From a virus: DNA of 64,000 bases. The notes beneath the pieces are model-generated. The model searched no databases. It was not told the DNA's origin and was given only the letters and a program-made list of their open reading frames with translations. Below, piece by piece: positions 1 through 64,000 of the stretch. The stretch spans positions 101,820-165,819 of IMG/VR virus record IMGVR_UViG_3300027917_000019; one strand, 5' to 3'. Every line of letters starts with the position of its first letter. Position 1 is the stretch's first letter. The translations under genes and the position numbers were made by a program.

Positions 1-1
1 C

Positions 2-1279
2 AAGGCTTTGCAGTGGTTCTTTGAGACTTTGCGGGATGCAAAGGTCAAACTCACGTCTGCATCTCTACAACAGGAGATGGTGAAGGCTGTCCAGGCAAAG
101 ACGATTCGAGAAGATGAAATTGACAAGTATCTTGAGTACTTCAACTTCCTCAAGGTAAAGCCTCTTCCTGTAGAAGAAGAGCACATCAACAACGAGTTGG
201 GAACCTTCATCAGAACACAGGCTACGAAGTTAGCCCTGCAGGATTCTTGGAACCTCGCTAAGAATGAGCAGTGGGAGGAGATTGTCACTAAGCTACAGGA
301 TGCAGTAAATCAAGGGCTCGATGTTCTAACTCTCGGAAACTTCTACTTTCAAGACTACCAACAGAGACTTAGCGACCGTTTGAACGCAGTCAAGGTTGAG
401 AGGCTTCCTACAGGCATTCCAGACTTGGATGACCTCATGTATGGGGGGCTTAGACTCAAGCAGCTTGGTCTTGTGGCAGGAGGAACAGGTAGAGGTAAGT
501 CTATCTTTTTAGCGTGGCTTGCACAGGTTTCTATCCTTCTTGGGAAGAAAGTTGTGTACTACACGATGGAGCTTAGTACTGAGGACGTAGCTGAGCGTTT
601 TGACAGTTTGTTTACTAAGGTCAAGATCAACGACTTGAAGACATACAACAACGCAGTATTTAGCTCACTTTCTACAATGTCTTCAAAGTTCTCAGACCAC
701 CTTGTAATCAAAGAGTATCCGCCTGACACTGCAACTGTAGGAACACTCAAGGCACACCTTAGACAGCTCGCAGGTGTTGGGTTTATTCCCGATTTGGTCA
801 TTGTAGACTACTTGGACCTTGTTAAGCCACACAGAACCTACAACTCTTCTCACGAAGAACTAGATGCTATCACCAAGGCGCTGCGAGGGTTAGCAGTTGA
901 GTACGCCACTAGAGTTTGGACGGCCACTCAGCTCAATCGTGCCGGGATGGCAATGGAAACCCCAGACGAAACAGCTATTGCGGGGGCCGTGTCGAAGCTT
1001 TTCACCGTAGATTTTGCACTTCTGATGGCGCAAACGCAAGAAGAGCGTGAAGATGAGTTGATCAGACTACTCATAGCTAAGAGTCGTATAGGTCCGGCAG
1101 GTAGAACCATCAAATTAGACACAGACTACAGTAGAATGGCTTTCTATAGGCCGCCTCCTATTCCGGCAGCTACAACAGTTGTTCCTCCTCCAACACCCGT
1201 TAAGAAGGATAATGACACAGACGTGTTAGGACAGGTTGATGGAGTTACTGAAGAAGATGGTAAACTAGTACTTGAGTAA
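2..1279 (+). CDS. Replicative DNA helicase, DnaB/gp41 type (5' end outside window)
   Basis: Hexameric helicase that unwinds DNA at the phage replication fork. The frame stays open to the left edge, so the N-terminal domain is incomplete. The visible part carries the RecA-like motor domain: Walker A GGTGRGKS (about residues 158-165 counted from the first TTG at base 8), Walker B IVDYLD and the DnaB-type motif ATQLNR. The protein ends in a proline-rich then acidic tail. It lies 3 nt before a zinc protein and close to the primase, the usual helicase-primase pairing of large phages. The family call is firm; the DnaB versus T4 gp41 subtype is not decided. Confidence 0.93.
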   Translation, partial: KALQWFFETLRDAKVKLTSASLQQEMVKAVQAKTIREDEIDKYLEYFNFLKVKPLPVEEEHINNELGTFIRTQATKLALQDSWNLAKNEQWEEIVTKLQDAVNQGLDVLTLGNFYFQDYQQRLSDRLNAVKVERLPTGIPDLDDLMYGGLRLKQLGLVAGGTGRGKSIFLAWLAQVSILLGKKVVYYTMELSTEDVAERFDSLFTKVKINDLKTYNNAVFSSLSTMSSKFSDHLVIKEYPPDTATVGTLKAHLRQLAGVGFIPDLVIVDYLDLVKPHRTYNSSHEELDAITKALRGLAVEYATRVWTATQLNRAGMAMETPDETAIAGAVSKLFTVDFALLMAQTQEEREDELIRLLIAKSRIGPAGRTIKLDTDYSRMAFYRPPPIPAATTVVPPPTPVKKDNDTDVLGQVDGVTEEDGKLVLE

Positions 1280-1282
1280 ACA

Positions 1283-1705
1283 ATGACCAAACAGGCAGGG
1301 CCTCCCTTTTTCGCTAAGATGAAGTCTCTTACGGCCGGTACGTGCAGCTTCTGCGGTAAGCCTAAAACAGCCGTAATCTGCGCTCACTTTACAGGGAAGT
1401 CCATCTGCTGGGAATGTATCTATGTTGCAAAAGTGACCTTGGGAGAGATTCCTACTACTGCGATTAGTTGTTATTCGTGTGGGTCACATGCTGGGTTTAC
1501 TCTTCAATATCCGCTGGTTCAAGTAGACTGGATCTTTAGTGGTGTAGATGCACAAAAAGAGATCATCTACACAATCAAGAACACAACTAACATGTTTCAA
1601 AGCCACTACAGACCTACTAAGGCTGTATGCTCTAAGTGTCGCGCCCCTATTCCTTTGGACATCTTGAAGTACAACAAATATGTCAAACAAGCACATAATG
1701 CGTAA
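1283..1705 (+). CDS. Zinc protein with ClpX-type N-terminal finger
   Basis: 140-residue protein of unknown function. Residues about 21-45 read CSFCGK...ICWEC, very like the C4 zinc-binding domain at the start of ClpX, where it docks adaptors and substrates. Two further Cys pairs follow (CYSC near residue 63 and CSKC near residue 117), so two zinc sites are likely. No ATPase domain is present. It lies between helicase and primase and overlaps the primase start by 26 nt, so a role at the replication fork, such as helicase loading, is possible but inferred from position only. Confidence 0.75.
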   Translation: MTKQAGPPFFAKMKSLTAGTCSFCGKPKTAVICAHFTGKSICWECIYVAKVTLGEIPTTAISCYSCGSHAGFTLQYPLVQVDWIFSGVDAQKEIIYTIKNTTNMFQSHYRPTKAVCSKCRAPIPLDILKYNKYVKQAHNA

Positions 1706-2783
1706 CGTTCAAGAAGACTTTGATTGGGAAAGTTATCTTGAAGACAACTATTCTGTGCGAAGAGTTTCTGGCAAGAATGGCTTAGAGATTCGAATATGCT
1801 GTCCAGCCTGTGGAGAAACAAAGTATAAGTGCTATGTCAATCCTTCAAGAAACGCCTTCTATTGCTTCAAATGTGACTTTAGAACCGGTAGCCGATACAA
1901 CCTTTTGGATTTCGTTGCCATCACAGAGAACATCACAAAAGGACAGGCCCTTTTACGTCTCGTGCGTGAGTATAAACCGGTTGCCCCTGAAGAACCTTCG
2001 TTTACTTTCGGAGACCCCACACATAACAGTGCCGTTTTTTTGGATGCAAATACGCCCCACTTTCCAGAAATGAAGCACATCTCTGGGCTACCAGAGGAAG
2101 CTGTCAAGTTAGAGGTTGAAGAGGGTAACAAATATTGGGAATACGTTAAGAGCCGTGGATTCACAGAAGAACATCTCAGAGCAACAAACCTTCACTATAT
2201 TCCCGACCGTAGAGTTCCCTTCTACGACTCTGAAGGAAAGTTTCGCGGTAACCTCGGTAACCGCATCGTCATTCCAATCTACGGACAAGACGGCGCGTTG
2301 GTTTCCTGGTTGGCTCGAACAATCTCTTCCGGAGAGTCACATAAGTACCTCAACGCCCCTGGATCTGACCTTTCAAAGACAGTATGGCCCTTTTCTCTAC
2401 CTTACCCCGGAGCGCCAGTAGTTTTGGTTGAGGGCGTCATAGACGCTTTGGGAGTGCGTCAAGTTCCTGATACGGCTGCATACGCCACGTTTGGGAAACG
2501 CATTAGCAAGGAACAGATACAACTTCTTAAGTGTTGGGGCGTCCAGGAGGTTGTCTTGTGGTATGACAAAAAGGATGCCCACAAAGAAATGATCTCTGAG
2601 GTAGAGAGGCTCAAGATGCACTTCAGGGAAGTGTATGTTCTTGACCTCTCGAATTGGCCAAAGGATAAGGATCCTGGAAGCTTCTTGAGTGATACGCAAG
2701 GAACTGCTATGATAAAGGACACGCTTGAAAAGCGTATCAGTGTGTATTCCTTGGAGTATGAGCAATGGAAGATGGCCTTCTAA
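1680..2783 (+). CDS. DNA primase, DnaG-type (CHC2 zinc + TOPRIM)
   Basis: Makes RNA primers for lagging-strand synthesis. The N-terminal zinc finger reads CPACG then CFKC (about residues 42-65), as in CHC2 primases. The TOPRIM domain shows VLVEGVIDALG (catalytic Glu, about residue 253) followed by LWYDKKD and a DPGSF segment. At 367 residues it is shorter than bacterial DnaG because the C-terminal helicase-binding domain is missing, as is usual for phage primases that work with a separate helicase. Confidence 0.93.
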   Translation: MSNKHIMRNVQEDFDWESYLEDNYSVRRVSGKNGLEIRICCPACGETKYKCYVNPSRNAFYCFKCDFRTGSRYNLLDFVAITENITKGQALLRLVREYKPVAPEEPSFTFGDPTHNSAVFLDANTPHFPEMKHISGLPEEAVKLEVEEGNKYWEYVKSRGFTEEHLRATNLHYIPDRRVPFYDSEGKFRGNLGNRIVIPIYGQDGALVSWLARTISSGESHKYLNAPGSDLSKTVWPFSLPYPGAPVVLVEGVIDALGVRQVPDTAAYATFGKRISKEQIQLLKCWGVQEVVLWYDKKDAHKEMISEVERLKMHFREVYVLDLSNWPKDKDPGSFLSDTQGTAMIKDTLEKRISVYSLEYEQWKMAF

Positions 2784-3196
2784 GGCAGATAGTCGTAGTG
2801 ACTAGTCCAACTCTTTTGCCATCAGGAGCCGACCACGCAACTACAGTTGCTGCTTTGTGTAGAGATAACCAACTAGTATTGCTTCTACACTTTGGAGATG
2901 AGCGTTATAACTTTCCAGAAAATCACTGCCTACCCTACAACGCGCGAGTAGTTCATTACGACTATGAAACGCTTGACGAGTCCCTAGCAGAGCTAGAGAG
3001 TTACTTGTCTGGATTTGGTGTAGGAATGATTTCCAGACACAAAATGAACGGTACGCACTTGCCATTCGTGTTGGGGGGATCTATCTTGCAGGTGCCTAGG
3101 GGAGTTCAGCTCTCCTTCCTTGATAGTCGGTCAGAATTGCCTGAATTGGAAAAAACAACCGTCAGTATTCCTGACGCGGAGTGGGACTTTGACTGA
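2765..3196 (+). CDS. Hypothetical protein with acidic Trp-Asp tail
   Basis: 143 residues, no family recognised. It overlaps the primase end by 19 nt; a later in-frame GTG would avoid the overlap. The middle has alternating hydrophobic strands suggesting a compact alpha/beta fold. The last residues are DAEWDFD; a similar Trp-Asp tail ends three other small proteins here (21822-22178, 23592-23699, 47237-47617). The next gene starts inside this one by 8 nt, so translation is probably coupled. Confidence 0.75.
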   Translation: MEDGLLRQIVVVTSPTLLPSGADHATTVAALCRDNQLVLLLHFGDERYNFPENHCLPYNARVVHYDYETLDESLAELESYLSGFGVGMISRHKMNGTHLPFVLGGSILQVPRGVQLSFLDSRSELPELEKTTVSIPDAEWDFD

Positions 3197-3641
3197 ATCT
3201 CTTAAAATTCCTCTAGTTACTGCACCAATCAAAGTTGGGACCCGCGTAGGGTTGTTTGCTTCTTACCTAGAAGAAGAAGGACAGCGAGTGTTTCGCTTCT
3301 ATGGCTGGGGTACGTATGAGGGAGATTTCCTGTTCGGTGATGAGGAGCCGGGGGTTCCGTATCAGACGGCGCAAGAGAAGGCTGATTTGTTTGACGCTCG
3401 CGGTGTAATCACGGCTCCCCGCCTGCGTCTAGACGACGGCACCCTGACTTGGGGGCTTCTTGTTTGGTGGGACGAAGAATCTCGTATAAACACCTATATT
3501 GAACAAGCCGACTCGGTGATTCAGGTGGATTTGAAATCTGCCATGGCCGGTTTCAAAGCTAATGTAACTCAATGCAAAGAATTCGTGCATCTTCTTAAAT
3601 GGGTCAACACATATAACACTGAAAAATCACCAGGAAACTAA
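3189..3641 (+). CDS. Hypothetical protein
   Basis: About 150 residues, unrecognised. The frame opens upstream at 3120, but TTG at 3189 is preferred: it has a GGAGTGGGA ribosome site just upstream and overlaps the previous stop by only 8 nt. The sequence is beta-rich (RVGLFASY, VFRFYGWGTYEG, GLLVWWDEES) and resembles a small protein frequently found in phage replication operons that is not functionally defined. It abuts the AAA+ ATPase by a 1-nt overlap. Confidence 0.75.
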   Translation: MTESLKIPLVTAPIKVGTRVGLFASYLEEEGQRVFRFYGWGTYEGDFLFGDEEPGVPYQTAQEKADLFDARGVITAPRLRLDDGTLTWGLLVWWDEESRINTYIEQADSVIQVDLKSAMAGFKANVTQCKEFVHLLKWVNTYNTEKSPGN

Positions 3642-4726
3642 TGCCCACTGACGCCAAACACCAAGACCTTATTAGCTCTCAGGTTTCGAAGATTGCACAC
3701 GCGGCGGATCGTGTGACCAAGAGTTTTTCACTGTCCCAGACTTTCAACGTTCAGTTGGGCCCTGTGATGAAGAAGGGTTCTCCAGTAACTGATGACAACG
3801 GACAGGTTAAGTACAAGGATAAGCAAATTATTGGATTCAAAGACCCAGGTCCTTTGACTCCTACAATTAACCCGCACTACAAGTTTCCTAAGCAAGATCT
3901 CATCATGTTCTTGATGGCTATGTCCAACAAGGACTCGATTTACCTGCAAGGCCATTCCGGTACTGGTAAGACTGCAATGGTAAATCAGATCGCCGCTAGG
4001 TTGAACTACAACGTGGTTCAGGTGAACTTTGACGGGCACCTACTTCGTGGAGATCTCGTTGGCGATATCAAGATCGTCAATGGTGCTACGAAGTTTAGGT
4101 ATGGACTAGTACCGCTAGGGTTCACGCTCCCGGGGACCATCCTACTTTTCGATGAGGTAGATGCTGTGGCGCCTGAGACTGCGTTTGTTCTTCAACGGGC
4201 GATCTCAGATGATCGTAAGATGCTTCTACACGAGACAAACGAGATTTTTGAACTACACCCGCAGAATTGCATCGTAGCTACCGCAAACACTTCTGGGATG
4301 GGAGATGACTCCAGTCTGTATGTAGCTGGTACAAACGTGCAGAACTTCTCGTTCCAAAACCGTTGGGACACCGTCATGCAGATCGATTACTTGTCCCCTG
4401 AAGATGAGGAAGATGTTCTCAAGAAGTTGTTCCCGAAGGCAGACGGGAGTATCATCAAAAGTGTTGTGGCTGTGATGGCAAGTGCCCGAGAAAGTTTCAG
4501 GGGTGGAAAGCTCTCTGCCCCACTAACCACTCGTGACAGCATTCGCTGGCTTCAGAAGCTTAGTATGTGGCCTCTACCTATGATGGCTGCGGAATATACC
4601 TTCCTCAACCGCATGACTACTGAAGACGCTATGGCTGTTGCTGGCGTCATTCAGCGTATTTTCAGGCTTCCTAAAAAGGACTCTACCAAGTTCATTTCTA
4701 GTTCCACATCAACTAAGAGGTTGTAA
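3641..4726 (+). CDS. MoxR/CobS-like AAA+ ATPase
   Basis: 361-residue AAA+ ATPase of the group that includes the cobaltochelatase subunit CobS and MoxR chaperones. Walker A GHSGTGKT lies at residues 104-111, Walker B ILLFDEVD at 167-174 and sensor-1 VATANT near 215. Such ATPases act with a VWA-domain partner to remodel a protein or insert a metal. The partner is almost certainly the CobT-like protein at 5080-6873, two small membrane genes downstream. No cobalamin genes are present, so a chelatase function is not implied; the target is unknown. Confidence 0.9.
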   Translation: MPTDAKHQDLISSQVSKIAHAADRVTKSFSLSQTFNVQLGPVMKKGSPVTDDNGQVKYKDKQIIGFKDPGPLTPTINPHYKFPKQDLIMFLMAMSNKDSIYLQGHSGTGKTAMVNQIAARLNYNVVQVNFDGHLLRGDLVGDIKIVNGATKFRYGLVPLGFTLPGTILLFDEVDAVAPETAFVLQRAISDDRKMLLHETNEIFELHPQNCIVATANTSGMGDDSSLYVAGTNVQNFSFQNRWDTVMQIDYLSPEDEEDVLKKLFPKADGSIIKSVVAVMASARESFRGGKLSAPLTTRDSIRWLQKLSMWPLPMMAAEYTFLNRMTTEDAMAVAGVIQRIFRLPKKDSTKFISSSTSTKRL

Positions 4727-5001
4727 TGGACAAGGACACTCTACTTAGTGTGTTTTTTATTATCGGCATTCTGGCGGGAACAATCGGACTGTTGATAGGA
4801 ACAATACGGTGTGCAACTGCGGATAAAGATTCCCACAAGCAAGCTCAGTGCAGTACGTTATGTTCCGCAGCGGGTGGACAATTGGAAAGCACTGATGAGT
4901 ATGCGTGGCGCCATCAGTACTGTTTCTGTCAACTTCCTGACCGTAAGGTGATAATCAACCGAGGAAACGGTGTGGTTATTCGAATCACGAGGGAACACTA
5001 A
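4726..5001 (+). CDS. Small single-span membrane protein
   Basis: 91 residues. An N-terminal hydrophobic stretch (about residues 6-28, rich in Ile, Leu and Gly) is a likely signal anchor, followed by a domain with four to five cysteines (CSTLC, CFC) that would be periplasmic if the N terminus is inside. It starts within the stop of the AAA+ gene (TAATG, 1-nt overlap), so it is translated with it. Sitting between the ATPase and its VWA partner, it may anchor or localise that complex. Confidence 0.75.
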   Translation: MDKDTLLSVFFIIGILAGTIGLLIGTIRCATADKDSHKQAQCSTLCSAAGGQLESTDEYAWRHQYCFCQLPDRKVIINRGNGVVIRITREH

Positions 5002-5002
5002 C

Positions 5003-5080
5003 GTGGTTGAAATCCTATCGTTTGCTGTGATCCTTCCCTGTGTGCTCATTATCCTCGTTTTGATTTTCTGGGGGGACTAG
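5003..5080 (+). CDS. 25-residue membrane microprotein
   Basis: A GTG-started 25-codon frame lies exactly in the gap between its neighbours. GAGGGA sits 8 nt upstream, and its TAG stop shares one base with the GTG of the CobT-like gene. Apart from MVEI at the start and WGD at the end it is wholly hydrophobic (LIILVLIFW), one transmembrane helix. Perfect tiling with both neighbours argues that it is translated. Confidence 0.6.
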   Translation: MVEILSFAVILPCVLIILVLIFWGD

Positions 5081-6873
5081 TGGCTCGTCGTGTCACCGAA
5101 AGCGTCCTTGAACGTACTGCGAAGCTATTGACGGCTAAGCATAATATCAAGGTACAGTTTAAGCCTGGTGTTGCAGAAACTAAGGGCAACGTGATCACGT
5201 TGCCCACACTGCCTGATAATGCTGACCAGGAATTGATTGACGCGATGCAGGGATACTTGGACCAGCAGGCAGGAAACATTTTGTTCTCAGACAGGAGCGT
5301 TAGTAATTCTCTGAAGAATAAAGCCACACGTAGCAAGAAAGCTGCACAACTGAAAGAGATATTTCAGGTTGTTGAAAACGCTCGTGTTGAATCTTGCATG
5401 GAGAATATCTACCCTGGTTGTGAGGTGAACTTCACCAACGCTCACTGGTGGTTTTACAGCCATCTTCGTGAGAATTGGGACAAGTCTGTCATGGGTAAGG
5501 AAGTAGTCTCTAAGTTTTCGAAGATTCTTGCTGCCAGTTTTCTTGAGCTTCGCCACAGGAATACAGACTTTTACGAAAACTTCATCAGTAAAGAGGTTCG
5601 CGAGAAGGCTGATAAGGTTGTTGAAACAGTAGTTAAGAATGCTCCTAAGGATACACAAGACTCTCTAAAGCTTGCTGAGGAGATTCTTAAGCTTCTTGAG
5701 GAAGAGGCCGAGGAGGACGAGAAGAACCGTCCAGATGACGGGGGTGCCGCAGACGCAGAGGGCACCGAGCAATCTCCGATGGCTATGCCTTCTCAGGGGA
5801 CTAAACAACAATCTGAGAATAAGGGCCAAGAAAGGGCGAAGAGTGCTGGGGATCTGTCTAAGGCTTTGGCTCAGGCGGCCCAGCAAGAGATTTCTGAGCG
5901 AGGAGACCCAAACAAGACTGGTTCCTCATATTGGAGTAGGGATCGCTCCTATGAACACGGGTTGGACGATAAGATTGGGTATTCAATTTTCGATACTTCT
6001 CAAGATTCTATCGAAACTCTCCCGGAGCGTACTACTCCTACCCATGGGGATTACCTCAACTCTTTGAGGAACGAAAGTCGCCAATTTACCTCTATCATGC
6101 GCTTCAAGCTCATAAACACCCTCAGGGCGTCCTCTAAGCGCCGCTGGGTCGGGGGCAAGCCGGAGGGACGTCTAGATGCTAGGCAGGCTCATAAGGCTAT
6201 CCTGGGCGTCTCACAGGACGTTTACAAGACGCGCCAGAAAAAGGTTCATCTCGACACTGCTGTAGCTCTCGCCATCGATCATTCGGGAAGTATGAGTGGT
6301 CGTGCGCTAGAGCTAGCCGCTGAGAGTGCAATTGTTCTAGGGGATGTATTTGATCCTCTGAAGATTCCGTTCATGGTGTATGGGTATAGTACTCGTGGGA
6401 CGCCCAGGACATACCCTGAGTATGATGAACAGCAATTATATTCTCGCTGGTCAAACTTGTGGATTCGTTACTACAAAACTTTCAACGAATCTTGGAATAA
6501 AGGAGCGCTGAAGCTCACGCACGCACGAGACAATTGTCAAGCTAATACGCTCGATGGAGAATCTGTGCTACATGGAATTCAGCACTTGCTTGCGCGCCCA
6601 GAAAAGCGTAAGATACTATTGGTGATGAATGATGGGCATCCTTACCCGGGACATGGACATACGGGACGTTGCCAAGGGTATTTGAAGTCTATCGTCGCCG
6701 CAGGCACACAGGCTGGTGTGGAAATTATTGCCTTTGGCATCCAATCTGCTGACGTAAAAGAGTACTATCCAAATCATGTGGTGATTAACGATTTGGAAGA
6801 CTTGGTGAAAGAGCCTTTGAGAAAGATTGATGGAATTCTTCGTCAAGGAATGCTAAAGGCAATGAGGGGTTGA
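5080..6873 (+). CDS. CobT-like VWA protein, partner of the AAA+ ATPase
   Basis: 597 residues. Helical N-terminal half, then an acidic, low-complexity linker (about residues 205-260), then a C-terminal von Willebrand A domain with MIDAS motif DHSGSMSG (Asp400, Ser402, Ser404). This layout matches CobT, which pairs with CobS-type ATPases like the one at 3641-4726. Phages of several groups carry CobS/CobT-like pairs of unknown purpose. It starts with GTG in a TAGTG overlap with the microprotein gene. Confidence 0.88.
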   Translation: MARRVTESVLERTAKLLTAKHNIKVQFKPGVAETKGNVITLPTLPDNADQELIDAMQGYLDQQAGNILFSDRSVSNSLKNKATRSKKAAQLKEIFQVVENARVESCMENIYPGCEVNFTNAHWWFYSHLRENWDKSVMGKEVVSKFSKILAASFLELRHRNTDFYENFISKEVREKADKVVETVVKNAPKDTQDSLKLAEEILKLLEEEAEEDEKNRPDDGGAADAEGTEQSPMAMPSQGTKQQSENKGQERAKSAGDLSKALAQAAQQEISERGDPNKTGSSYWSRDRSYEHGLDDKIGYSIFDTSQDSIETLPERTTPTHGDYLNSLRNESRQFTSIMRFKLINTLRASSKRRWVGGKPEGRLDARQAHKAILGVSQDVYKTRQKKVHLDTAVALAIDHSGSMSGRALELAAESAIVLGDVFDPLKIPFMVYGYSTRGTPRTYPEYDEQQLYSRWSNLWIRYYKTFNESWNKGALKLTHARDNCQANTLDGESVLHGIQHLLARPEKRKILLVMNDGHPYPGHGHTGRCQGYLKSIVAAGTQAGVEIIAFGIQSADVKEYYPNHVVINDLEDLVKEPLRKIDGILRQGMLKAMRG

Positions 6874-6874
6874 A

Positions 6875-7273
6875 ATGGCAGCGTGTAGATATTGTGGTTA
6901 TAAGGTTCGCCAGTGTGTTTGTGCAAACACCACGTCAGATGGACTTAGTTTTACAACATATGCTGAAGAGGCTGGGGCTACAGCACTTTATCCAAATCGC
7001 GGAGATAACATCGTCTATCCCACACTTGGAATTGCTGGAGAAGCTGGTGAAGTAGCAGAGAAAGTAAAGAAACTCATCCGAGATAAGGGTGGAGTTGTCG
7101 ATGATGAATTCAGGGAAGCTATCAAGAAGGAATTGGGTGACGTGCTGTGGTACCTAACAGCAGCTTCCTATGAACTAGGGTTTACGCTTGAAGATGTGGC
7201 TAAAGCTAACCTAGACAAGTTGTATTCTCGCCGCGCTCGCGGAAAGATTCATGGCGAGGGTGATGATCGCTGA
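6875..7273 (+). CDS. MazG-like nucleotide pyrophosphohydrolase with N-terminal zinc knuckle
   Basis: 132 residues. The MazG helical motif is clear: EAGEVAEKVKK (from residue 56) and ELGDVLWYL (from residue 86) supply the acidic magnesium ligands. Such enzymes hydrolyse NTPs or dNTPs, and phage versions are thought to clean or remodel the nucleotide pool. An extra CxxC-x6-CxC zinc knuckle (Cys4, 7, 14, 16) precedes the catalytic domain and is unusual. It starts 1 nt after the CobT-like stop. Confidence 0.9.
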   Translation: MAACRYCGYKVRQCVCANTTSDGLSFTTYAEEAGATALYPNRGDNIVYPTLGIAGEAGEVAEKVKKLIRDKGGVVDDEFREAIKKELGDVLWYLTAASYELGFTLEDVAKANLDKLYSRRARGKIHGEGDDR

Positions 7274-7286
7274 TTGAGGGGTAAAT

Positions 7287-8600
7287 ATGGGGCGTTTGCT
7301 TTGTTTGGTTGTTGTATTGTTGGCTAGTTGCGCAAGACCAGAGCGCCATCCACCAGACCTTAGAGCAGACGCTGGTTATGCTGCCCTTGTTTGTGACGAG
7401 ACTACAGACCTCCTAACAGATATCAATCATTGTGGGGCCTGTGAAGCTGCTTGTCCTACAGCAGATGCTGATCAGTGCGTTGATGGGGTGTGTATGTGTG
7501 GTTCTCACGAGACATGCATACCTGGGTATGACTGTCGCAATGGCAACTGCGTACCGCGCGATACTTCAGGAAGATTTTGTGAGTTTGACAGCACTTGTGG
7601 TGCAGGATTTGCGTGCATTGAAGGACATTGCTCTCGTTTGGAGTGTGTACCTGAAATCTGCGATGGGTATGACAACGATTGTGACGGCATCGTAGACAAC
7701 TCAGGAGCTACACCCCTGTCTGGTTGGTGTTCTGGGACAGAGGTGGCAGTCCCCGGTTCTGTTATGGCGCCGTGCACTGTTGGGATCCGTCTTTGTGTTG
7801 AGGGGGCTTGGGGAGAGTGTCTAGGAGATGTTCCTCCCGTTCCTGAAGTAGGTTTGTTGGCTTGTGATGGCGCCGATAACGACTGTGACGGGTGTGTTGA
7901 CGGAGTGATTGAGTCAGGGGTTTGTGTATCTCAAGAACCTGTCGGTATTGACGTCTTGTTTCTCATCGACACTTCTGGGTCTATGACTAACAAGATTCAT
8001 ATCGTAAAACAGGCAACCAATCTATTTAGCACCCGCCTTTCAACTAGCTCTAACATCCACTATGGGATTGAGACGGTTCCAGGACCAGTAGATGGAACTC
8101 CAGCGCTGTATCAAGACCTAACTGATTTCGCTACATTTAAGGCTGCGCTGCAAACACTTCCACACGGTGGTAGTGGGTCAGAGCCGCAGTGGGATGCTGT
8201 AGTTGAAGCTCTTGACGGAACACTGTCTGTTTCGTGGACTTCTGGGGCTGCAAAGATCATCATCCTGTTCACAGACGAGGGAGGACAGACAACACGTGCC
8301 CGCCGCACATCTCCAGTGCTTCCGCCTGTCTATGAGGCAGAGATGTGTGCGGCTGTAGTAGCCGCTGGAGTAGCGTTTATTCCTGTAGTAACTGCTCCAT
8401 ATGCAGGAGATTTCGACGACTGTGCCTACCGCAGTGTAACGCTACCTTCTTTTGGTTTGTATGCAGGAACGGGGACTGCGTGCACGGAAGACGCAGACTG
8501 TGATGGCAGCGATACGTGTGAGGCCGCTGTTTGTGTCTCTGCAGCCGTAATAGAAATGGTCAACAATCTGGAAGTTGTTATTGCAAATCCTTGTGGGTAG
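7287..8600 (+). CDS. Predicted lipoprotein with MopE-type metal-binding motifs and VWA domain
   Basis: 437 residues. A short signal peptide ends in lipobox LASC (Cys15), so the protein should be exported and lipid-anchored. A cysteine-rich region follows, with two CDGxDNDCDG motifs (residues 125-137 and 193-205) of the putative metal-binding type known from MopE. Then comes a VWA domain with MIDAS DTSGSMT (Asp228, Ser230, Ser232), and the C terminus has further cysteine clusters. This architecture is typical of surface proteins of myxobacteria and relatives, so the gene was probably captured from a host. A role at the cell surface during infection, such as exclusion or adhesion, is only inferred. 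Confidence 0.85.
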   Translation: MGRLLCLVVVLLASCARPERHPPDLRADAGYAALVCDETTDLLTDINHCGACEAACPTADADQCVDGVCMCGSHETCIPGYDCRNGNCVPRDTSGRFCEFDSTCGAGFACIEGHCSRLECVPEICDGYDNDCDGIVDNSGATPLSGWCSGTEVAVPGSVMAPCTVGIRLCVEGAWGECLGDVPPVPEVGLLACDGADNDCDGCVDGVIESGVCVSQEPVGIDVLFLIDTSGSMTNKIHIVKQATNLFSTRLSTSSNIHYGIETVPGPVDGTPALYQDLTDFATFKAALQTLPHGGSGSEPQWDAVVEALDGTLSVSWTSGAAKIIILFTDEGGQTTRARRTSPVLPPVYEAEMCAAVVAAGVAFIPVVTAPYAGDFDDCAYRSVTLPSFGLYAGTGTACTEDADCDGSDTCEAAVCVSAAVIEMVNNLEVVIANPCG

Positions 8601-8602
8601 TT

Positions 8603-9043
8603 ATGGCTGATAGTGAACTTAAGTATTTGCGTCCGGGGCATGTAAACCTGGACAGACCTTGTGACAAAATCGCCCTGCACGCCGCTAAGTGCCTACCCGG
8701 GACTGGGGAAATGCCTTCGCACTGGCAGTGGGAGTCACAGGAGTCGTTTCTAGAACGCTATTCTGACTTGGGTCCCTTGGTGTGGGCCAAGACTGCGTCC
8801 TATCACATGCTCTTGATAAACGGTAGACACGCATTCAGAATCTGGACAGACTCCCCCAAGACAGCTTTAACTGATGTTTGTAACGAACTTGCAGCTGATT
8901 TAGTGGGTGTTTTCGACATTCTTGACGTTCCAACATCTACTCAACGAAAAACCAAACCAATGACAAAACGCATACGTTTGACGTCAACTAGAGACGTAGA
9001 GATTCTGCTACTACAGACAATTCTCACATTTGGACTCGTATAA
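8603..9043 (+). CDS. Hypothetical protein
   Basis: 146 residues from the ATG at 8603, which follows the lipoprotein stop by 2 nt; the frame is open further upstream but only inside the lipoprotein gene. There is no recognised domain. The central part (residues about 60-110) has beta strands and a TDSPKTALTD segment. It overlaps the next start by 1 nt (TAATG). Confidence 0.65.
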   Translation: MADSELKYLRPGHVNLDRPCDKIALHAAKCLPGTGEMPSHWQWESQESFLERYSDLGPLVWAKTASYHMLLINGRHAFRIWTDSPKTALTDVCNELAADLVGVFDILDVPTSTQRKTKPMTKRIRLTSTRDVEILLLQTILTFGLV

Positions 9044-9354
9044 TGCCGTATATTGTAAACACCTTCCAGTGCTGCTCGTGTGGTCACGAGTTTGAAGAGA
9101 TGTGGATGAAGAAACATGGGGACGATAGCGAGAAGCCGTGGGAAGGTATTGTGGCGTGTCCTGATTGTGAGGGGGAAGATTTGAAGAGACTCATCTCTGC
9201 TACAGGTATAGCTACGTTCAGTATAATGGACCGTGCAGCGCAGATGGAGTCTTTGAAGAAGCGCTCATCAGATCATACTAAGAAGCTAATGAAAACTGAG
9301 AGAGATAGAATTCAAAAGCAGCTAGATCAGAAGCCTAAGGGTGTAGGCGGATGA
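9043..9354 (+). CDS. FmdB-type zinc-ribbon protein
   Basis: 103 residues. The N terminus MPYIVNTFQCCSCGHEFE plus CPDCEG forms a four-Cys zinc ribbon of the FmdB regulator type, followed by a charged helical tail. Small proteins of this kind are common in phages, but their function is not established. The stop overlaps the next start (ATGA). Confidence 0.8.
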   Translation: MPYIVNTFQCCSCGHEFEEMWMKKHGDDSEKPWEGIVACPDCEGEDLKRLISATGIATFSIMDRAAQMESLKKRSSDHTKKLMKTERDRIQKQLDQKPKGVGG

Positions 9355-10058
9355 GCAAAAAAGAAAAGAAGGCATTGGACCTCTTGCAGAAACCTGTTCA
9401 CGTGGCTATATTGCGTCCTGCACACGTACAGAAGCTGGCACAAGAGGGGAAGTTGCCACAGAGACTTCTGTCCATCCCCGTGCGCAACATACCGGATCTT
9501 CCAGACGGAAAGCCGGCGCCTACAGAGAAGCCGGTTGCAAGCTATGCTGCAGCGGCGCGGAGAGGTGCTAAGGCGCGTAGAGAAGTGATGCTTCGCACCA
9601 AGCTTCACGTAATCCATAACAACGTGCCCCCGTTGCCAAAAGACCAACAGCCTCCTTGCCATGATTGTAAAAACTCAGCGTGCTGTTATGCCTTCATGGT
9701 CAACATAACGGCAGAAGAATACGAAAGTGGGTTGTACGGGGATTACGCAGTAAAGCTCACACACAAGGACGCTGAAAATCTTGGTGACGGAAGGTTTGCT
9801 CGTATTGCGACAATGAGGACACCGGCTGTACACGACATAGTTGAAGGGCAGCCACAATACTATCTTGAAGGCCCTGTAGGGCGTGCATGCCCGATGCTTC
9901 AGGAAGACGGGAAGTGTGGCATTTATGAGAAGCGACCAATTACTTGTAGGGTTTACACCTGTGTTGGGGATAAGCGCATAACTGAAGAGATGAGAAACGG
10001 CGATATAGACATTGAAGAAGCGTTGATGAACTGGATGGTGGACTATCGTGCTGAGTGA
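9351..10058 (+). CDS. YkgJ-family Cys-cluster protein (zinc or iron binding)
   Basis: 235 residues. A basic, Ala-rich N-terminal third precedes the cysteine cluster CHDCKNSACC (about residues 103-112), and later GKCGIYEKRPITCRVYTC. This pattern is characteristic of the YkgJ/UPF0153 family, proposed to bind zinc or an iron-sulfur centre. The biochemical role is not known. It overlaps the polymerase gene start by 11 nt. Confidence 0.8.
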   Translation: MSKKEKKALDLLQKPVHVAILRPAHVQKLAQEGKLPQRLLSIPVRNIPDLPDGKPAPTEKPVASYAAAARRGAKARREVMLRTKLHVIHNNVPPLPKDQQPPCHDCKNSACCYAFMVNITAEEYESGLYGDYAVKLTHKDAENLGDGRFARIATMRTPAVHDIVEGQPQYYLEGPVGRACPMLQEDGKCGIYEKRPITCRVYTCVGDKRITEEMRNGDIDIEEALMNWMVDYRAE

Positions 10059-12246
10059 AGTCAAAGAATATGATGTAGTCAATCAAGTTCCTATGACTCG
10101 TTTTGACGGGGTAGAGCATTGCAAGCTTTACCTAGTTAACACCAAGTCTGAGTGGAGCGCTTTCTTTGAACTTCTTATGAAGCAGAAATTGGTAGCGTGC
10201 GATACAGAAACTAGCGGGTTTCATTACTTCAAGGATGATAGAATTTGCGGTCTTTCCTTTGGTTGGGGGAAGACCCATTTTTACATTCCTGTTAGACATC
10301 TTGAATCTATTACAGGCGGTCCTCCTCCCCCACAGTTGTCCATGGATGACATTCGTGAGGACCTCATAGCCTTCTTTAGTCAAGAAGACGTTTGTACCAT
10401 TTGGCACAACTGGAAGTTTGACGCGCATTTTTACCGCGCTGATGGAATTGAGATCCTAACGAAGATTCACGATACGCGCACCTTGTGGCACTTCTACGAT
10501 GAGAATGCTCCTGGAAAACTAAAGGTAATCGCATCAGGTTGGACAGACGATTTGGGGCGTAGGCACAGAGGAATCGTTCATAAGGCTGCCAACTTGTCTG
10601 AAAAGCAAATTGATAAGTGGCGTTCTGAAGAGGCGAGGGCTAGACGTAAAGCGTTTTCTGCGCTTGTGATGCAGAAGGCAGATGAGCTTCAGAGAGATCC
10701 TAAGTATCAAGGGTTCAATCGTAGAGACTTGAAGAAGTCTATAGCGGTTCCTATGCTGAAGAACCACATCTATTATGACGCACATAAGGATGATGTTCAC
10801 TACGGATATATTCCCGTTCCGTTGATGTGTAGGTATGCTGGTTTGGATACTTTCCTAACATGGTCTATATATGAGTATGTCATGAGCAACATGAACTTTA
10901 CTCGTAGACTTCAAAAGCTGTATAACAACGAGATCAAGCTCGCGCGCGTCCTAATGGAAGCTGAGGAAAAGGGCGTACTAATCGATAAAGACTACCTAGA
11001 AGACTTAGGGCAACAATACGACGCCGATGTGGAGAAGCTTGAGAAAGAACTCTGCAACCAGCTAGGCAACATCAACATAGGGTCTAATTCGCAACTCGCT
11101 GAGGCACTTCTTGCTACAGGAGTACCTCTTACAGCAAAGACAGACTCAGCTAGAGACTGTGTTGCCTGTGCACAAGGTACTTGTGTAGAACACTTCTCTG
11201 TAGACGCTAAAGCTCTCAAAAAGTTTGAGCACAACTACCCAGCGGTTAAGCTAATACTCGAACATAGAACCCTTACAAAGTTGAGGAATACCTACGTAAC
11301 CGGCATTCTCAACAAACTTACGGACGACAACATCCTACATTGCTCGTTCAACCAGAACGTGAAGACTGGACGAATGTCGTCCAATGACCCCAACCTACAA
11401 AACATCCCTGGGCGTGATACAAGCATACGTAGAGCATTCGTTTGTCCTGGTGATGATTGGGTTTTTGTATTCTTAGACTATTCACAGGTAGAAGTTAGAC
11501 TAACCGCGCATTATTCACAGGACCCCCTGCTACTAGACGCATATGCAAGAGGTCAGGACGTACACACACGCACTTTCTGTGAGATGTTTGGGCATGAGTA
11601 CTCAGAAGTTGTTGCGGTATTAGCTAACGAGACACACCCCAAATATAAGGAATACTCCGCACTTCGAACCATTGCTAAGCGCATCAACTTCGGAATCATC
11701 TATGGTGTAGGTGCTCCCGGTCTTAGTGAACAGATCCCTCGACCCAAGCAGCACGAACATCTTAGCAACCGAGAGTGGGTCAAAGTTTGTCAAGATTTCA
11801 TCGACCAGTATTTGGACAAGTATCTAGGAGTAAGGCGTTTTGTAAATGAAGGCAAGCGTACCGTTAGGCGTTACCAACAGATGGAGAATTCCTTCGGTCG
11901 CATTCGTCATCTACCACACGCGAAGGCATGTAGAATCCTCCAAGATAAGAGCAAGTTCTGGCTAGAAGCACGCGCAGGAAGACAAGGTGTCAACTTCTTG
12001 ATTCAAGGTGATGCTGCAGACGTGTTTAAGACAGCAACCGTCAGGGTGGCTGAACTTCTTCGTGGAAAGAAGTCTCATATCGTGAACTTTGTACACGACG
12101 AAATTCAGATATACATGCACAAATCTGAGATTCCCTTGCTCAAAGAAATCAAACGACAGATGGAGGATTTCCCCCAGTTTACCGTACCTCTACTAGTCGA
12201 TATACAGTTCAGCACAACAAACTGGGCTTCAAAGGAAAATATCTAA
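10048..12246 (+). CDS. DNA polymerase, family A, with 3'-5' exonuclease
   Basis: 732 residues, the replicative polymerase. The proofreading domain shows Exo I ACDTETSGF (Asp52, Glu54), Exo II WHNWKFDAHF and an Exo III-like CRYAGLDTF. The polymerase domain shows motif A FLDYSQVE, motif B KRINFGIIYG and motif C VHDE. A Cys-rich insert (CVACAQGTC) sits near the thumb and may bind zinc. There is no 5' nuclease domain, as in T7-type enzymes. GTG start inside the previous gene. Confidence 0.95.
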   Translation: MLSEVKEYDVVNQVPMTRFDGVEHCKLYLVNTKSEWSAFFELLMKQKLVACDTETSGFHYFKDDRICGLSFGWGKTHFYIPVRHLESITGGPPPPQLSMDDIREDLIAFFSQEDVCTIWHNWKFDAHFYRADGIEILTKIHDTRTLWHFYDENAPGKLKVIASGWTDDLGRRHRGIVHKAANLSEKQIDKWRSEEARARRKAFSALVMQKADELQRDPKYQGFNRRDLKKSIAVPMLKNHIYYDAHKDDVHYGYIPVPLMCRYAGLDTFLTWSIYEYVMSNMNFTRRLQKLYNNEIKLARVLMEAEEKGVLIDKDYLEDLGQQYDADVEKLEKELCNQLGNINIGSNSQLAEALLATGVPLTAKTDSARDCVACAQGTCVEHFSVDAKALKKFEHNYPAVKLILEHRTLTKLRNTYVTGILNKLTDDNILHCSFNQNVKTGRMSSNDPNLQNIPGRDTSIRRAFVCPGDDWVFVFLDYSQVEVRLTAHYSQDPLLLDAYARGQDVHTRTFCEMFGHEYSEVVAVLANETHPKYKEYSALRTIAKRINFGIIYGVGAPGLSEQIPRPKQHEHLSNREWVKVCQDFIDQYLDKYLGVRRFVNEGKRTVRRYQQMENSFGRIRHLPHAKACRILQDKSKFWLEARAGRQGVNFLIQGDAADVFKTATVRVAELLRGKKSHIVNFVHDEIQIYMHKSEIPLLKEIKRQMEDFPQFTVPLLVDIQFSTTNWASKENI

Positions 12247-12956
12247 TGGATGAGACCCTAACCTCTATTACTATCATTTTGGATCGTTCCGGCTCCATGA
12301 GTCCTCTTCGAAACGACGTCATCGAAGGTGTGAATGCCTTCATTCGAGACCAGCAAAAGACAGAAGGCAAGGCTACCGTCAGCTTGGTGCAGTTTGATGA
12401 TCGCTACGAAGAGAACTACATGAATCTTCCTCTTGAGAAGGCTGAGTTCCTTTCTGAGGAAACTTACGAACCTCGCGGGCTTACTGCACTCTTGGACGCT
12501 GTAGGGCGTTGTGTCAAGAATGCTAAGCAGCGTGTAAAAGAGATGCCCAAGGCTAAACGACCTGCAAAGAACATTGTCTTGATATTCACAGACGGTGCTG
12601 AAAATGCTTCCCAAGAGTGGACTAAGGAAAAGGTGGCAGCACTGGTAAAGAAGCAAGAAGACAAGCACAACTGGAAGTTTGTATTCTTGGGGGCTAATAT
12701 CGATTCCTTTGGCACCGCCTCTTCATACGGAATCTCTGCTGGATCTACATCCAATTTCAACGCAAGCTCCAAGGGCATCAGGTCTGCTCTTTACGGCGCA
12801 AGTAATGCTGTAACATACGCACGTAATCAAAGCACAGAAGAGTATACTGAAACAGCAACTCTTCTTAGGAGTGCGGGTGTGGATGAGAACATTGACGACA
12901 ACTCTGTTACTGGAACAGAATTCGACGTAACAACTAACACAGAGGAAAACAAGTGA
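12246..12956 (+). CDS. Stand-alone VWA domain protein
   Basis: 236 residues, almost entirely a von Willebrand A domain with MIDAS DRSGSMS near residue 13, a Thr in the TALLD loop and the TDGAEN motif. No signal peptide, so cytoplasmic. The start overlaps the polymerase stop (TAATG) and the stop overlaps the next start (GTGA). Related single-domain proteins occur in many phages. It could use the same AAA+ partner as the CobT-like protein, but nothing in the sequence proves that. Confidence 0.88.
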   Translation: MDETLTSITIILDRSGSMSPLRNDVIEGVNAFIRDQQKTEGKATVSLVQFDDRYEENYMNLPLEKAEFLSEETYEPRGLTALLDAVGRCVKNAKQRVKEMPKAKRPAKNIVLIFTDGAENASQEWTKEKVAALVKKQEDKHNWKFVFLGANIDSFGTASSYGISAGSTSNFNASSKGIRSALYGASNAVTYARNQSTEEYTETATLLRSAGVDENIDDNSVTGTEFDVTTNTEENK

Positions 12957-13207
12957 AAGAACTACTTAGGCCGACATATCGACGTGTTACAGGGATACAC
13001 GTCGATGCTCAACCTGCTGGGAATCCTGTTCATGTAAATGATTGTACTGTAACGGTAGCACAACACTGGACAGATGCGTCAATTACAGACCTCACAGTAT
13101 TCCTGCTCAAGTTTGTAGTAGCTGCCGTTCCGGCAGTGGCTCTTACCTTCCTAATCTACATGCTAACCTTTCTAGCTGTTGCAACAGCTTCAGGACTGCT
13201 GCGATGA
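12953..13207 (+). CDS. Small membrane protein
   Basis: 84 residues, GTG start with 4-nt overlap on both sides (GTGA, ATGA). A polar N-terminal half is followed by one long or two short hydrophobic helices (about residues 46-82). No family recognised. Placement between VWA and recombination genes does not reveal its role. Confidence 0.7.
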   Translation: MKELLRPTYRRVTGIHVDAQPAGNPVHVNDCTVTVAQHWTDASITDLTVFLLKFVVAAVPAVALTFLIYMLTFLAVATASGLLR

Positions 13208-13692
13208 GTGATGAAATACTAGATCAGGAATATGATGTCGATGGTGTAGCTCATCGCTCAGAGTTGGCGAAAGATCTTGACATTGATCGCTTGAATTTGA
13301 GTGAGGAGTTCGAAAAGCACAGTAAGCGCTATGCTTGGTATGCAACTGCTTACGAACTATGCCTTGACAAAGAACGTCGCCTCAAGGCAGAGCTAGGCAG
13401 GGCGTACGCCCATTTGGATGCTCAAGCGCGTGCCAACATGACGAGTAATGGCATTCGTATCAGCGAAAAGAAGGTAGAAAACATGGTAATTACTGCCTCT
13501 GATTATGTGGCGCTCCAAGAGGAATATCATGAAGCGCAGCGCATGACAGGCTTGCTAAAAGCTGCTCGCGATGCTATGATCAGCAAGAAAGATTGCCTGG
13601 TATCACTAGGCGCCAATATTCGTGCGGAACTTGCTAGTGACCCTAGCCTCCTTCAAGAGATGTACCGCACAAAACACGGAAACCAGAAGTAA
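13204..13692 (+). CDS. Helical protein, possible recombination mediator
   Basis: 162 residues from the ATG that overlaps the preceding stop; a longer frame from 13042 lies inside the membrane-protein gene and is rejected. The protein is charged and alpha-helical, with DLDIDRLNLSEEFEKHS near the start and LISLGANIRAEL-like wording near the end. Proteins of this look often precede the phage single-strand binding protein, and some are UvsY-like loaders of RecA/UvsX. The neighbouring SSB and RecA genes fit, but the assignment is tentative. Confidence 0.6.
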   Translation: MSDEILDQEYDVDGVAHRSELAKDLDIDRLNLSEEFEKHSKRYAWYATAYELCLDKERRLKAELGRAYAHLDAQARANMTSNGIRISEKKVENMVITASDYVALQEEYHEAQRMTGLLKAARDAMISKKDCLVSLGANIRAELASDPSLLQEMYRTKHGNQK

Positions 13693-13722
13693 CTATTACA
13701 ACCCGTACAATGGAGAAAAACC

Positions 13723-14595
13723 ATGGGACTAGATTGGGATAAACTAAATCAGCAAAAGCAACGTCTTGATACAAAGCTCTCTAAGGGTGGAGGTGGAACA
13801 CGCGCCAGATTCTGGAGACCCCAGGATGGCGAAAACCGCATCCGCATCATGCCCAGTTGGACTGGAGAAGGCGACTTCTCTGGACAGTTTTGGCGCGAAA
13901 TCGGACAGCATTGGAATGTGTCCGAGGAACAGCGCGGTCCTGTTCTTTGTCCAAAGAACACGCCGTACCTTACAGGGCCTTGTCCTATCTGCCAATTCGT
14001 TGACGAACTAAAGAAGTTGAAGAGTGATACGCACGCTCAGGAAGTAGCAAAGGATTTGCGTTCTAAGACGGCGTTCCTTCTCAATATCGTTGACGTCAAC
14101 GATCTTACGTACACAGCGGCAGACGTAGCCGAGTTTAAGAAGGCTCGTCCTGAAGCTGATGTACCGTTCGAGGTTGGTCACGTAAAGGTACAGGTTTATG
14201 CTTGTCCCTCTACAGTGTTCAATCAGATCTTGTCCACCATCCAGGTAAACGGAACAGACGTTACTGACCCCCAGGCGGGCCATGACGTCACCATCCGCAA
14301 GTCTGGTAAGGGACTGAAGACTCGCTACGAAACGACTATCGTGCTTAAGAGCACAGTAGCCCCGCCCGTAGAGACTCTTCCTGATCTTAGCAGCGTCGGG
14401 TATTCTATGAGCGTGGAAGATCTCACTGATCTTCTTGCAGGTGGTGCGGGCGTGGAGTTCATGTCCACGTTTAAAAACGCCCTGCCTACTGCTACATCAC
14501 TTGTAGGCGCTCCTAGGGACGACGAAGGGGAAGACGATGGGAGTGACGAAGATGCCGCCGCTCTCAGGGAAAAGATGCTAGCTGCTGTTAGCTGA
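13723..14595 (+). CDS. Single-stranded DNA-binding protein, T4 gp32-like
   Basis: 290 residues. The basic N terminus contains a GGGG turn. A core follows with a Cys cluster (CPKN...GPCPIC, near residues 75-90) that can bind zinc as in gp32, and FLLNIVDVND-type OB strands. The C-terminal tail is strongly acidic (EDDGSDEDAA), the usual docking site for replication partners. GGAG lies 8 nt before the ATG. A strong terminator follows directly, so it can be the last gene of the upstream operon. Confidence 0.85.
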   Translation: MGLDWDKLNQQKQRLDTKLSKGGGGTRARFWRPQDGENRIRIMPSWTGEGDFSGQFWREIGQHWNVSEEQRGPVLCPKNTPYLTGPCPICQFVDELKKLKSDTHAQEVAKDLRSKTAFLLNIVDVNDLTYTAADVAEFKKARPEADVPFEVGHVKVQVYACPSTVFNQILSTIQVNGTDVTDPQAGHDVTIRKSGKGLKTRYETTIVLKSTVAPPVETLPDLSSVGYSMSVEDLTDLLAGGAGVEFMSTFKNALPTATSLVGAPRDDEGEDDGSDEDAAALREKMLAAVS

Positions 14596-14603
14596 TTTGT
14601 TGT

Positions 14604-14651
14604 GGGTAGGTCTAGGGCGTTGAGTTTAGCGCCCTAGATCTACCCATTTTT
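14604..14651 (+). terminator. Intrinsic terminator after the SSB gene
   Basis: Arms 14604-14619 and 14630-14645 pair over 16 bp with one G-T wobble (GGGTAG at the outer end, TAGGGCG at the inner end), with a 10-nt loop. ATTTTTCTT follows directly. It separates the polymerase/SSB operon from recA, whose ribosome site GGAG begins a few bases later. Confidence 0.9.
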
Positions 14652-14664
14652 CTTGGAGACAACT

Positions 14665-15675
14665 ATGAACAAAGAAGCAGCAAGACAGGCAGCGATTGCC
14701 GCAATTGAAAAAGCGTTTGGTAAGAATACAATCACAGCCGCTAGTGACTATGCTGCTCCTGATGTAGAAGTTATTCCCAGTGGTTCATTGGGAATTGATT
14801 TCCTATCGGGAATTGGCGGGTACGCTAGAGGGCGTATCATTGAGATTTACGGCCCCAATGCCAGCGGTAAGACAACACTCACACTACACGCTATCGCAGA
14901 AGCCCAAAAGAGGGGCGGTAAGTGTGCGTTTGTAGATGCAGAACATACATTTCATCACGATTACGCACAAGCCATCGGTGTAAACTTAGAAACCCTAGAC
15001 CTACACAATCCCGATTCTGGTGAAGAGGCTTTGGAAGTGGTGGATATTCTAACGAAGTCCACTGCTTACGATCTGATCGTAATCGATTCAGTGTCTGCCC
15101 TCGTACCTAAAAAAGAGATAGAAGGCGAGATGGGCGACAGTCATGTGGGGCTTCAAGCACGCCTCATGGGACAGGCTTGTCGTAAGCTTGCCGGGTCTGT
15201 TAGTAAGACAGGAACTACTGTCATCTTTTTGAACCAACTTCGTACAAAGATTGGAGTCATGTTTGGCTCTCCTGAAACTACAAGCGGTGGAAACTCTTTG
15301 GCCTTCTATGCTTCCCTTAGACTAGACGTTCGTCGCATCGGTAGCATTAAGTCTGGAGATACTGTCATCGGTGGGCGTACTCGTGTTAAGGTCGTAAAGA
15401 ACAAGTTGGCGGGTACTTCATACGCTACGTGTGAGTTTGACATGTACTCCAACAATGAATATGGCGCTGGAATTTCCTATCACGGAGAGGTTTTCGAGGC
15501 TGCTGTAAAGCTAGGAATCATTGACAAAGCAGCGGCTTGGTACTCTTACAACGAGGAACGTCTAGGACAGGGCAAGGATAATGCAGTGTTGGCCTTGAAG
15601 AAGCATCCTGAAATATTTGCAGTAGTTGATGCCGCTGTTCGAAAGGAGCTTGGTCTTGTCAAAACCGCTGATTGA
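14665..15675 (+). CDS. recA: RecA recombinase
   Basis: 336 residues from the ATG at 14665, which has TTGGAGAC as ribosome site; the frame also opens at a TTG at 14653 that is part of that site. Walker A is GPNASGKT (63-70) where bacterial RecA usually has GPESSGKT. The [23 protein letters not shown] and TTSGGNSL segments are the RecA L1/L2 signature. It catalyses strand exchange in recombination-dependent replication and repair. The next gene begins 20 nt before its stop. Confidence 0.97.
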
Positions 15676-16771
15676 ATTGGTCGCTTTTTCGGACCTACAC
15701 GCACACAATTACCGCTATGGCAGTAAGCGTGTGCCTCACCCAAATGCTGGTGGCTTGTTCAATAGTAGGTTGTTGGACTGCGTTTCTGTTCTACGAGATA
15801 TAGAGAAGTACTGTGTTGACCACGTTATCAAACACGTACTTTTCGGAGGGGATTTGTTCCATCGCAGGTCCGTACTGCATACCGATGTCTTTAATGTGAT
15901 ACATCGTGAGTTCGCAAGAATGAATCAACTGCACTTCACAATGCTTCCAGGAAATCATGACTATAGTGATAGAACTGGGCACATTCATTCTCTTGAAGCG
16001 TTTTCTCAACTGCCGCATGTAGATGTTTTGGACAAACACAAGCGCTATCTATTTGATCCTGAAGATCATAGTACCTGTATGGCTATTCTCCCCGTTCCGT
16101 ACACAGATGATCGAGAGGAAGCGAAAAAGCGTTTAGAGCACGCTGGTGAGCTTGCTGAGAACCAAAACGTACCCACACTTCTTTTGGCGCACCTGGGTAT
16201 GCAGGGAGCAACTGTAGGAAGCGACTATGTACTTGTTTCAGATTCAGATATAGGGGTAGCTGATGTCCCGTACGAAAAGTTCACTGCCTGCCTCTTCGGA
16301 CACTACCACCAACACCAACAATTGTTTAGAAACGGTTGGTACATCGGAGCCACCCATCAACACAACTGGGGAGACGCAAACACAAACAGAGGATTCTTAC
16401 ACATCAGAGTCTTCGACGACAGAATTGAGTTTGTTCAAGTCCCTACTAGTGCCCCACGCTTTTTCAACATACAAGAAGTCGACCCTGACGCTGTGGAAGT
16501 TCACCCACGTGATTTCGTTCGCTATCATACGAGAGCAGGGGGAATCAGGGACGTTCGTGAAGTGGAACAAAGATACAATAACCACCACGTGGAAATTATC
16601 GAACACAACGAAACCGAACAAGAAGATCTCAGACTCCCTGAAGGAACTCTTGAACCCCGCGCACTGGTCGAAAGCTGGGTCAGCTCCAAAAACACCGACA
16701 AAGACTCCACAGAAGCCAAAATAGCGTTGGGTAAAGAGCTGCTAGCTGAGGCAGAGGATGAGGTACTATGA
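15656..16771 (+). CDS. SbcD/Mre11/gp47-like DNA exonuclease subunit
   Basis: 371 residues. Metallophosphoesterase motifs are in order: [35 protein letters not shown] and FGHYHQHQ, giving the two-metal site of the Mre11 nuclease. The start is set at TTG 15656 because AAAGGAG sits 7 nt upstream; earlier in-frame starts lack such a site. It works with the gp46-like ATPase at 17012-18937 to process double-strand ends for RecA. Confidence 0.93.
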
Positions 16772-17037
16772 GCAATCAAATAATCATTACAGACTCTCAG
16801 CAAGTGTTTCAGATCGACTGTAATGTTGATCTCGTTGTGCCTGACGACGGGACTGAATACCATTCTGCAGACCTTGTGTGGGCAGGAGCTTTGAACTCTG
16901 TTCGTAAACATGCCGAAGGACTAGTAGTTCCCGGCAAGAAATATTCGGTCAAGGTTATAGCAGTCATCATTGAACTACCTGATGAACTTGAAGATACTAC
17001 AAAGGGGCTAAATGAGGTTTCTAACACTACACGCTGA
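16768..17037 (+). CDS. Hypothetical protein between gp47- and gp46-like genes
   Basis: 89 residues, overlapping the nuclease gene by 4 nt (ATGA) and the ATPase gene by 26 nt. Predicted beta-rich in the middle with an acidic LPDELEDTT segment near the end. No family recognised. A small gene also lies between 47 and 46 in T4-like phages, so an accessory role is possible. Confidence 0.7.
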   Translation: MSNQIIITDSQQVFQIDCNVDLVVPDDGTEYHSADLVWAGALNSVRKHAEGLVVPGKKYSVKVIAVIIELPDELEDTTKGLNEVSNTTR

Positions 17038-18937
17038 GAACTTCATGCGTTTGGGGAATGTTTCCCTTCCTTTAGATGGTCAAGGATTGGTTCTCCTTCT
17101 TGGTGAAAACAGGGATGCTTCAAAAGCTTCTAGCAACGGAGCCGGTAAGAGCGCTCTTCTCGATGCCCTCTGTTGGTGTTTGTGGGGGAAGACTATCCGT
17201 GGTAAGAAGGACGACGGTGTTGTTCGTAGAGACGTAGGGCGAGACTGCAAGGTCGTGGTTGAGTGGTTGGACGGAGACTCTCACTACCGCGTGACTAGAT
17301 ATCGTCTACACACCGGTCCTGAAGCTAAGAAGCCGAACGATGTGGTCTTTGAGGTGAATGGAGAGACTGACGACGGCGCAGGGATGGCCAAGACTCAGGA
17401 GCGCATCATAGAGGCTCTAGGGCTGTCATTCAGGACCTTCCAGGCCATGATGCCAGGTGCTGGGGTCAAGGTGGCAGAGTTGACAGACGGGGGCGTCAAA
17501 GAGCTTCTAGAGACCCTCCTACAGATGGACGTCATCTCCAAAGCACAAGACATCACGAAAAAGAAGCTGGCGGCAATCTCTGAAGACCTCTTGAATAAGA
17601 GAAGAAAGGTCCAACAACTTGAGACCAAGGCTGCAGAGTATCGAGAGCTTATTCAAACGTACTCAGAAGCACAGAAGTCCTTTGAAGAGGATAAGCGCAA
17701 AGAGGTCTTAGACGTTCAGGCAAAGATAGGTGATTTGCTAGATCGTAGAGAACAAGTCCTCGTACGAGTAAAAGCAAAGGAAGAAGCCCAGAAGACTTTA
17801 GACAACGTAACCGCCCGTGCTAGCACCCTTCGTGACGAGAAGAGAGCGGCGCTTATAGCAGAAAAGCAACACAATATTATCTTGGCGGAATACAATGCAA
17901 ACTCCAGAGAAACAATTGCTGGGCTTAAGACTGAACTTAGACTTCTCAACGATAAAATCACCAAACTCAAGGGGTTGGGAGACGTGTGTGACCACTGCGG
18001 CCAAACTATCTCTGGAGAATATAAGTCCCAACAGACGGTTAGGAATCAAGCTGTTTATGAAAAGGCGCTTGAAAATTGTACAGATGTAACTGCAAGAATA
18101 AACGAGAGTCGAATAGCTTTAGAGGCTAATTGTAGGGCTGCAGAAACAACTGTAAAGAAGCTCTCAGAAGACATTGCTCTTCTCAACAATCAAGCTATGG
18201 AGTTGAAGGCGACTATAACAGACGGGGAGTATGCACAGCGAGAAGCTGACGACTTGTGGGTACAGATGGGCAGCCTTTCTGAACTTCAGGATGAGATAGT
18301 TGCTCGCACAGCACCTTTCAAGGGGCTTATTGCAAACGCAGTAGATAATGAATACGAAATAACTGCTGAGAGTCTTGAAATCAAGGCCGCCATAAAGGAC
18401 CTGGAAGTAACAGAAGAGAACCTCAAGTTCTGGGTTGAGGGTTTCAGTGCTAGAGGTCTTAGAAGCCTAATGTTACAGCACGTTACGCCGATACTAAATT
18501 CCCGCGTTAAATACTATGCAGACATCTTGACAGACAGTGAAATGACTATCAACTTCTCCACAGAGAGACAACTTCGTAGTGGTAAGACTAAAGAGGAATT
18601 CACCGTTCAAGTGATCCAAAAGGATGGTGATGACTCTTACTGCGGGTCTTCTTCAGGAGAAAGAGCTAAGGCCGATCTTGCCATTGCGTTCGCATTGGGG
18701 GATTTGGCTCAACTCCGCGCGAATAAGAGGATATCTTTCCGTTTCTTGGACGAGCCTTTCGAGTCTATCGATGCCACAGGACATGAGAGTATCGTTAGAC
18801 TTCTCAACGAACAAAGGCTACAATACTCCACCGTTTTCTGCATCACACACAAAGAGTCTTTTCAACAACTGTTTCCCAAAGCCTTTAAGGTGGTAAAGGA
18901 AAACGGTGTTTCAAGATTGGAGCAAGCGCATGAGTAA
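17012..18937 (+). CDS. SbcC/Rad50/gp46-like ATPase
   Basis: 641 residues. The Walker A loop is long (GENRDAS...GAGKS, residues 31-47). Two coiled-coil arms flank a zinc hook CDHC (residues 326-329). The C-terminal lobe has an ABC signature (SSGERAKADLAIAFAL) and Walker B FRFLDEPFES. Partner of the gp47-like nuclease; together they resect and bridge DNA ends. The arms are much shorter than in bacterial SbcC, as usual for phages. Confidence 0.95.
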   Translation: MRFLTLHAENFMRLGNVSLPLDGQGLVLLLGENRDASKASSNGAGKSALLDALCWCLWGKTIRGKKDDGVVRRDVGRDCKVVVEWLDGDSHYRVTRYRLHTGPEAKKPNDVVFEVNGETDDGAGMAKTQERIIEALGLSFRTFQAMMPGAGVKVAELTDGGVKELLETLLQMDVISKAQDITKKKLAAISEDLLNKRRKVQQLETKAAEYRELIQTYSEAQKSFEEDKRKEVLDVQAKIGDLLDRREQVLVRVKAKEEAQKTLDNVTARASTLRDEKRAALIAEKQHNIILAEYNANSRETIAGLKTELRLLNDKITKLKGLGDVCDHCGQTISGEYKSQQTVRNQAVYEKALENCTDVTARINESRIALEANCRAAETTVKKLSEDIALLNNQAMELKATITDGEYAQREADDLWVQMGSLSELQDEIVARTAPFKGLIANAVDNEYEITAESLEIKAAIKDLEVTEENLKFWVEGFSARGLRSLMLQHVTPILNSRVKYYADILTDSEMTINFSTERQLRSGKTKEEFTVQVIQKDGDDSYCGSSSGERAKADLAIAFALGDLAQLRANKRISFRFLDEPFESIDATGHESIVRLLNEQRLQYSTVFCITHKESFQQLFPKAFKVVKENGVSRLEQAHE

Positions 18938-19319
18938 TCGCGACCCTATTGTTGCTTCAAGGAATCCAAAAGGTCCTGGAGTAGTAGATATTAGCGGCGG
19001 TGAGTGGAAGTTTGGGTATCACGGCAGCCTTATCAAGAAGGCGCTATATGAGAAGGTTGGAATGCTTGAGGAGGCCACCAAAGACATTCTGAATCAGCTT
19101 GAGAGAGAATTAGGGGCAAACATGAGCGATGTTGCTGCGCTGTTGGTGGCGGTACATTCTCCCACAATGAACACAAAAGCTCGCTATATAAAGGCTTTGT
19201 GTGAGCGTGCTGTAGAGCTAGATACGATGCGATCTCGTCTTGCGAGGGCTGCTAAAGGGTTTAACGACGACATGGTATACGTAATCTCACTTTCCGATAT
19301 GGAAGAGATGGGACTATGA
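18930..19319 (+). CDS. Hypothetical protein
   Basis: 129 residues from the ATG at 18930, 8 nt before the gp46-like stop, with GGAG upstream. N-terminal Gly/Pro-rich segment (PKGPGVVDISGGEWKFGYHG), then helices. No family recognised. Its stop overlaps the kinase start (ATGA). Confidence 0.65.
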   Translation: MSNRDPIVASRNPKGPGVVDISGGEWKFGYHGSLIKKALYEKVGMLEEATKDILNQLERELGANMSDVAALLVAVHSPTMNTKARYIKALCERAVELDTMRSRLARAAKGFNDDMVYVISLSDMEEMGL

Positions 19320-20101
19320 AGAAGATTGTGGGGATTTCAGGACAATTGGGTAGTGGCAAAGACAGCGCTGCTGACCGACTAGTTGATGAGTTTGGTTTTG
19401 TGAAGGTAGCCTTGGCTGACCCTCTCAAGCGTTATGCATTTCGCGTGTTTGATTTTACAGAGCAGCAGTTGTGGGGTCCTAGCGAGTTTAGAAACACACC
19501 TGACGGGAGATCACGATTTCATACCTGGTGGGCAGACGTAACCGAGAGAGCGGCAGAGTACAATCCTGTTTTTGTTGAAGAGCTTTTTCCAGAAGAGGGG
19601 GATGTAAAGACGGCTGCCTTAGAAGCTCTAGAAGGGTGGTTGAAGCTACTTGCAACCGAGCACCCACGCCTTAGTCCCAGAGTTATGCTACAGTCGCTAG
19701 GTACAGAGTGGGGCAGAACTGTAAAGTCAGACATTTGGATTAGTCATGCTATCGAGGTTTCAGAATATTTGTTAGAGGGCGGGTTAGTTTACGATCGCTT
19801 AGCAGGACTTTTTACTAGTGAGGCATCTGATCCCCCGTCTGGAGTAGTCATTTCTGATGTACGTTTCCACAATGAATTGGAGCGTATCAAAGAAGCTAAT
19901 GGCTTTCTCATCAGAATAAAGCGTCCCGATACAGACAATCGAGCAGGTGTTACGGGGATCGAGGGACATCCTTCTGAGAAGCAACAGAAATCGTTCGATG
20001 ATGAGCTTTTTAATTACGTCATTGTTAACGACGGAACACTTGACCGCTTCATCGCTGATATTGACACAGCCGGTTTTGTGTTGACAGGTAGGGCTAAGTG
20101 A
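19316..20101 (+). CDS. Deoxynucleoside monophosphate kinase-like protein
   Basis: 261 residues. P-loop GQLGSGKD (9-16) followed by DRLVDEFGF and the ADPLKRY segment matches phage dNMP kinases such as T4 gp1, which phosphorylate dNMPs for DNA synthesis. An ISDVRFHNEL motif and an IKRP strand lie in the second half as in that family. Substrate range cannot be read from sequence. Confidence 0.85.
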   Translation: MKKIVGISGQLGSGKDSAADRLVDEFGFVKVALADPLKRYAFRVFDFTEQQLWGPSEFRNTPDGRSRFHTWWADVTERAAEYNPVFVEELFPEEGDVKTAALEALEGWLKLLATEHPRLSPRVMLQSLGTEWGRTVKSDIWISHAIEVSEYLLEGGLVYDRLAGLFTSEASDPPSGVVISDVRFHNELERIKEANGFLIRIKRPDTDNRAGVTGIEGHPSEKQQKSFDDELFNYVIVNDGTLDRFIADIDTAGFVLTGRAK

Positions 20102-20114
20102 TTAGGTTGTCATC

Positions 20115-20294
20115 ATGACCCGCGCGACAGATGTTTTACTCGTGGTTAACGCACTTACCTTGTGCTTTTTAGGTGGGTTTGCGTTAGGGTTCGATTTGTA
20201 TATACAAGGATTTGGTTGCTTACTTGGTGCCTTGGTTTTTGAGCAAGTGCATCATCACAGGAAGAGGGGAAGGCATGCAGATAACACAGACTAG
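20115..20294 (+). CDS. 59-residue membrane protein
   Basis: ATG frame of 59 codons. Hydrophobic helix of about 20 residues (VLLVVNALTLCFLGGF) followed by a second apolar stretch (GFGCLLGALVF) and a basic, His-rich tail (EQVHHHRKRGRH). It fills the gap after the kinase and overlaps the next start by 20 nt. Two membrane spans are possible. Function unknown. Confidence 0.6.
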   Translation: MTRATDVLLVVNALTLCFLGGFALGFDLYIQGFGCLLGALVFEQVHHHRKRGRHADNTD

Positions 20295-20562
20295 GTTTAG
20301 GGATCTCAGGGGTAATGCACAGAGTCGCATTCTTGGAGAGGTAGATGAAGTTACGCCTACAGCTCGCGTATTTACAGCCAAGGGGAAGAAGCGTACTTTG
20401 GGCACAGCGGTGGCAGAACATCGTGTGGATATTTGGGGTAATCGTTACATCCTGGTCAACATAAATGCCACCACAGAAGCTGTAAACCAACAACTCGTGG
20501 AGACAGTAAGGGAAAACCTTGCTTACCTTCACCGCAGGATTATCTTCTCCTATGGAAACTGA
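20275..20562 (+). CDS. Hypothetical protein
   Basis: 95 residues from the ATG at 20275 with GAAGAGGGGAAGG immediately upstream; a longer frame to 20212 would run through the membrane gene. Basic, beta-rich sequence (ARVFTAKGKKRTLG). No recognised family. Confidence 0.65.
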   Translation: MQITQTRFRDLRGNAQSRILGEVDEVTPTARVFTAKGKKRTLGTAVAEHRVDIWGNRYILVNINATTEAVNQQLVETVRENLAYLHRRIIFSYGN

Positions 20563-20923
20563 AAACGACTGGGCAGATGCTCTCGGGGACGAAGAATCTT
20601 CCCCGCCTGAAGAGGAGATTGTTCTTACAGAAGAGCAGAAGTTGATTCTCATTGCACAGGGAATGCTTCTTCAACAGTTTCTAGAATCTGAGAAGTTTAG
20701 GACTTTTGTCAGCATGAACTATGATCTCATGCGTGACGAAGAGACCAAACTCCTATATGTCGTTGAGGTTCCAGACGACGTTGCTGCTCAACGCGCTCTT
20801 GCGGTCATGAAGACGCACGCGGCAGAGGGTCCTCGCGTGATTACACCGTCGGTTGCTGAGGCGCAGAAGGTCTTGAATGACCCAGAGTTCCTCAAGAAAG
20901 CAAAGGGCGCACAAAAGGGATGA
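20552..20923 (+). CDS. Acidic hypothetical protein
   Basis: 123 residues. Very acidic N terminus (METENDWADALGDEESSPPEEE) followed by helices. Overlaps the previous gene by 11 nt and the next by 4 nt. No recognised family. Confidence 0.65.
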   Translation: METENDWADALGDEESSPPEEEIVLTEEQKLILIAQGMLLQQFLESEKFRTFVSMNYDLMRDEETKLLYVVEVPDDVAAQRALAVMKTHAAEGPRVITPSVAEAQKVLNDPEFLKKAKGAQKG

Positions 20924-21210
20924 AAGTATTAGATCGAGTTACCTCCTATGTTTCAAAATTGCTTCTCCCAAAGGCTGATGCGGAGGATTTTCAGGATTTC
21001 TTTGTTGAAGCGTCATACAAGGCGGGACTGAAAGAAGCGTTGGATATTTGTGGTAATGTTCTCGACGAGTGTGACGTCATGATTTCTCTATACGAAGATG
21101 CAGCTAATGAGCATCCCGTGAGTGAAGCAGCGCAGCGTATCCACACCTACACTGCGCGTAAACAGGGTGTCCTCCAAATCAGGGACAGGCTTATGTCTCG
21201 TCTAGAGTGA
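20920..21210 (+). CDS. Helical hypothetical protein
   Basis: 96 residues, predicted all-helical with a C-terminal basic segment (RKQGVLQIRDRLMSRLE). ATGA overlap with the preceding gene. No recognised family. Confidence 0.65.
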   Translation: MKVLDRVTSYVSKLLLPKADAEDFQDFFVEASYKAGLKEALDICGNVLDECDVMISLYEDAANEHPVSEAAQRIHTYTARKQGVLQIRDRLMSRLE

Positions 21211-21211
21211 T

Positions 21212-21829
21212 ATGGCTATCGAGGTTGAAGTAGGCCAAGTTTTTGGAGCTTGGGAAGTTCTAGAGAAACTCAGCTATAAGAACAAATACAGGTGTATTTG
21301 TCAGGCGTGTGGAGAAACCGTTCAAAACATTAGGGTCTACGATCTCGTAAAAGGAAAGACTCTGATGTGTAAGAACTGTTCTCAAACAAAGAGTACAGAA
21401 ATCGCACGCCCATTGGAGTACCACACGTGGATAGCTATGAACCAACGCTGCCACAATCCCAACTCGAAGGACTACAAAAACTACGGAGCGCGTGGAATCG
21501 TTGTCTGCGACCTCTGGCGCAACTCGTTCGAAGCTTTCTACATGTCCATGGGGCCGCGTCCAGAGCCTCATTACACCATTGAGCGAATAGATACAAACGG
21601 AAACTACGAGCCAGGTAATGTAAAATGGGCAACTCGTGCAGAACAGACACGTAACCAACGTTCTAACGTCAACCTAACTATCAACAACGAAACTAAGACA
21701 GTAGCGGAATGGGCGCTGCACAAAGACTGTTCAGTCAGTCAGTTTGTGATCTACAAACGACTAAAGCGAGGCTGGGACCCTGAGCGTGCTGTCTTTGAAC
21801 CAAATACGGTAACTCCTTCAAATGACTAA
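21212..21829 (+). CDS. HNH-type homing endonuclease-like protein
   Basis: 205 residues. An N-terminal zinc ribbon (CQAC near 30-33 and CKNC near 53-56) is followed by an HNH core: YHTW, MNQRCHNP, YGARGI, ERIDTNGNYEPGNVKWAT. These are typical of free-standing phage HNH endonucleases, many of which are mobile. A C-terminal DNA-binding region may be formed by the helix-turn-helix-like KTVAEWALHKDCSVS. It sits in the operon without disturbing neighbours. Confidence 0.88.
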   Translation: MAIEVEVGQVFGAWEVLEKLSYKNKYRCICQACGETVQNIRVYDLVKGKTLMCKNCSQTKSTEIARPLEYHTWIAMNQRCHNPNSKDYKNYGARGIVVCDLWRNSFEAFYMSMGPRPEPHYTIERIDTNGNYEPGNVKWATRAEQTRNQRSNVNLTINNETKTVAEWALHKDCSVSQFVIYKRLKRGWDPERAVFEPNTVTPSND

Positions 21830-22178
21830 GAAACACCGTGAAATTGAGACTACGCGACTAGAGTACAAGAAGGGAACTTCTAACAAGTTCTACGAAGTCA
21901 GGTTGGTTTACGTGCCTGATATGGACGGATATCAAGTTATACGAAAGTGGGGTAGGATCGGGACGCTTGGAGACAGTAGGACAGAATACGTGGGTACGGA
22001 GTCTACTGCTTGGGACATGTATGCAGATTACCTTGACGCTAAGGAAGCCAAGGGATACAAGCGGGTTAGCGTTACCAAGGGTGATGCCGTACCTAAGGCT
22101 AAACGGAAGCCTCTGCCTAAGGCCAAGAAAGCTGTTGAAACTAAGACTTGGGCAGAGGATGATTGGGATGTTTTGTGA
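21822..22178 (+). CDS. WGR-domain protein
   Basis: 118 residues. The core motif RKWGRIGTLG (Trp43, Gly44, Arg45) in a beta-rich context identifies a WGR domain, which binds nucleic acid ends or 5' phosphates in PARPs and some DNA ligases. A basic Pro/Lys linker (KAKRKPLPKAKKA) follows, then an acidic tail ending DDWDVL. The only ligase here is at 44530-45576 and has a SWIM finger instead, so cooperation between the two is possible but not shown. Confidence 0.85.
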   Translation: MTKKHREIETTRLEYKKGTSNKFYEVRLVYVPDMDGYQVIRKWGRIGTLGDSRTEYVGTESTAWDMYADYLDAKEAKGYKRVSVTKGDAVPKAKRKPLPKAKKAVETKTWAEDDWDVL

Positions 22179-22708
22179 GCAAGAAGATCAATAGTAGGAG
22201 TAAAGGGAACAGGGGAGAACGTATCCTAGTAAAGAAGTTCTCAAGCTGGTGGGGTAAGGAATTCTACAGAACTCCAGGATCAGGCTCTTTCGCTACTAGA
22301 GGGTACAAGCATGAGGCTATGAGCCTCGCTGGCGATGTTGTTACGACAGATGAGACATTTCCTTTTTGTATCGAGTCTAAGAACGCAGAAGGGTGGCATC
22401 TCGAACAACTTCTAACGTCTCCCAGATGTGACATAATCAAGTGGTGGGAACAGGCTGTTGCTGAAACTCCCGAAGGAAAGATTCCTCTCCTCGTGTTCAC
22501 TAGAAATCACCAACCCCATTTCTTCATGATGCCGATTGACTATTGGTACAAAGTGGCTAATTTGGGGATGGCTTCCCGTTCAACAGCGGGCTTTATCTTT
22601 GAGATAGGCACCACTACAGTCAAATTAGGGCTGTTAGACGAGTTGTTTGAAAGAACCCAACCAGATGCTTGGAGACACCATGTCTGCGAAGAAACCCCCC
22701 GAGACTGA
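22175..22708 (+). CDS. PD-(D/E)xK nuclease, Holliday-junction-resolvase-like
   Basis: 177 residues from GTG 22175 (GTGA overlap with the WGR gene). Motifs RSKGNRGER (Glu15), GDVV (Asp54) and ESKN (Glu67, Lys69) form a PD-(D/E)xK active site arranged as in archaeal Hjc-like and phage endonucleases. It would cut branched recombination intermediates or damaged DNA. The recombination operon context agrees. Confidence 0.8.
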   Translation: MSKKINSRSKGNRGERILVKKFSSWWGKEFYRTPGSGSFATRGYKHEAMSLAGDVVTTDETFPFCIESKNAEGWHLEQLLTSPRCDIIKWWEQAVAETPEGKIPLLVFTRNHQPHFFMMPIDYWYKVANLGMASRSTAGFIFEIGTTTVKLGLLDELFERTQPDAWRHHVCEETPRD

Positions 22709-22808
22709 CCGTTCAAAGCTTCCAGAGCCTTCTCTACCTAAGTGCCCCTCTTGCGGTAAGAATCCGTTTGAATGTAAGTGTGGTACTTGGGAGGACTTGA
22801 ATAAGTGA
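22680..22808 (+). CDS. 42-residue zinc knuckle protein
   Basis: ATG frame of 42 codons, overlapping the nuclease by 29 nt in another frame and the next start by 4 nt (GTGA). Pro-rich start, then CPSCG and CKC, which can form a single zinc knuckle, and TWEDLNK at the end. Tight tiling supports translation. Function unknown. Confidence 0.55.
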   Translation: MSAKKPPETDRSKLPEPSLPKCPSCGKNPFECKCGTWEDLNK

Positions 22809-23599
22809 GCACTAAGGGACGTATCAAGTTCACTGTAGCCGGGGCCCACCCGCAGCTCTACATGTTGCGCGACCACCTCATCAAAAGGGGATTTGCTCTC
22901 GTTTCTCCAGATGAAGATGTTGATTTTGTACTTCAGGGGGGCTTGACTGGTGCTCCAGAGACTTGGCGGCTTGATTGTCCAAGTTCTGAAATTCCAGTGC
23001 TTCTGTTGAGTAGCGATTGGGTCTATTCAGACCGCGATCTGGCTCTCGGGGTTCGCGACAAAGTTCCCATGCGAGAGGATGACCCAATTCTATTGCCATC
23101 TTCTGCGGAGCCTACAATCGCAAGTACGCTTCAGTACTTGCAAGCGGAGAACTACTTCCTGCGCTATACAAAGACCATGGTGCTTCGTATCTTCAACATC
23201 TATGGTCCTGATATTAAAGAAGGGTTGATTGTAGACTATCTAGACTGTGTTTGCAACGTTACGCCGTTGCCGATCTATGCGCCAGGGTACCAAACACGCA
23301 CGTACTTACATCAGACAGATTTCTTGACAATCTTTGATAGGATGGTCCAGCGTTTTCTAGAAGGAACTACCGGCATTTTCAACGTAGGGTCTGAGGAGGA
23401 AACTTCCATCAAACGCCTTGCAGACTCTGTTTGGCAACTCGCGTACGGTCCATCAACCCCTGTCCAGGTAGAAAAAGTTAGGGCACCGCGTTCTTATCGT
23501 TGGTGGGTCCTTCCTGACTTGACTCGCACCAAGGCCGTGACTAAGTGGAAAGCTAAGGTCACCCTTCGCACTGGTTTGTGGGAGATGTTGAATGACTGA
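22805..23599 (+). CDS. Degenerate NAD-dependent epimerase/RmlD-like protein
   Basis: 264 residues, shorter than the roughly 300 of the family. Family-like segments in order: VLLLSSDWVYSD, VLRIFNIYGPD, RTYLHQTDF and GIFNVGSEE. The N-terminal glycine-rich dinucleotide loop is reduced to VAGAHPQ, and where the catalytic YxxxK is expected the sequence is YLQAE, so the lysine is missing. It may be a non-enzymatic scaffold or a divergent enzyme. Its job in the phage is unclear; sugar-nucleotide modification for virion or surface glycans would be the classical role. Confidence 0.72.
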   Translation: MSTKGRIKFTVAGAHPQLYMLRDHLIKRGFALVSPDEDVDFVLQGGLTGAPETWRLDCPSSEIPVLLLSSDWVYSDRDLALGVRDKVPMREDDPILLPSSAEPTIASTLQYLQAENYFLRYTKTMVLRIFNIYGPDIKEGLIVDYLDCVCNVTPLPIYAPGYQTRTYLHQTDFLTIFDRMVQRFLEGTTGIFNVGSEEETSIKRLADSVWQLAYGPSTPVQVEKVRAPRSYRWWVLPDLTRTKAVTKWKAKVTLRTGLWEMLND

Positions 23600-23699
23600 A
23601 GAAGAAACTATTGCTCTCGAAGCCTACATGCGTACTCCTCCTGATGATACGAAAGGGGAAGTTGAGGTTTCGGAATCAGGCGAATGGGACGTTCTGTGA
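23592..23699 (+). CDS. 35-residue acidic peptide with EWDVL tail
   Basis: ATG frame of 35 codons overlapping the epimerase-like stop by 8 nt and ending in the GTGA that starts the next gene. Acidic throughout, ending SGEWDVL, the same tail as the WGR protein's DDWDVL. No hydrophobic core, so probably an unstructured peptide that acts through its tail. Confidence 0.5.
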   Translation: MTEEETIALEAYMRTPPDDTKGEVEVSESGEWDVL

Positions 23700-23989
23700 C
23701 AGCACACAACACCACAATAGGACGGATTGACCTTGAACGAAGAGTATTAATCACAATTGGTAAGGTGGAATACAACCTTTCTGACTATCCCAATGTCATG
23801 ATCCTGATAGATGGGGAGTGGGTGGAGGGGTGGGTCTGGACTCCGATACCTATCATACGTAGCGCTTATTATCTCAAGGTTGTATTGGCTATAGAAGATG
23901 ATTGTGTTCACTTTGTGTATGCACTTCCGAGTGTATGTATCCCGGCAGAAACCTTCCCCTTCATGGACGTAAATGCCTGGAAATCCTAA
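23696..23989 (+). CDS. Hypothetical beta-rich protein
   Basis: 97 residues from GTG 23696, which forms a GTGA overlap; an ATG 12 nt earlier is the alternative. Hydrophobic strands and several Trp residues (EWVEGWVW). No recognised family. The phosphoesterase gene begins 17 nt before its end. Confidence 0.6.
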   Translation: MTAHNTTIGRIDLERRVLITIGKVEYNLSDYPNVMILIDGEWVEGWVWTPIPIIRSAYYLKVVLAIEDDCVHFVYALPSVCIPAETFPFMDVNAWKS

Positions 23990-24629
23990 TCGAAAACTGG
24001 TTCTAGTAGCAGATACTCACGATCGGTACGGAATGTTCCCTATGCCGGAAGGGGATATCTTGCTCCACGCAGGAGACTTTACCTTTCGAGGACGCCCTGA
24101 TGAGTTGTCTCGTTTTAATGATTGGTTGGATGCACAAGGTAGCTTTGCCCACAAGGTCATCATCCCAGGTAATCATGATTTGAGTTTTGAAGTCGATTGG
24201 TGCGGAGCGGTTGGAAAAGTGCCGGCTGCTGATGCCGTTCTCAACGGTCAGTTGTATGAAGCTTTGGGGCTTAAGATTTGGGGAGAGCCTCGACAACCAG
24301 AGTTCTATAACTGGGCGTTCAACGTATCTCGCGAAGGGATGAAGAAAGTCTGGGAAAAGGTGCCGCCAGACATTGATATCTTGCTGACACACGGCCCTCC
24401 ATACGGGGTAGGGGATATGACTCTTCCAAGGAATTTTAAGCTTGGAGAACATGTGGGCTGTAAGTATCAGCGCCAGTGGATTGAAGAGAACCAACCGAGG
24501 TTGGTGGTGTGTGGGCATATTCACCCAGGATATGGCATCTACATGCTGGGAAATACCCTTGTAGTAAATGCAAGTGTTTGTACTGAGGCGTACAAACCTA
24601 CAAACCCACCCATTGTCCTGCACATCTAA
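23973..24629 (+). CDS. Metallophosphoesterase
   Basis: 218 residues of the calcineurin-like phosphoesterase fold: VADTHDR, HAGDFTFRG, IPGNHD, LTHGPPYG and CGHIHPG supply the two-metal site. It resembles small cytoplasmic phosphatases or phosphodiesterases rather than the Mre11 type at 15656. The substrate is unknown; it may be a nucleotide or a modified nucleic-acid end. Confidence 0.88.
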   Translation: MPGNPNRKLVLVADTHDRYGMFPMPEGDILLHAGDFTFRGRPDELSRFNDWLDAQGSFAHKVIIPGNHDLSFEVDWCGAVGKVPAADAVLNGQLYEALGLKIWGEPRQPEFYNWAFNVSREGMKKVWEKVPPDIDILLTHGPPYGVGDMTLPRNFKLGEHVGCKYQRQWIEENQPRLVVCGHIHPGYGIYMLGNTLVVNASVCTEAYKPTNPPIVLHI

Positions 24630-24641
24630 GCGTGCTATACT
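24613..24641 (+). promoter_or_regulatory. Sigma-70-like promoter with extended -10
   Basis: TTGTCC (24613-24618), 17-nt spacer, TATACT (24636-24641), preceded by TGC as an extended -10. AAGCG and CGCTT flank the -10 as short inverted arms. The expected transcription start lies within 1-2 nt of the ATG at 24650, so the first mRNA would be nearly leaderless. Confidence 0.5.
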
Positions 24642-24649
24642 TCGCTTAA

Positions 24650-24892
24650 ATGCGGCGTTGGTTTATTCGTGATTTTCAATCAGATGATCTCACGGAAGTT
24701 GTTGACTTCCGTGAAGCGGAACTTCTTGCACGAAAACTGAGTAAAGAAAACGAGTCTGGATTGATGGAGGTATTAGTCGAGGAGACTAATGGCCTCCTTT
24801 TTGTTACTGGCATCTTCCTGCGAGGCAGGAAGAGATACCAAGGCAAGAAAGCTAGGGAAAGTAGTGCCAATGGGCTACCTCCCACACTTTGA
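24650..24892 (+). CDS. Hypothetical protein, possibly leaderless
   Basis: 80 residues: charged, with a helical first half (EAELLARKLSKENESG) and a basic C terminus (RGRKRYQGKKARES). No ribosome site precedes the ATG; the -10 box is 8 nt upstream. No recognised family. Last gene before the virion block. Confidence 0.6.
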   Translation: MRRWFIRDFQSDDLTEVVDFREAELLARKLSKENESGLMEVLVEETNGLLFVTGIFLRGRKRYQGKKARESSANGLPPTL

Positions 24893-24899
24893 TTTGTAA

Positions 24900-24946
24900 T
24901 TGACAACTCCTTCAGTATTTGGTACCTTTACTTGTATCTGTATCAT
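24900..24946 (+). promoter_or_regulatory. Possible promoter before the virion genes
   Basis: The 125-nt gap 24893-25017 holds no gene. It contains TTGGTA (24919-24924) with a 16-nt spacer to TATCAT (24941-24946), and a TTGACA at 24900-24905 that lacks a good partner at 17 nt (TACCTT). Either could drive the structural block; a ribosome site AAGGCAAGGA precedes the next ATG. Confidence 0.35.
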
Positions 24947-25017
24947 GAGGGTAGGACTAACTTCCGGGAGGGACGACTCGGGTTACTGTGCTTTCATAAA
25001 GGCAAGGAACAACTGAA

Positions 25018-27507
25018 ATGGCACTAGGCGTAATTGCGGACCCCAACTCTCTGTCCCAGGGTGAGGAAACCGTTGTGTCTGATTGGGTGGTTGGCACACC
25101 CACAGGGCTGAATGTTACTCATACTTCTGCTGGCGCTAACTTTGAAGTCCTAGCAGCTGGAGATTTCTTTGAAATCCGTGATCACAGTGTTGCTGTGAAC
25201 AACGGACTTTACATTGCAACCGGTACGCCTAGTGCAAGCTCTCTACCCAGCACAAAGGTTACAGGAAGCGCTCCGTCAGCCTCTGGGTCTGAATCTGCGA
25301 GCATGTTCTCTAAGGTAACTACTGCTGTCTCTGACATGGTTTTTGCAAACCAGAGCGTGCGAGTGGTAGACATTACCTCAGCCCTCAGTGAGCTTCCTGC
25401 ACTGGTAGTTGGGTCTAGATTCGTTGTTGGAGACCACTCAGACCCAGATAACAACGGTACGTATGAAGTAACTGTCGTCAATACTTCAACGAGTGACTAC
25501 ACCTGTACTAAGCTAGACCTTTCTACCAACGATCCGAATAACGCAGCTTCGGAAGCTGCTACTACTATCCATGCTGACAAGAGTGTCATGTACGACACTG
25601 CAGCACTGGATATCTATCTCATGGAGAATGGTGGTCTCGACCTAGACGGTGTTCTAGGACAGGCGTTGTATTCTTTCACGGTAATTTCCTGGAAGGACGA
25701 TGACTTCCTCATTGCAAACGCACCGTTCCCGATGCTTTGTATCGACGCTGACGCTGGTAAGTACTTCGTAGGTCAGGACCCGTCTGGTAACAACTCCGGT
25801 TGGCAGATGGCTGACAACGCTACACACAGCATTAGGACCACAAAGCTTCCCAGGAACATGGGATGGTCCGAGGTTAGTGCTGCGGGTGTCTTGAATAAGC
25901 AGTATGCGGGTATTCGAACCCTTGGTGCTTTCCTAGACGAGACTCCTGGTACTGGTGACACGGCTTACTATCACTTCGGGTCTGATACCACGGTAGATGA
26001 CACTGTAAGCTTTACTTTTGCTGGTCCTGTAAATGAGCCTATCGAGGTTTACAACGGCCTAGCAACGCCGGCCGATCCGTCTCCAGGATTTGCTATCACA
26101 GTAACCAACACTATCACTAGAGCTGACGGTGGAAACTGGAGAACCGACGGCTACAAGGTCGGCGGTCAGATTGTTATCATTGACGCAGAGGATGTAGGAA
26201 ACAATGGTACCTACGTTCTTACAAGCGTACAGGACTCGGTAAACGGTGCTGTAGTTGTGGCTGGTACACTTACCAACAACGCTGCAGATACGACTGTCCA
26301 CTTTGCGACGGATAATAGAAACCTCCTCACACTGAAGTTGAGAGTGCGTACAACGTCGGGTGACACTAACGCTAGAACGTTCGCACAGGCTAACCTAACT
26401 TCCGCTGGTGAAACCATCCTCTCAAACCGTTTGTTCACGTTCGGTTTGTCTAACTCTCAGGACCTTGATATCTCCGCATCCGATGCGACGATTGACGGGT
26501 CTGTGCCTTACACCGGCATGAGTATGACTTACTACGCAACCCCCCAGTCGTTGGGTGGATCTGGAGACTTGGTAGGCGGTCCATACAACTTCGGTATTGT
26601 AATCACTGGTAATGATGGTACTAACACCCAGGTGTATGAGTGGACGCAACGTCAGTTGAGAAAGACTTCTGACATTGATGCCGACGCAGACGTTGCTATT
26701 GGTGTTATGATGGACGGTTTGATGCGCTTCCTAGGTCCGACTCTACAAGTTGGATCTGTGGACGGTGGCTTGAGCTTCCCGGTGAACCCGGATGGCGGCG
26801 GGTCTGGAGTATTCATCTCCGGCCTCAATGCGTCTAGTCGTAACAACACGGTCTATTACGATAACCTAGGAATTCAGCGTGCTCACCCGCTCGGAGTGCC
26901 AGTCACCTTGGATTTCAATGCCACTATTATTGATGACTCTTTGGCTAAGTACACACTGTTCTTTGACGCAACCATCTACACCACTGTAGCTGATTTGGTC
27001 ATTACAGCGGGTACCGGTGCCAATGGTACCTTCAACTCCACAGGAGCTAATCTACCTACGCTTGCTGTAGGTGCCCTACAATATGTGCGCGTTACCGGGA
27101 AGACTGGTGTTGACGCAGCTATGAATGGCATCTACCAAGTAACTACTGAGACGTCTACCTCTGTGTGGAGCGTAACTAGATACGACGGTGACACTATAGT
27201 AACTACTGGGTCTTCTTCTTGTAGCGTAGACCAGTATCCGATCGATTCTCCTGACGCAATCATCGTACAGGATGACACTCCGGTGGATGTGACAGGCACA
27301 GACCCGAGTGCGGACTTTGTATTCACTTTCGACTATTCCGGAAACACGCAAGGTGGGCGTACTGCAAGCACAGATGCCTTCGTCAAGGCTCGTGCTATTG
27401 GACAGTCTGGGGCGCAGTATACACAGACTACGGTACAGACCATTCCATCCACCGCTGTGACCATCCCGGTAACGTCCAACATTGAGAGAAACTTCCTCAA
27501 CCCGTGA
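25018..27507 (+). CDS. Large virion protein with repeated beta modules
   Basis: 829 residues, low in Cys, rich in Thr, Asp, Gly and Asn, as in phage tail or appendage proteins. At least four modules of about 40-60 residues recur (near 41-70, 118-165, 366-405 and 661-722), each with a hydrophobic VGxxFxV strand, a D-rich turn and NNGTY- or NGIY-like wording. The C terminus ends NFLNP, and the next gene product ends NFNNP. Probably a fibre, spike or capsid-decorating protein; no enzymatic motif seen. Confidence 0.75.
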   Translation: MALGVIADPNSLSQGEETVVSDWVVGTPTGLNVTHTSAGANFEVLAAGDFFEIRDHSVAVNNGLYIATGTPSASSLPSTKVTGSAPSASGSESASMFSKVTTAVSDMVFANQSVRVVDITSALSELPALVVGSRFVVGDHSDPDNNGTYEVTVVNTSTSDYTCTKLDLSTNDPNNAASEAATTIHADKSVMYDTAALDIYLMENGGLDLDGVLGQALYSFTVISWKDDDFLIANAPFPMLCIDADAGKYFVGQDPSGNNSGWQMADNATHSIRTTKLPRNMGWSEVSAAGVLNKQYAGIRTLGAFLDETPGTGDTAYYHFGSDTTVDDTVSFTFAGPVNEPIEVYNGLATPADPSPGFAITVTNTITRADGGNWRTDGYKVGGQIVIIDAEDVGNNGTYVLTSVQDSVNGAVVVAGTLTNNAADTTVHFATDNRNLLTLKLRVRTTSGDTNARTFAQANLTSAGETILSNRLFTFGLSNSQDLDISASDATIDGSVPYTGMSMTYYATPQSLGGSGDLVGGPYNFGIVITGNDGTNTQVYEWTQRQLRKTSDIDADADVAIGVMMDGLMRFLGPTLQVGSVDGGLSFPVNPDGGGSGVFISGLNASSRNNTVYYDNLGIQRAHPLGVPVTLDFNATIIDDSLAKYTLFFDATIYTTVADLVITAGTGANGTFNSTGANLPTLAVGALQYVRVTGKTGVDAAMNGIYQVTTETSTSVWSVTRYDGDTIVTTGSSSCSVDQYPIDSPDAIIVQDDTPVDVTGTDPSADFVFTFDYSGNTQGGRTASTDAFVKARAIGQSGAQYTQTTVQTIPSTAVTIPVTSNIERNFLNP

Positions 27508-27531
27508 TGGTTTGACATATGTGGGGTTATA

Positions 27532-29742
27532 GTGGCTATCACCTACTCAGCAGGTGCAGGAACAGCTGTTACTACTAGTGCAAAAAACGGTACCGTAAAG
27601 TCCTTTACCGGTGGAAAGGTTCGTTTGAACGACCCTATTACTACTGGGAATAACGGTAACTTGGTAGCAAGTCCGACCTATACGGGTCGCTTGATCTATA
27701 TTAGCGGTGGTACAGGTGTTGGGCAAACTAGGTATATTTCTGGAGAAACATTGTCTCTTGGTGATGGAGACGATGTTGATCTCGACGTTTCTGAGCCTTG
27801 GACAACAAATCCTGACAACACTAGTACCTACGAGATTAGCTACATCCTAGAGGACGCAGCCACGCTGGCTGGGTTGTCGTTGAACACCCGAAACGGTTTC
27901 TGGGAATGGAAGCGTGAGCTAGTCATTGACGGCTCAGGAACTTTCGCATTCATGTTCTGGGCAGGTGATAAGAAACTTGTCGAGTGGTATGATAACGGTT
28001 CCACGTCAGCAGGGTCCGTATATATAGCTAGCAACGGACGTCTGGATATCGGATACCCCCTTGTAGACCTGCCTGTGTTTGGTTGCGCAAGCGTTGTCGT
28101 TAACGGCACAGACGGAGAGTGGGGGCTGCAGCTAGCTAGCGGCAGCTTCACAAACTTCTACGACTTCCAGTTGTTCGGCGCTGTGGCAAACAACAACATA
28201 AACTCAGCCGGAGGCACGCACGTGTGGCACTCCGGCAAGATACAATCAGCGACTTACGTAGCTTTGTTGGGGGGAACGTTTGAGATCGATGGAATCATTT
28301 TCGTAGGAGAGAGCACTACTAACGACACCATCAGGATCGAGGACACTACCACTTTCCTGTCTGGGCAGATGGTTGGTATGTATGGATTCGAGTCCCTGGA
28401 TGATGGGCTAACTGAGACGTTGGAAGTAAGAAACTGTGTATTTGTTAACACTGCCGGTCGTAATGTTCGTGTTCATGATGACAAGACTTGGAACTTTGTC
28501 AATCCAGTAAACCTTGGTAGTGATTCTACTCTCATTAGCTTTGAGATAGATGATCTAAACCAAGTAAACCGATTGTTCTCCGTCCAAGTTACTGTGACAG
28601 AACCGGATGGTACTGCCATTACAGATGCTGACTGTTACATTTATGAGGGGTTGACCAACCAAGATCTTCCGACCGCTAACTTTGTCGATACTGATTCTAA
28701 CGGGTACGCGACGACAGACGTGTTGGTAAATCGATACACATACCCATCGAGCGTGTTTACTACCGTTTCTTATGGAGATTTCGCGCTCAAAGTGTATGAG
28801 TGGTTGAAGCTGCCCTTCGTCATTCCCATAGTTCCAGATTTCACAATCACTGGAGGAGTAACACAGGGTGTCGTTTTGGTTGCTGACCCCAACATCGTTC
28901 AGACTACTCAGGCGACAGCAATCTCGGCGGGTTCAACCATCACCATGGAGCAGACCGTCAACGGTTCGTCTCTACTAAGCTACGATACGGGCACGATAGC
29001 GTTCAACGTGGGTGATACTGTTGTCGGACTAACCAGCAATGCTAACGGCATCGTTACCGAGATCACAGAAGGTACAACCGCCTCGGGGCGAATCCACCTG
29101 AGGAATAGAAACGCCATTTCTTCGTTTACAGCGGGAGAGGCTCTACAGGTAAGCGGAGTTACGCGCGCCTACGTAACGAATCCACTTGTGCAACTAGACT
29201 TTGCAACGCACATCGACTGCCAAGCGCTCAGCCTACAAACGGTGTATGACTATTGGGCTGCTAGAATGGCCGAAGATACTCTTGGGGCAGTCGGCCAGAC
29301 TGCCATTGAGTGGGGTGCTGAGGAGTGGGCTCAAATTGTATTTGCAGACGGGAATAGCACCTTTAGGACAGAGCGTAACGTTGCAAACACTAACGGTGTG
29401 TTTTTGAGCGACCGAGGTGCCGGGGGCATCACCTATATGACTGCCGATGATGGGACACAGTATGCACCACCCGTTGGGATCACTGTTAGCTTCACTAACG
29501 TTGTTGGGTCTGAAATTCGCGTCTACAAAGTTAGTGACGGTTCCGAAGTAGCTGGCATTGAGACAACAACGGCGTCACCTTGGGATGCTGGTTTGGCGGC
29601 ATCAGTGGCATACAATATTGTTGCTTTGGGCCCCCTTACCGGTACACAATACAAGCCTGTTCGCAAGGAAAATGTTTCCTTTTCTGGCAGTCAAGGTTAT
29701 GATCTAAACCAGCAGATTGACTTGAACTTCAACAACCCGTGA
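27532..29742 (+). CDS. Large virion protein, beta-helix and Ig-like regions
   Basis: 736 residues from GTG. The N-terminal part has short repetitive strands (about residues 130-330: turns such as GGTHVW, LLGGTFEIDG) consistent with a parallel beta-helix of the pectate-lyase-like type. Residues about 350-400 (VTEPDGTAITDADC...DSNGYATTDV) look like a carboxypeptidase-regulatory or Ig-like fold. It ends LNFNNP. Likely a receptor-binding or appendage protein. A ribosome site TGTGGGG precedes the start. Confidence 0.72.
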   Translation: MAITYSAGAGTAVTTSAKNGTVKSFTGGKVRLNDPITTGNNGNLVASPTYTGRLIYISGGTGVGQTRYISGETLSLGDGDDVDLDVSEPWTTNPDNTSTYEISYILEDAATLAGLSLNTRNGFWEWKRELVIDGSGTFAFMFWAGDKKLVEWYDNGSTSAGSVYIASNGRLDIGYPLVDLPVFGCASVVVNGTDGEWGLQLASGSFTNFYDFQLFGAVANNNINSAGGTHVWHSGKIQSATYVALLGGTFEIDGIIFVGESTTNDTIRIEDTTTFLSGQMVGMYGFESLDDGLTETLEVRNCVFVNTAGRNVRVHDDKTWNFVNPVNLGSDSTLISFEIDDLNQVNRLFSVQVTVTEPDGTAITDADCYIYEGLTNQDLPTANFVDTDSNGYATTDVLVNRYTYPSSVFTTVSYGDFALKVYEWLKLPFVIPIVPDFTITGGVTQGVVLVADPNIVQTTQATAISAGSTITMEQTVNGSSLLSYDTGTIAFNVGDTVVGLTSNANGIVTEITEGTTASGRIHLRNRNAISSFTAGEALQVSGVTRAYVTNPLVQLDFATHIDCQALSLQTVYDYWAARMAEDTLGAVGQTAIEWGAEEWAQIVFADGNSTFRTERNVANTNGVFLSDRGAGGITYMTADDGTQYAPPVGITVSFTNVVGSEIRVYKVSDGSEVAGIETTTASPWDAGLAASVAYNIVALGPLTGTQYKPVRKENVSFSGSQGYDLNQQIDLNFNNP

Positions 29743-29745
29743 TTT

Positions 29746-30111
29746 ATGCCTGAACTAGAAGAACGCCTTTGGCGAAAAGAAGCTCATCACTTTGTGATTG
29801 AGATTCAAGTTGGTAACGTATGGGTTGAACACAGCCGTGCAAATACCTCTTACGAAGCGCGTAATCAGGCTAAAGAAGCTATCATCGACAAGTCGGTAAA
29901 GGCTGTTCGTGTCGTAGAGCATGCTCTTACACATGTTGCGACGAAGATTTACGAGGATGCCCAAATAGCCATCTTGAAAATTCCTGCTAAAATGGCAATA
30001 ACAGATCGTATACAAGCTTGTCCTAAATGCTCTTCTCCTTCTAAGGTCGCCTATGACGGCTGCGATTATTGGACGTTTTGTGACGCTTGCCAAAGCACAA
30101 TGCCGGTATGA
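29746..30111 (+). CDS. Zinc-binding hypothetical protein in the virion block
   Basis: 121 residues: N-terminal alpha/beta part, then a C-terminal CPKC...CDAC zinc ribbon (about residues 92-115). ATG 3 nt after the preceding stop. Not clearly a structural protein; it may be a regulator or assembly factor. Confidence 0.65.
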   Translation: MPELEERLWRKEAHHFVIEIQVGNVWVEHSRANTSYEARNQAKEAIIDKSVKAVRVVEHALTHVATKIYEDAQIAILKIPAKMAITDRIQACPKCSSPSKVAYDGCDYWTFCDACQSTMPV

Positions 30112-30114
30112 TAG

Positions 30115-30774
30115 ATGCCTGATATAGTTACATTCGACACTTCTGGACCTCTGCGAATCATTGAGATTAGCGCAGGCGGGGATAACGAGATAGATTGGCT
30201 TGAAATCTACTCGGAGTGGAAGGTGTGGTCTCAGCTATCAGATAACCTGAAATACCCGCCCGCGTTTCGAGTTGTCGGTGGTGACCCTATTTCTGACGTG
30301 CAGAATCTAGGCAGTACCTTTTTCTTGCTGGCTCCTTGGAGATTTAGACCTGCAGAGCTGGACCACGAGCTTATTATCAACGGCAATGTTTTCTACGATC
30401 CTCCGGGTATTCCCCCCGTTGTGCCGACTCTTGGAGGATACACGGTACTAACTACACTCAAGGTTTCTAACCTTGTGGATTCTGCTGCCACTCCAGAAGT
30501 AGACCCAGCGGCTATAGCGGACGCTGTGTGGGATGAGCCTGTTGCAGACCACCTAGGTGTAGGATCTACTGGTGCCGCTTTGGAATCTGGAGGCGCGGGG
30601 GGTGCTGGGTTGACTGACGCTCAGGCTACACAGCTAGCAGAAGTTTGGAGGCTACTTGGCCTCGACTCTGCTGCGCCACTAACTATCGCCCGCACACAAC
30701 GTTCTGCAGGATCCGGTATTGTTTTGAGGATTGCTGAACTACCTAGCGGGTCTGCTACCGTGACAAGGCAATAA
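30115..30774 (+). CDS. Probable tail or neck structural protein
   Basis: 219 residues. The wording EIDWLEIYSEWKVW, VVGGDPIS, GSTFFLLAPWRFRP near the N terminus and AIADAVWDEPVADHLGVGSTG later is typical of phage virion proteins, where an AVWDE segment recurs in tail proteins. It ends beta-rich. The precise position in the virion is not known. Confidence 0.7.
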   Translation: MPDIVTFDTSGPLRIIEISAGGDNEIDWLEIYSEWKVWSQLSDNLKYPPAFRVVGGDPISDVQNLGSTFFLLAPWRFRPAELDHELIINGNVFYDPPGIPPVVPTLGGYTVLTTLKVSNLVDSAATPEVDPAAIADAVWDEPVADHLGVGSTGAALESGGAGGAGLTDAQATQLAEVWRLLGLDSAAPLTIARTQRSAGSGIVLRIAELPSGSATVTRQ

Positions 30775-31251
30775 ATGTCGTTTGACTTGACCATCGGTAC
30801 TGTTACGTACGTCTTCAACAGCCCTATTCATATTGCGACCCAGGGCTATTTAGATGGTCCTCTAGGGGTTGCCTTTATGGGAGAGGTAGTGGTAATAGAC
30901 TCTGGGCCGCAGGCTGGAGTTTCTAACGTTCCTCCTAACAACATAGGGTCCTTACTTGGAGATCCTCGTCGAGAGTGGTACGTGCGAGAAAATTCACAGG
31001 ATCCGCTGTTTGGTCCCTTGTCTTTTGCCGAAGCCGACAGACATTGTCGTTACCTCTCCCAGCTTGAGGACCGCTCAGGGCTTGCAGAGCTTGTAACCTA
31101 CGTGGCTGATACTAGTCGCGGGGGAGACCCTGCGCGCCTGAGTCCTAAGCCTCGTTTGTTTGTAGCGTTCATTTACATCAAGGGTAAGCGCACACTTGGT
31201 GGCCGTACGGCACAATTTCATTCCGATCGTGGGTTGCTTTCGACCACATAA
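30775..31251 (+). CDS. Hypothetical virion-block protein
   Basis: 158 residues, ATG directly after the previous stop. Early strands (DLTIGTVTYVFNSPIHI) resemble a virion beta-sandwich; no catalytic motif. Probably part of the same structural set as its neighbours. Confidence 0.6.
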   Translation: MSFDLTIGTVTYVFNSPIHIATQGYLDGPLGVAFMGEVVVIDSGPQAGVSNVPPNNIGSLLGDPRREWYVRENSQDPLFGPLSFAEADRHCRYLSQLEDRSGLAELVTYVADTSRGGDPARLSPKPRLFVAFIYIKGKRTLGGRTAQFHSDRGLLSTT

Positions 31252-31260
31252 GGACTTACT

Positions 31261-31956
31261 TTGTCTTGGCGCCGTGTTAAAGCTCCCCGAAAAGAACCTA
31301 TGACGACACCCATTGACCACGAAGTCAAGAAGATTCGTGCTCAGCACGAGTTCATCGCTGGGATTGATGAAGCAGGCTGGGGGCCAATTGCTGGGCCTCT
31401 AGTTGCTGCTTGCGTTATTCTCCCAAAAAACATTGAGATTCCGAAGTTTATCAAAGACTCAAAGAAGTTGAATGAGGCGCGTAGGGTAGAAGCATACACT
31501 TGGATTTACCAAAACGCAGTCTATATTTCAGTCGCTGTAGCATCAGTGGATATGTTTACAAAGAACGGTGCAAGCTTTGCACGAGACTACGTATTCAACA
31601 CTTTGGCTAAGGACTTGGCGTTTGAAACGACTACCCTTTCTAGTGCACCATTTATTGTTGTAGATGGTGATTATCTTCCGGAAGGGATGGCAAATGCTGC
31701 TGCTGTGGTGAAGGCGGACGTAATTTGTCCTGAAGTGTCTGCGGCTTCCATTATTGCTAAAGTAAACCGCGACAACGCAATGGTGGTCTTGTCTTCTATG
31801 TACCCTGAGTTCAACTGGGATCTAAATAAGGGGTACGCCACGCCCGAGCACCTGTCTGCTCTCAAGAAGTTCGGTGCAACAAAGATGCACCGTGGTAATG
31901 TTAAGAAAGTGAAGGAAGCTAAGCCTTATGGCAACGAAGCCCCTGGCAAAGATTAA
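31261..31956 (+). CDS. rnhB: Ribonuclease HII
   Basis: 231 residues from TTG 31261 with AAGGA upstream. The signature GIDEAGWGPIAGPLVAA holds the DE pair (Asp36, Glu37); GIDEAGRGP is standard, so the usual Arg is Trp here. VVDGD, SIIAKVNRD and WDLNKGYATPEH supply the remaining acidic residues. It removes RNA primers or ribonucleotides from DNA. It lies after the virion genes rather than with the polymerase. Confidence 0.95.
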   Translation: MSWRRVKAPRKEPMTTPIDHEVKKIRAQHEFIAGIDEAGWGPIAGPLVAACVILPKNIEIPKFIKDSKKLNEARRVEAYTWIYQNAVYISVAVASVDMFTKNGASFARDYVFNTLAKDLAFETTTLSSAPFIVVDGDYLPEGMANAAAVVKADVICPEVSAASIIAKVNRDNAMVVLSSMYPEFNWDLNKGYATPEHLSALKKFGATKMHRGNVKKVKEAKPYGNEAPGKD

Positions 31957-32128
31957 GCACGGTGAATTGGTACTAGGCGTAATTCCTGAAGCCCGATTCT
32001 TCAATGATATTGCGCGCTCGACTTCCCTTGACGTGAAGACGCTGCAACAGACCCTTGCCAACCTTGCAAAAAATGGTTATATCGTCAAAGACTCAAAGGA
32101 TCAGTGGACTATCCCAGTAACTGAATAG
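31928..32128 (+). CDS. Small winged-helix-like DNA-binding protein
   Basis: 66 residues overlapping the RNase HII end by 29 nt. Helix-turn-helix wording RSTSLDVKTLQQTLANLAKNGYIVKD is like a small wHTH regulator, with the last strand forming a wing. It may regulate phage genes; targets unknown. Confidence 0.65.
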   Translation: MATKPLAKIKHGELVLGVIPEARFFNDIARSTSLDVKTLQQTLANLAKNGYIVKDSKDQWTIPVTE

Positions 32129-32136
32129 GGGACTAA

Positions 32137-32541
32137 ATGAAAATCGACGTTTATACACCGCCGTGGACGTATCTACTGCGCGCGTTCGTACTATTCATTA
32201 TCGCGGCACCAACAATTGCGCTTGGTTGGACGTGGTTTCCTGAGGCACAAACAAACGTGATTGTTGCTCTTGGCGTGTCTTTCATCCCCATCATCCCTGC
32301 TTACTACTTTGCGGCGAAGATTCACCGCTGGTACGTAGGGGATGTAAACTATAAGGGGTTGATTGTTTTCCACATGATTTCTGAACAAGTAGTTCCCACC
32401 TTCCGAGAAGGTGTGCAACAAGCTGTGAAGAAAGTCACCGAAGAATACGTACACCGTTTTGCGAATGACCCGAAGTTTCGTGCCACAGAAATCATGCTGG
32501 CAGTTTTGGATAAGGAAGAGGAAGAGGAAGAGGAAGCGTAA
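32137..32541 (+). CDS. Two-span membrane protein with acidic tail
   Basis: 134 residues. Two hydrophobic helices (about residues 11-31 and 40-60), then a soluble helical domain and a poly-Glu tail (EEEEEEEA). Could act at the cell membrane, for example as a holin-like or anchoring protein, but two spans and a long cytoplasmic tail are not diagnostic. Confidence 0.7.
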   Translation: MKIDVYTPPWTYLLRAFVLFIIAAPTIALGWTWFPEAQTNVIVALGVSFIPIIPAYYFAAKIHRWYVGDVNYKGLIVFHMISEQVVPTFREGVQQAVKKVTEEYVHRFANDPKFRATEIMLAVLDKEEEEEEEA

Positions 32542-32603
32542 TGGGAACGCGCACTTGCATTGTGTGCCGCTGCCGCCTCTCTAGGTTGTTTGCACGGTGG
32601 TGA
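32541..32603 (+). CDS. 20-residue Cys-rich micro-ORF
   Basis: ATG shares one base with the preceding stop, GAGGAAG lies upstream, and the frame ends in the GTG starts of the next gene. The product has a CIVCRC cluster and a basic end. It may be a genuine micropeptide or only a relay for coupled translation. Confidence 0.35.
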   Translation: MGTRTCIVCRCRLSRLFARW

Positions 32604-32824
32604 TTGAGCGTGAATCCACGTTTACTTGGAGGGAAGACCCTAAATGCCCAGAGATTGGGCGTTGGAGGTTTTGGGAAGTTTTACCCAAGCTGAGTTACAA
32701 CTTTAAGTGTGTAGGTGGAGGCCACAGCCCTAAGGGTTGTGGTCATTTGTTTGTAAGTAAGGGCGCCACACAATGTCCAAGGTGTGGTAATGCTTACGTA
32801 CAAAATATGGGAGAAGAGAAGTGA
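32597..32824 (+). CDS. Zinc-ribbon protein
   Basis: 75 residues, GTG start (32597 or 32600). FKCVGGGHSPKGCGHLF followed by CPRCG forms a probable zinc ribbon near the C terminus. Function unknown. The stop overlaps the next start. Confidence 0.65.
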   Translation: MVIERESTFTWREDPKCPEIGRWRFWEVLPKLSYNFKCVGGGHSPKGCGHLFVSKGATQCPRCGNAYVQNMGEEK

Positions 32825-33174
32825 AAAAGATCGCCGTAAAGGCATACACAAAACTGCGCCCTGGCGAAGTCTATGACTTTCAGTCTTTTGCTGGAGAACG
32901 CTTTGAGCGGGACGGGAAGTCTCTTCTTCGTTTCAAGCCTAGTATTGTGCGCCGTGGAAAGCTTCTTTTTGTTAGTACTCGCTGGCGTGTAGCACGAGAC
33001 CTGAAAGGTAAGGAAATCAGTCGAGAGCTAGTAGGAGATCGGCTTGCTTTTGTTCCAGATGAGGATACAGCTATCTGGGAATTCACAGGTGAAGTACTAA
33101 AGGTTTACGAGTGCCATATTTGTTGTGGCCTGTTTCAGATTTACGAGGTGGAAGATGGGGATGTTGGACCCTGA
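32821..33174 (+). CDS. Hypothetical protein with C-terminal CxxC
   Basis: 117 residues, GTG start. Basic beta-rich body (RFKPSIVRRGKLLFVSTRW) and a CHICC cluster near residue 98. No recognised family. Overlaps the next gene by 20 nt. Confidence 0.65.
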   Translation: MKKIAVKAYTKLRPGEVYDFQSFAGERFERDGKSLLRFKPSIVRRGKLLFVSTRWRVARDLKGKEISRELVGDRLAFVPDEDTAIWEFTGEVLKVYECHICCGLFQIYEVEDGDVGP

Positions 33175-34135
33175 ACTAAACATTCCGTTTGATGTGTGGG
33201 ATGAGGATGATGTTGATTTGCAGGCTGGGGCGACCCCTGATTCCTACTTTCCTAACGGAGTAGTATTCAACTCGTATCAACTAGCTATTCAATCTACTCT
33301 TGAACTATTAGGGACTAGGATATCCCCCATCCCGGTGATTATGCCTGTCACTGCCTCCCCAGACACAGTTGCTGCTGTGCTGCGCAGCGGGGCCGCTCCG
33401 GTCCTCCTGGACGTGGACTACCTCACCCTTCAGATGAACGCCACGCAGCTTCAGGACGCCCTCCAGGAGCTTGAGAGCGCCATCGTTTTGCTTACCATGC
33501 CAGGAGGGCAGGCAGTAAACGAAGGCTTGATCACACTGGTGGAGGATCTGCCCACAGTTGTTGATACCCGTCTAGTGCCAGATCCGAAGGACCTCAAGCA
33601 GTTAGGATCTTTTACGGTGTACGATTTGGGGCCGATGTGTGGTGCGGGAGGCGTAGTAGTACATAAGTTTCTACCACAGCTTGCTGAGTTGAAAGTAGTA
33701 CGAAGTGGCAGTATGGGGCACTCTGGTAAGCTTTCTTGGCCACAGACCCACTACATCGAGCAGCGTGTTGATCAGGTGGCTAGCAGGAAACAAGACCAAG
33801 CACTCAATGCTTTTCTATACACAGATGCCTTGCGCGCGAGTAATAAGTCTGGTATGATAGTTTTCAAGCATAGCTTGGATTGGCCTTATTACTTAGTTCG
33901 TGTGCCCAATGCTGCGCATGTGGTAGCACATCTTCAAGAGCAAGGTATACGGGCAGTGTTTGGATGTTACCCACTACACCTAGTTGATGAGTTGAAGCCA
34001 CGCTGGACTGAAGCCCCTGAATATCCAGTAGCTGAGAAGCTTAAGGACGAAATAGTGGCGCTTCCTACATGGTTCGATCCTCAAGGTGACTCAGTGAAGA
34101 AAATCATTGGATTGATGCTAGAGGTTTGTGAATGA
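33155..34135 (+). CDS. DegT/DnrJ/EryC1-like protein lacking the PLP lysine
   Basis: 326 residues from ATG 33155, chosen for the GAGGTG site 5 nt upstream. The fold is that of sugar or amino acid aminotransferases of the DegT group: VIMPVTASPDTVAAVLRSGAAPVLLDVD, VVDTR, GSFTVYDLGPMCGAGGVVV. Family members have a Lys that binds pyridoxal phosphate in SFxxxK just before the Gly-rich segment; here that position reads as Asp, with no Lys nearby. It is probably a pseudo-enzyme or has changed chemistry. The gene overlaps ParB and precedes the terminase. Confidence 0.78.
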   Translation: MGMLDPELNIPFDVWDEDDVDLQAGATPDSYFPNGVVFNSYQLAIQSTLELLGTRISPIPVIMPVTASPDTVAAVLRSGAAPVLLDVDYLTLQMNATQLQDALQELESAIVLLTMPGGQAVNEGLITLVEDLPTVVDTRLVPDPKDLKQLGSFTVYDLGPMCGAGGVVVHKFLPQLAELKVVRSGSMGHSGKLSWPQTHYIEQRVDQVASRKQDQALNAFLYTDALRASNKSGMIVFKHSLDWPYYLVRVPNAAHVVAHLQEQGIRAVFGCYPLHLVDELKPRWTEAPEYPVAEKLKDEIVALPTWFDPQGDSVKKIIGLMLEVCE

Positions 34136-34968
34136 GTAAAAAGAAGAAAGTAGATATCAAGGTTCATCTACCTAAGATGATCAATTCTTCGTTGTTGATA
34201 GAATTGCCTGGTAACTCTCAGAAGCAGTCTAGACACGAGTTCACAGAGCTTAGAAAGAGCATCCGTGATAATGGCTTTGATGAGAGCCTACTTGTCAGAC
34301 CCATCGCTGAAGGGTATGAAATCGTAGCTGGTAATCACAGATTTAGAGCCGGTAAGGCTGAAGGAATGGCGGATTTCCCGTGTGTTGTAAGAGACGATTG
34401 GGATGAGGTCAAATCAGAGATCGAGTCTGTTCGTAGAAACTATGTTAGAGGTAAGATTGACAAGACTGCATTCACAGCGCAAGTAGATAAGCTGTCTAGT
34501 AAAGCAAGTTTGCCACTAGACGTTATCTACGAGCAGATGGGATTTGAAGACGCAGATGCCTTCACGAAGTTCTATGAAAAAGAAAAGGCGACACAAAAAG
34601 CTGTTGCGACAGCGACAGCGTCACCGCCAGCAGTTCGAATTCTTGACGACTTGGGTACAGTCATCTCGACTATTCTTGCGGAACACGGAAGTACTGTACC
34701 ACACAGCTTCATCATATTCCCCGCAGGAAATAAACACCACTTATATATTGCAAGTACCCCAGCCCTCAGGGGGGCGTTTGAAGCAATCGTGGAATATTGC
34801 GTATCACAAAGCATTGACATCAACATCGCCCTCGGCGGACTTCTACAAATCGGTATCGCAAACTCCAGCTTCCTCAAAGGCGAGCACAAAGATACTGTTG
34901 ATAGAGGATCTACCGGTGAAGGAGGTGCTGACATTCACGTTCGATCTTTGAAAAAGGATGACCTGTGA
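34132..34968 (+). CDS. ParB/Srx-domain protein
   Basis: 278 residues. N-terminal ParB-like domain with ELRKSIRDNGF and GNHRFRAGKAEG (67-78), the CTP- or phosphate-binding motif of the ParB/sulfiredoxin fold. C-terminal half without a recognised domain. ParB-like genes next to terminases are frequent in phages; they are thought to act on DNA ends, packaging or partition. ATGA and GTGA overlaps tie it to both neighbours. Confidence 0.82.
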   Translation: MSKKKKVDIKVHLPKMINSSLLIELPGNSQKQSRHEFTELRKSIRDNGFDESLLVRPIAEGYEIVAGNHRFRAGKAEGMADFPCVVRDDWDEVKSEIESVRRNYVRGKIDKTAFTAQVDKLSSKASLPLDVIYEQMGFEDADAFTKFYEKEKATQKAVATATASPPAVRILDDLGTVISTILAEHGSTVPHSFIIFPAGNKHHLYIASTPALRGAFEAIVEYCVSQSIDINIALGGLLQIGIANSSFLKGEHKDTVDRGSTGEGGADIHVRSLKKDDL

Positions 34969-36719
34969 CAAAGCGCTACAAGCCTGAAGACGTCACAGCG
35001 GATGATCTCAGGTACTTAGGTAACGACAGTTTCATCATGTGGGCGTTGACCTCGGGGGCAAAGGTCGATAACAACGATATTGACTTTGACAAGCACAGGT
35101 ACTTGATTCCCATCTACATGGATGATAGTAAGAAGATTGTGTGGCAGAAGGCCGCTCAGATGGGGGCTACTGTTTACATGCTTCTGCGCGCCCTGTGGTG
35201 GTTGGAGAAGCATCCGGGGCGTAAGGCCGGTCTGTACTTCCCCACTAAAGATGGTGTTGAGAACCTGTCAAAGGACAGACTCACGCCTCTCATCGACTCT
35301 GCACCCTCGATCAAGTCGATAACGACAGAAGGTGATAAGCTTGGTCTTCGAAGGGTGGGTACAAGTTCTTTCTACTTGTACCACCTTGGCGGCGTTGCCT
35401 CCAAGGACTCTGTTCCCTTGGACTTCATTTCATTCGATGAGGTTCGTCTTTGTGAACCCAAGGACATTCGTCAGGCCCTTTACCGCATCAGCCACTCAAT
35501 GGGACATGGTTATGGATACCAAACGTTCATGAGTACTTGCGGGCTTCCTGAGATCGATATCAACCGGTACTTCAATGGAGGCACGCAACATGTGTGGATG
35601 AGTAAGTGCGGGTGTGAAGACGGTTGTGACTTAGCCCGCACATTCCCTGCTTGTGTTATCACTGATGATCCTTATAGACCGGGAGAGTTGTATCTTCGTT
35701 GTCCGGCTTGTTGTTATGAAATTAAAGACCCACAGAACGGTCGATACGTTCCTATGAATCCTGGAGCGGACTATAACTCTTACCACGTGAGTCAGTTGGT
35801 TTCCAAATTCCGCCCTCTCAAAGATATCTGGGCAGAGTACCTAGAGACTGTGAACATGGAGGAGTTTTACAACGCCGCTCTGGGTATTCCTTTCATCGAC
35901 GCAGCAAACCGTGGTGTAACTCCCGCTATGCTCAAAGAAGCTATTGACCCTGAGCTTCGTTGGATGAAAGATGAGATTGCCACTAAAGGCAGAAACGCGA
36001 TGCCTAGAACCGCGATGGGAGTAGATCAGGGTGGTGCTTACAACATGGTAGTCATTGCCGATATCAACGCAGATGGTACTAAGAAGCGCATTAGACACGT
36101 TGAGATTATTGAGATGCACAACCCCGACTACTATGAGAATAATGAACAAGTGTCTCCCTTCAATAGACTTTACAAACTCATGGATGAATTCAACGTTGGT
36201 ATTTGTGTAGTGGACATGATGCCAAACTACAACGAAGCTTTGAAGTTTGCACAATCCTTTCCGGGGAGGGTGTTTCTGGCCCGTTATCAGCGAGAGGGCA
36301 CTGAGGTAGTGCAGTGGGGAGACCGTGGTAAGACCAAAGAGACCGTCCGCAAGGCTGGTCCGCTTCTCAAGTTCAAGTACCAATGTGCTCTTGGGCGCTT
36401 TCCTTCTCTATCCTTCGCCTTGGGCGAGTGGCGTGAAGGAAACGTTTCTATTCCCCCGTTGGACGGGCTTAGACAGATGGCCCGTTCAGAGGAACAAGAC
36501 TCCCGTAACCAGCTTCTCCCGGAGGCCCCGGCTAGACGCCTCTTCAGCCACCTTCCAAGGCTTATCAAGCGTTGGAAAGAGGTCGGTGAGGCGGCCGAAG
36601 GCAAGGGGCGCTGGGAGTGGATTTACGCAGGGGGAGACCCACACTTGGCACATGCTTGGAACTACTGTAACGTGGCGCTGGAGAGGCTTAGGCGAAAACC
36701 CCTCTGGACATTCGGGTGA
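34965..36719 (+). CDS. terL: Terminase large subunit, GpA type
   Basis: 584 residues, the DNA packaging motor and nuclease. The ATPase has a variant Walker A, QKAAQMGAT (61-69), and Walker B LDFISFDE (152-159), typical of the lambda GpA group. The nuclease domain has a first Asp in GVDQGG (about residue 351) and a second in VVDMMPNY. Cys clusters (CGCEDGC, CPACC) in the middle are seen in some relatives. GTG start. No portal or capsid gene follows; those must lie outside the window. Confidence 0.93.
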   Translation: MTKRYKPEDVTADDLRYLGNDSFIMWALTSGAKVDNNDIDFDKHRYLIPIYMDDSKKIVWQKAAQMGATVYMLLRALWWLEKHPGRKAGLYFPTKDGVENLSKDRLTPLIDSAPSIKSITTEGDKLGLRRVGTSSFYLYHLGGVASKDSVPLDFISFDEVRLCEPKDIRQALYRISHSMGHGYGYQTFMSTCGLPEIDINRYFNGGTQHVWMSKCGCEDGCDLARTFPACVITDDPYRPGELYLRCPACCYEIKDPQNGRYVPMNPGADYNSYHVSQLVSKFRPLKDIWAEYLETVNMEEFYNAALGIPFIDAANRGVTPAMLKEAIDPELRWMKDEIATKGRNAMPRTAMGVDQGGAYNMVVIADINADGTKKRIRHVEIIEMHNPDYYENNEQVSPFNRLYKLMDEFNVGICVVDMMPNYNEALKFAQSFPGRVFLARYQREGTEVVQWGDRGKTKETVRKAGPLLKFKYQCALGRFPSLSFALGEWREGNVSIPPLDGLRQMARSEEQDSRNQLLPEAPARRLFSHLPRLIKRWKEVGEAAEGKGRWEWIYAGGDPHLAHAWNYCNVALERLRRKPLWTFG

Positions 36720-36749
36720 TCCAGCCTTACATTTGCAAGAGGAGACGGT

Positions 36750-37028
36750 ATGACTGAAGCCACAAATAAAAACGACTTCACGCTCAATTCGCTAGAGGAC
36801 CTTGAGATTGTCCGCGTACAGATGACGCTATTTAATGGCAGTGAAAAAGAGATTACCATGGAAGGAAGTCTCTTGAAGAACGGGGTAGCTCCTTTCAAGG
36901 AATTTGTTGAAGGGCATGATATTAAGTTCGACTCTATCAAGGAACTTCGGGTCGAAACCTTTAGTGGCAGGGGCGGGGCTTACGGGCGTTCTAGGAGTGA
37001 ATGCATGTTTAAGCCTATTGATTGGTAG
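36750..37028 (+). CDS. Hypothetical protein
   Basis: 92 residues with AAGAGGAG upstream. Beta-rich, charged; ends CMFKPIDW. No recognised family. Its stop is followed immediately by the 37.05 kb inverted repeat. Confidence 0.65.
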   Translation: MTEATNKNDFTLNSLEDLEIVRVQMTLFNGSEKEITMEGSLLKNGVAPFKEFVEGHDIKFDSIKELRVETFSGRGGAYGRSRSECMFKPIDW

Positions 37029-37069
37029 ACCTTTCCACCCTTTAGTTGTATAATTCAACTGAAGGGTGG
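37026..37069 (+). promoter_or_regulatory. Promoter inside a 14-bp inverted repeat that can mask a ribosome site
   Basis: Arms CCACCCTTTAGTTG (37035-37048) and CAACTGAAGGGTGG (37056-37069) pair over 14 positions with one G-T. The 7-nt loop is TATAATT, a consensus -10 with TAGACC (37026-37031) as a -35 at 17 nt. The right arm contains AAGGG, the ribosome site of the next gene. RNA read through from upstream would fold and hide this site; RNA starting at the internal promoter (about 37061) would lack the left arm. There is no T-run, so a terminator is unlikely. Confidence 0.65.
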
Positions 37070-37074
37070 TATTG

Positions 37075-37344
37075 GTGGATAAACCAGCATCTACTGAAGA
37101 AACAGTTGACCGCCTCATAGCAGAGGCGCGTCAACTACACCTTCTTCTAAAAACAGTTCGCCACGAATTGCGGGCAATTGTAGACCTTGATAGCCTATCG
37201 CTGCAAGGTGCGGTAGCGTATTTGGTTAGACAAAAGCGGCTGCTGGATGAAGTGAAGCGGCTTCTTAAACGAGCAAACAATACACCTGGAGAAGCACTCA
37301 ATATCCTCCTCCAGATTGAGAGTCTTATAGACAAGTCGGAGTGA
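37075..37344 (+). CDS. Helical hypothetical protein under hairpin control
   Basis: 89 residues from GTG 37075 (TTG 37072 and GTG 37066 are alternatives in frame). Long amphipathic helices (TVDRLIAEARQLHLLLKTV), probably a coiled coil. No family recognised. Its ribosome site AAGGG lies in the right arm of the inverted repeat. Confidence 0.65.
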   Translation: MDKPASTEETVDRLIAEARQLHLLLKTVRHELRAIVDLDSLSLQGAVAYLVRQKRLLDEVKRLLKRANNTPGEALNILLQIESLIDKSE

Positions 37345-37347
37345 TAA

Positions 37348-37611
37348 ATGATCCTATTCTGGTTGTTGGTTCTACTGTTGGTAGTTCTGACTTTCAGTTT
37401 TGGAATTGTTTTGTATCTTCCCGGTCTTCTCTTGTCTAGACTTACCAGGCGCCCGTGGTTTGAATCCCCGGGCGCCTATTTGATTGGGGCAGGCATTCTC
37501 CTCATATACGCGGCTGTTCGCGTGCATGAGGAGCTTGCTTCGGAACCTGGGCACATTCATGAGCGTGCAAGCAAGCTAATGCAAGGGGACAAATGCAACA
37601 ACAACTACTGA
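37348..37611 (+). CDS. Two-span membrane protein
   Basis: 87 residues. A strongly hydrophobic N terminus (about residues 2-30), a short basic segment (SRLTRRPW) and a second span (about 43-57), then a polar tail. The codons for RRPWFESPG form a strong DNA stem-loop (37447-37477). It overlaps the methyltransferase start by 19 nt. Possibly a holin-like or anchoring protein; not diagnostic. Confidence 0.65.
   Translation: MILFWLLVLLLVVLTFSFGIVLYLPGLLLSRLTRRPWFESPGAYLIGAGILLIYAAVRVHEELASEPGHIHERASKLMQGDKCNNNY
37447..37477 (+). repeat. Stem-loop resembling a tRNA acceptor/T-arm minihelix
   Basis: Arms AGGCGCCCG (37447-37455) and CGGGCGCCT (37469-37477) pair perfectly over 9 bp, enclosing TGGTTTGAATCCC. 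GGTTTGAATCC is like a tRNA T loop and the arms like its acceptor stem. It lies inside a coding frame and has no T-run. It could be an RNA structure, an operator or a recombination remnant; no function can be assigned. Confidence 0.45.
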
Positions 37612-38099
37612 CCAGCAAAAGTGACCACTGGAATACCCCCGTTTCTTTCCTAGAGAGAGTTGAAGAGATAGATGCCATTGGACTTGATCCGTGTCCAAAC
37701 AGCCACAGTTACGTAAATGCTTTTGTAGAGTACTCCCTAGCGAACGAAGAAGACGGGTTGGCCCTACCCTGGCACAGCAACGGACTCGTCTTCGTCAACC
37801 CTCCCTACGGGAGAAAGCTCAAGTCGTGGACTAGAAAGATTGCTGAAGAAGCCCTGCGTGGAGCAGAGATCGTAGCCCTCACACCTGCGCGAACAGATAC
37901 GCGATGGTTCCACGACTACATCCACCCGTACGCCAACTCCATGCTGTTTTGGAAGGGAAGAATCAAGTTCATAGACGGCACTACGGGTAAGGAACGCCAC
38001 TCGGCCACCTTCCCGAGCTTGGTCTCATACTTCGGGCCCAGACCCACGAAGTTCAAGGCTGCTTTTGGAGATGCTGGTCTACTCATTGAGTTGAGGTAA
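37593..38099 (+). CDS. DNA N6-adenine methyltransferase, phage Dam type
   Basis: 168 residues. SDHWNTP near residue 10 and LVFVNPPYG near residue 70 (the NPPY catalytic motif) with GLDPCPN match the small phage Dam family. It probably methylates adenines in phage DNA to resist host restriction. The target site cannot be deduced. Last secure gene of the plus-strand arm. Confidence 0.9.
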   Translation: MQQQLLTSKSDHWNTPVSFLERVEEIDAIGLDPCPNSHSYVNAFVEYSLANEEDGLALPWHSNGLVFVNPPYGRKLKSWTRKIAEEALRGAEIVALTPARTDTRWFHDYIHPYANSMLFWKGRIKFIDGTTGKERHSATFPSLVSYFGPRPTKFKAAFGDAGLLIELR

Positions 38100-38107
38100 A
38101 GATTTCC

Positions 38108-38136
38108 TAGGCAGCTTCAGATTCTTCTGCTACAAT
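38108..38136 (+). promoter_or_regulatory. Possible promoter with extended -10
   Basis: TAGGCA (38108-38113), 17-nt spacer, TACAAT (38131-38136) preceded by TGC. It would start RNA near 38143, upstream of GGAGG and the GTG at 38159. Each hexamer is moderate, but the spacing and TGn are right. Confidence 0.4.
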
Positions 38137-38158
38137 GTTTGTGGGGATGGAGGTTTTT

Positions 38159-38344
38159 GTGATCGTCATCGACCTACTTGGAGAAACTGAAGATGGACTA
38201 GTTCATTCGCAGAAAGATTCCTGCGAAAACGATCCAGAACGCAAAAAGGGCCGCCCCGAGGATTTGATCCCCGAGACGGCCCTTCAAATTGTGGTGCCGA
38301 CAACGCCGGCTAATGAGGTTCCTCCTCCTATTCTTCCAGATTGA
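38159..38344 (+). CDS. Doubtful small protein at the convergence point
   Basis: 61 residues from GTG 38159, which has GGAGG 5 nt upstream and a promoter-like sequence before that. Acidic and Pro-rich (TTPANEVPPPILP). The frame runs through the minus-strand terminator and 17 nt into the end of the opposing AAA+ gene, which weakens it. Confidence 0.35.
   Translation: MIVIDLLGETEDGLVHSQKDSCENDPERKKGRPEDLIPETALQIVVPTTPANEVPPPILPD
38243..38286 (-). terminator. Intrinsic terminator for the minus-strand arm
   Basis: Arms AAGGGCCG (38246-38253) and CGGCCCTT (38277-38284) pair over 8 bp with an inner GGAT/ATCC stem. Read on the minus strand, the stem ends in CCCTTTTTGCG. It lies 40 nt after the AAA+ stop. 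On the plus strand only CTTC follows, so termination is mainly leftward. Confidence 0.75.
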
Positions 38345-40289
38345 CCTCTCGCAGCAGTTCAGCCGCGAAGCTCTGTACGCGGAGTAGGATATCGTGGATA
38401 TCCTTTCCAGTAACCGGACGGTTCTCAGACTCAGCGAGGAAGTGCGCGAGGCGGATGCTGTTCTTGATCTGACGTCCGTTTACCTCGTGGAGAGCCAACT
38501 CGCAGATCTCCTCCTCGGTAAGTGTGATTTCGTGTACGTTCAGCAGGTTACGCACGATTTGCTCACGCACGTCGTCCGTGTGGTCGTGGTACTTACGAGC
38601 AAACGAGATGCGAGAGTAGAAGGCTGGATCGATAGCCTTCACACGGTTTGACGTGAGGATGAGAATACCGTTGTAGTATTCCAACAACCTCAAGAACGTT
38701 CCTACCATTGCGTTGCGGTGGATATCTCCGCGAGAACGTTCCTCAAGGAAGATATCGGCTTCGTCAAGAAGAAGCACCGCGTTCCACCTCGCAGCAAGCT
38801 GCAGGACGGTCTGTAGGTTCGTCTCCAAGGTATCCACGTCCACCCCTAGCTCACCCACAGAAGCGGCGTAGAGAGGGCGCTGAACCGTCTCAGCGACGGC
38901 CTCAGCTGTGAGGGTCTTACCAAGGCCCGGCTTTCCGTGGAATAGGAAGGTACAACCGCCTCCCTTACCGTCGATGAAGTCCGTAACCCTGGAAGGATCC
39001 ACGTGTTTGACAAGAGAAAGGATTAGCTTTTTGTCATCAGTGTCCATGACAAGCTGGTCGAACGCATCCTTGCGGAAGTTGATTTCCGTAAGGTCACCCG
39101 CATGGAACCTTCCCCACTGCTTGGCAGCAAACGAGAACCCATGCAAATACGGTTCGATTAGTGCATACTTCTTGTTGTTGAAGGTTGTAACATCTACAGC
39201 CGTTTGATCCTCAGAATCACGCTTGTAGTTTCCAGACGGCTTGACTAGCTCCATACCTTCATGGTCAACCATGGCACGGCCACTAGCAGGAATCTTGCGG
39301 TATCCCCAGAATGTTTTGATATCTAGCGTCCCGGAGCAGAGCACGTAAGAGGGTTCGCGGCTTAGCCTAATGACCTTCTTACCAACTTCCGCTAGCTCTG
39401 CACATTCTTCCTCAGTCACCTCGAATTGAATTCCGAGACTTTCAAGAGTCTTTTCACCCTCCCAGAACGGGATACTCTTGGTGGTGGTTACTCCACACAG
39501 TGCGTTTGTTTCCCAGCGATATACTTGAATAGAACACGTCACGTAGCTGCCGAAAAACGTATGCTGTTCCCTGGCTGAGATAAACTGCGCGGGGGTACGG
39601 AATTCCCCGGGCTGTCCCTTATCTAGGAACATGATAGGAAGGTCAATGTCCGCCGGAAGGGGAGAATCGTCGTAGATACTGCGATTCACCATGTGTGGGT
39701 TGGCAAAACGGTTGAGTACGTTGACTAGGAAATTGAATTCGAACGGCTTGTTCTTCTCGATGATATCTGTGATGTGCTGTTCGTATACAGCGGTATTCCA
39801 CTCACGGAACGCCTCGAACAGGTTGGCATCAACACGCCTAAAGGTTTCCATCATCATATTGACATGATGCGGACCATGAATGTTGATGGCCTCCAAAAAC
39901 TGACTCATAGGGATTACGACGGACTCAAGATCCCTGGTGTTGACAGTTTTTAGCGCAGCCTTGTTCATCAACTCTCGCTGATCGTATTTGAGACATTGCC
40001 ACTCCCAGTTCAAAAGCTTATGAAGCAAGCGAGCGTTGGGCCTGACAGAGACGGCTTCGTGAAGTGTTCCCTTGTTGAGAACCTTGAATTGCACGGACGC
40101 CTTCTTAGGCGCCTTCTTAGCTGCCTTCTTAGGCGCCTTCTTAGCTGCCTTCTTAGGCGCCTTCTCGACAGCCGCCGCACTTTCTACAACCTCTACGGCA
40201 CGAAGAGCTGCCTCTGCACGCTCAAGTGCTTCGCTTAGGGTAGTGATGGCTGCGCTGCTGCCGTTTGACTGATTTGTTTGTTCACTCAT
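38328..40289 (-). CDS. AAA+ ATPase with Lys/Ala-rich linker
   Basis: 653 residues. A Ser/Ala-rich start is followed by a histone-like tract of KKAAKKAP units (about residues 43-64), a long unique middle region, and a C-terminal classic AAA domain: Walker A GKPGLGKT (452-459), Walker B LLLDEAD (506-512), sensor-1 LILTSN and an arginine-finger region. The AAA part is like Bcs1, spastin or CDC48 relatives rather than MoxR. It likely remodels a protein or nucleoprotein complex; the basic tract may bind DNA. Confidence 0.88.
   Translation of the reverse strand: MSEQTNQSNGSSAAITTLSEALERAEAALRAVEVVESAAAVEKAPKKAAKKAPKKAAKKAPKKASVQFKVLNKGTLHEAVSVRPNARLLHKLLNWEWQCLKYDQRELMNKAALKTVNTRDLESVVIPMSQFLEAINIHGPHHVNMMMETFRRVDANLFEAFREWNTAVYEQHITDIIEKNKPFEFNFLVNVLNRFANPHMVNRSIYDDSPLPADIDLPIMFLDKGQPGEFRTPAQFISAREQHTFFGSYVTCSIQVYRWETNALCGVTTTKSIPFWEGEKTLESLGIQFEVTEEECAELAEVGKKVIRLSREPSYVLCSGTLDIKTFWGYRKIPASGRAMVDHEGMELVKPSGNYKRDSEDQTAVDVTTFNNKKYALIEPYLHGFSFAAKQWGRFHAGDLTEINFRKDAFDQLVMDTDDKKLILSLVKHVDPSRVTDFIDGKGGGCTFLFHGKPGLGKTLTAEAVAETVQRPLYAASVGELGVDVDTLETNLQTVLQLAARWNAVLLLDEADIFLEERSRGDIHRNAMVGTFLRLLEYYNGILILTSNRVKAIDPAFYSRISFARKYHDHTDDVREQIVRNLLNVHEITLTEEEICELALHEVNGRQIKNSIRLAHFLAESENRPVTGKDIHDILLRVQSFAAELLREVNLEE
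40101..40165 (-). repeat. 24-bp tandem repeat coding for KKAAKKAP
   Basis: Two full 24-bp copies and most of a third (40101-40124, 40125-40148, 40149-40165) are identical to within one base. Such perfect copies indicate recent slippage expansion. It encodes the basic linker of the AAA+ protein. Confidence 0.85.
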
Positions 40290-40497
40290 CTTTTTTTAGT
40301 TCCTCAATTAGTTGTTTGTTCTCTTTACGAAGTTTTTTGATCTCATCTCGTTGGGTAGTTACTATTGCAGTTTGTTCAGCTAGCACCTTTCTAAGTCGGT
40401 CACGATCTGCACGAAGACGGGTAATCATCTTGAGTAGATCACTTCGTCCAACACGAGTCAAAGGCTCTTGGTCAGTAATGTCTGCAGCATTATCCAT
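40282..40497 (-). CDS. Coiled-coil protein
   Basis: 71 residues, nearly all coiled coil (LLKMITRLRADRDRLRKVLAEQ, then EIKKLRKENKQLIEELKK). Overlaps both neighbours by 8 nt. It may oligomerise with the AAA+ protein encoded next; function unknown. Confidence 0.7.
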   Translation of the reverse strand: MDNAADITDQEPLTRVGRSDLLKMITRLRADRDRLRKVLAEQTAIVTTQRDEIKKLRKENKQLIEELKKDE

Positions 40498-40735
40498 AGT
40501 GTACCCAAGCTAGAAGGTAAATGAGGGATCGTATCCAAGCTTTTTCCGACATAACTACTCGTTCTAGTATTCGGGCACACTTATCACGTTCTATGACCAA
40601 TTCGAGAGCTAACGGAAACGTAGTTATTGCTTCGTCTTCCCGATCTTGTGCAACGCGCCGCCAAATACAAACATTTCCTAGGATAATTTGATTCCAAATA
40701 GGGTCCATCACCTTTTCAACCATTCTAAAATCCAA
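40490..40735 (-). CDS. Tandem paralogue A, small helical protein
   Basis: 81 residues. C-terminal region SEKAWIRSLIYLLAWVHYG aligns with those of the next two genes (40708-40923, 40913-41170): Ser/Arg/Lys, Trp, then an apolar helix ending LxW. Function unknown. Confidence 0.68.
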   Translation of the reverse strand: MDFRMVEKVMDPIWNQIILGNVCIWRRVAQDREDEAITTFPLALELVIERDKCARILERVVMSEKAWIRSLIYLLAWVHYG

Positions 40736-40923
40736 GTAATGCTATGAACCCACTCCCTTCGTGAATAGTCTAAGTGTGTTTGTAGGAATTTGACGTCCTT
40801 AGCTTCTAAGACCCATTTGTTAGACAAAGCGTGTAGGGTTTGTCTAAGGGATCCTTCACCGAGTTTTGCTTCCTCGGTCCAGTAAGCCGCACTATCTAGG
40901 AGCACCAAGTGGTTAGTTGGCAT
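40708..40923 (-). CDS. Tandem paralogue B, small helical protein
   Basis: 71 residues, ending SRREWVHSITWILEWLKR, matching paralogues A and C. Overlaps them by 28 and 11 nt. Unknown function. Confidence 0.68.
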   Translation of the reverse strand: MPTNHLVLLDSAAYWTEEAKLGEGSLRQTLHALSNKWVLEAKDVKFLQTHLDYSRREWVHSITWILEWLKR

Positions 40924-41170
40924 AACATAGCCATTCTAGTATGTACGAAAAACAATACGCCCAAGCACGTTCGCTGTTTGTTACAAGTTTTTCTGAATAG
41001 AGTACTTCAACTCTTTCAGCAACCAACTCTCTTTTCAAACGGTGTAACTGCCTGTATGCCCCAGCTTCTCGTTCTACTGCTCGCATCCGCCAGTGACACG
41101 CAGAGCTTCTTATGAAATCTTCTTTACGAGTTGCCACCAGCGTTAGCTCTTTCAGGGTATCCGTGGTCAT
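40913..41170 (-). CDS. Tandem paralogue C, small helical protein
   Basis: 85 residues, ending SERAWAYCFSYILEWLCYAN, matching paralogues A and B. N-terminal half charged and helical. Unknown function. Confidence 0.68.
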   Translation of the reverse strand: MTTDTLKELTLVATRKEDFIRSSACHWRMRAVEREAGAYRQLHRLKRELVAERVEVLYSEKLVTNSERAWAYCFSYILEWLCYAN

Positions 41171-41321
41171 CTATTTCACCATTCCACCATGCCAGCCAGT
41201 GACGCTCGCAGAAGTGGTTAGGTGCGTCGTAGTCGGCTTCCTCTTGGCAGCCTGGTACGACACACCCTACCACATTGTCATACTCATCTATAGAGTGGTT
41301 TCTTTGCGCTCGTTTATCCAT
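41124..41321 (-). CDS. Small Cys/His zinc protein
   Basis: 65 residues from ATG 41321 (the frame opens further up, at 41348). CVVPGCQ...FCERHW gives a Cys3-His zinc site. Overlaps the HD-protein end by 34 nt and paralogue C by 47 nt. Function unknown. Confidence 0.6.
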   Translation of the reverse strand: MDKRAQRNHSIDEYDNVVGCVVPGCQEEADYDAPNHFCERHWLAWWNGEIDDHGYPERANAGGNS

Positions 41322-41869
41322 TCTTGAAGTCCCGCGTAAGCCTGCCAAAAAGATCGTAGCAAAGGTTCAGGGATATCTCCGTGGTCAGCAGCCTTCATTA
41401 CTTGATAAGCACTAGTGGTGTAAGCCACTACGCTAGTTGTCTTCCAGCCAGGAGGGCAACGCACAAGGTCACGAAGGTTCGACGTCTTGTCTGCAATCTT
41501 CACCATGCGTGCCCTACAATCGGCACGCTGCATGCAGGAGATCTGATACTTACGTTTCTCGTCTCCACTAATACCAGGAGTATTTGTGAGGGCTCCAACG
41601 AGCACTCGGACCTCATTACCAAACATCATGGACAACTCTTCCTCAGTACATTCTGTGTCTTCTAGAACGTCATGAAGAATTGCAACCTGAAGGGTAATGA
41701 GGTCACAAATGCCCGCGTCTACTAGGATAGAGACTGTCTCAATAGGGTGAACCATGTACGGTACGAAAGATGCGTCCCTAGCCTTCCTTCGCTGGTTGCT
41801 ATGCTTATACAGAGCAAAGCTAATTGCGCGAAGTAGTTCTTGACTAAAAGGTATCAGGACTTCTTTCAT
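41288..41869 (-). CDS. HD-domain (p)ppGpp hydrolase-like protein (MESH1/SpoT-HD type)
   Basis: 193 residues. The HD fold reads KHSNQRRKARD, VHPIETVSIL (His41), ILHDVLEDT (His66, Asp67, Glu70, Asp71) and KIADKTSNLRDL, the hallmark of the hydrolase half of RelA/SpoT and of stand-alone MESH1 enzymes. No synthetase or TGS domain. It probably removes the host alarmone (p)ppGpp, or hydrolyses a related nucleotide, to keep growth and replication going during infection. Confidence 0.88.
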   Translation of the reverse strand: MKEVLIPFSQELLRAISFALYKHSNQRRKARDASFVPYMVHPIETVSILVDAGICDLITLQVAILHDVLEDTECTEEELSMMFGNEVRVLVGALTNTPGISGDEKRKYQISCMQRADCRARMVKIADKTSNLRDLVRCPPGWKTTSVVAYTTSAYQVMKAADHGDIPEPLLRSFWQAYAGLQEWINERKETTL

Positions 41870-41872
41870 TAC

Positions 41873-43147
41873 TCACTCCGATGTAAATGCTTCGAGTAGT
41901 TTTGCTACATCGTCGTCGTACGTAGAGACCAGCGTTGCAATCTCCGAAGGTGTCATAGGTCCGATGAGTTGAGCAGACACATCCACAGAGCGGAAATCTG
42001 CCGTGGACTTAGGACGACACAGCACAAACTGTCGGGGCTGGAGGCCCCCGATACGAGCTTCTAGCTTGTGACGATCGTACTGTGTGGAGGTTGCTAGTGC
42101 CTCGATAACACGACGGCGATCGTGGGCCATCTGCAAGCGCCCAACCACCCAGGTTTCACAGTTGGACAAAGCCTTGTAGTCCAGGTCCATAGGGTTCTGG
42201 GAGGCGAGGACAAGCCCCAGACCATACGCACGCGCCTGCTTGAGCATGGTCATCAGGGAGCCCTTAGTGGCCGGCTTGTTGGGGTAGGGGGGCAGGAGCC
42301 CAGCGCATTCGTCCACGAGGAGAGCCGCACGCAGAGCAGAGGTTCCACGTTGACGACGCATCCAAGCCTCCATACTGTCGAACAGTAGTGCGAGAGCAAA
42401 AAGACGCTCATCATCGTCGAGATGCGCTACTGAGTACACAGTAACGTTTGTAGGCTTGTCCGGGCTGTTGGATGTGAGTAGTTCACTCACATCCAGGTCG
42501 ATTCCCGTGCGCCACCTTTCGAAGCTGGGAGCTACAAGAAGGTTGTTTAGACGCGCTGCGAGCGCGTTCCTGCTGGCGCTGGGGAAGGCGTCATCTAGTG
42601 TCAAAGCACCAAACGACCTGAAGGGAGGATCACAGACACCTGTGATCAGCCCTACCAAGTTGACGGCAACACCGTTCGCATGGTAGTGGTTCAAAAGCTT
42701 TGAGAGAAAGCTGTGCTGCTTTGACGAAAGCGGGTTGGCATCCTTCGCGCGAATCATCATGAGAAGCTGAGACACAGTATTCTTGACACGCTCCGGACGC
42801 TGGAGGTTGGCGAACAAGTTGATTTGCTCGCCATGAGAGCCTCCAGGCGTAAGCACACGAAAGTTCATGCGCTTACGCACGTCAAACGGCTGCATAGCCA
42901 GGTTACACATATCTCCCTTGATATCTACGATGATAGTAGGGATACACGCATCCACATACTGCTCTGCGATGTTGATGACGATGCCGGTCTTACCCGATCC
43001 TGTCATGCCCAAAACAGCGACGTGTTTGGTGAACTTATCTACTGGCAGAGCGATTGCTTGCCCAGAGATGAGATGTGTCCCCAGATTGATGTTCGTCATG
43101 TAGTCTCCAAAGGCATTCGAGAATTGGTCACTATAACCACTCGACAA
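41873..43147 (-). CDS. HerA/FtsK-like P-loop ATPase
   Basis: 424 residues. An N-terminal strand region is followed by Walker A GMTGSGKT (47-54), IIVDIKGD, Walker B LLVDECAGLLPP and VLASQNPMDL, the order found in HerA/VirD4/FtsK-type translocases. HerA works with NurA nuclease in archaea; no NurA is seen here. It may pump DNA or protein. The gene follows the HD gene by 3 nt on the same strand. Confidence 0.85.
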   Translation of the reverse strand: MSSGYSDQFSNAFGDYMTNINLGTHLISGQAIALPVDKFTKHVAVLGMTGSGKTGIVINIAEQYVDACIPTIIVDIKGDMCNLAMQPFDVRKRMNFRVLTPGGSHGEQINLFANLQRPERVKNTVSQLLMMIRAKDANPLSSKQHSFLSKLLNHYHANGVAVNLVGLITGVCDPPFRSFGALTLDDAFPSASRNALAARLNNLLVAPSFERWRTGIDLDVSELLTSNSPDKPTNVTVYSVAHLDDDERLFALALLFDSMEAWMRRQRGTSALRAALLVDECAGLLPPYPNKPATKGSLMTMLKQARAYGLGLVLASQNPMDLDYKALSNCETWVVGRLQMAHDRRRVIEALATSTQYDRHKLEARIGGLQPRQFVLCRPKSTADFRSVDVSAQLIGPMTPSEIATLVSTYDDDVAKLLEAFTSE

Positions 43148-43164
43148 GGATTTTGCAAGAACGA

Positions 43165-43593
43165 TCAGACTACGGTGACGATTGCGCGGGCATCCGAGAA
43201 GAGCTTACGTGTCTTCTCATTCCACGCCACAAAATACACATAGTCTGCGAAGGTGCGCTCAACAAACTTAGGAAGCTCACCACGGTGTTCGCTGGTCATG
43301 CTCTTGGCAATGGTGAGCATGGGGTGTTCACCTTCGACACGCTGAACCGTAAGGCGGTGCTTCAAAGAGTTCATACGGTTTTCAGCAATCATGCGGCCCT
43401 TAGCCTTCTTATGCTGGTCACCCTTGACTCGTCGAAGTCCGCGATAGCGGCTTCCCTCGTAATCACATGTCCACTCAGTGGGGCGGCACACAGAGATTCC
43501 GAAAACGATCGTATCGCCTTCGATGACTCGTGCCACAGTGATCACGCGGGTAAAGTTCTTGGGATCTGTGAGATATGAGTAATGCGTTGTCAT
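43165..43593 (-). CDS. Basic hypothetical protein
   Basis: 142 residues from ATG 43593, which lies just downstream of a TTGACA promoter; the frame opens to 43674, inside the next gene. Basic (RYRGLRRVKGDQHKKAKGRM). No ribosome site precedes this ATG. No recognised family. Confidence 0.62.
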   Translation of the reverse strand: MTTHYSYLTDPKNFTRVITVARVIEGDTIVFGISVCRPTEWTCDYEGSRYRGLRRVKGDQHKKAKGRMIAENRMNSLKHRLTVQRVEGEHPMLTIAKSMTSEHRGELPKFVERTFADYVYFVAWNEKTRKLFSDARAIVTVV

Positions 43594-43599
43594 GGTTTC

Positions 43600-43628
43600 T
43601 ATATGTGTATGGGTTAGAGGGTTGTCAA
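43600..43628 (-). promoter_or_regulatory. TTGACA promoter-like element
   Basis: On the minus strand TTGACA (43628-43623) is followed after 17 nt by CATATA (43605-43600); TATAGA two bases further is the alternative -10. The predicted start coincides with the ATG at 43593. TTGACA includes the stop codon of the upstream gene. Confidence 0.45.
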
Positions 43629-44068
43629 GAGTCGAAGTCCTGAAAACTGAGTTCTTCGTAAGGAATGAAGTCACGCATGAAGGTTTGTAGATCCATAGTG
43701 TGCGCGTTGTTAGGGGCGCCTTTTTGATAGAGAGAGATCATTAGCTCGTATGAGCCTCCGTTTCGGGACTGTGGGAATACACTACCGACGATAAACTCAG
43801 ACGGTGTTTGCATGTCTTCCAATGTCCCATCCTCTCCCAGCTGCATGGCTTCCCCTTTGGTAATCCACAGTGTTCCAGAAAGGCTTTGTTCAACCTTTTC
43901 TGCAACCTGTTTGCGCATCATCTTGCTGGAGCTGTACTTACCCGTCTTAGCTTCGTACCAAGGAAAGATCAGCTCGTCCATCACTTTGCGAACGAGAGTA
44001 TCCTTTCCATAGGACGCCATTCCTACGAGAGTCAGTAACAGATCTTTTAGGGTTGTTTCTTCGTCCAT
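43625..44068 (-). CDS. Hypothetical protein
   Basis: 147 residues, helical N terminus, acidic and Phe-rich C terminus (LSFQDFDS). No family recognised. 11 nt after the next upstream gene. Confidence 0.65.
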   Translation of the reverse strand: MDEETTLKDLLLTLVGMASYGKDTLVRKVMDELIFPWYEAKTGKYSSSKMMRKQVAEKVEQSLSGTLWITKGEAMQLGEDGTLEDMQTPSEFIVGSVFPQSRNGGSYELMISLYQKGAPNNAHTMDLQTFMRDFIPYEELSFQDFDS

Positions 44069-44079
44069 ATTTCACCGGC

Positions 44080-44304
44080 TCACTTAGTCACCTCCGTGCA
44101 GAGGAATTCGACGACTTCGTACGTATCGTCTGTGATCTTTTCCATGAATTCGAGGTGATCTAGTGCCGCATCATAGGACAAGAAAGGGAGTTCGGCCCCT
44201 TTTCCGTGAGCGTAGGTGCGAGGTTGATACGGCTTAGAGCGCTTCGCCACAAACTTTCCGTCACTGACCCTGCGAACCTTCCAGCAAGTGAATGTAGTGC
44301 TCAT
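44080..44304 (-). CDS. Hypothetical protein
   Basis: 74 residues: CWKVRRVSDGKFVAKRSK at the start and an acidic end. A small alpha/beta fold is likely. No family recognised. It follows the 44306 gene with a 1-nt gap. Confidence 0.6.
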   Translation of the reverse strand: MSTTFTCWKVRRVSDGKFVAKRSKPYQPRTYAHGKGAELPFLSYDAALDHLEFMEKITDDTYEVVEFLCTEVTK

Positions 44305-44305
44305 A

Positions 44306-44533
44306 CTATTCTATCTCCGTAGCTGTGGTATTTCGTAGCAGGGCCCACCAACCATCGGCTTTAGCCTTCATTTCGGCTGCGGTGTAAACCTGTCTGACAG
44401 AAAATCGGTTCGAGCGTTGCTGTGACGCCCATTCTCGTGCCTCCTCTTTGCTAGAGGCACGAACCTTCCACACCTCGTCATCTCGACTATCGGTGTGGTT
44501 ACTCGCGTAGACGTAGTAAATACGTCCCCTCAT
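44306..44533 (-). CDS. Hypothetical protein
   Basis: 75 residues. YYVYASNHTDSRDDEVWKVRASSKEEAREWA resembles small phage proteins with a strand-helix-strand fold. Overlaps the ligase stop by 4 nt, so it is coupled to the ligase. Confidence 0.62.
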   Translation of the reverse strand: MRGRIYYVYASNHTDSRDDEVWKVRASSKEEAREWASQQRSNRFSVRQVYTAAEMKAKADGWWALLRNTTATEIE

Positions 44534-45576
44534 ACGTCAGTCCTCTCCCTCAAGAAGATTGGGAACCTAGGCTTACCAGCGTTGGTGTGCCCTTGGTGTT
44601 TGTAGGTGATGGTGCAGCCGATCTCAGGAGGATTTTCACGCTGCTGGTCGCTAAAACCGCTCCCTACGTCGAATTCAATACCGTCTGCGTCCCTGCACTC
44701 AAGTGCTCCGAGACGGCCCTTATGACGTCCTTTGCCTCCCTTGTACCCAACGACAACCGCGTCTGAATCTTGGAAGCTCTTCACCTTGAGAAGAGTTGTG
44801 GAGCGTCCTTCCACGTAGGGAGATCCAGGCTGCCGAAGCATCACTCCCTCACCTCCGAGACCCTCTACTTTCGTGAGGTAGTCTTGAAGGTGGTCTTCTC
44901 CCAAACAAAGCATTTGTGGAAGAACCTCTACATGCTCAGGCCATTTCTCAGCGCGCATTTGCAGCCACGCCATACGCTTTTCGAAGGGGAAGTCAATTCG
45001 TGGAGCATCAAACACGCGATATTTAACTTCTTTCCAATCCTCGCTCTTGTCCTGCCTACGGACAATACTAACTGTACGTTGAAACTCTCCACGCCCTACA
45101 AAGAGTTCTCCATCTAGCTCCAAGAGATGGGGCATGCCCTCCTTGAACCAATCCGGAGCGTGGTAAATGTTTCCAAGCCTTGAGATGAAGTTCTCACCGT
45201 CCCAGTAGGCCCTAACCCCGTCAAGCTTCTCGCTCATCCACCACCCGGTGGGGTCCATCTCTCCATCCCAACTATGGGCGAGAAGAAGGGACGGCTTATT
45301 GGCTTCAGCAGCTGCCTGCTTTGCCACAGTAGCTGCAGTCTTCTTTTTTGCAGACTTCTTTCCCTTCTCCGGGAAAGAGTCCCCGAGACGAGCACGCTCC
45401 GCATCCTCGCCACGAAGCTTTATGATGTGCTTACACGTACGCACATCAATAGAGTTGGACTGGTTACGCCATGCAGGACAAGAGCAGGAGTAAACACCGC
45501 CAACATTTTTCAAGACATAAGGCTTCTTACCGGAGCCTTGTATCTCAGTAGTCTCTCCGTCTTTGAGATCAGTCAT
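44530..45576 (-). CDS. ATP-dependent DNA ligase with N-terminal SWIM zinc finger
   Basis: 348 residues from ATG 45576; a longer frame from 45813 runs through the upstream gene and is implausible. A SWIM finger (Cys31, Cys33, Cys48, His50) is followed by a Lys/Ala linker and then the ligase core with motif I EKLDGVRA (Lys117 forms the AMP adduct), LELDGELFVGRG, EGVMLRQP and LLKVKSFQD. It seals nicks in phage DNA. Short ligases of this core type exist in bacteria and phages; the SWIM fusion is uncommon. Confidence 0.92.
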   Translation of the reverse strand: MTDLKDGETTEIQGSGKKPYVLKNVGGVYSCSCPAWRNQSNSIDVRTCKHIIKLRGEDAERARLGDSFPEKGKKSAKKKTAATVAKQAAAEANKPSLLLAHSWDGEMDPTGWWMSEKLDGVRAYWDGENFISRLGNIYHAPDWFKEGMPHLLELDGELFVGRGEFQRTVSIVRRQDKSEDWKEVKYRVFDAPRIDFPFEKRMAWLQMRAEKWPEHVEVLPQMLCLGEDHLQDYLTKVEGLGGEGVMLRQPGSPYVEGRSTTLLKVKSFQDSDAVVVGYKGGKGRHKGRLGALECRDADGIEFDVGSGFSDQQRENPPEIGCTITYKHQGHTNAGKPRFPIFLRERTDV

Positions 45577-45898
45577 CAACAGTCTCCTCTTGGGTGGTGA
45601 GCGCATCGAACGCCCCGACGAGCGCACAGATACCGCAGTCCCGGTCGTCATCCCCGTCGTCGATAAGACCGGACCCCCCGCAGGCGCGGCACGCCTCCTC
45701 CGGCGGGAGGGCGCGCTCCGGGTCGCCGCAGTCCACCAGCACATGGGCGTCGGAGAGCGCCTGGCCCACGAGGTCCACCACTCGGAGGAGGGCGCGTAGG
45801 TCTGAGGTGGCATGGTTTTTTAGCAGAAAATCGATCTCACCAAGAGTCTTGCCGGGCCCGACTGTCCACCGCTCCCTGATCTTGTCCAGCTTATTCAT
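45569..45898 (-). CDS. Hypothetical protein with DnaJ-like zinc knuckle
   Basis: 109 residues from ATG 45898. Helical start, then CRACGGSG...CGIC, a DnaJ-type CxxCxGxG half-site plus CxxC. The 3' half is GC-rich compared with neighbours. Overlaps the ligase start by 8 nt. Confidence 0.62.
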   Translation of the reverse strand: MNKLDKIRERWTVGPGKTLGEIDFLLKNHATSDLRALLRVVDLVGQALSDAHVLVDCGDPERALPPEEACRACGGSGLIDDGDDDRDCGICALVGAFDALTTQEETVDD

Positions 45899-45917
45899 TG
45901 TGATGCCCGCAAAGCTT

Positions 45918-46127
45918 TCACCGTTGGTAGGCGCCCGTTGAGAGGATCTCAGAAATCCTTTCAACGGCTTCTAGTAATGTGGTTGCGGGCCATGAATGGA
46001 AGCCCACTTCCACGTTGCGGTGCCACACCAGCACGGAGTCATCCCCGGTACGCCAGCGTAACCAAAAAACCTTGTTAGGCTTACCGCCCCAAACACCCCG
46101 GAACTTGACTTCTATACGCTCACTCAT
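45918..46127 (-). CDS. Hypothetical protein
   Basis: 69 residues with several Trp in beta-like context (VFWLRWRTGDDSVLVWHRN). No family recognised. A 62-nt gap with no gene or clear signal lies upstream (46128-46189). Confidence 0.6.
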   Translation of the reverse strand: MSERIEVKFRGVWGGKPNKVFWLRWRTGDDSVLVWHRNVEVGFHSWPATTLLEAVERISEILSTGAYQR

Positions 46128-46189
46128 TATCGTTCTCCATATTCGAGGGTCATACTACTTCCGAGGTGTCACCACCGAGACTTTGAGTT

Positions 46190-46384
46190 TCACAACCTCA
46201 GTCCTTGCCTTTCTAGATCCTTTATGAGGTTCGTAAAGGCTCTCTTGTCACTGGGAGTTGATCCGGTGTATACCGCCCGCCTGCTCTTGTCAGGCGGGCA
46301 AAACCGGACATGGCTGTTCTTAGTCTTCTCGACTAGCCAGCCCTGTTCCTTAGCAGTCTTGATAATCTTCCTCAGGTGTTTCAC
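46190..46384 (-). CDS. HicA-like RNA-binding protein (toxin family)
   Basis: 64 residues with the HicA/YcfA layout: a helix, then GWLVEKTKNSHVRFCPP and AVYTGSTPSDKRAFTNLIKDL. HicA toxins are small double-stranded-RNA-binding-fold ribonucleases with a catalytic His, here in NSHVRF. The usual HicB antitoxin gene is not adjacent on either side. It could be a phage nuclease, a repurposed RNA-binding protein or a partner of a host HicB. Confidence 0.72.
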   Translation of the reverse strand: MKHLRKIIKTAKEQGWLVEKTKNSHVRFCPPDKSRRAVYTGSTPSDKRAFTNLIKDLERQGLRL

Positions 46385-46929
46385 GGCTCCTCCAAATGCC
46401 CGGTATCGTCAGGATACTTTTCACGCCAATCAGCGAGAGCATTCTTGAGGGATGATCCCTTTCCTGGGGTACGCGGGTCACCACTTGGGGAATACACTAC
46501 CGGATCCCTAGACGCTTTCGGGTACCCTACAAACCAGCCGGCACCACCACAATTACGTGCATGCAGCTTACCGATTTGCCCACGGAGTTTATCCCCACCC
46601 CTTGAGTCAATAGCAGTCCACTTTGCCCATACCCCCGCCGACGCGGCCTTGGGACGGTCTGTTTCATCCGGCGCTTTCATGACTACTTTGATAGTGGTTG
46701 GGTCACAGCCATAATTTCGTGGAAGGGCGTCGGCTCCCCTCCTCGTTGTCTTCGAAGCTTCTTTCACGGGCTTAGGCTTGGTATCTTCTTCAGCAGTGTG
46801 GCGCATCTTCCACTCTTCTACTGTCAACCTTTCTGCAACCTCATTTAGAGACTTGCAGCCACAGTTTGGGCAAAGCCCTCCACGAATGGAAAACTTTGCG
46901 GGCGACCCACAATGACTACAGTACAACAT
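46381..46929 (-). CDS. Zinc-ribbon protein
   Basis: 182 residues. CSHCG...CPNCGCK at the N terminus forms a zinc ribbon, followed by a linker rich in Lys, Pro and Glu and a basic Gly-rich second half. No recognised enzyme motif. ATGA overlap with the HicA-like gene. Confidence 0.65.
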   Translation of the reverse strand: MLYCSHCGSPAKFSIRGGLCPNCGCKSLNEVAERLTVEEWKMRHTAEEDTKPKPVKEASKTTRRGADALPRNYGCDPTTIKVVMKAPDETDRPKAASAGVWAKWTAIDSRGGDKLRGQIGKLHARNCGGAGWFVGYPKASRDPVVYSPSGDPRTPGKGSSLKNALADWREKYPDDTGHLEEP

Positions 46930-47240
46930 TACTTCCCCTTCCCCTTCTTCTTGCCAGACCTCTTCTTGAGCTTGGTTGCTGCGGCCTTGACCAGAGAGCG
47001 TCCCTTGCGCGCCTTCTGGACCTCCAGCAGAGAAAGGTGTGCAAGCCCTGCACCCTCCCCCATCTCCACGCCCGTGAGCTTGGACACGGCGAAGTTGGGG
47101 CCATCGTGGTACTGATCGGAGGCCACAACCATCTCAACAAGGTTCTTCCCATCTCCGCGACACCACTTGCGGAAGGGAAGATCGGACTTGGACGCCTTGT
47201 GCTGCCTGCGGAGCCACGTCTTGGTGATAGCCTGAGTCAT
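46929..47240 (-). CDS. Basic hypothetical protein
   Basis: 103 residues, basic with a Lys-rich C terminus (KKRSGKKKGKGK). Start at ATG 47240; the frame opens 12 nt further up. Could bind nucleic acid. No family recognised. Confidence 0.6.
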   Translation of the reverse strand: MTQAITKTWLRRQHKASKSDLPFRKWCRGDGKNLVEMVVASDQYHDGPNFAVSKLTGVEMGEGAGLAHLSLLEVQKARKGRSLVKAAATKLKKRSGKKKGKGK

Positions 47241-47617
47241 GACAGATCCCACTCTCCTGTTCGATACTTGTAACTCTGGTGCTGTTGTTTAGGGTTCTTG
47301 AGAAGGTTTCGCTGACCTTCCGAAAGCTTCATGTACTTGTTGTACACCCACTGTGGCATATTCACCGGCTTAGCTTCTGCATCGATGAAAGGCTTGAGAA
47401 ATAGCCCTGAACAACGCATACAGCCCGGGTTGCCGCAGTTGGAAGTCTCGTGAAGTCGAGGGCGAGGACCCTTGCGCTTATTCTTAGAGGCACGCTTAGA
47501 CTTGGTGTTGACACCCTCTTCTGCCCACCTCTGATACTTTTCCTGATTCGCCTTCTTACGAGCGCGCTTCGCCTTCTTACGCTTCTCTGCAGACTTGGCT
47601 TTACTCTTTTTGCTCAT
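47237..47617 (-). CDS. Lys-rich protein with CxxC and EWDLS tail
   Basis: 126 residues. N-terminal third extremely basic (KKSKAKSAEKRKKAKRARKK), then CGNPGCMRC (three Cys), and a C terminus ending GEWDLS. The tail resembles three plus-strand proteins. Likely nucleic-acid binding. Confidence 0.62.
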   Translation of the reverse strand: MSKKSKAKSAEKRKKAKRARKKANQEKYQRWAEEGVNTKSKRASKNKRKGPRPRLHETSNCGNPGCMRCSGLFLKPFIDAEAKPVNMPQWVYNKYMKLSEGQRNLLKNPKQQHQSYKYRTGEWDLS

Positions 47618-47623
47618 ACCCCT

Positions 47624-47651
47624 ACCTTATCCATCGTTTCCGCGTTGTCAA
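47624..47651 (-). promoter_or_regulatory. TTGACA promoter-like element
   Basis: TTGACA (47651-47646), 16-nt spacer, TAAGGT (47629-47624) on the minus strand, 6 nt before the ATG at 47617. TAAGGTAGGGG also reads as a ribosome site, so the -10 assignment is uncertain. TTGACA includes the stop codon of the small terminase gene. Confidence 0.4.
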
Positions 47652-48292
47652 TCGTCGTCGTCGATAAGTTCACCCTCTACGATATTGTCTGCCGGTAGTC
47701 TAGCCGGCGGTTCAGGATCTGCCAGCTTGGATAGTTGTGCTTCTACTACAGCGGATACTAAAGCTTTTTGTTCCGGCTGTTGTAGGGACCTAATGAGCGG
47801 GGATACTTGTACTTCGACAGTAGTTTTGCTGGTCGCTCTTTCAAGCCTACCCAAGTCCATGAGAAGCTTTGTATGCTTCTCTCTCGCCTGCATCACCAGC
47901 GCTAGAGCCTTTGTCTTGGTAGCATCATCCCCCTGGTGATACAATTCCCAAGCTTTATGCTCTACCTCTTCATAGAGAGAAGCCGTTTCTCCGACAGTAT
48001 GATCTTGATCGATGCTTTGCCCACGCTCAACTAGGTGTTCTCTAATACGCGCCATTTCTTTCGAAATGACTGGTTGAGAAACTTTTAGAAACCCTGCCAT
48101 CGCTGACTGGCTCAATCCTCGTAGCTTGAAGCGCGCTATCAGTTGCTGTCTTTCTGTTAAACCCTCATAGGGGTCCGTCTGAAGCAGCTTTAGGTCTTCC
48201 TCGGTACTTAGGGCGTCTGCTACCTTGACAGCCTCAGCGAGGTCCCCAGCTTGAGGACGTCCATTCTTTCCACCGGTTGGTTTTCTAGCCAT
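47648..48292 (-). CDS. Probable terminase small subunit
   Basis: 214 residues. The start MARKPTGGKNGRP and helix-turn-helix LTERQQLIARFKLRGLSQSAMAGFLKVSQPVISKEMARI are typical of DNA-recognising small terminases; a helical oligomerisation part and an acidic tail (ELIDDDD) follow. A sigma-region-4-like regulator is the alternative. TGGAGG ribosome site and a strong promoter lie upstream. The large subunit is 11 kb away on the other strand. Confidence 0.62.
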   Translation of the reverse strand: MARKPTGGKNGRPQAGDLAEAVKVADALSTEEDLKLLQTDPYEGLTERQQLIARFKLRGLSQSAMAGFLKVSQPVISKEMARIREHLVERGQSIDQDHTVGETASLYEEVEHKAWELYHQGDDATKTKALALVMQAREKHTKLLMDLGRLERATSKTTVEVQVSPLIRSLQQPEQKALVSAVVEAQLSKLADPEPPARLPADNIVEGELIDDDD

Positions 48293-48310
48293 GTGTAACC
48301 TCCAGTGGAA

Positions 48311-48339
48311 ATTATAACACGTTTATTCGAAACTGGGAA
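48311..48339 (-). promoter_or_regulatory. Strong sigma-70-like promoter of the small terminase gene
   Basis: On the minus strand TTCCCA (48339-48334), 17-nt spacer, then consensus TATAAT (48316-48311) preceded by TGT as an extended -10. It sits between the tRNA-like RNA and the gene, so it can restart transcription after RNA processing. Confidence 0.7.
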
Positions 48340-48344
48340 AAGGT

Positions 48345-48483
48345 TGCCGGGTGAGGGGATCGAACCCCCATCATCCTGACCCTCTAGACTAGTATAGAGG
48401 GCTTCATCTTCCTTGCGAGAAGATTATCGGGTCTGTTGCTAGTCACTGCACGTGGGTTGACTATCCCCCACTAACTACCCGAC
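48345..48483 (-). ncRNA. tRNA-like RNA with expanded central region
   Basis: 5' GTCGGGT (48483-48477) pairs with 3' ACCCGGC (48352-48346) over 7 bp with one G-T, followed by an unpaired A. The T arm GGGGG-TTCGATC-CCCTC is canonical. Between them, instead of normal D and anticodon arms, are GTGGG/CCCAC (10-nt loop), TCTTC/GAAGA with a 7-nt loop TCGCAAG (anticodon position reads GCA) and CCCTCTA/TAGAGGG (8-nt loop, like a long variable arm). No CCA is encoded. At 139 nt it is too long for a standard tRNA and too short for a usual tmRNA. Confidence 0.65.
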
Positions 48484-48523
48484 AGGCTGTTTTTTACCGC
48501 TTAAACTAACCCGGCGTAATCTT

Positions 48524-48724
48524 TCAAACGAACAGCAGCATAACTGCTATCTTTGCAGCAAGTTCTGCATTCTTTTGAGGCGTTGTAATCACCTCCCGCG
48601 TCCCCCTGCGCCCCTTCCCTACGAATCGCGTCGGAGTCCAGTCTTCCGGTACCGGCTCTTCCTCGGGCGTGGGGCGCAGGGGGATAACGGTGATTTCCAT
48701 CAAGTGAAAGCGAAGCGGATCCAC
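48524..48724 (-). CDS. Hypothetical protein
   Basis: 66 residues from GTG 48724, which has AGGAAG 6 nt upstream; the first ATG (48700) has no ribosome site. Pro/Glu-rich centre (PTPEEEPVPEDW) and a hydrophobic end (KIAVMLLFV). No family recognised. Confidence 0.5.
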   Translation of the reverse strand: MDPLRFHLMEITVIPLRPTPEEEPVPEDWTPTRFVGKGRRGTREVITTPQKNAELAAKIAVMLLFV

Positions 48725-48734
48725 TGAAATCTTC

Positions 48735-49022
48735 CTACTTCCTGGCCGACTTTTTGGCGCTAGGGCGCTGCTTACCAGGCTTCTTGTCAGGGCTCTTTGC
48801 AGAAGGCTTGGGCTTCTTTGCGTCTTCGATCGCCTTGGCAATGCGTGCGCGCTGCTTAGTGGCTCCCTTACCCTCTCCAAATCGCAGATCTAGGGCAGCA
48901 AGTTGCTGCGTGTGGGTAAGGCCACTCCAAGCCTTGTTACGCTCCTCGGCCTCCCTACGCCTCAGGTCCTTACGATACCGACGGGAGAAGAGAGGATTCC
49001 GAGAAGGGTCACGCTTAGCCAT
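48735..49022 (-). CDS. Basic hypothetical protein
   Basis: 95 residues, Arg/Lys-rich at both ends (RRYRKDLRRREAEE; KKPGKQRPSAKKSARK). Likely nucleic-acid binding. An 80-nt gap before it (49023-49102) holds no clear signal. Confidence 0.62.
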   Translation of the reverse strand: MAKRDPSRNPLFSRRYRKDLRRREAEERNKAWSGLTHTQQLAALDLRFGEGKGATKQRARIAKAIEDAKKPKPSAKSPDKKPGKQRPSAKKSARK

Positions 49023-49102
49023 GTTACAAGCCTTTCTTGAAATTGAGGTGGGCCTTTTATCCAGTCATGCCCAGGACTGTACTTCTCTAGAGTAGCTGAG
49101 GA

Positions 49103-49540
49103 TTAGTCCAGCACGATGGTGGTTTCGCGCTGCTCCTCGTCCCCAAACAGCGCCGCTCCGGAGATGGCCGCCCCATTGCTGGGAGCCTCCTCGGAATCGG
49201 CCTCGGGCTCAGGAGCCGCCTCCTGCGGAGACTCAGCCGGCGCGGGCGCCTGCTGCTCCTGGTACTTGGCCGCACGCGCCTCAGCAAGCCATTCCTTCGG
49301 AGGACGGGCAAGCTCGCAGATGAAGGGAACCATTTCACCGGTTGCCTTGTCCTTGCGCTCTCGGACCTGATAGAGCTGGCCCTCGTGCATGAAGGTCTTG
49401 CCTCCCGCGCGAGCCACGGTGCGGAGTGCTTCGTGGACAGTTTCCTGGGCCTCTCGGACGCCTCGGAGGGCGACCTGATACAGGTTCCAAGCCTGTTCGA
49501 GAGAAAGGGACGTGCTGGTGGTTTCGTTCTGCTCAGTCAT
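49103..49540 (-). CDS. Hypothetical protein with acidic Ala/Pro-rich tail
   Basis: 145 residues. A helical first half with MHEGQLYQVRER strands, then a Pro/Ala/Glu-rich linker (APAPAESPQEAAPEPEADSEE) and a short hydrophobic end (ETTIVLD). Its own promoter-like TTGACT box and AGGAG site lie upstream. Unknown function. Confidence 0.65.
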   Translation of the reverse strand: MTEQNETTSTSLSLEQAWNLYQVALRGVREAQETVHEALRTVARAGGKTFMHEGQLYQVRERKDKATGEMVPFICELARPPKEWLAEARAAKYQEQQAPAPAESPQEAAPEPEADSEEAPSNGAAISGAALFGDEEQRETTIVLD

Positions 49541-49566
49541 TTTGCATTCTCCTGGTTGGTAGAGAC

Positions 49567-49595
49567 TATGTAATCAGTCATTCTAAGCAAGTCAA
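49567..49595 (-). promoter_or_regulatory. TTGACT promoter-like element
   Basis: TTGACT (49595-49590), 17-nt spacer, TACATA (49572-49567) on the minus strand, 26 nt before the ATG at 49540, leaving room for AGGAG. It overlaps the end of the upstream gene. Confidence 0.4.
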
Positions 49596-49778
49596 GGAGT
49601 CGCCGTCACTTTTTTTCGTTGTGACGTCTTCTCCAGACACGTTTATGACGATAGGAGCAGCACGCCAACGACGTACATGCCCCTGCGCCTGGTCACGAGG
49701 AACAGAGGTAGCACTGACCTCTTCGTACAAACCTTCCTCATTCTTACGCATGAGAAAGACTGTGACTGCTTCCTTCAT
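49578..49778 (-). CDS. Hypothetical protein
   Basis: 66 residues, ATG 49778 overlapping the preceding stop by 4 nt. Short beta/alpha protein (VTVFLMRKNEEGLYEEV). No family recognised. Confidence 0.6.
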   Translation of the reverse strand: MKEAVTVFLMRKNEEGLYEEVSATSVPRDQAQGHVRRWRAAPIVINVSGEDVTTKKSDGDSLTCLE

Positions 49779-50248
49779 TCCTTATCCTTCTTGTCGTAGT
49801 ACGCTTGAAAAGCTTCCGCTTCAGCAATTGCGGCCCTGGAAAGTAGCATGCCGTGACACCTGGGGCAATGGCCACCAGACTTGCCCCCTGAATATCCACA
49901 ACCGTCGCCGTCGCCACCATCACCAATGCACAATACTTCTTGAGGGTCCGTGGCCGCGAGGGCCAGCCTCTCGGCCAGTGCGCATTCGAAGCAGGCGCCC
50001 TCTCGCGCGTTGCCGTTGGCTCCCGCGCACCCGTCGGCCACATGCTCTGAGAGGTCGGCCAGTGCGCCCGCGATTGCCGCCGCTAGTTGGTCCCGCTCCT
50101 CCCGGAGCTTCCTCATCGCCTCAACCATTTCGGTTGTGGTTACATCAGCACGTAGTTGCTCGTTTTCCACCTGCAACCTTTTAATCTTTGCATCACAGCA
50201 TGCTGTACAATGTCCATCATGCTTTCCGTGAATTGAGCAATTACTCAT
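49775..50248 (-). CDS. Cys-rich coiled-coil zinc protein
   Basis: 157 residues. A zinc knuckle at the start (CSIHGKHDGHCTACC), a coiled coil (IKRLQVENEQLRAD to RKLREERDQLAA) and a C-terminal CGYSGG...CPRCHG site. GC-rich in the middle. Function unknown. Confidence 0.65.
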   Translation of the reverse strand: MSNCSIHGKHDGHCTACCDAKIKRLQVENEQLRADVTTTEMVEAMRKLREERDQLAAAIAGALADLSEHVADGCAGANGNAREGACFECALAERLALAATDPQEVLCIGDGGDGDGCGYSGGKSGGHCPRCHGMLLSRAAIAEAEAFQAYYDKKDKE

Positions 50249-50604
50249 AGTTGTAGATCCTTCGCCTTGCGCGCTCGTTTAGCCCACTTGGACCACCTCT
50301 CAAGGGCAACCCACAGGATCCCAACAACTACAAAACACATTACAAGAGTAGCTAGAGCCGTCAGCACAGCCACCCATTGCATTGCGTCAGGAAGAGGGTC
50401 TTCAGGACCGTCGTAAGTTGCGCAAACAATGATGCCGCATACCCACCCAACAAGTCCTAGAATCAGGGCAGGAATCCCAAGAACCTTCTTTGGACCTAGG
50501 GTCAACAAGCCAACGACGGCTGTAGAAATCCTTTCTCTCAAAGAAGGTGGGACTGGATCTGGTTTTGCGTTGTTTCGGTAGGGACTCATCAACCTACTCC
50601 ACAT
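50245..50604 (-). CDS. Two-span membrane protein
   Basis: 119 residues (ATG 50604 or 50586). Two hydrophobic helices (about residues 41-63 and 74-100), a Pro-rich N terminus and a basic end (SKWAKRARKAKDL). It follows the 32-residue membrane peptide gene with overlap; the pair could act together at the membrane. Confidence 0.68.
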   Translation of the reverse strand: MWSRLMSPYRNNAKPDPVPPSLRERISTAVVGLLTLGPKKVLGIPALILGLVGWVCGIIVCATYDGPEDPLPDAMQWVAVLTALATLVMCFVVVGILWVALERWSKWAKRARKAKDLQL

Positions 50605-50687
50605 TGCTGCAACTGCAGAACGATGATTCCTGCGAGAAGCAACAGTGAAAGGGTCACCTGCCCAAAGGGATTTTCAGGTTCGTACAT
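50589..50687 (-). CDS. 32-residue membrane microprotein
   Basis: ATG frame of 32 codons whose start shares one base with the preceding stop (TGATG) and whose end overlaps the next start by 16 nt. A polar start MYEPENPFGQ is followed by one membrane helix (LSLLLLAGIIVLQL) and Cys near the end. The tiling supports translation. Confidence 0.6.
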   Translation of the reverse strand: MYEPENPFGQVTLSLLLLAGIIVLQLQQCGVG

Positions 50688-51211
50688 CAGAAGTTCTCTA
50701 CGATAGCCTCACAAAGCTTCACGAGGTCTTCGGGCTTGAAGTTGTATGAACTGTTTGAAGGGTCGTGCAGCGTGATTCGTACGGGAGTTCCCAGCGTAGG
50801 GTTAACTGACCATGAACCACCCACTGTCTGAATGACAGTGTGGAAGGTGGTCTTGATTTGCACGCCCCTCGCTTTGGAAACCTTGGTTCCGGCAATCTTC
50901 TTGAAGTCGAGAAGTAGGATAGCCTTAGCCAGTCCAACCAATTCTCCAGTAGCCATAGCCCTGGTACGTCCGCAGGGGTACGTGATGAGGTGTTCAGCCC
51001 CACTGCGATTATACGTTTCAAACGTCATCTTGCCATTGTTACTGTACTGGCGGCCTCCTGGGGAAAACGTGAGAGTGGAGATCTTCTTCTCAGCAACCGC
51101 GATTAGCTGCGGCTTCTTCTTCACAGCCTTCTTCACAGCCTTCTTCACAGCCTTCTTCACCGCCGCCTTCTTCACCGCCGCCTTCTTCACTTTGAACGCC
51201 TTTATAGTCAT
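50687..51211 (-). CDS. Protein with histone-like Lys/Ala N terminus
   Basis: 174 residues. The first 35 are repeats of KKAV and KKAAV, like histone H1 tails, followed by a folded beta-rich domain. A DNA-binding or condensing role is plausible. No enzymatic motif seen. Confidence 0.65.
   Translation of the reverse strand: MTIKAFKVKKAAVKKAAVKKAVKKAVKKAVKKKPQLIAVAEKKISTLTFSPGGRQYSNNGKMTFETYNRSGAEHLITYPCGRTRAMATGELVGLAKAILLLDFKKIAGTKVSKARGVQIKTTFHTVIQTVGGSWSVNPTLGTPVRITLHDPSNSSYNFKPEDLVKLCEAIVENF
51116..51190 (-). repeat. 12- and 15-bp tandem repeats
   Basis: Three or more copies of a 12-bp unit (cttcttcacagc on the plus strand) followed by two copies of a 15-bp variant (cttcttcaccgccgc). They encode the KKAV and KKAAV repeats of the protein at 50687-51211. 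Confidence 0.8.
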
Positions 51212-51222
51212 TTGTTCCTCTG

Positions 51223-51390
51223 TTAGTAACTTTCTACGAGTGTTTGCAAAAGTGTGTGTAGTTCGTCTGGGTCTAAGGTTTTACCCTCTTCCAGTTCTTC
51301 CGCTAGTGAATGCAGAGCGTGCGCCGCCTCGGTCGATTCCCCCTCAAGCATCCACTCCAGAGCGCTCTGCAGTAGTGATATGTGATCCAT
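51223..51390 (-). CDS. 55-residue acidic helical protein
   Basis: ATG frame of 55 codons filling the gap between its neighbours. Two amphipathic helices (LLQSALEWMLEGE; ELHTLLQTLVES), acidic. It overlaps the preceding gene end by 47 nt. Unknown function. Confidence 0.55.
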   Translation of the reverse strand: MDHISLLQSALEWMLEGESTEAAHALHSLAEELEEGKTLDPDELHTLLQTLVESY

Positions 51391-51670
51391 CTTCTACCTC
51401 TGTGATCTTTCGGTCTGATTCGTCGGGGACATGTTTGATGTTGAAGCCCCTCCGGCCGCCGAATTCCACTAGAGAGATTCCTGTGTGACGGATACCAACC
51501 CAGCCGATGAGCAGGTGTGCTAGCTCCTGCTTATCTCGGGAATGTACTACGGTAGTTTCTCCCGCCTCAAACGCAATGTAGTGCGTCTGCTTGTTGGTCT
51601 TACTGTGCTTGACGTACGTCATGGTCCTGACGCCTGCGTCTCGGGCTGCCTTGTTCAGTGAGATTGCCAT
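51344..51670 (-). CDS. Hypothetical protein
   Basis: 108 residues from ATG 51670 (AAAGGT upstream); the frame opens to 51712. Sequence such as AARDAGVRTMTYVKHSKTN and HIAFEAGETT-like strands suggests a small alpha/beta fold. No family recognised. Confidence 0.6.
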   Translation of the reverse strand: MAISLNKAARDAGVRTMTYVKHSKTNKQTHYIAFEAGETTVVHSRDKQELAHLLIGWVGIRHTGISLVEFGGRRGFNIKHVPDESDRKITEVEDGSHITTAERSGVDA

Positions 51671-51683
51671 TTGAGTACCTTTC

Positions 51684-52244
51684 TTACCAGCGCGCATTTC
51701 CACCCGGGCCACACAACATCATGCGCGGTCCTGAAGGATGGTTTCCTGAGGGAACGTTTCCTGAAACCAGTTCACGAAGAATATCGGTCATGGTTTCTGC
51801 TTTGAGCTTCAGCTTCTGGTTTTTTGCCTTGAGATCCTTTTCAGAGAGAGTAGTGTTGTGAAGGTCGTTGAGGAGGCAGTGGAGAAGGTCAAGAATCTCA
51901 GTCTCTGACGGGTGATCCTCTAGCAGTTTGAGACATTTTTCCAACATATCGGAGCGCAGGCCACTTTCTCCTAGTATAGTCTTGTACCCTAGAACGGTGT
52001 GACGTAGGCGCTCGCGCTTTGCCTGTTCAGTGAAGCGCTTCACTGCGGCCTTGAGTTCTTCCTTTGTAGGATTCTTTTGGAAGCGGGCCTTGGTTTGGTC
52101 ACTCTTGTAGAGCTTGATACAAGTCTTGCAGGTAGCTTCTGAGAAACATTCTGCATAAGTGGGAGGTTCCTCTCGCCCGCAGAGCGAAGTCCTGTCCAAC
52201 AAAGCGTCGGGCCTGCCATTCTCAAACTGAATGTGTACCTTCAT
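51684..52244 (-). CDS. Hypothetical protein with Cys cluster
   Basis: 186 residues. Beta-rich N terminus with Cys at CGREE, CFSEATCKTC (probable zinc site), then a helical remainder. GAAAGAGG ribosome site. Follows the 52.3 kb inverted-repeat region, where its promoter should be. Confidence 0.65.
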   Translation of the reverse strand: MKVHIQFENGRPDALLDRTSLCGREEPPTYAECFSEATCKTCIKLYKSDQTKARFQKNPTKEELKAAVKRFTEQAKRERLRHTVLGYKTILGESGLRSDMLEKCLKLLEDHPSETEILDLLHCLLNDLHNTTLSEKDLKAKNQKLKLKAETMTDILRELVSGNVPSGNHPSGPRMMLCGPGGNARW

Positions 52245-52262
52245 TTTCCTCTTTCCTTTTTG

Positions 52263-52473
52263 TTGAGTTTAGTAGTGGTGGTTGAGCCGTGGAACCTTGA
52301 AAGTATAGTGTGTAGTCACTAACTCGCAGGATTCCAATTAAATCATAAATCAATCTGTATATAGCAACTCAACCAATTTTTCATTAGATATACAGTACCC
52401 GGGTGGCTCCAGTGTATACTCCTGAAGTAGGACCGGATTGGCTCTTTGGATCAACCACCACTACTAGACTCAA
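52263..52473. repeat. AT-rich gap bracketed by a 23-bp inverted repeat
   Basis: The arms 52263-52285 and 52451-52473 match in 22 of 23 positions in inverted orientation (both contain TAGTAGTGGTGGTTGA). Between them are 165 nt, AT-rich near 52340-52395, with no open frame. The right arm includes the stop codon of the gene at 52470. TATACT, TATGAT and TATATA sequences on the minus strand could serve as -10 boxes for the 52244 gene, but no -35 at correct spacing is convincing. Confidence 0.75.
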
Positions 52474-53102
52474 ATTGTTGTTGGGCCCCCATTCCTAAGC
52501 GCGATGTCTACGGCATCTATTGCCTGCTTAAGTCCACAATCGTTTCGTTCCTTCACCATGCGAATGGCGTTTAGCCTGTTGCTGCGCGCTTCTCGGTATT
52601 CATGATTAGTTACTGTCACCCGTCCCCCACCCTGTTGAGCGCCCATATCCACCAGGACGAATCGACTACGCAGCCGATCTTCCCAATACTTTTGTTGCTC
52701 TTTCTTGACCTCAACGCTCTTTTTCACACCCGCTTGGCGAGCGATAAACCACCGGGTGAATGAATCTATCCTAGCCAACACCCGTACTGCCTTGCGAGTG
52801 TCAGTTAGTTCTCTCACAAGCTTTTCCTGCCACTGGTCAACCGGGACAGGAGACCAAGTGTCGCCCCCGTACGGGAGCGCTATTTTGGCAAGATAAAGCA
52901 ATCCGCCGTCTGTTCGATGCTGGGGCCTCTTGATGTAGTTCCACGAAAGACGAAGATTTGGAGTGATGGCACGCTTAGGAGCGCGCGGAGCAGAAACCTT
53001 AGGCCACGAGGAGTCAACCCCATGCGTCAGTTTTGTAGCCTCTGTGATCAACTCTTTGAAAGCTGCACTCAAACAGGCTGCTACCATTTCCTTATCGGGC
53101 AT
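52470..53102 (-). CDS. Hypothetical protein with L7/L12-like C-terminal segment
   Basis: 210 residues. Basic N-terminal half (PKVSAPRAPKRAITP), helical middle, and C-terminal NAIRMVKERNDCGLKQAIDAVD, like the helix-turn of ribosomal protein L7/L12 C-terminal domains that recurs in phage proteins. Function unknown. Confidence 0.65.
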   Translation of the reverse strand: MPDKEMVAACLSAAFKELITEATKLTHGVDSSWPKVSAPRAPKRAITPNLRLSWNYIKRPQHRTDGGLLYLAKIALPYGGDTWSPVPVDQWQEKLVRELTDTRKAVRVLARIDSFTRWFIARQAGVKKSVEVKKEQQKYWEDRLRSRFVLVDMGAQQGGGRVTVTNHEYREARSNRLNAIRMVKERNDCGLKQAIDAVDIALRNGGPTTI

Positions 53103-53109
53103 CTATTCC

Positions 53110-53634
53110 TCAGTGTGTGTCGGGTTTTAGAAGTGTCAATGACCCGCAGCTATATTTAAGACAGTTCACCCGATCTACATCAGTTAAGGCACGGCCGAGG
53201 TGAAAGGGGCTGTTTACCATCTTCGACACCTTAATTATCTCCACGCCCTCAGCAATCTCTGAGGGAAGATACTCTACGTTTTCTAGAGAGAATTCGGGGA
53301 CTTCATAATCCAACGCACATTCCTGAAGTTCAGGAGCTTTGAGCTTGTTCGTGTGTTCGATCAGGTGGTCAACCCATGCCTTATCTCCGCTTCCCACCGC
53401 TAACCATTCCTCCCCTAGAAACTCTTGCACAGAGGGTATCGCAGTGTGTTTGGCATCAACCTTGAACACACAGGTATAGGGGGTTTCAGTGTTCCAGTGG
53501 TGGCTTAGAAAGTAGGGGCCTTTTAGCCACGAAATATATCGAGAGGTCACTAGCGTACTCTCTTTCGTATCAAACCTCAGAAAGTACTTTTGTGTGTGAA
53601 TACATTGAACTAGTGTGTATGTGTTTACATACAT
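53110..53634 (-). CDS. Hypothetical protein
   Basis: 174 residues from ATG 53634 (GAAAGGG upstream); the longer frame to 53781 lies in the next gene. Beta-rich start (YTLVQCIHTQKYFLRFD), acidic middle. No family recognised. Confidence 0.65.
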   Translation of the reverse strand: MYVNTYTLVQCIHTQKYFLRFDTKESTLVTSRYISWLKGPYFLSHHWNTETPYTCVFKVDAKHTAIPSVQEFLGEEWLAVGSGDKAWVDHLIEHTNKLKAPELQECALDYEVPEFSLENVEYLPSEIAEGVEIIKVSKMVNSPFHLGRALTDVDRVNCLKYSCGSLTLLKPDTH

Positions 53635-53645
53635 TGTCTGCCCTT

Positions 53646-53969
53646 TCAACCTACCTTTTCGGGGTCGTCCGCGACAGGCTTGATAACACGGAACGTGCGG
53701 TACCAATCTTCTCCCTTGACACCGATCAACGCTGTGTATGGGAACTTTTCTCCGAGGCGCCGGATCTTTACCGCAGCGCACCCGTCTATCTCTTCAAAAC
53801 CAAGCACCACCCACTCAGGTTCTTCTCGAATGTGTTCGTAACCTTCTCGGTGGAGAGTAGGCTGGATGGTATCTCCTACGGAAATGGTGACACCGTTAAC
53901 TTCAATGGATGTGGTAGTTGTTTTCTTCTCGTCCACAATATCTTTGAGCCAGTCAACTATTCCCATCAC
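53646..53969 (-). CDS. Hypothetical protein
   Basis: 107 residues (ATG 53969 or 53966). Short amphipathic start (GIVDWLKDIVDEKK), then beta strands with GDTIQPTLHREGYEHI. Possibly a small SH3- or OB-like domain. Overlaps the preceding stop. Confidence 0.62.
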   Translation of the reverse strand: MMGIVDWLKDIVDEKKTTTTSIEVNGVTISVGDTIQPTLHREGYEHIREEPEWVVLGFEEIDGCAAVKIRRLGEKFPYTALIGVKGEDWYRTFRVIKPVADDPEKVG

Positions 53970-54520
53970 GCTTCGTACTTCTTGGTTTGTGTGAAGATGG
54001 GATATGAAAACTTTGGCATATTTTCGTCACCCTTGTTCAGCGGATCGCCCAAGGACACGAGCGCGGCCTTCTCGTTAGCGAGGAACAATTCAACCAGTTC
54101 CTTGTCCAACATGCGATCCTTGAACTTTGCAGGTGTGACATACGAAGACTCGCTCGCCGCCGGCAATTCTACGCCTGCGAGCCTTGCTACTACCCCCTTG
54201 AGGTGCTCTAGCTCCTCTTGAAGGGCTTTGTGGCTATTTGCAAGCCACATCTGCGCTGCTCGAATAGCCTCTTCGCGCGTGTCGTACACATGTTCGAACA
54301 GGATGGTAGGAGAGTTCCTCTCGATTGACAGGGTGTCGTAGATCTTGAGATTACCCTCTCCCGGGGCACACTTGCATTGTGCCCCACCGACGAGCGCAAA
54401 GTAGAATTCATTGCCGTAGAAGATTGCATCACAGTTGTCTGGATGGTCCGAGAAGGTGATATCTTCCGGCTTGGTGGGAAGATGAGAAAGATTAGGGAGT
54501 TTAGGAAGAGGTTTAGGCAT
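53966..54520 (-). CDS. Hypothetical protein, possibly leaderless
   Basis: 184 residues. Pro-rich start (MPKPLPKLPNLSHLP), beta-rich domain with CKC, then a helix and a flexible C terminus. No ribosome site before the ATG; a promoter-like element ends 6 nt upstream. No family recognised. Confidence 0.65.
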   Translation of the reverse strand: MPKPLPKLPNLSHLPTKPEDITFSDHPDNCDAIFYGNEFYFALVGGAQCKCAPGEGNLKIYDTLSIERNSPTILFEHVYDTREEAIRAAQMWLANSHKALQEELEHLKGVVARLAGVELPAASESSYVTPAKFKDRMLDKELVELFLANEKAALVSLGDPLNKGDENMPKFSYPIFTQTKKYEA

Positions 54521-54526
54521 GTGCTC

Positions 54527-54554
54527 TACATAAGGCTTTGTAGCCAGTTGTCAA
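54527..54554 (-). promoter_or_regulatory. TTGACA promoter-like element
   Basis: TTGACA (54554-54549), 16-nt spacer, TATGTA (54532-54527) on the minus strand. The ATG at 54520 is 6 nt after the -10, so the transcript would begin at or near the start codon. Confidence 0.45.
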
Positions 54555-54559
54555 GCGGA

Positions 54560-54730
54560 TTACTCAATATCCACTTCGTAAGTATCAACGACTTCTTCAC
54601 GAGAAGGGCTCAACAGCCCGTTCTCAACAGCGCTGTGTACTTCACGATCCAACGCCCTAAGTAGATCGTCTTCGTCTTTGACTGTGGTTTTGTCATACCA
54701 CACACGAATGATGATTTCAATCGGAGTCAT
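54560..54730 (-). CDS. 56-residue acidic protein
   Basis: ATG frame of 56 codons overlapping the upstream gene by 14 nt. Starts MTPIEIIIRVWYDKTTVKDEDDLL, a strand-turn-helix, and ends in an acidic strand (TYEVDIE). Likely a small ferredoxin-like fold. Unknown function. Confidence 0.58.
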   Translation of the reverse strand: MTPIEIIIRVWYDKTTVKDEDDLLRALDREVHSAVENGLLSPSREEVVDTYEVDIE

Positions 54731-54914
54731 GGTCCCTCATTGCTGTTACGAGTGCCTCAGTCCAAGCGTCATACTGCCCGCTTGAACCATCCTGGGGAAA
54801 CCCCATTGATTCCTTTTCCTTCTTGCGTAGCCTACGCAGGTCGTTCTCAGCGTAATCGAGAATCTCTTCTCGTGTCATGCCCCAGTGATCGTATGTTTTC
54901 TGTGCGTCCGTCAT
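54717..54914 (-). CDS. Small charged hypothetical protein
   Basis: 65 residues from ATG 54914 (overlap of 4 nt with the preceding gene). Helical and acidic with a basic patch (NDLRRLRKKEKE). No family recognised. Confidence 0.6.
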   Translation of the reverse strand: MTDAQKTYDHWGMTREEILDYAENDLRRLRKKEKESMGFPQDGSSGQYDAWTEALVTAMRDHDSD

Positions 54915-55102
54915 ACAAACCTCGACCAACAGTCGTAGGCATCATCCCAGAACCATCCTAGCTTATCAAGCTTTTCCCGGTCGTACGCGGACACGAAGTC
55001 TGCCCCTACTTCGTTGCCAGCATAGATCACTTCGTGATCTGCCTGGATTTCCCCTTCTCCATACTTCAGGAGAATTGCCAAACCTTCCATTACCTCACGC
55101 AT
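54911..55102 (-). CDS. Small hypothetical protein
   Basis: 63 residues. Ends AYDREKLDKLGWFWDDAYDCWSRFV, rich in Trp, which resembles a recurrent small phage domain with conserved GWxWD wording. Function unknown. Confidence 0.6.
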   Translation of the reverse strand: MREVMEGLAILLKYGEGEIQADHEVIYAGNEVGADFVSAYDREKLDKLGWFWDDAYDCWSRFV

Positions 55103-55304
55103 AGCCGTGTCGCTCCTGTAGAACCTTCAGCGCAGCGCAGTCCGGTTCGATGATCAGTGAGATGAGTAGGTAGAGTTGGTGCATCGTGTCTGCCGCGCCT
55201 GTGTTAATCTCAATCTCACTCTCTTCGAAAATGAGATGCAAGGCGTCGTCCACCACCTCTCGGTCAAGGTTTTGTAGAGCCTTTTGGATTTCTTCTAGAG
55301 TCAT
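55095..55304 (-). CDS. Small acidic helical protein
   Basis: 69 residues, acidic and helical (LEEIQKALQNLDREVVDDALHLI). Overlaps the next gene by 8 nt. No family recognised. Confidence 0.6.
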   Translation of the reverse strand: MTLEEIQKALQNLDREVVDDALHLIFEESEIEINTGAADTMHQLYLLISLIIEPDCAALKVLQERHGYA

Positions 55305-55316
55305 GTCTTTCCCTTT

Positions 55317-56075
55317 CTACAGCAGCCAGATTTCGGAGTCGAACCCTACGTATGTTTGTAGGTAGTACTTTATGGGAACTTCGACTAGGACCTGATACCC
55401 CCCGTTTAGCCTTCCTTCTTGCACGCGCGATAGCCAAGTCTTGATTGCGCGCTCCCCTTCTATTTCCGAAAGCGTAATAGCTCGTTGTGGTTGCCCCCCA
55501 AACATTGCCAAATGCTTTTTGATGCGGGCGCTCCAGGACGTGGAAAGGGGCCAGATCTCTACCTGTCCATTTTGGTTGCGTTCAAAGCTGACGAAGAACG
55601 CTTGTGTGCTTCCTGGAGGGCGGACGATCGTAGCTGGGTCAATCTCTACCACGTCTGGCTTGAAAGGAATAACCATTCGGGGCAGGAAGGGAACCACCTT
55701 TCTATAAACGAAGCGTTTATTTAATTCGAGGTATGTGCGAGCCTTTGAAAACCACACACTGAATGGCAGCCTGAAGTTATCACTACAGAGATTCATCACA
55801 TCCCGACAGTTTGACTGAACCGTCCCCGGAACGTTTACGATGTTGAGTGTAATCGTTTGGTGTTCGTAGTCCAAAGAAACAATCTCTGTGTCTAGGTACA
55901 CAGCCTTAGAAAGATAGGACAAGACTGCACCTTGAAAGATGTGTACGTCTACAACGCCTGAAAACTTTCTCCCGTAGTGGTCAAGAACAACCGGAGTTGT
56001 AGTTGAACACCCTACAGTTACACCTGCGATGCGTTTTGGAAACCCGGTCGGGAAGGGGTGGGAGATAACAGTCAC
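55317..56075 (-). CDS. Hypothetical protein
   Basis: 252 residues, GTG start in a GTGA overlap with the preceding gene. Beta-rich, moderately hydrophobic, few Cys. No catalytic motif or family recognised. Confidence 0.62.
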   Translation of the reverse strand: MTVISHPFPTGFPKRIAGVTVGCSTTTPVVLDHYGRKFSGVVDVHIFQGAVLSYLSKAVYLDTEIVSLDYEHQTITLNIVNVPGTVQSNCRDVMNLCSDNFRLPFSVWFSKARTYLELNKRFVYRKVVPFLPRMVIPFKPDVVEIDPATIVRPPGSTQAFFVSFERNQNGQVEIWPLSTSWSARIKKHLAMFGGQPQRAITLSEIEGERAIKTWLSRVQEGRLNGGYQVLVEVPIKYYLQTYVGFDSEIWLL

Positions 56076-57151
56076 ACACTAACCTTTGCACCGGTCGCGT
56101 TGATGTGTTCGAAGATTTCCTTAGCAAGAGTCATGTAGAGCCCCGTACGAGCACAGTACCTCTGCAGAGCAAGGTGCTTGAATCCGAGTTCCCCGTTGTA
56201 CATAGCAAGCTCATTCTTACGAGGTTCTGTCTCAAAAGTACGGGCGTAGTTCTGCAAACGTTGTTTGTGCAGATTGCGCTTACCAACAGTGCTCCGTCCT
56301 TCGGGCTTAAAGCGCCATGCCGACCCTGGGCCGCGCCGCATAACAGCCTGAAGTCCTGCTCCATGCGTAAACTTGAGGGCTCGATTGATTAGCACGGTGA
56401 GGTTCTTTTGATGTGCCTCACTCTTTGCGTGCTTACTAATGCGAGAAAAAGACTTGTGACAAACACAACAGACAGATTCACCCCTCTTTTGTGTGTTTAC
56501 CTCTGAGTCGTGCTCGCAAAAGTTTTCGGCGTAGTATGGAGACAGCCACACCTTATTCTGACCCGGCTCTTGCACCCACTGACTGGAGATTTGCCACAGA
56601 CCTGTGTGGGTACGCTCTGCGATAAACCGACCGTCTACCACAAAGGTAAACACCGCGTCCCCCTCCCTCCTCCGGGATCGAATAGAGAAAAGAGGGCAAT
56701 CTGACACTGTTCGCGCGATATTGGTTAGAATTGCAGCGTGTACTCCCTCCCCGTAAGCCCGTTCAGTACTAGCCTCACATTCCGCCTTGAGGTGATTCCG
56801 CCTGCTCCGAGTCTGATCGACGATGCGAGAAACGTTGACTAGTTGCTGCCTAAGTGCGAGACTATCACCAAGCCCGTGTAGGTCGTCTGAAGTCGAATTC
56901 GACAGAACTTTCTTGAGCGCGGCGAGGTAGGCATAACAGGTGCGCCCCCCCATCTCTTCCATAGTAGAGATGACGTCCTCTCCGTGTTTGGCTTCACACT
57001 GACTCTCGATGAATACGACGTTGTTGTCTTCATCGAACATAGCACACACATAGTGCGCGCCATAGCTCCCGTCGTCCTTAGCCGGAGCGAAGGCACAGGG
57101 AACCTTTTCGACAATAGTCAGGGCGATGTTTGGGTTGTAGAAAAAGTCCAT
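56072..57151 (-). CDS. C2H2 zinc-finger protein
   Basis: 359 residues. An alpha/beta N-terminal part (FFYNPNIALTIVEK, VFIESQCEAK) is followed by a C2H2 finger: Cys228, Cys231, His241, His247 in the pattern CxxC-x9-HxxxxxH, with HAKSEAH wording as in eukaryotic matrin-type fingers. A basic C-terminal region follows. Probably DNA- or RNA-binding; function unknown. Confidence 0.68.
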   Translation of the reverse strand: MDFFYNPNIALTIVEKVPCAFAPAKDDGSYGAHYVCAMFDEDNNVVFIESQCEAKHGEDVISTMEEMGGRTCYAYLAALKKVLSNSTSDDLHGLGDSLALRQQLVNVSRIVDQTRSRRNHLKAECEASTERAYGEGVHAAILTNIARTVSDCPLFSIRSRRREGDAVFTFVVDGRFIAERTHTGLWQISSQWVQEPGQNKVWLSPYYAENFCEHDSEVNTQKRGESVCCVCHKSFSRISKHAKSEAHQKNLTVLINRALKFTHGAGLQAVMRRGPGSAWRFKPEGRSTVGKRNLHKQRLQNYARTFETEPRKNELAMYNGELGFKHLALQRYCARTGLYMTLAKEIFEHINATGAKVSV

Positions 57152-57160
57152 CAGTCTTTC

Positions 57161-57382
57161 CTAGGCGTCGGGTCCGTCTTCGTTTTCCCACGCATGCCAA
57201 TTGTACACAGCAATCTGTACTGCGTTTCGGTATGCGGTGAGTCCGTAGAGATTCTGTGATGCCCAGTTCAGGAAACCTTCTTCATCGCACTCATCTACAA
57301 TGTGTGCGGGCATCTCCACAGTCTCCGTTTCCCACGTGTGGTCGTCCCACGCGATGAGGATTTCTACCTTTTTGTTTTCCAT
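57161..57382 (-). CDS. Small acidic hypothetical protein
   Basis: 73 residues, acidic, with Trp-rich strands (EILIAWDDHTWETETVEMP). A ribosome site AGGAGAG precedes it. The 84-nt gap upstream (57383-57466) holds the 3' element shared with 61.4 kb. Confidence 0.62.
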   Translation of the reverse strand: MENKKVEILIAWDDHTWETETVEMPAHIVDECDEEGFLNWASQNLYGLTAYRNAVQIAVYNWHAWENEDGPDA

Positions 57383-57447
57383 CTTTCTCTCCTAAAGGTT
57401 TGTGGTGTTTGTTAGTGGTTTGCAGCACTGGAGCTGCTGATACCTGG

Positions 57448-57469
57448 ATGTGCCGGGCGCGGTCGATTA
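57448..57469 (-). repeat. 3' element, copy 1
   Basis: On the minus strand the stop codon TAA is the start of TAATCGACCGCGCC, then three variable bases and CACATC. The same arrangement follows the stop of the gene at 61454-62395 (copy 2, 61435-61456). 14 contiguous bases are identical. Position directly at two stop codons suggests a processing or regulatory site. Confidence 0.55.
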
Positions 57470-57679
57470 TTCTTTCGGCCGGAACCCTTCAAAGAAGGCC
57501 ATCCGTGCAGCCTGTATCTCTTCCTCTCCAAGCTCGCCTCCGTCCGGGCCATATACCTCGTCCGTGGACTCCCACTCCACTCCATCCGGAAGCTGCCCCA
57601 TTGCTTGGTAAAGGGCTTTGTACGCAAGCTCCAGATTGTCTTCCTCTACGTCCACACAAACCACAAATCGTGTCGTCAT
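57467..57679 (-). CDS. Small acidic hypothetical protein
   Basis: 70 residues, acidic; TTRFVVCVDVEEDNLELAYKAL gives a strand-helix start. It follows the VWA gene by 1 nt and is probably cotranscribed with that module. Confidence 0.6.
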   Translation of the reverse strand: MTTRFVVCVDVEEDNLELAYKALYQAMGQLPDGVEWESTDEVYGPDGGELGEEEIQAARMAFFEGFRPKE

Positions 57680-57680
57680 G

Positions 57681-59309
57681 TCAGTCCTCCACTAGAACCT
57701 TTTTGATGAAGGCTGGCACTTCACGGTCACCAGCCACCAAACCAGCGATGATCACCATATCCTTTACCGGCTTATCCGGCCAGGGAGTATCACCATCCGT
57801 GAGCACCACAACCACGTTGGGCGGTTCCTTCATTTCCTGCATGGCCCGGATGCCCACACGCATGTCCGTACCGCCGCCACCCTGCATGGCCTTGATTGCG
57901 TCCTTGAAGTTGGCAATCTCCACAACCTCGCCAGCTTCCGCATCTACACTCAAGAAAACAATCTTGGCGCCTACAGCCTTGCAGATGCCCTCGGTCTCAC
58001 TGCATGCCTTGTGCAGCGGTGACCCAGTGTTCCCTCCACCCATCGAACCGGAGGAGTCTAGAACGAGTCCTACGCGGGGAGCCGGAGAGAACGTGCTTGG
58101 GAAAAGATAACTGCCTCCAGTTGCGGCGGTCATCCTACCCTGGCGCGTCCACGAGCGACTATCATGCCCGTAGGATCGCGTCACAGACTTGCGTACAAGA
58201 CGGCGGAAGTGTACACGCCAATCAACCTTGGGCGGCGTGAGAACCTTCTCAGCCCAGCGCCTCATCCCCGCAGGTACGGTGCCACGCCTTGCGTGCTCGT
58301 CGGAAAGATTCTTTGCAATCTCTCGCTGGATGGCATCATTTTCTGCCTCGGAGATTCCAGGATTCTCGGGCGTGGGATCTCCCGTCTCATAGTCTCGCTC
58401 TTCCCCGTGAGCGCCAGACCCACAGTCTTGTGGTGAGCCATCCTCTAGAGGATCTCCCCCTCCTGCGCCCTGTTCGTACAGTTCATCCTCAAGCTCCTCA
58501 TCCGTGAGGTCATTGGGATTCTTTGACTTCTGCTTCTCTCCCTGGCCTTCCTGCTTCTCTCCCTGGCCTTCCTGCTTCTCTCCCTGGCCCTGCCCTTGAC
58601 CCTGGCCTTGACCCTGTTGCTGCTTTTCTTGCTGCTTCTTATCCTTCAGATCGATAAGCTTGTAGTAGTATTCCTCAGCGATGCGATCGTCAGGAAAGAG
58701 CACGCCATACTGAGCATACTTTGTGTTGTACTCAGTAGGTAGAAGAACACCCGGAGGAAGGCAGAGAAGGGGGAATGGGAGGCTTTGGCTTTGATGCTCT
58801 GCGTGTGCCACTCGGAAAGTTTCCAAGAGATCGTCGTTGATCTCCAGGTCAGCCGCTATGTTAAACAGCTTCCATTGCGCCTGGATCTCTTCTGCTCTCA
58901 GTCCGTGGCGCCGCACAGGGTGTTGCGCCTCATGGCAGATAACTCCTGCCACATAGGCCAGTTCATGGTGGGAAGTAGCTCCGCACGTGCCACAAGGATT
59001 TTCCACACTTACAGCCTGCGCCTTGCGCATCATCCAGTGCGTGAACCCATCATTCACGTACACACGGAAATGCTTGTCCACAGCCATAGTGAGCATTCCC
59101 GCCTCAAGTCCCTTACGAAGCTCGTAGAAGTGTGGGATGAGTGCGGAGATGGCCGGAGCAAACGTTCCAAACACCGTGGAGGCTAGCAGGCGAGCAGCAC
59201 GCCACGAGCCTTCAGGAGTTTCCAGGAGCCTTTCCAGCCCAGATGCCGGCGCCGCTGGCGTTTGCTGTTGCGCTCGTTGCTGGCGAGTAGGTCGGGATCG
59301 TCGAGCCAT
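57681..59309 (-). CDS. VWA protein with metallopeptidase-like domain (MoxR partner)
   Basis: 542 residues. The N-terminal domain carries HEAQH (His126, Glu127, His130), the zincin motif of putative metallopeptidases paired with VWA domains. Then comes a Gln/Gly/Glu linker of 7-residue repeats (GEKQEGQ, about 232-265), an acidic stretch, and a C-terminal VWA domain with MIDAS DSSGSMGGG and TDGDTPW. This order matches VWA subunits that act with MoxR ATPases; the ATPase is encoded upstream at 59469. AAGGTG ribosome site. Confidence 0.85.
   Translation of the reverse strand: MARRSRPTRQQRAQQQTPAAPASGLERLLETPEGSWRAARLLASTVFGTFAPAISALIPHFYELRKGLEAGMLTMAVDKHFRVYVNDGFTHWMMRKAQAVSVENPCGTCGATSHHELAYVAGVICHEAQHPVRRHGLRAEEIQAQWKLFNIAADLEINDDLLETFRVAHAEHQSQSLPFPLLCLPPGVLLPTEYNTKYAQYGVLFPDDRIAEEYYYKLIDLKDKKQQEKQQQGQGQGQGQGQGEKQEGQGEKQEGQGEKQKSKNPNDLTDEELEDELYEQGAGGGDPLEDGSPQDCGSGAHGEERDYETGDPTPENPGISEAENDAIQREIAKNLSDEHARRGTVPAGMRRWAEKVLTPPKVDWRVHFRRLVRKSVTRSYGHDSRSWTRQGRMTAATGGSYLFPSTFSPAPRVGLVLDSSGSMGGGNTGSPLHKACSETEGICKAVGAKIVFLSVDAEAGEVVEIANFKDAIKAMQGGGGTDMRVGIRAMQEMKEPPNVVVVLTDGDTPWPDKPVKDMVIIAGLVAGDREVPAFIKKVLVED
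58531..58620 (-). repeat. 21-bp tandem repeat coding for the GEKQEGQ linker
   Basis: Three near-perfect copies of a 21-bp unit from 58531, followed by GC-rich CCCTGG repeats that encode Gly-Gln pairs. It makes the flexible linker of the VWA protein. Confidence 0.8.
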
Positions 59310-59352
59310 GATTACACCTTGTGTCGGTTGGGAGATTTGTCAAGGAGAATAG

Positions 59353-59421
59353 TGGAGGCCAAAGGAATCGAACCTTTGTACGGGAGAGAGGACCGTAGGA
59401 CCACGCGCCCCCGTTGCCTCT
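59353..59421 (-). tRNA. Degenerate tRNA-like element, possibly Arg (UCU)
   Basis: A canonical T arm AAAGG-TTCGATT-CCTTT is followed by acceptor strand GGCCTCC and A. The 5' partner AGAGGCA pairs at five central positions; an alternative, GGGGGCG at 59412, pairs at six but leaves no D arm. The anticodon arm ACGGT-CCTCTCT-CCCGT pairs four of five and reads UCU, but base 33 is C instead of U and the variable loop has only two bases. Either a decayed tRNA or a structural RNA. It fills the 159-nt gap between MoxR and VWA genes. Confidence 0.42.
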
Positions 59422-59468
59422 TCAAATCTTTAGACAAGAAGAGGCGTTTGGGTCTTGCTATCCGCGAG

Positions 59469-60713
59469 TTACTTGCGCTGCCCAGATCCCCGGCTCAGAC
59501 CGGACTTCTCTCGGGCCTTGAACAGCTTGATAGCGACGTCCGGAACAGCCACACCCGGAGGCTTGCGATCCGTGAGAAGCTTCGCAGCACTCATGGCGTT
59601 GTCGGGCTTCTCCTCCAAGACCGGCTCCAAGACTCGCATCGCCCCCGTCCACCTAGCAGGGCGATCCTCACGCTCCTGCTGGGCGGCGATAGCTACCGAA
59701 TCTAGCTGCAGGCGCAGCTTGTCCGGGCGAGCCCAGATGTGGTTGGGAATGCTTGCACGGATGCTTTCCGGCGTAGCTCCCTCCCTCATGGCTGCAGCCA
59801 ACACATCCTCCGGCTCCGCGAGATCGAATTCCCGCAGGTATGCCATGAATGCCTTAGCCACACCCTCACCAAGACAACCTTCCAAAGCCATCATACAAAG
59901 CTTGCTGGACGGTTCCTCGCCTAGCGAAAGGCAGGCTGCCAGCAAACGAATGACATTGGACCACTGCCGCTTGGATGCCCAAGGCTTGTGGCAGTTGGCT
60001 TCCGTTGTGGTGGGCTGGTGCCCCTTCATGGTGTTGGAAAGCGCCGCGTTTTCCGCTACGAAAGCAGTCACAATCGTGGCTGCCACCGGGCGGAAACGTT
60101 GCTCCCAATCCGGCTCCAGGAACCTCACGTGCGCTCCCATGCCCGGACCACCGCGTTCGAAGTCGAGCCAGTCAGCCAGCGGAAGCTCCCACTGGATCTC
60201 GCACACACGGTTGATTTCCGGCGCCGCCCAGTCACGACCGGCCGCAGCACACCAAACAGGGTTTGCAGCGATGATACGCCCGACGGTGTTGGGCAGGGTC
60301 GCATCGCCCGCGCGCCCATCCTGAACGAGCGTCATGGTAGCCGCGCCCACCTGTTGAGGACAGCTACTAGCCTCATCCCCAAACCAGATCCCATACGCGG
60401 CATCGATCAGATCTCGAATATCCTTCAGAGGCATTCGTTCGAGACAGTTCAATTCCTTGTTGTGGGCTGGAATACCTGCGATATCTTCCGGAGCCGTCTG
60501 GGGCAGCGTCGTGGTTGCCACGTGGAATTTCTTGGTGAGCTTGCGCCTGATTGCCTCCTTACCAAGAATTGCTCCCATGACCTCCACGCCCTGGGTCTTA
60601 CCTTCCCCGGGCACATCCACGAGCAGCACAGGCATGGTACGACCACCGTACCAGCCTAGCTGCACACAGATGGACATTAGCTCCATGCAGTAGTTACGAA
60701 ACTTTGCAGCCAT
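59469..60713 (-). CDS. MoxR-like AAA+ ATPase
   Basis: 414 residues. Walker A VDVPGEGKT (32-40, with Glu where Ser or Asn is common), Walker B GIWFGDEASS (108-117), sensor-1 IIAANP, and a helical C-terminal extension with basic end. Paired with the VWA-metallopeptidase protein encoded next. Such pairs act as chaperones that activate or assemble target proteins. The target here is unknown. Confidence 0.85.
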   Translation of the reverse strand: MAAKFRNYCMELMSICVQLGWYGGRTMPVLLVDVPGEGKTQGVEVMGAILGKEAIRRKLTKKFHVATTTLPQTAPEDIAGIPAHNKELNCLERMPLKDIRDLIDAAYGIWFGDEASSCPQQVGAATMTLVQDGRAGDATLPNTVGRIIAANPVWCAAAGRDWAAPEINRVCEIQWELPLADWLDFERGGPGMGAHVRFLEPDWEQRFRPVAATIVTAFVAENAALSNTMKGHQPTTTEANCHKPWASKRQWSNVIRLLAACLSLGEEPSSKLCMMALEGCLGEGVAKAFMAYLREFDLAEPEDVLAAAMREGATPESIRASIPNHIWARPDKLRLQLDSVAIAAQQEREDRPARWTGAMRVLEPVLEEKPDNAMSAAKLLTDRKPPGVAVPDVAIKLFKAREKSGLSRGSGQRK

Positions 60714-60740
60714 TTTCCTCTCTCTCTTTCTTACTCGTAC

Positions 60741-60768
60741 AGAGTAATGCGTTCTCTCTCTAAGTCAA
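60741..60768 (-). promoter_or_regulatory. TTGACT promoter-like element before the MoxR gene
   Basis: TTGACT (60768-60763), 16-nt spacer, TACTCT (60746-60741), minus strand; AGAGAGGAAA ribosome site follows. Weak -10. Confidence 0.35.
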
Positions 60769-60782
60769 GCTATCTGTCGTGC

Positions 60783-61406
60783 TCACTTGCCCGAGGTCAA
60801 CCTGGCCCGCGACTTGCGGGAATCGAGCAGGGCAAGAAGCTTTTGCCCCTCGCTGTGGCTCGAAAGCATGGCCCGCACGATATCGGTACGAATCTTCTTG
60901 CTGTTGCGATGAAGCTGGTACAGTTGCTGCTCAACCTCTCTCCGTTCCTCATGGTTCGCGTCAAGTGCACGCTTTTCTTCCTCGGCTTCGTATTCCATGA
61001 CCCCCACAACCGCCTGAACAACCTTTTCTGCGTAGAAAAACTTAGGGGCTCCGTATGACGTGACGGTTTTGCCGTCCCAATTCGACACCGGCCGAAGTAC
61101 GATGATCTCTCCGCTCCAAGTGCCGAGGATCATTTCCGTTCCCGCAAGCTTTTCCAGGTGCAGCTTGACAGACTTGACAGTCCGGCTCTTGGAAAGACTA
61201 GCAAACTGAGCGGCAATCCGCTGCGTGCTCGCGAGTCTGAAAGCTTCCTCAAGCTGTTTCCGCTCTTCTTCAAGCTCTTGCTGCCTGCGCTCCAGACTCT
61301 CCTTCAATTCTTCTACGAAGAGGTCGATGATATCGTTCTTGTTGAGCTTGAAATCCACCCCAGCAGCCTGCAGGGCGGATAGGTCGATGTTCATCTTTAC
61401 AGTCAT
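60783..61406 (-). CDS. Coiled-coil protein of the MoxR-VWA module
   Basis: 207 residues. A coiled coil of 30-40 residues (ELKESLERRQQELEEERKQLEEAF), a middle beta domain (MILGTWSGEIIVLRP) and a second helical part. No family recognised. Same orientation and spacing as the module, so probably an accessory subunit. Confidence 0.65.
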   Translation of the reverse strand: MTVKMNIDLSALQAAGVDFKLNKNDIIDLFVEELKESLERRQQELEEERKQLEEAFRLASTQRIAAQFASLSKSRTVKSVKLHLEKLAGTEMILGTWSGEIIVLRPVSNWDGKTVTSYGAPKFFYAEKVVQAVVGVMEYEAEEEKRALDANHEERREVEQQLYQLHRNSKKIRTDIVRAMLSSHSEGQKLLALLDSRKSRARLTSGK

Positions 61407-61434
61407 TTCTTCCTCGGTTGTAAAAGGTTCTCAG

Positions 61435-61456
61435 ATGTGGGTGGCGCGGTCGATTA
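61435..61456 (-). repeat. 3' element, copy 2
   Basis: TAATCGACCGCGCC starting with the TAA stop of the gene at 61454, then three variable bases and CACATC. Matches copy 1 at 57448-57469. Confidence 0.55.
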
Positions 61457-62395
61457 GTCGTCCAGAGCAAGCTCGGCCATGCCGAGGCGCTTCTCAATCT
61501 CCTCGATACCGGCGAGGTTGTCCTCCTCTGCCATCTGGTAGGACTCAGCAAGATTCTTGAGAGTCTGGCGCAGCTTGTGAGCCTGGGCGGTCATGGAAGC
61601 CAGGCCACGCTTGCCGATGCGCCTCCCACCACTGTCCATCTTGTCAAGCTCACCCTCCAGACGCCCGCAGACCCGCTCGATTTCGTCCTGCATGGCATCC
61701 GCGATGAGATCGATCGCATCCTCATCCCCGGGGACTACTCCCCGAGTGTAGATGCGAAGCTTTCCACCACCCGTCACGGCGCGCAAAGCTTCCTGTACCT
61801 GCAGCAACAGCTTGACGCGATCCTCATTCCCGCTCTTGGGCAGGAGATACTTTCCCTGGGAGTCGGGAGCCTTGACCGCACCACAGTAGGGCAGAACCCT
61901 CGTGGTGAGCCACACCTTGAGATCGTAGGTGCAGGAGTACACCTCTCGATACTCTCGCTGCTTGTTTCGGATGAAGTCGGCAGCGGGATGGTCCGGCGGA
62001 TCGATCTTGATTGAGTAGCCGTTCCCCGTATCCGAGGGGACGATCCTCGTGGTAACCTTTGTGGCGGCTGCTCCCTCGCCGTCGGAGGTCTCACGGTCCA
62101 GCTTGCTCGGGTCCAGGGCCAGGACCGAGTGGGCAGCGGTTCCCTTGCGCCCCACGGTCACGGTCTGGCTCTCCGCGTTTCCCTTGGAAAGCTCTGCAGT
62201 GGCCCTCTTGAGCGCCACACCCTCGCTCACACCACCCGGCATGAGACCCTGGGGGAAATCGGGAATGCGATCCAGAGCCGCATCCACCTCATCCACACTC
62301 AGGAATCCCCGTGCGGTAGCGGTGACTTCGATCGCTCTCACGCTCGGGTGAGAAACATCGTTCGTGGTCATCTCGTTTTGCAGTTTTTCGCTCAT
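61454..62395 (-). CDS. Hypothetical protein of the MoxR-VWA module
   Basis: 313 residues from ATG 62395 with AGAGGAG 8 nt upstream; an upstream extension to 62473 is not needed. Middle alpha/beta region (TYDLKVWLTTRVLPYCGAV) and a long helical C terminus (TAQAHKLRQTLKNLAESYQM). No family recognised. It is the first gene after a promoter-like TTGACA box and may start the module operon. Confidence 0.65.
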   Translation of the reverse strand: MSEKLQNEMTTNDVSHPSVRAIEVTATARGFLSVDEVDAALDRIPDFPQGLMPGGVSEGVALKRATAELSKGNAESQTVTVGRKGTAAHSVLALDPSKLDRETSDGEGAAATKVTTRIVPSDTGNGYSIKIDPPDHPAADFIRNKQREYREVYSCTYDLKVWLTTRVLPYCGAVKAPDSQGKYLLPKSGNEDRVKLLLQVQEALRAVTGGGKLRIYTRGVVPGDEDAIDLIADAMQDEIERVCGRLEGELDKMDSGGRRIGKRGLASMTAQAHKLRQTLKNLAESYQMAEEDNLAGIEEIEKRLGMAELALDD

Positions 62396-62413
62396 GATCA
62401 ATCTCCTCTCAGC

Positions 62414-62442
62414 TATTGTGTGTCTGTTCTCGGGCCTGTCAA
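62414..62442 (-). promoter_or_regulatory. TTGACA promoter-like element
   Basis: TTGACA (62442-62437), 17-nt spacer, ACAATA (62419-62414), or CACAAT at 16 nt, on the minus strand. The ATG at 62395 follows after AGAGGAG. Confidence 0.4.
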
Positions 62443-62853
62443 CTACTTTTCTGGCAAGCAATCCTCGTGCCACTTACCAGCCGCGTCATAGAACGACGCC
62501 TTGATTCGTGCTCTTTTGGGAGGCATCTTGTTGGTATGCTCCCGTACCCACTTCCAAAACTTTCTGGTGCAAGGACCACACACCAGGAAAGTTTCTGTGT
62601 ACTGACAACCACTGGCGGGGTGAGCTACTCCTCCACACTCTGCACAATGGCGTCCTGATGCCTTGTCCACGTGCCCATACTGTCTCCAGATAGCACGCTG
62701 GGCATTCATCCTGAACACCTGTCCTCGCTCCAAGCTCAATCCCAGGAAACCTTCCAAGAAGGCACACAGGAGAGCCAAGGACCTCAGCTCCTCCTTCATA
62801 GCCTCCAAGCCAGCATTATATGTGGCCAGGCTGACTGCGGGCGTTTGACTCAT
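62443..62853 (-). CDS. Zinc-binding hypothetical protein
   Basis: 136 residues: helical N terminus, then CAECGG...GCQ...CGPC (probable zinc site), and a basic C terminus (KMPPKRARIKAS). ATGA overlap with the next upstream gene. Function unknown. Confidence 0.65.
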   Translation of the reverse strand: MSQTPAVSLATYNAGLEAMKEELRSLALLCAFLEGFLGLSLERGQVFRMNAQRAIWRQYGHVDKASGRHCAECGGVAHPASGCQYTETFLVCGPCTRKFWKWVREHTNKMPPKRARIKASFYDAAGKWHEDCLPEK

Positions 62854-63245
62854 CGGAAATTCCTTTCCTTCGCTGCCCTCTCAGTCGAGCGGTAGTAGCG
62901 GCGCTTCTCTGGGAAAAGAATGTACTGCGCACGCTTGACCATCCAAGCCCACATCTCTTGGAGGTCCCCGCCCAAGCAGGGAATGTTTCCATAGCTTCCC
63001 CCGTCGTCACCACACGCCGTGGCGATCTCATGCACGGTGGAGGGAGACACAAAGATTTCTCCCGTGTCCTGGGCATCCTCCAACGCACACTCCAGTTGCT
63101 CTGCGCTAGTGTATCGCGCGGCATGGAAGCTCAGGTCCAGAGCTTCCTCGGGAGCACGCACCACAAAGCTTCCCTCGATCCCACAATCCTTTTCGCGATG
63201 GGAGGGGACGCGGTACGTCACAAAGATTTGTCCGAAATGAGGCAT
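62850..63245 (-). CDS. Hypothetical protein
   Basis: 131 residues from ATG 63245; the frame is open to 63305. Beta start (GQIFVTYRVPSHREK), acidic middle, basic end (FPEKRRYYRSTERAAKE). No family recognised. Confidence 0.6.
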   Translation of the reverse strand: MPHFGQIFVTYRVPSHREKDCGIEGSFVVRAPEEALDLSFHAARYTSAEQLECALEDAQDTGEIFVSPSTVHEIATACGDDGGSYGNIPCLGGDLQEMWAWMVKRAQYILFPEKRRYYRSTERAAKERNFR

Positions 63246-63267
63246 GCTATCCGATGTCCTTGTATGG

Positions 63268-63342
63268 TTAGAGGCAGAGAAGGGAGTAGCACAGAAGTAT
63301 GCCACTCAGCAGCCCCAAGGTGTCCAGGGCGAAATCAGACAT
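63268..63342 (-). CDS. 24-residue membrane micro-ORF
   Basis: ATG frame of 24 codons overlapping the preceding stop by 8 nt. Mostly one hydrophobic helix (LGLLSGILLCYSLLCL). The ribosome site is weak. May be a real micropeptide or chance. Confidence 0.4.
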   Translation of the reverse strand: MSDFALDTLGLLSGILLCYSLLCL

Positions 63343-63769
63343 TCTGAAGGTCTAGAACTTCTTTGATCTTCTTGTAAGCGTCCGCGAGGGAGAGCCCCTC
63401 CTCTCCAAGCTTTTGGAGGGCGCGAAGCTTCCCCCATCGTTGGATGAACGCGAGCAAGTCTTGCTCCTCAGCCGTCAGGGCGCGGCCCTTCTTTTTCTTG
63501 ATGCTCATAGTGCTTGTCCTCCACGTAACGCTGCCCACCTTCAGACGCTTTCCGATCGCCCGCTGGGCATAGCATTGGTAGTTTTTTCTCTCCCACCACC
63601 ACAACCACTCTGGATTCTCCACGATTTCCAGAGTCTCTGCATGAACCACAAGATCTCCCGACACTATGCGGGCGTGTCGGGCCTGCTCCAGTGTGTCACA
63701 CACTGCAAACACGGTAGCTTTGGGCAGACCATGCCCCTCATCGGGCCCGAAAACCACCAAGTATTTCAT
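63335..63769 (-). CDS. Hypothetical protein
   Basis: 144 residues. Alpha/beta first half (YLVVFGPDEGHGLPKATVFAV), basic KKKK patch in the middle, helical end (EEQDLLAFIQRWGKLRALQKLG). No family recognised. ATGA overlap with the upstream gene. Confidence 0.62.
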   Translation of the reverse strand: MKYLVVFGPDEGHGLPKATVFAVCDTLEQARHARIVSGDLVVHAETLEIVENPEWLWWWERKNYQCYAQRAIGKRLKVGSVTWRTSTMSIKKKKGRALTAEEQDLLAFIQRWGKLRALQKLGEEGLSLADAYKKIKEVLDLQNV

Positions 63770-64000
63770 GGCTGCTCCGGGATGAGGTAGACTGCCTCAC
63801 CTTGAATGTTTCCTACGTAGCAGCTAGCCCGCTGCTCGGGAGGCAGTTGCCTACCCACCCGACGCGGCGCCGTCTCCCGGGGGAAGCGAGCCCGCATCTC
63901 GCGAGCCATCGCACGAAACTCTTGCACCCGCTGATCCTGGATCAGATACGAGCGCACAAGTCCCATCTCCCAGTAGCGCGCGCGGAGGGCCTGGCAGCGG
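63766..64000 (-). CDS. Hypothetical protein, possibly truncated at the right edge
   Basis: An ATG at 63966 with GGGAG upstream gives 66 residues, but the frame stays open to the window edge (reading ALRARYWE just before that Met), so the gene may begin outside. Basic and Arg-rich (RAMAREMRARFPRE). No family recognised. Confidence 0.55.
   Translation of the reverse strand, partial: RCQALRARYWEMGLVRSYLIQDQRVQEFRAMAREMRARFPRETAPRRVGRQLPPEQRASCYVGNIQGEAVYLIPEQP

Follow-up and report, generated by a model that had tools for sequence, protein, structure and literature searches.

RNAC (species 1 RNA) of phage T4, which has been classed as a late RNA and validated by northern blot (PMC9697503), is an RNA whose role is unknown (PMC3014915), and is annotated as a small stable RNA of 139 nt (NC_000866.4, 70908-71046). 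Expanded tRNA-like RNAs encoded by phages are almost unstudied. A large domain replaces the anticodon loop in tmRNA, which has a tRNA-like end, and intron-containing tRNAs, of either the group I or the bulge-helix-bulge type, are likewise interrupted in the anticodon loop. The same position is exploited in engineered tRNA scaffolds for RNA expression, where a structured RNA replaces the anticodon loop of an intact tRNA body. Such scaffolds are man-made, whereas the same design is found here in a phage genome, in a tRNA-like gene within the window, the stretch of DNA that was analysed and the final 64 kb of a 165,819-bp virus record.

A permissive Rfam search of positions 48100-48700 (601 bases against all families) aligned the tRNA family RF00005 over model positions 1-71 with a score of 34.6 bits against a cut-off of 29 (E = 1.6e-5), and a 104-nt gap in this alignment falls in the anticodon loop. 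The gene occupies 48345..48515 on the minus strand and is 171 nt long, counting the discriminator base A73, as delimited by RF00005 and by a strict scanner that requires acceptor, D-arm and T-arm features and permits any insert of up to 400 nt. The scanner returned a single site in the 64-kb window, the tRNA-like gene, and none in 40 dinucleotide shuffles searched on both strands, which together with the end-to-end Rfam match confirms the tRNA-like element reported in an earlier note on this DNA. Default ARAGORN and fast-mode Rfam report nothing at the locus, so the checks with these programs that had been proposed are positive only in part, with a tRNA in the permissive Rfam search and an interrupted tRNA in ARAGORN intron mode. 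Expanded tRNA-like RNAs are thus a class that default tRNA finders and the Rfam fast mode miss.

The layout of the gene from 5' to 3' is GCCGGGU-UA-GUUU-AAGCGGUAAA-AAAC-A-GCCUG-(104 nt) up to and including the insert and CAGGA-UGAU-GGGGG-UUCGAUC-CCCUC-ACCCGGC-A after the insert, all of the following elements lying on the minus strand. The 5' acceptor strand GCCGGGU (48509..48515) pairs with ACCCGGC (48346-48352) with a probability of 0.68-1.0, and the resulting stem of 7 bp is entirely Watson-Crick; A73 follows at 48345. The D arm, GUUU-AAGCGGUAAA-AAAC (48489..48506), has a stem of 4 bp and was identified by both the Rfam alignment and the scanner, and the T arm, GGGGG-UUCGAUC-CCCUC (48353..48369 in the Rfam alignment), has a stem of 5 bp. 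Bases that are invariant in tRNA are present at U8, A14, G18G19 and A21 and in the T loop, the variable loop is 4 nt long, and an A15-U48 Levitt pair is possible. The 5' strand of the anticodon stem, CCUG (48483..48486), pairs with CAGG (48375..48378) and is flanked by a G.A mismatch. CCA is not encoded, the bases after A73 being ACCTTTT, and addition of CCA by the host is possible. It is very probable that this anatomy, a tRNA body with a 104-nt insert in the anticodon loop, is correct.

The earlier note had described a 139-nt RNA with an acceptor stem formed by GUCGGGU (48483-48477), no D arm, a GCA anticodon hairpin and a giant variable arm. Its 3' boundary at 48345 and its canonical T arm with a UUCGAUC loop agree with the present anatomy; its size does not, as the 5' end lies at 48515 rather than 48483, and therefore the RNA is 171 nt long and has a complete D arm. 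GUCGGGU could pair with ACCCGGC through six Watson-Crick pairs and one U.G pair, but in the 171-nt RNA the probability of this pairing is 0.00, and its UCGGGU has ACCCGA, within the insert, as its partner (probability 0.94-1.0). With the inner acceptor and the T arm both enforced, the fold is about 10 kcal/mol less stable (-53.1 versus -63.4 kcal/mol for the outer acceptor and T arm); the outer acceptor, moreover, is perfectly paired and leads into a proper D arm, all of which makes the 139-nt RNA extremely improbable. The wrong 5' end is explained by the start of the insert, where GUCGGGU-AGUU (48483-48472, minus strand) is a repeat, 32 nt downstream, of the first bases of the tRNA, GCCGGGUUAGUU (48515-48503, minus strand). 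This repeat may be a partial duplication.

The 104-nt insert (48379..48482, minus strand) replaces the 7-nt anticodon loop and consists of three hairpins that abut on the 4-bp anticodon stem CCUG/CAGG. The first (48427..48482) is closed by UCGGGU/ACCCGA with a pairing probability of 0.94-1.0 and contains an inner stem, GUGGG/CCCAC (48467-48471/48452-48456), with a probability of about 0.9-1.0; the second is AUCUUC-UCGCAAG-GAAGAU (48406..48424, 0.89-1.0); and the third is CCCUCUA-UACUAGUC-UAGAGGG (48380..48401, 0.97-1.0). The insert folds more stably than its shuffles (z = -2.5), with 5 of 500 shuffles folding equally well. The hairpins GUGGG/CCCAC, UCUUC/GAAGA and CCCUCUA/UAGAGGG had been noticed previously and are real, with pairing probabilities of about 0.9-1.0, but were thought to replace both the D and the anticodon arms; the D arm is complete, and it is the anticodon loop that has given way to 104 nt. 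UCUUC/GAAGA does enclose a 7-nt loop, UCGCAAG, with GCA at the position of a Cys anticodon and C at '33', as had been pointed out, but this is a hairpin of the insert and not the anticodon arm of the tRNA. CCCUCUA/UAGAGGG likewise lies inside the anticodon-loop insert and is not a giant variable arm. The description as an expanded tRNA or tRNA mimic that is neither a normal tRNA nor a normal tmRNA was right in spirit, the replacement of the D arm excepted.

To place the gene among tRNAs, its 3' end is informative. The last 25 nt, GGGGGTTCGATCCCCTCACCCGGCA, which span the T arm, the acceptor 3' strand and A73, are identical in alphaproteobacterial tRNA-Thr(UGU) and occur in at least 118 genome-contig stretches, overwhelmingly of Alphaproteobacteria by record title. 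Ordinary tRNA-Thr(UGU) of 72-73 nt to A73 accounts for 111 of the 119 occurrences examined, one of which is in a viral contig, and a slightly looser pattern than the 25-mer was found in a single viral contig, within an ordinary tRNA-Thr. Agreement with tRNA-Thr(UGU) extends to the first 10 nt and to GCGGU in the D loop. The two differ in the D stem, where GCAC/GUGC is replaced by GUUU/AAAC and is paired in both; in the anticodon stem; in the anticodon loop UUUGUAA, which is replaced by the 104 nt; and in CCA, which many genomic copies encode and the tRNA-like gene does not. A D stem altered on both sides yet still paired is as expected of a Thr-type tRNA diverging under selection for its fold, and compensatory change was seen only in this stem, in comparison with alphaproteobacterial tRNA-Thr. 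The anatomy is better than chance and the resemblance to tRNA-Thr is plain; judged from these sequence matches, the tRNA-like gene would descend from a Thr-type tRNA, convergence being a possible alternative source of the likeness.

The remaining 8 of the 119 copies are 3' ends that start near the anticodon loop and lack a 5' half, suggesting that the tRNA-Thr(UGU) gene is likely to be an integration hotspot for mobile elements. Together with the 25-nt identity, these truncated copies, which are typical of elements integrated in a tRNA-Thr gene, raise the alternative of an attP site, in which the 3' end of a tRNA-Thr gene of the host serves for integration of the phage and the rest of the tRNA likeness arose by chance. 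In the truncated genomic copies, however, the shared sequence runs for about 45 nt from the anticodon, as opposed to only 25 nt in the phage gene, and a matching 5' half with a D arm is also present in the phage. Neither the tyrosine nor the serine recombinase family (PF00589 and PF00239) was found in the record, which is possibly incomplete. Since no recombinase matches and the 5' half is carried, an attP site is a very improbable explanation.

The location of the insert in the anticodon loop, the classical site of tRNA introns, raises the question of splicing, that is, of a functional tRNA with a small intron removed by a host or some other route. ARAGORN intron mode gives an interrupted tRNA at the locus, and joins near positions 37/38 leave a 7-nt loop with U33. 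However, each of the nine joins that retain U33 would put a Pro anticodon (CGG or GGG) and a mismatched stem on a body of Thr type, no bulge-helix-bulge was found by script at the exon junctions, and group I and group II intron families gave no match at E <= 10 in the Rfam search of the 601 bases. A length of 97-99 nt is too short for a known group I intron. RtcB, RNA ligase and tRNA endonuclease families were not found in the record, and a tmRNA implies a bacterial host, as does the one carried by this phage; an alphaproteobacterium is a candidate host. The tRNA-like gene thus departs from intron-containing tRNAs in having no recognisable intron type, no sensible product and no splicing genes found in the phage, and splicing is unlikely. 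The solution that ARAGORN itself proposed, a Tyr(ATA) tRNA with an 86-nt intron, was rejected because its anticodon stem would be mismatched and its variable arm odd.

Left unspliced, the RNA has 104 nt where a decoding tRNA has an anticodon loop of 7 nt with U33, and because neither this nor any spliced form has a sensible Thr anticodon loop, the 171-nt RNA would be non-decoding and is probably unable to read the genetic code. There is also no decoding need for it, given that ordinary Thr tRNAs with the anticodons CGU, GGU and UGU are present in the record. These belong to a set of 38 ordinary tRNAs that cover all 20 amino acids and lie at 27-41 kb, opposite in strand to the tRNA-like gene, together with a one-piece tmRNA whose tag is ADNAALPLAA; array coordinates are 7263-18624 of record segment 20001-40000 and 520-595 of another segment. 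Nearly all other tRNAs of the phage, unlike the tRNA-like gene, encode CCA. The presence of this proper tmRNA elsewhere also separates the tRNA-like gene from tmRNA, as do its full D stem and an insert too short for a tag ORF and pseudoknots, and no tmRNA match was obtained at the locus with Rfam or ARAGORN. A tRNA of the array with a CUA anticodon, named Pyl by ARAGORN, is a possible amber suppressor, and TAG is the stop codon of 5 of the 46 window ORFs checked.

The nearest known kind, by analogy of design, is T4 RNAC. Both RNAs are phage-encoded and have a canonical T arm beside an acceptor-like terminal stem, with large hairpins replacing the decoding part, so that the tRNA-like gene can be described as RNAC-like in architecture, not in homology. 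The terminal stem of RNAC is imperfect, with two U.U mismatches by inspection, and no Rfam family, tRNA models included, scores above its cut-off for RNAC. The tRNA-like gene differs in having complete acceptor, D and T arms with the change confined to the anticodon loop and in lying far from the tRNA array, and the two phages are unrelated by DNA. The tRNA-like RNA is a clearer case than RNAC because its body is fully tRNA-like and all of the change is in the anticodon loop. It is a second case, found in a phage unrelated to T4; with its tRNA body unmistakable and its novelty restricted to that loop, it offers a clean test of what such RNAs do.

The interpretation that we favour, with moderate confidence, is that the tRNA-like gene specifies a stable, non-decoding phage RNA with the body of a tRNA. 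It draws on the end-to-end Rfam match, the shuffle result, the identity to tRNA-Thr, the paired D stem, the structured insert, the redundancy of the Thr tRNAs and the precedent of T4 RNAC. Against it stand the occurrence in one genome, the unencoded CCA, the fact that no promoter-like site was found for the gene, the G.A mismatch at the anticodon stem and a better alternative fold: for the whole 171-nt RNA the cloverleaf form is 5.9 kcal/mol worse than the unconstrained fold, in which the D, T and anticodon arms do not appear. The strongest competing explanation is a pseudogene: a Thr-type tRNA that, having diverged within the phage, was recently broken by an insertion of approximately 97-99 nt in the anticodon loop, with nothing now under selection. 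Restriction to a single genome and absence from relatives, the unencoded CCA, the redundancy with three other Thr tRNAs and a short direct repeat, GGGU, bordering the insert on either side would all fit a broken gene. The acceptor, D and T stems, however, are fully paired and without decay, the insert is structured rather than random, and its source was sought in the phage itself and in relatives with nothing convincing found, and so a pseudogene is a serious possibility without being a probable one.

Under the preferred reading of a stable RNA, the 171-nt RNA would be transcribed together with the minus-strand genes, and host enzymes for which the tRNA elbow and the acceptor stem are recognition features would cut both ends, through RNase P, 3' processing and CCA addition. 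The product would then be shielded from decay in the manner of a tRNA and could act as a natural 'tRNA scaffold' presenting the three hairpins. Expression, processing, stability and the lack of decoding are what we infer for this RNA, as is any decoy role; its most likely use would be as a decoy for host factors that act on tRNA. A more specific and tentative proposal is that the phage exchanged the anticodon loop of a Thr-type tRNA for the three-hairpin domain and so obtained a stable, non-decoding RNA that would exploit the processing of tRNA, and its own likeness to tRNA, to bind or block such factors, for example anticodon nucleases. Phage tRNAs counter tRNA-cutting defences, and an altered anticodon abolished this effect (PMC11555353), so that for an RNA lacking an anticodon such a decoy role is speculative.

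The tRNA-like gene begins 8 nt beyond an ORF that ends at 48524, and 52 nt separate its end from a downstream gene for a 214-aa protein (47648..48292, minus strand). The latter has no Pfam match, appears HTH-like and is perhaps a small terminase. The strong promoter previously placed just after the RNA corresponds to a promoter-like sequence, TTCCCA-17-TATAAT (48311..48339, minus strand, 10/12 matches), whose -10 element is extended. Chance alone, however, would be expected to produce 0.6 +/- 0.9 sites of this kind in the 1.6 kb scanned, and from its position downstream of the tRNA-like gene the site would serve the 214-aa gene. No promoter-like site for the tRNA-like gene itself was found in the same 1.6 kb.

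The phage has terL relatives among viral contigs at 41-62% identity, one of which is 169 kb in length with about 30 tRNAs. Homologues of the 214-aa gene are present in 5 of 12 related contigs, and one of these contigs also shares the upstream-encoded protein (32% over 60 aa). The 214-aa gene is therefore conserved in relatives that lack the tRNA-like gene: no tRNA match lies beside its homologues in related contigs, upstream DNA having been read in two, nor did the other parts of the relatives that were read yield an interrupted tRNA. The absence of the tRNA-like gene from the terL relatives indicates that it is lineage-specific at this depth. No further expanded tRNAs were found in the phage's own tRNA array or in the 169-kb relative, no homologues of the gene were found in phages by DNA similarity, and a DNA search with an E-limit of 10 returned only fragments of 21-28 nt, mostly T-arm ends of tRNAs. 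A pattern search of viral contigs for the tRNA body with an insert yielded nothing, and the matches to a looser version were ordinary tRNAs or chance. The 214-aa protein alone as a query retrieved no relatives from viral contigs, and Rfam matches to miRNA families near the locus were far below their cut-offs. Long runs of a GTTACC/GTAACC-type hexamer repeat occur near the 214-aa homologue in a related viral contig (139-242 and 494-624 of the segment of that contig). Elsewhere in the window, a 597-aa protein (5080-6873, plus strand) matches phage families annotated as cobaltochelatase CobT or cobalamin biosynthesis.
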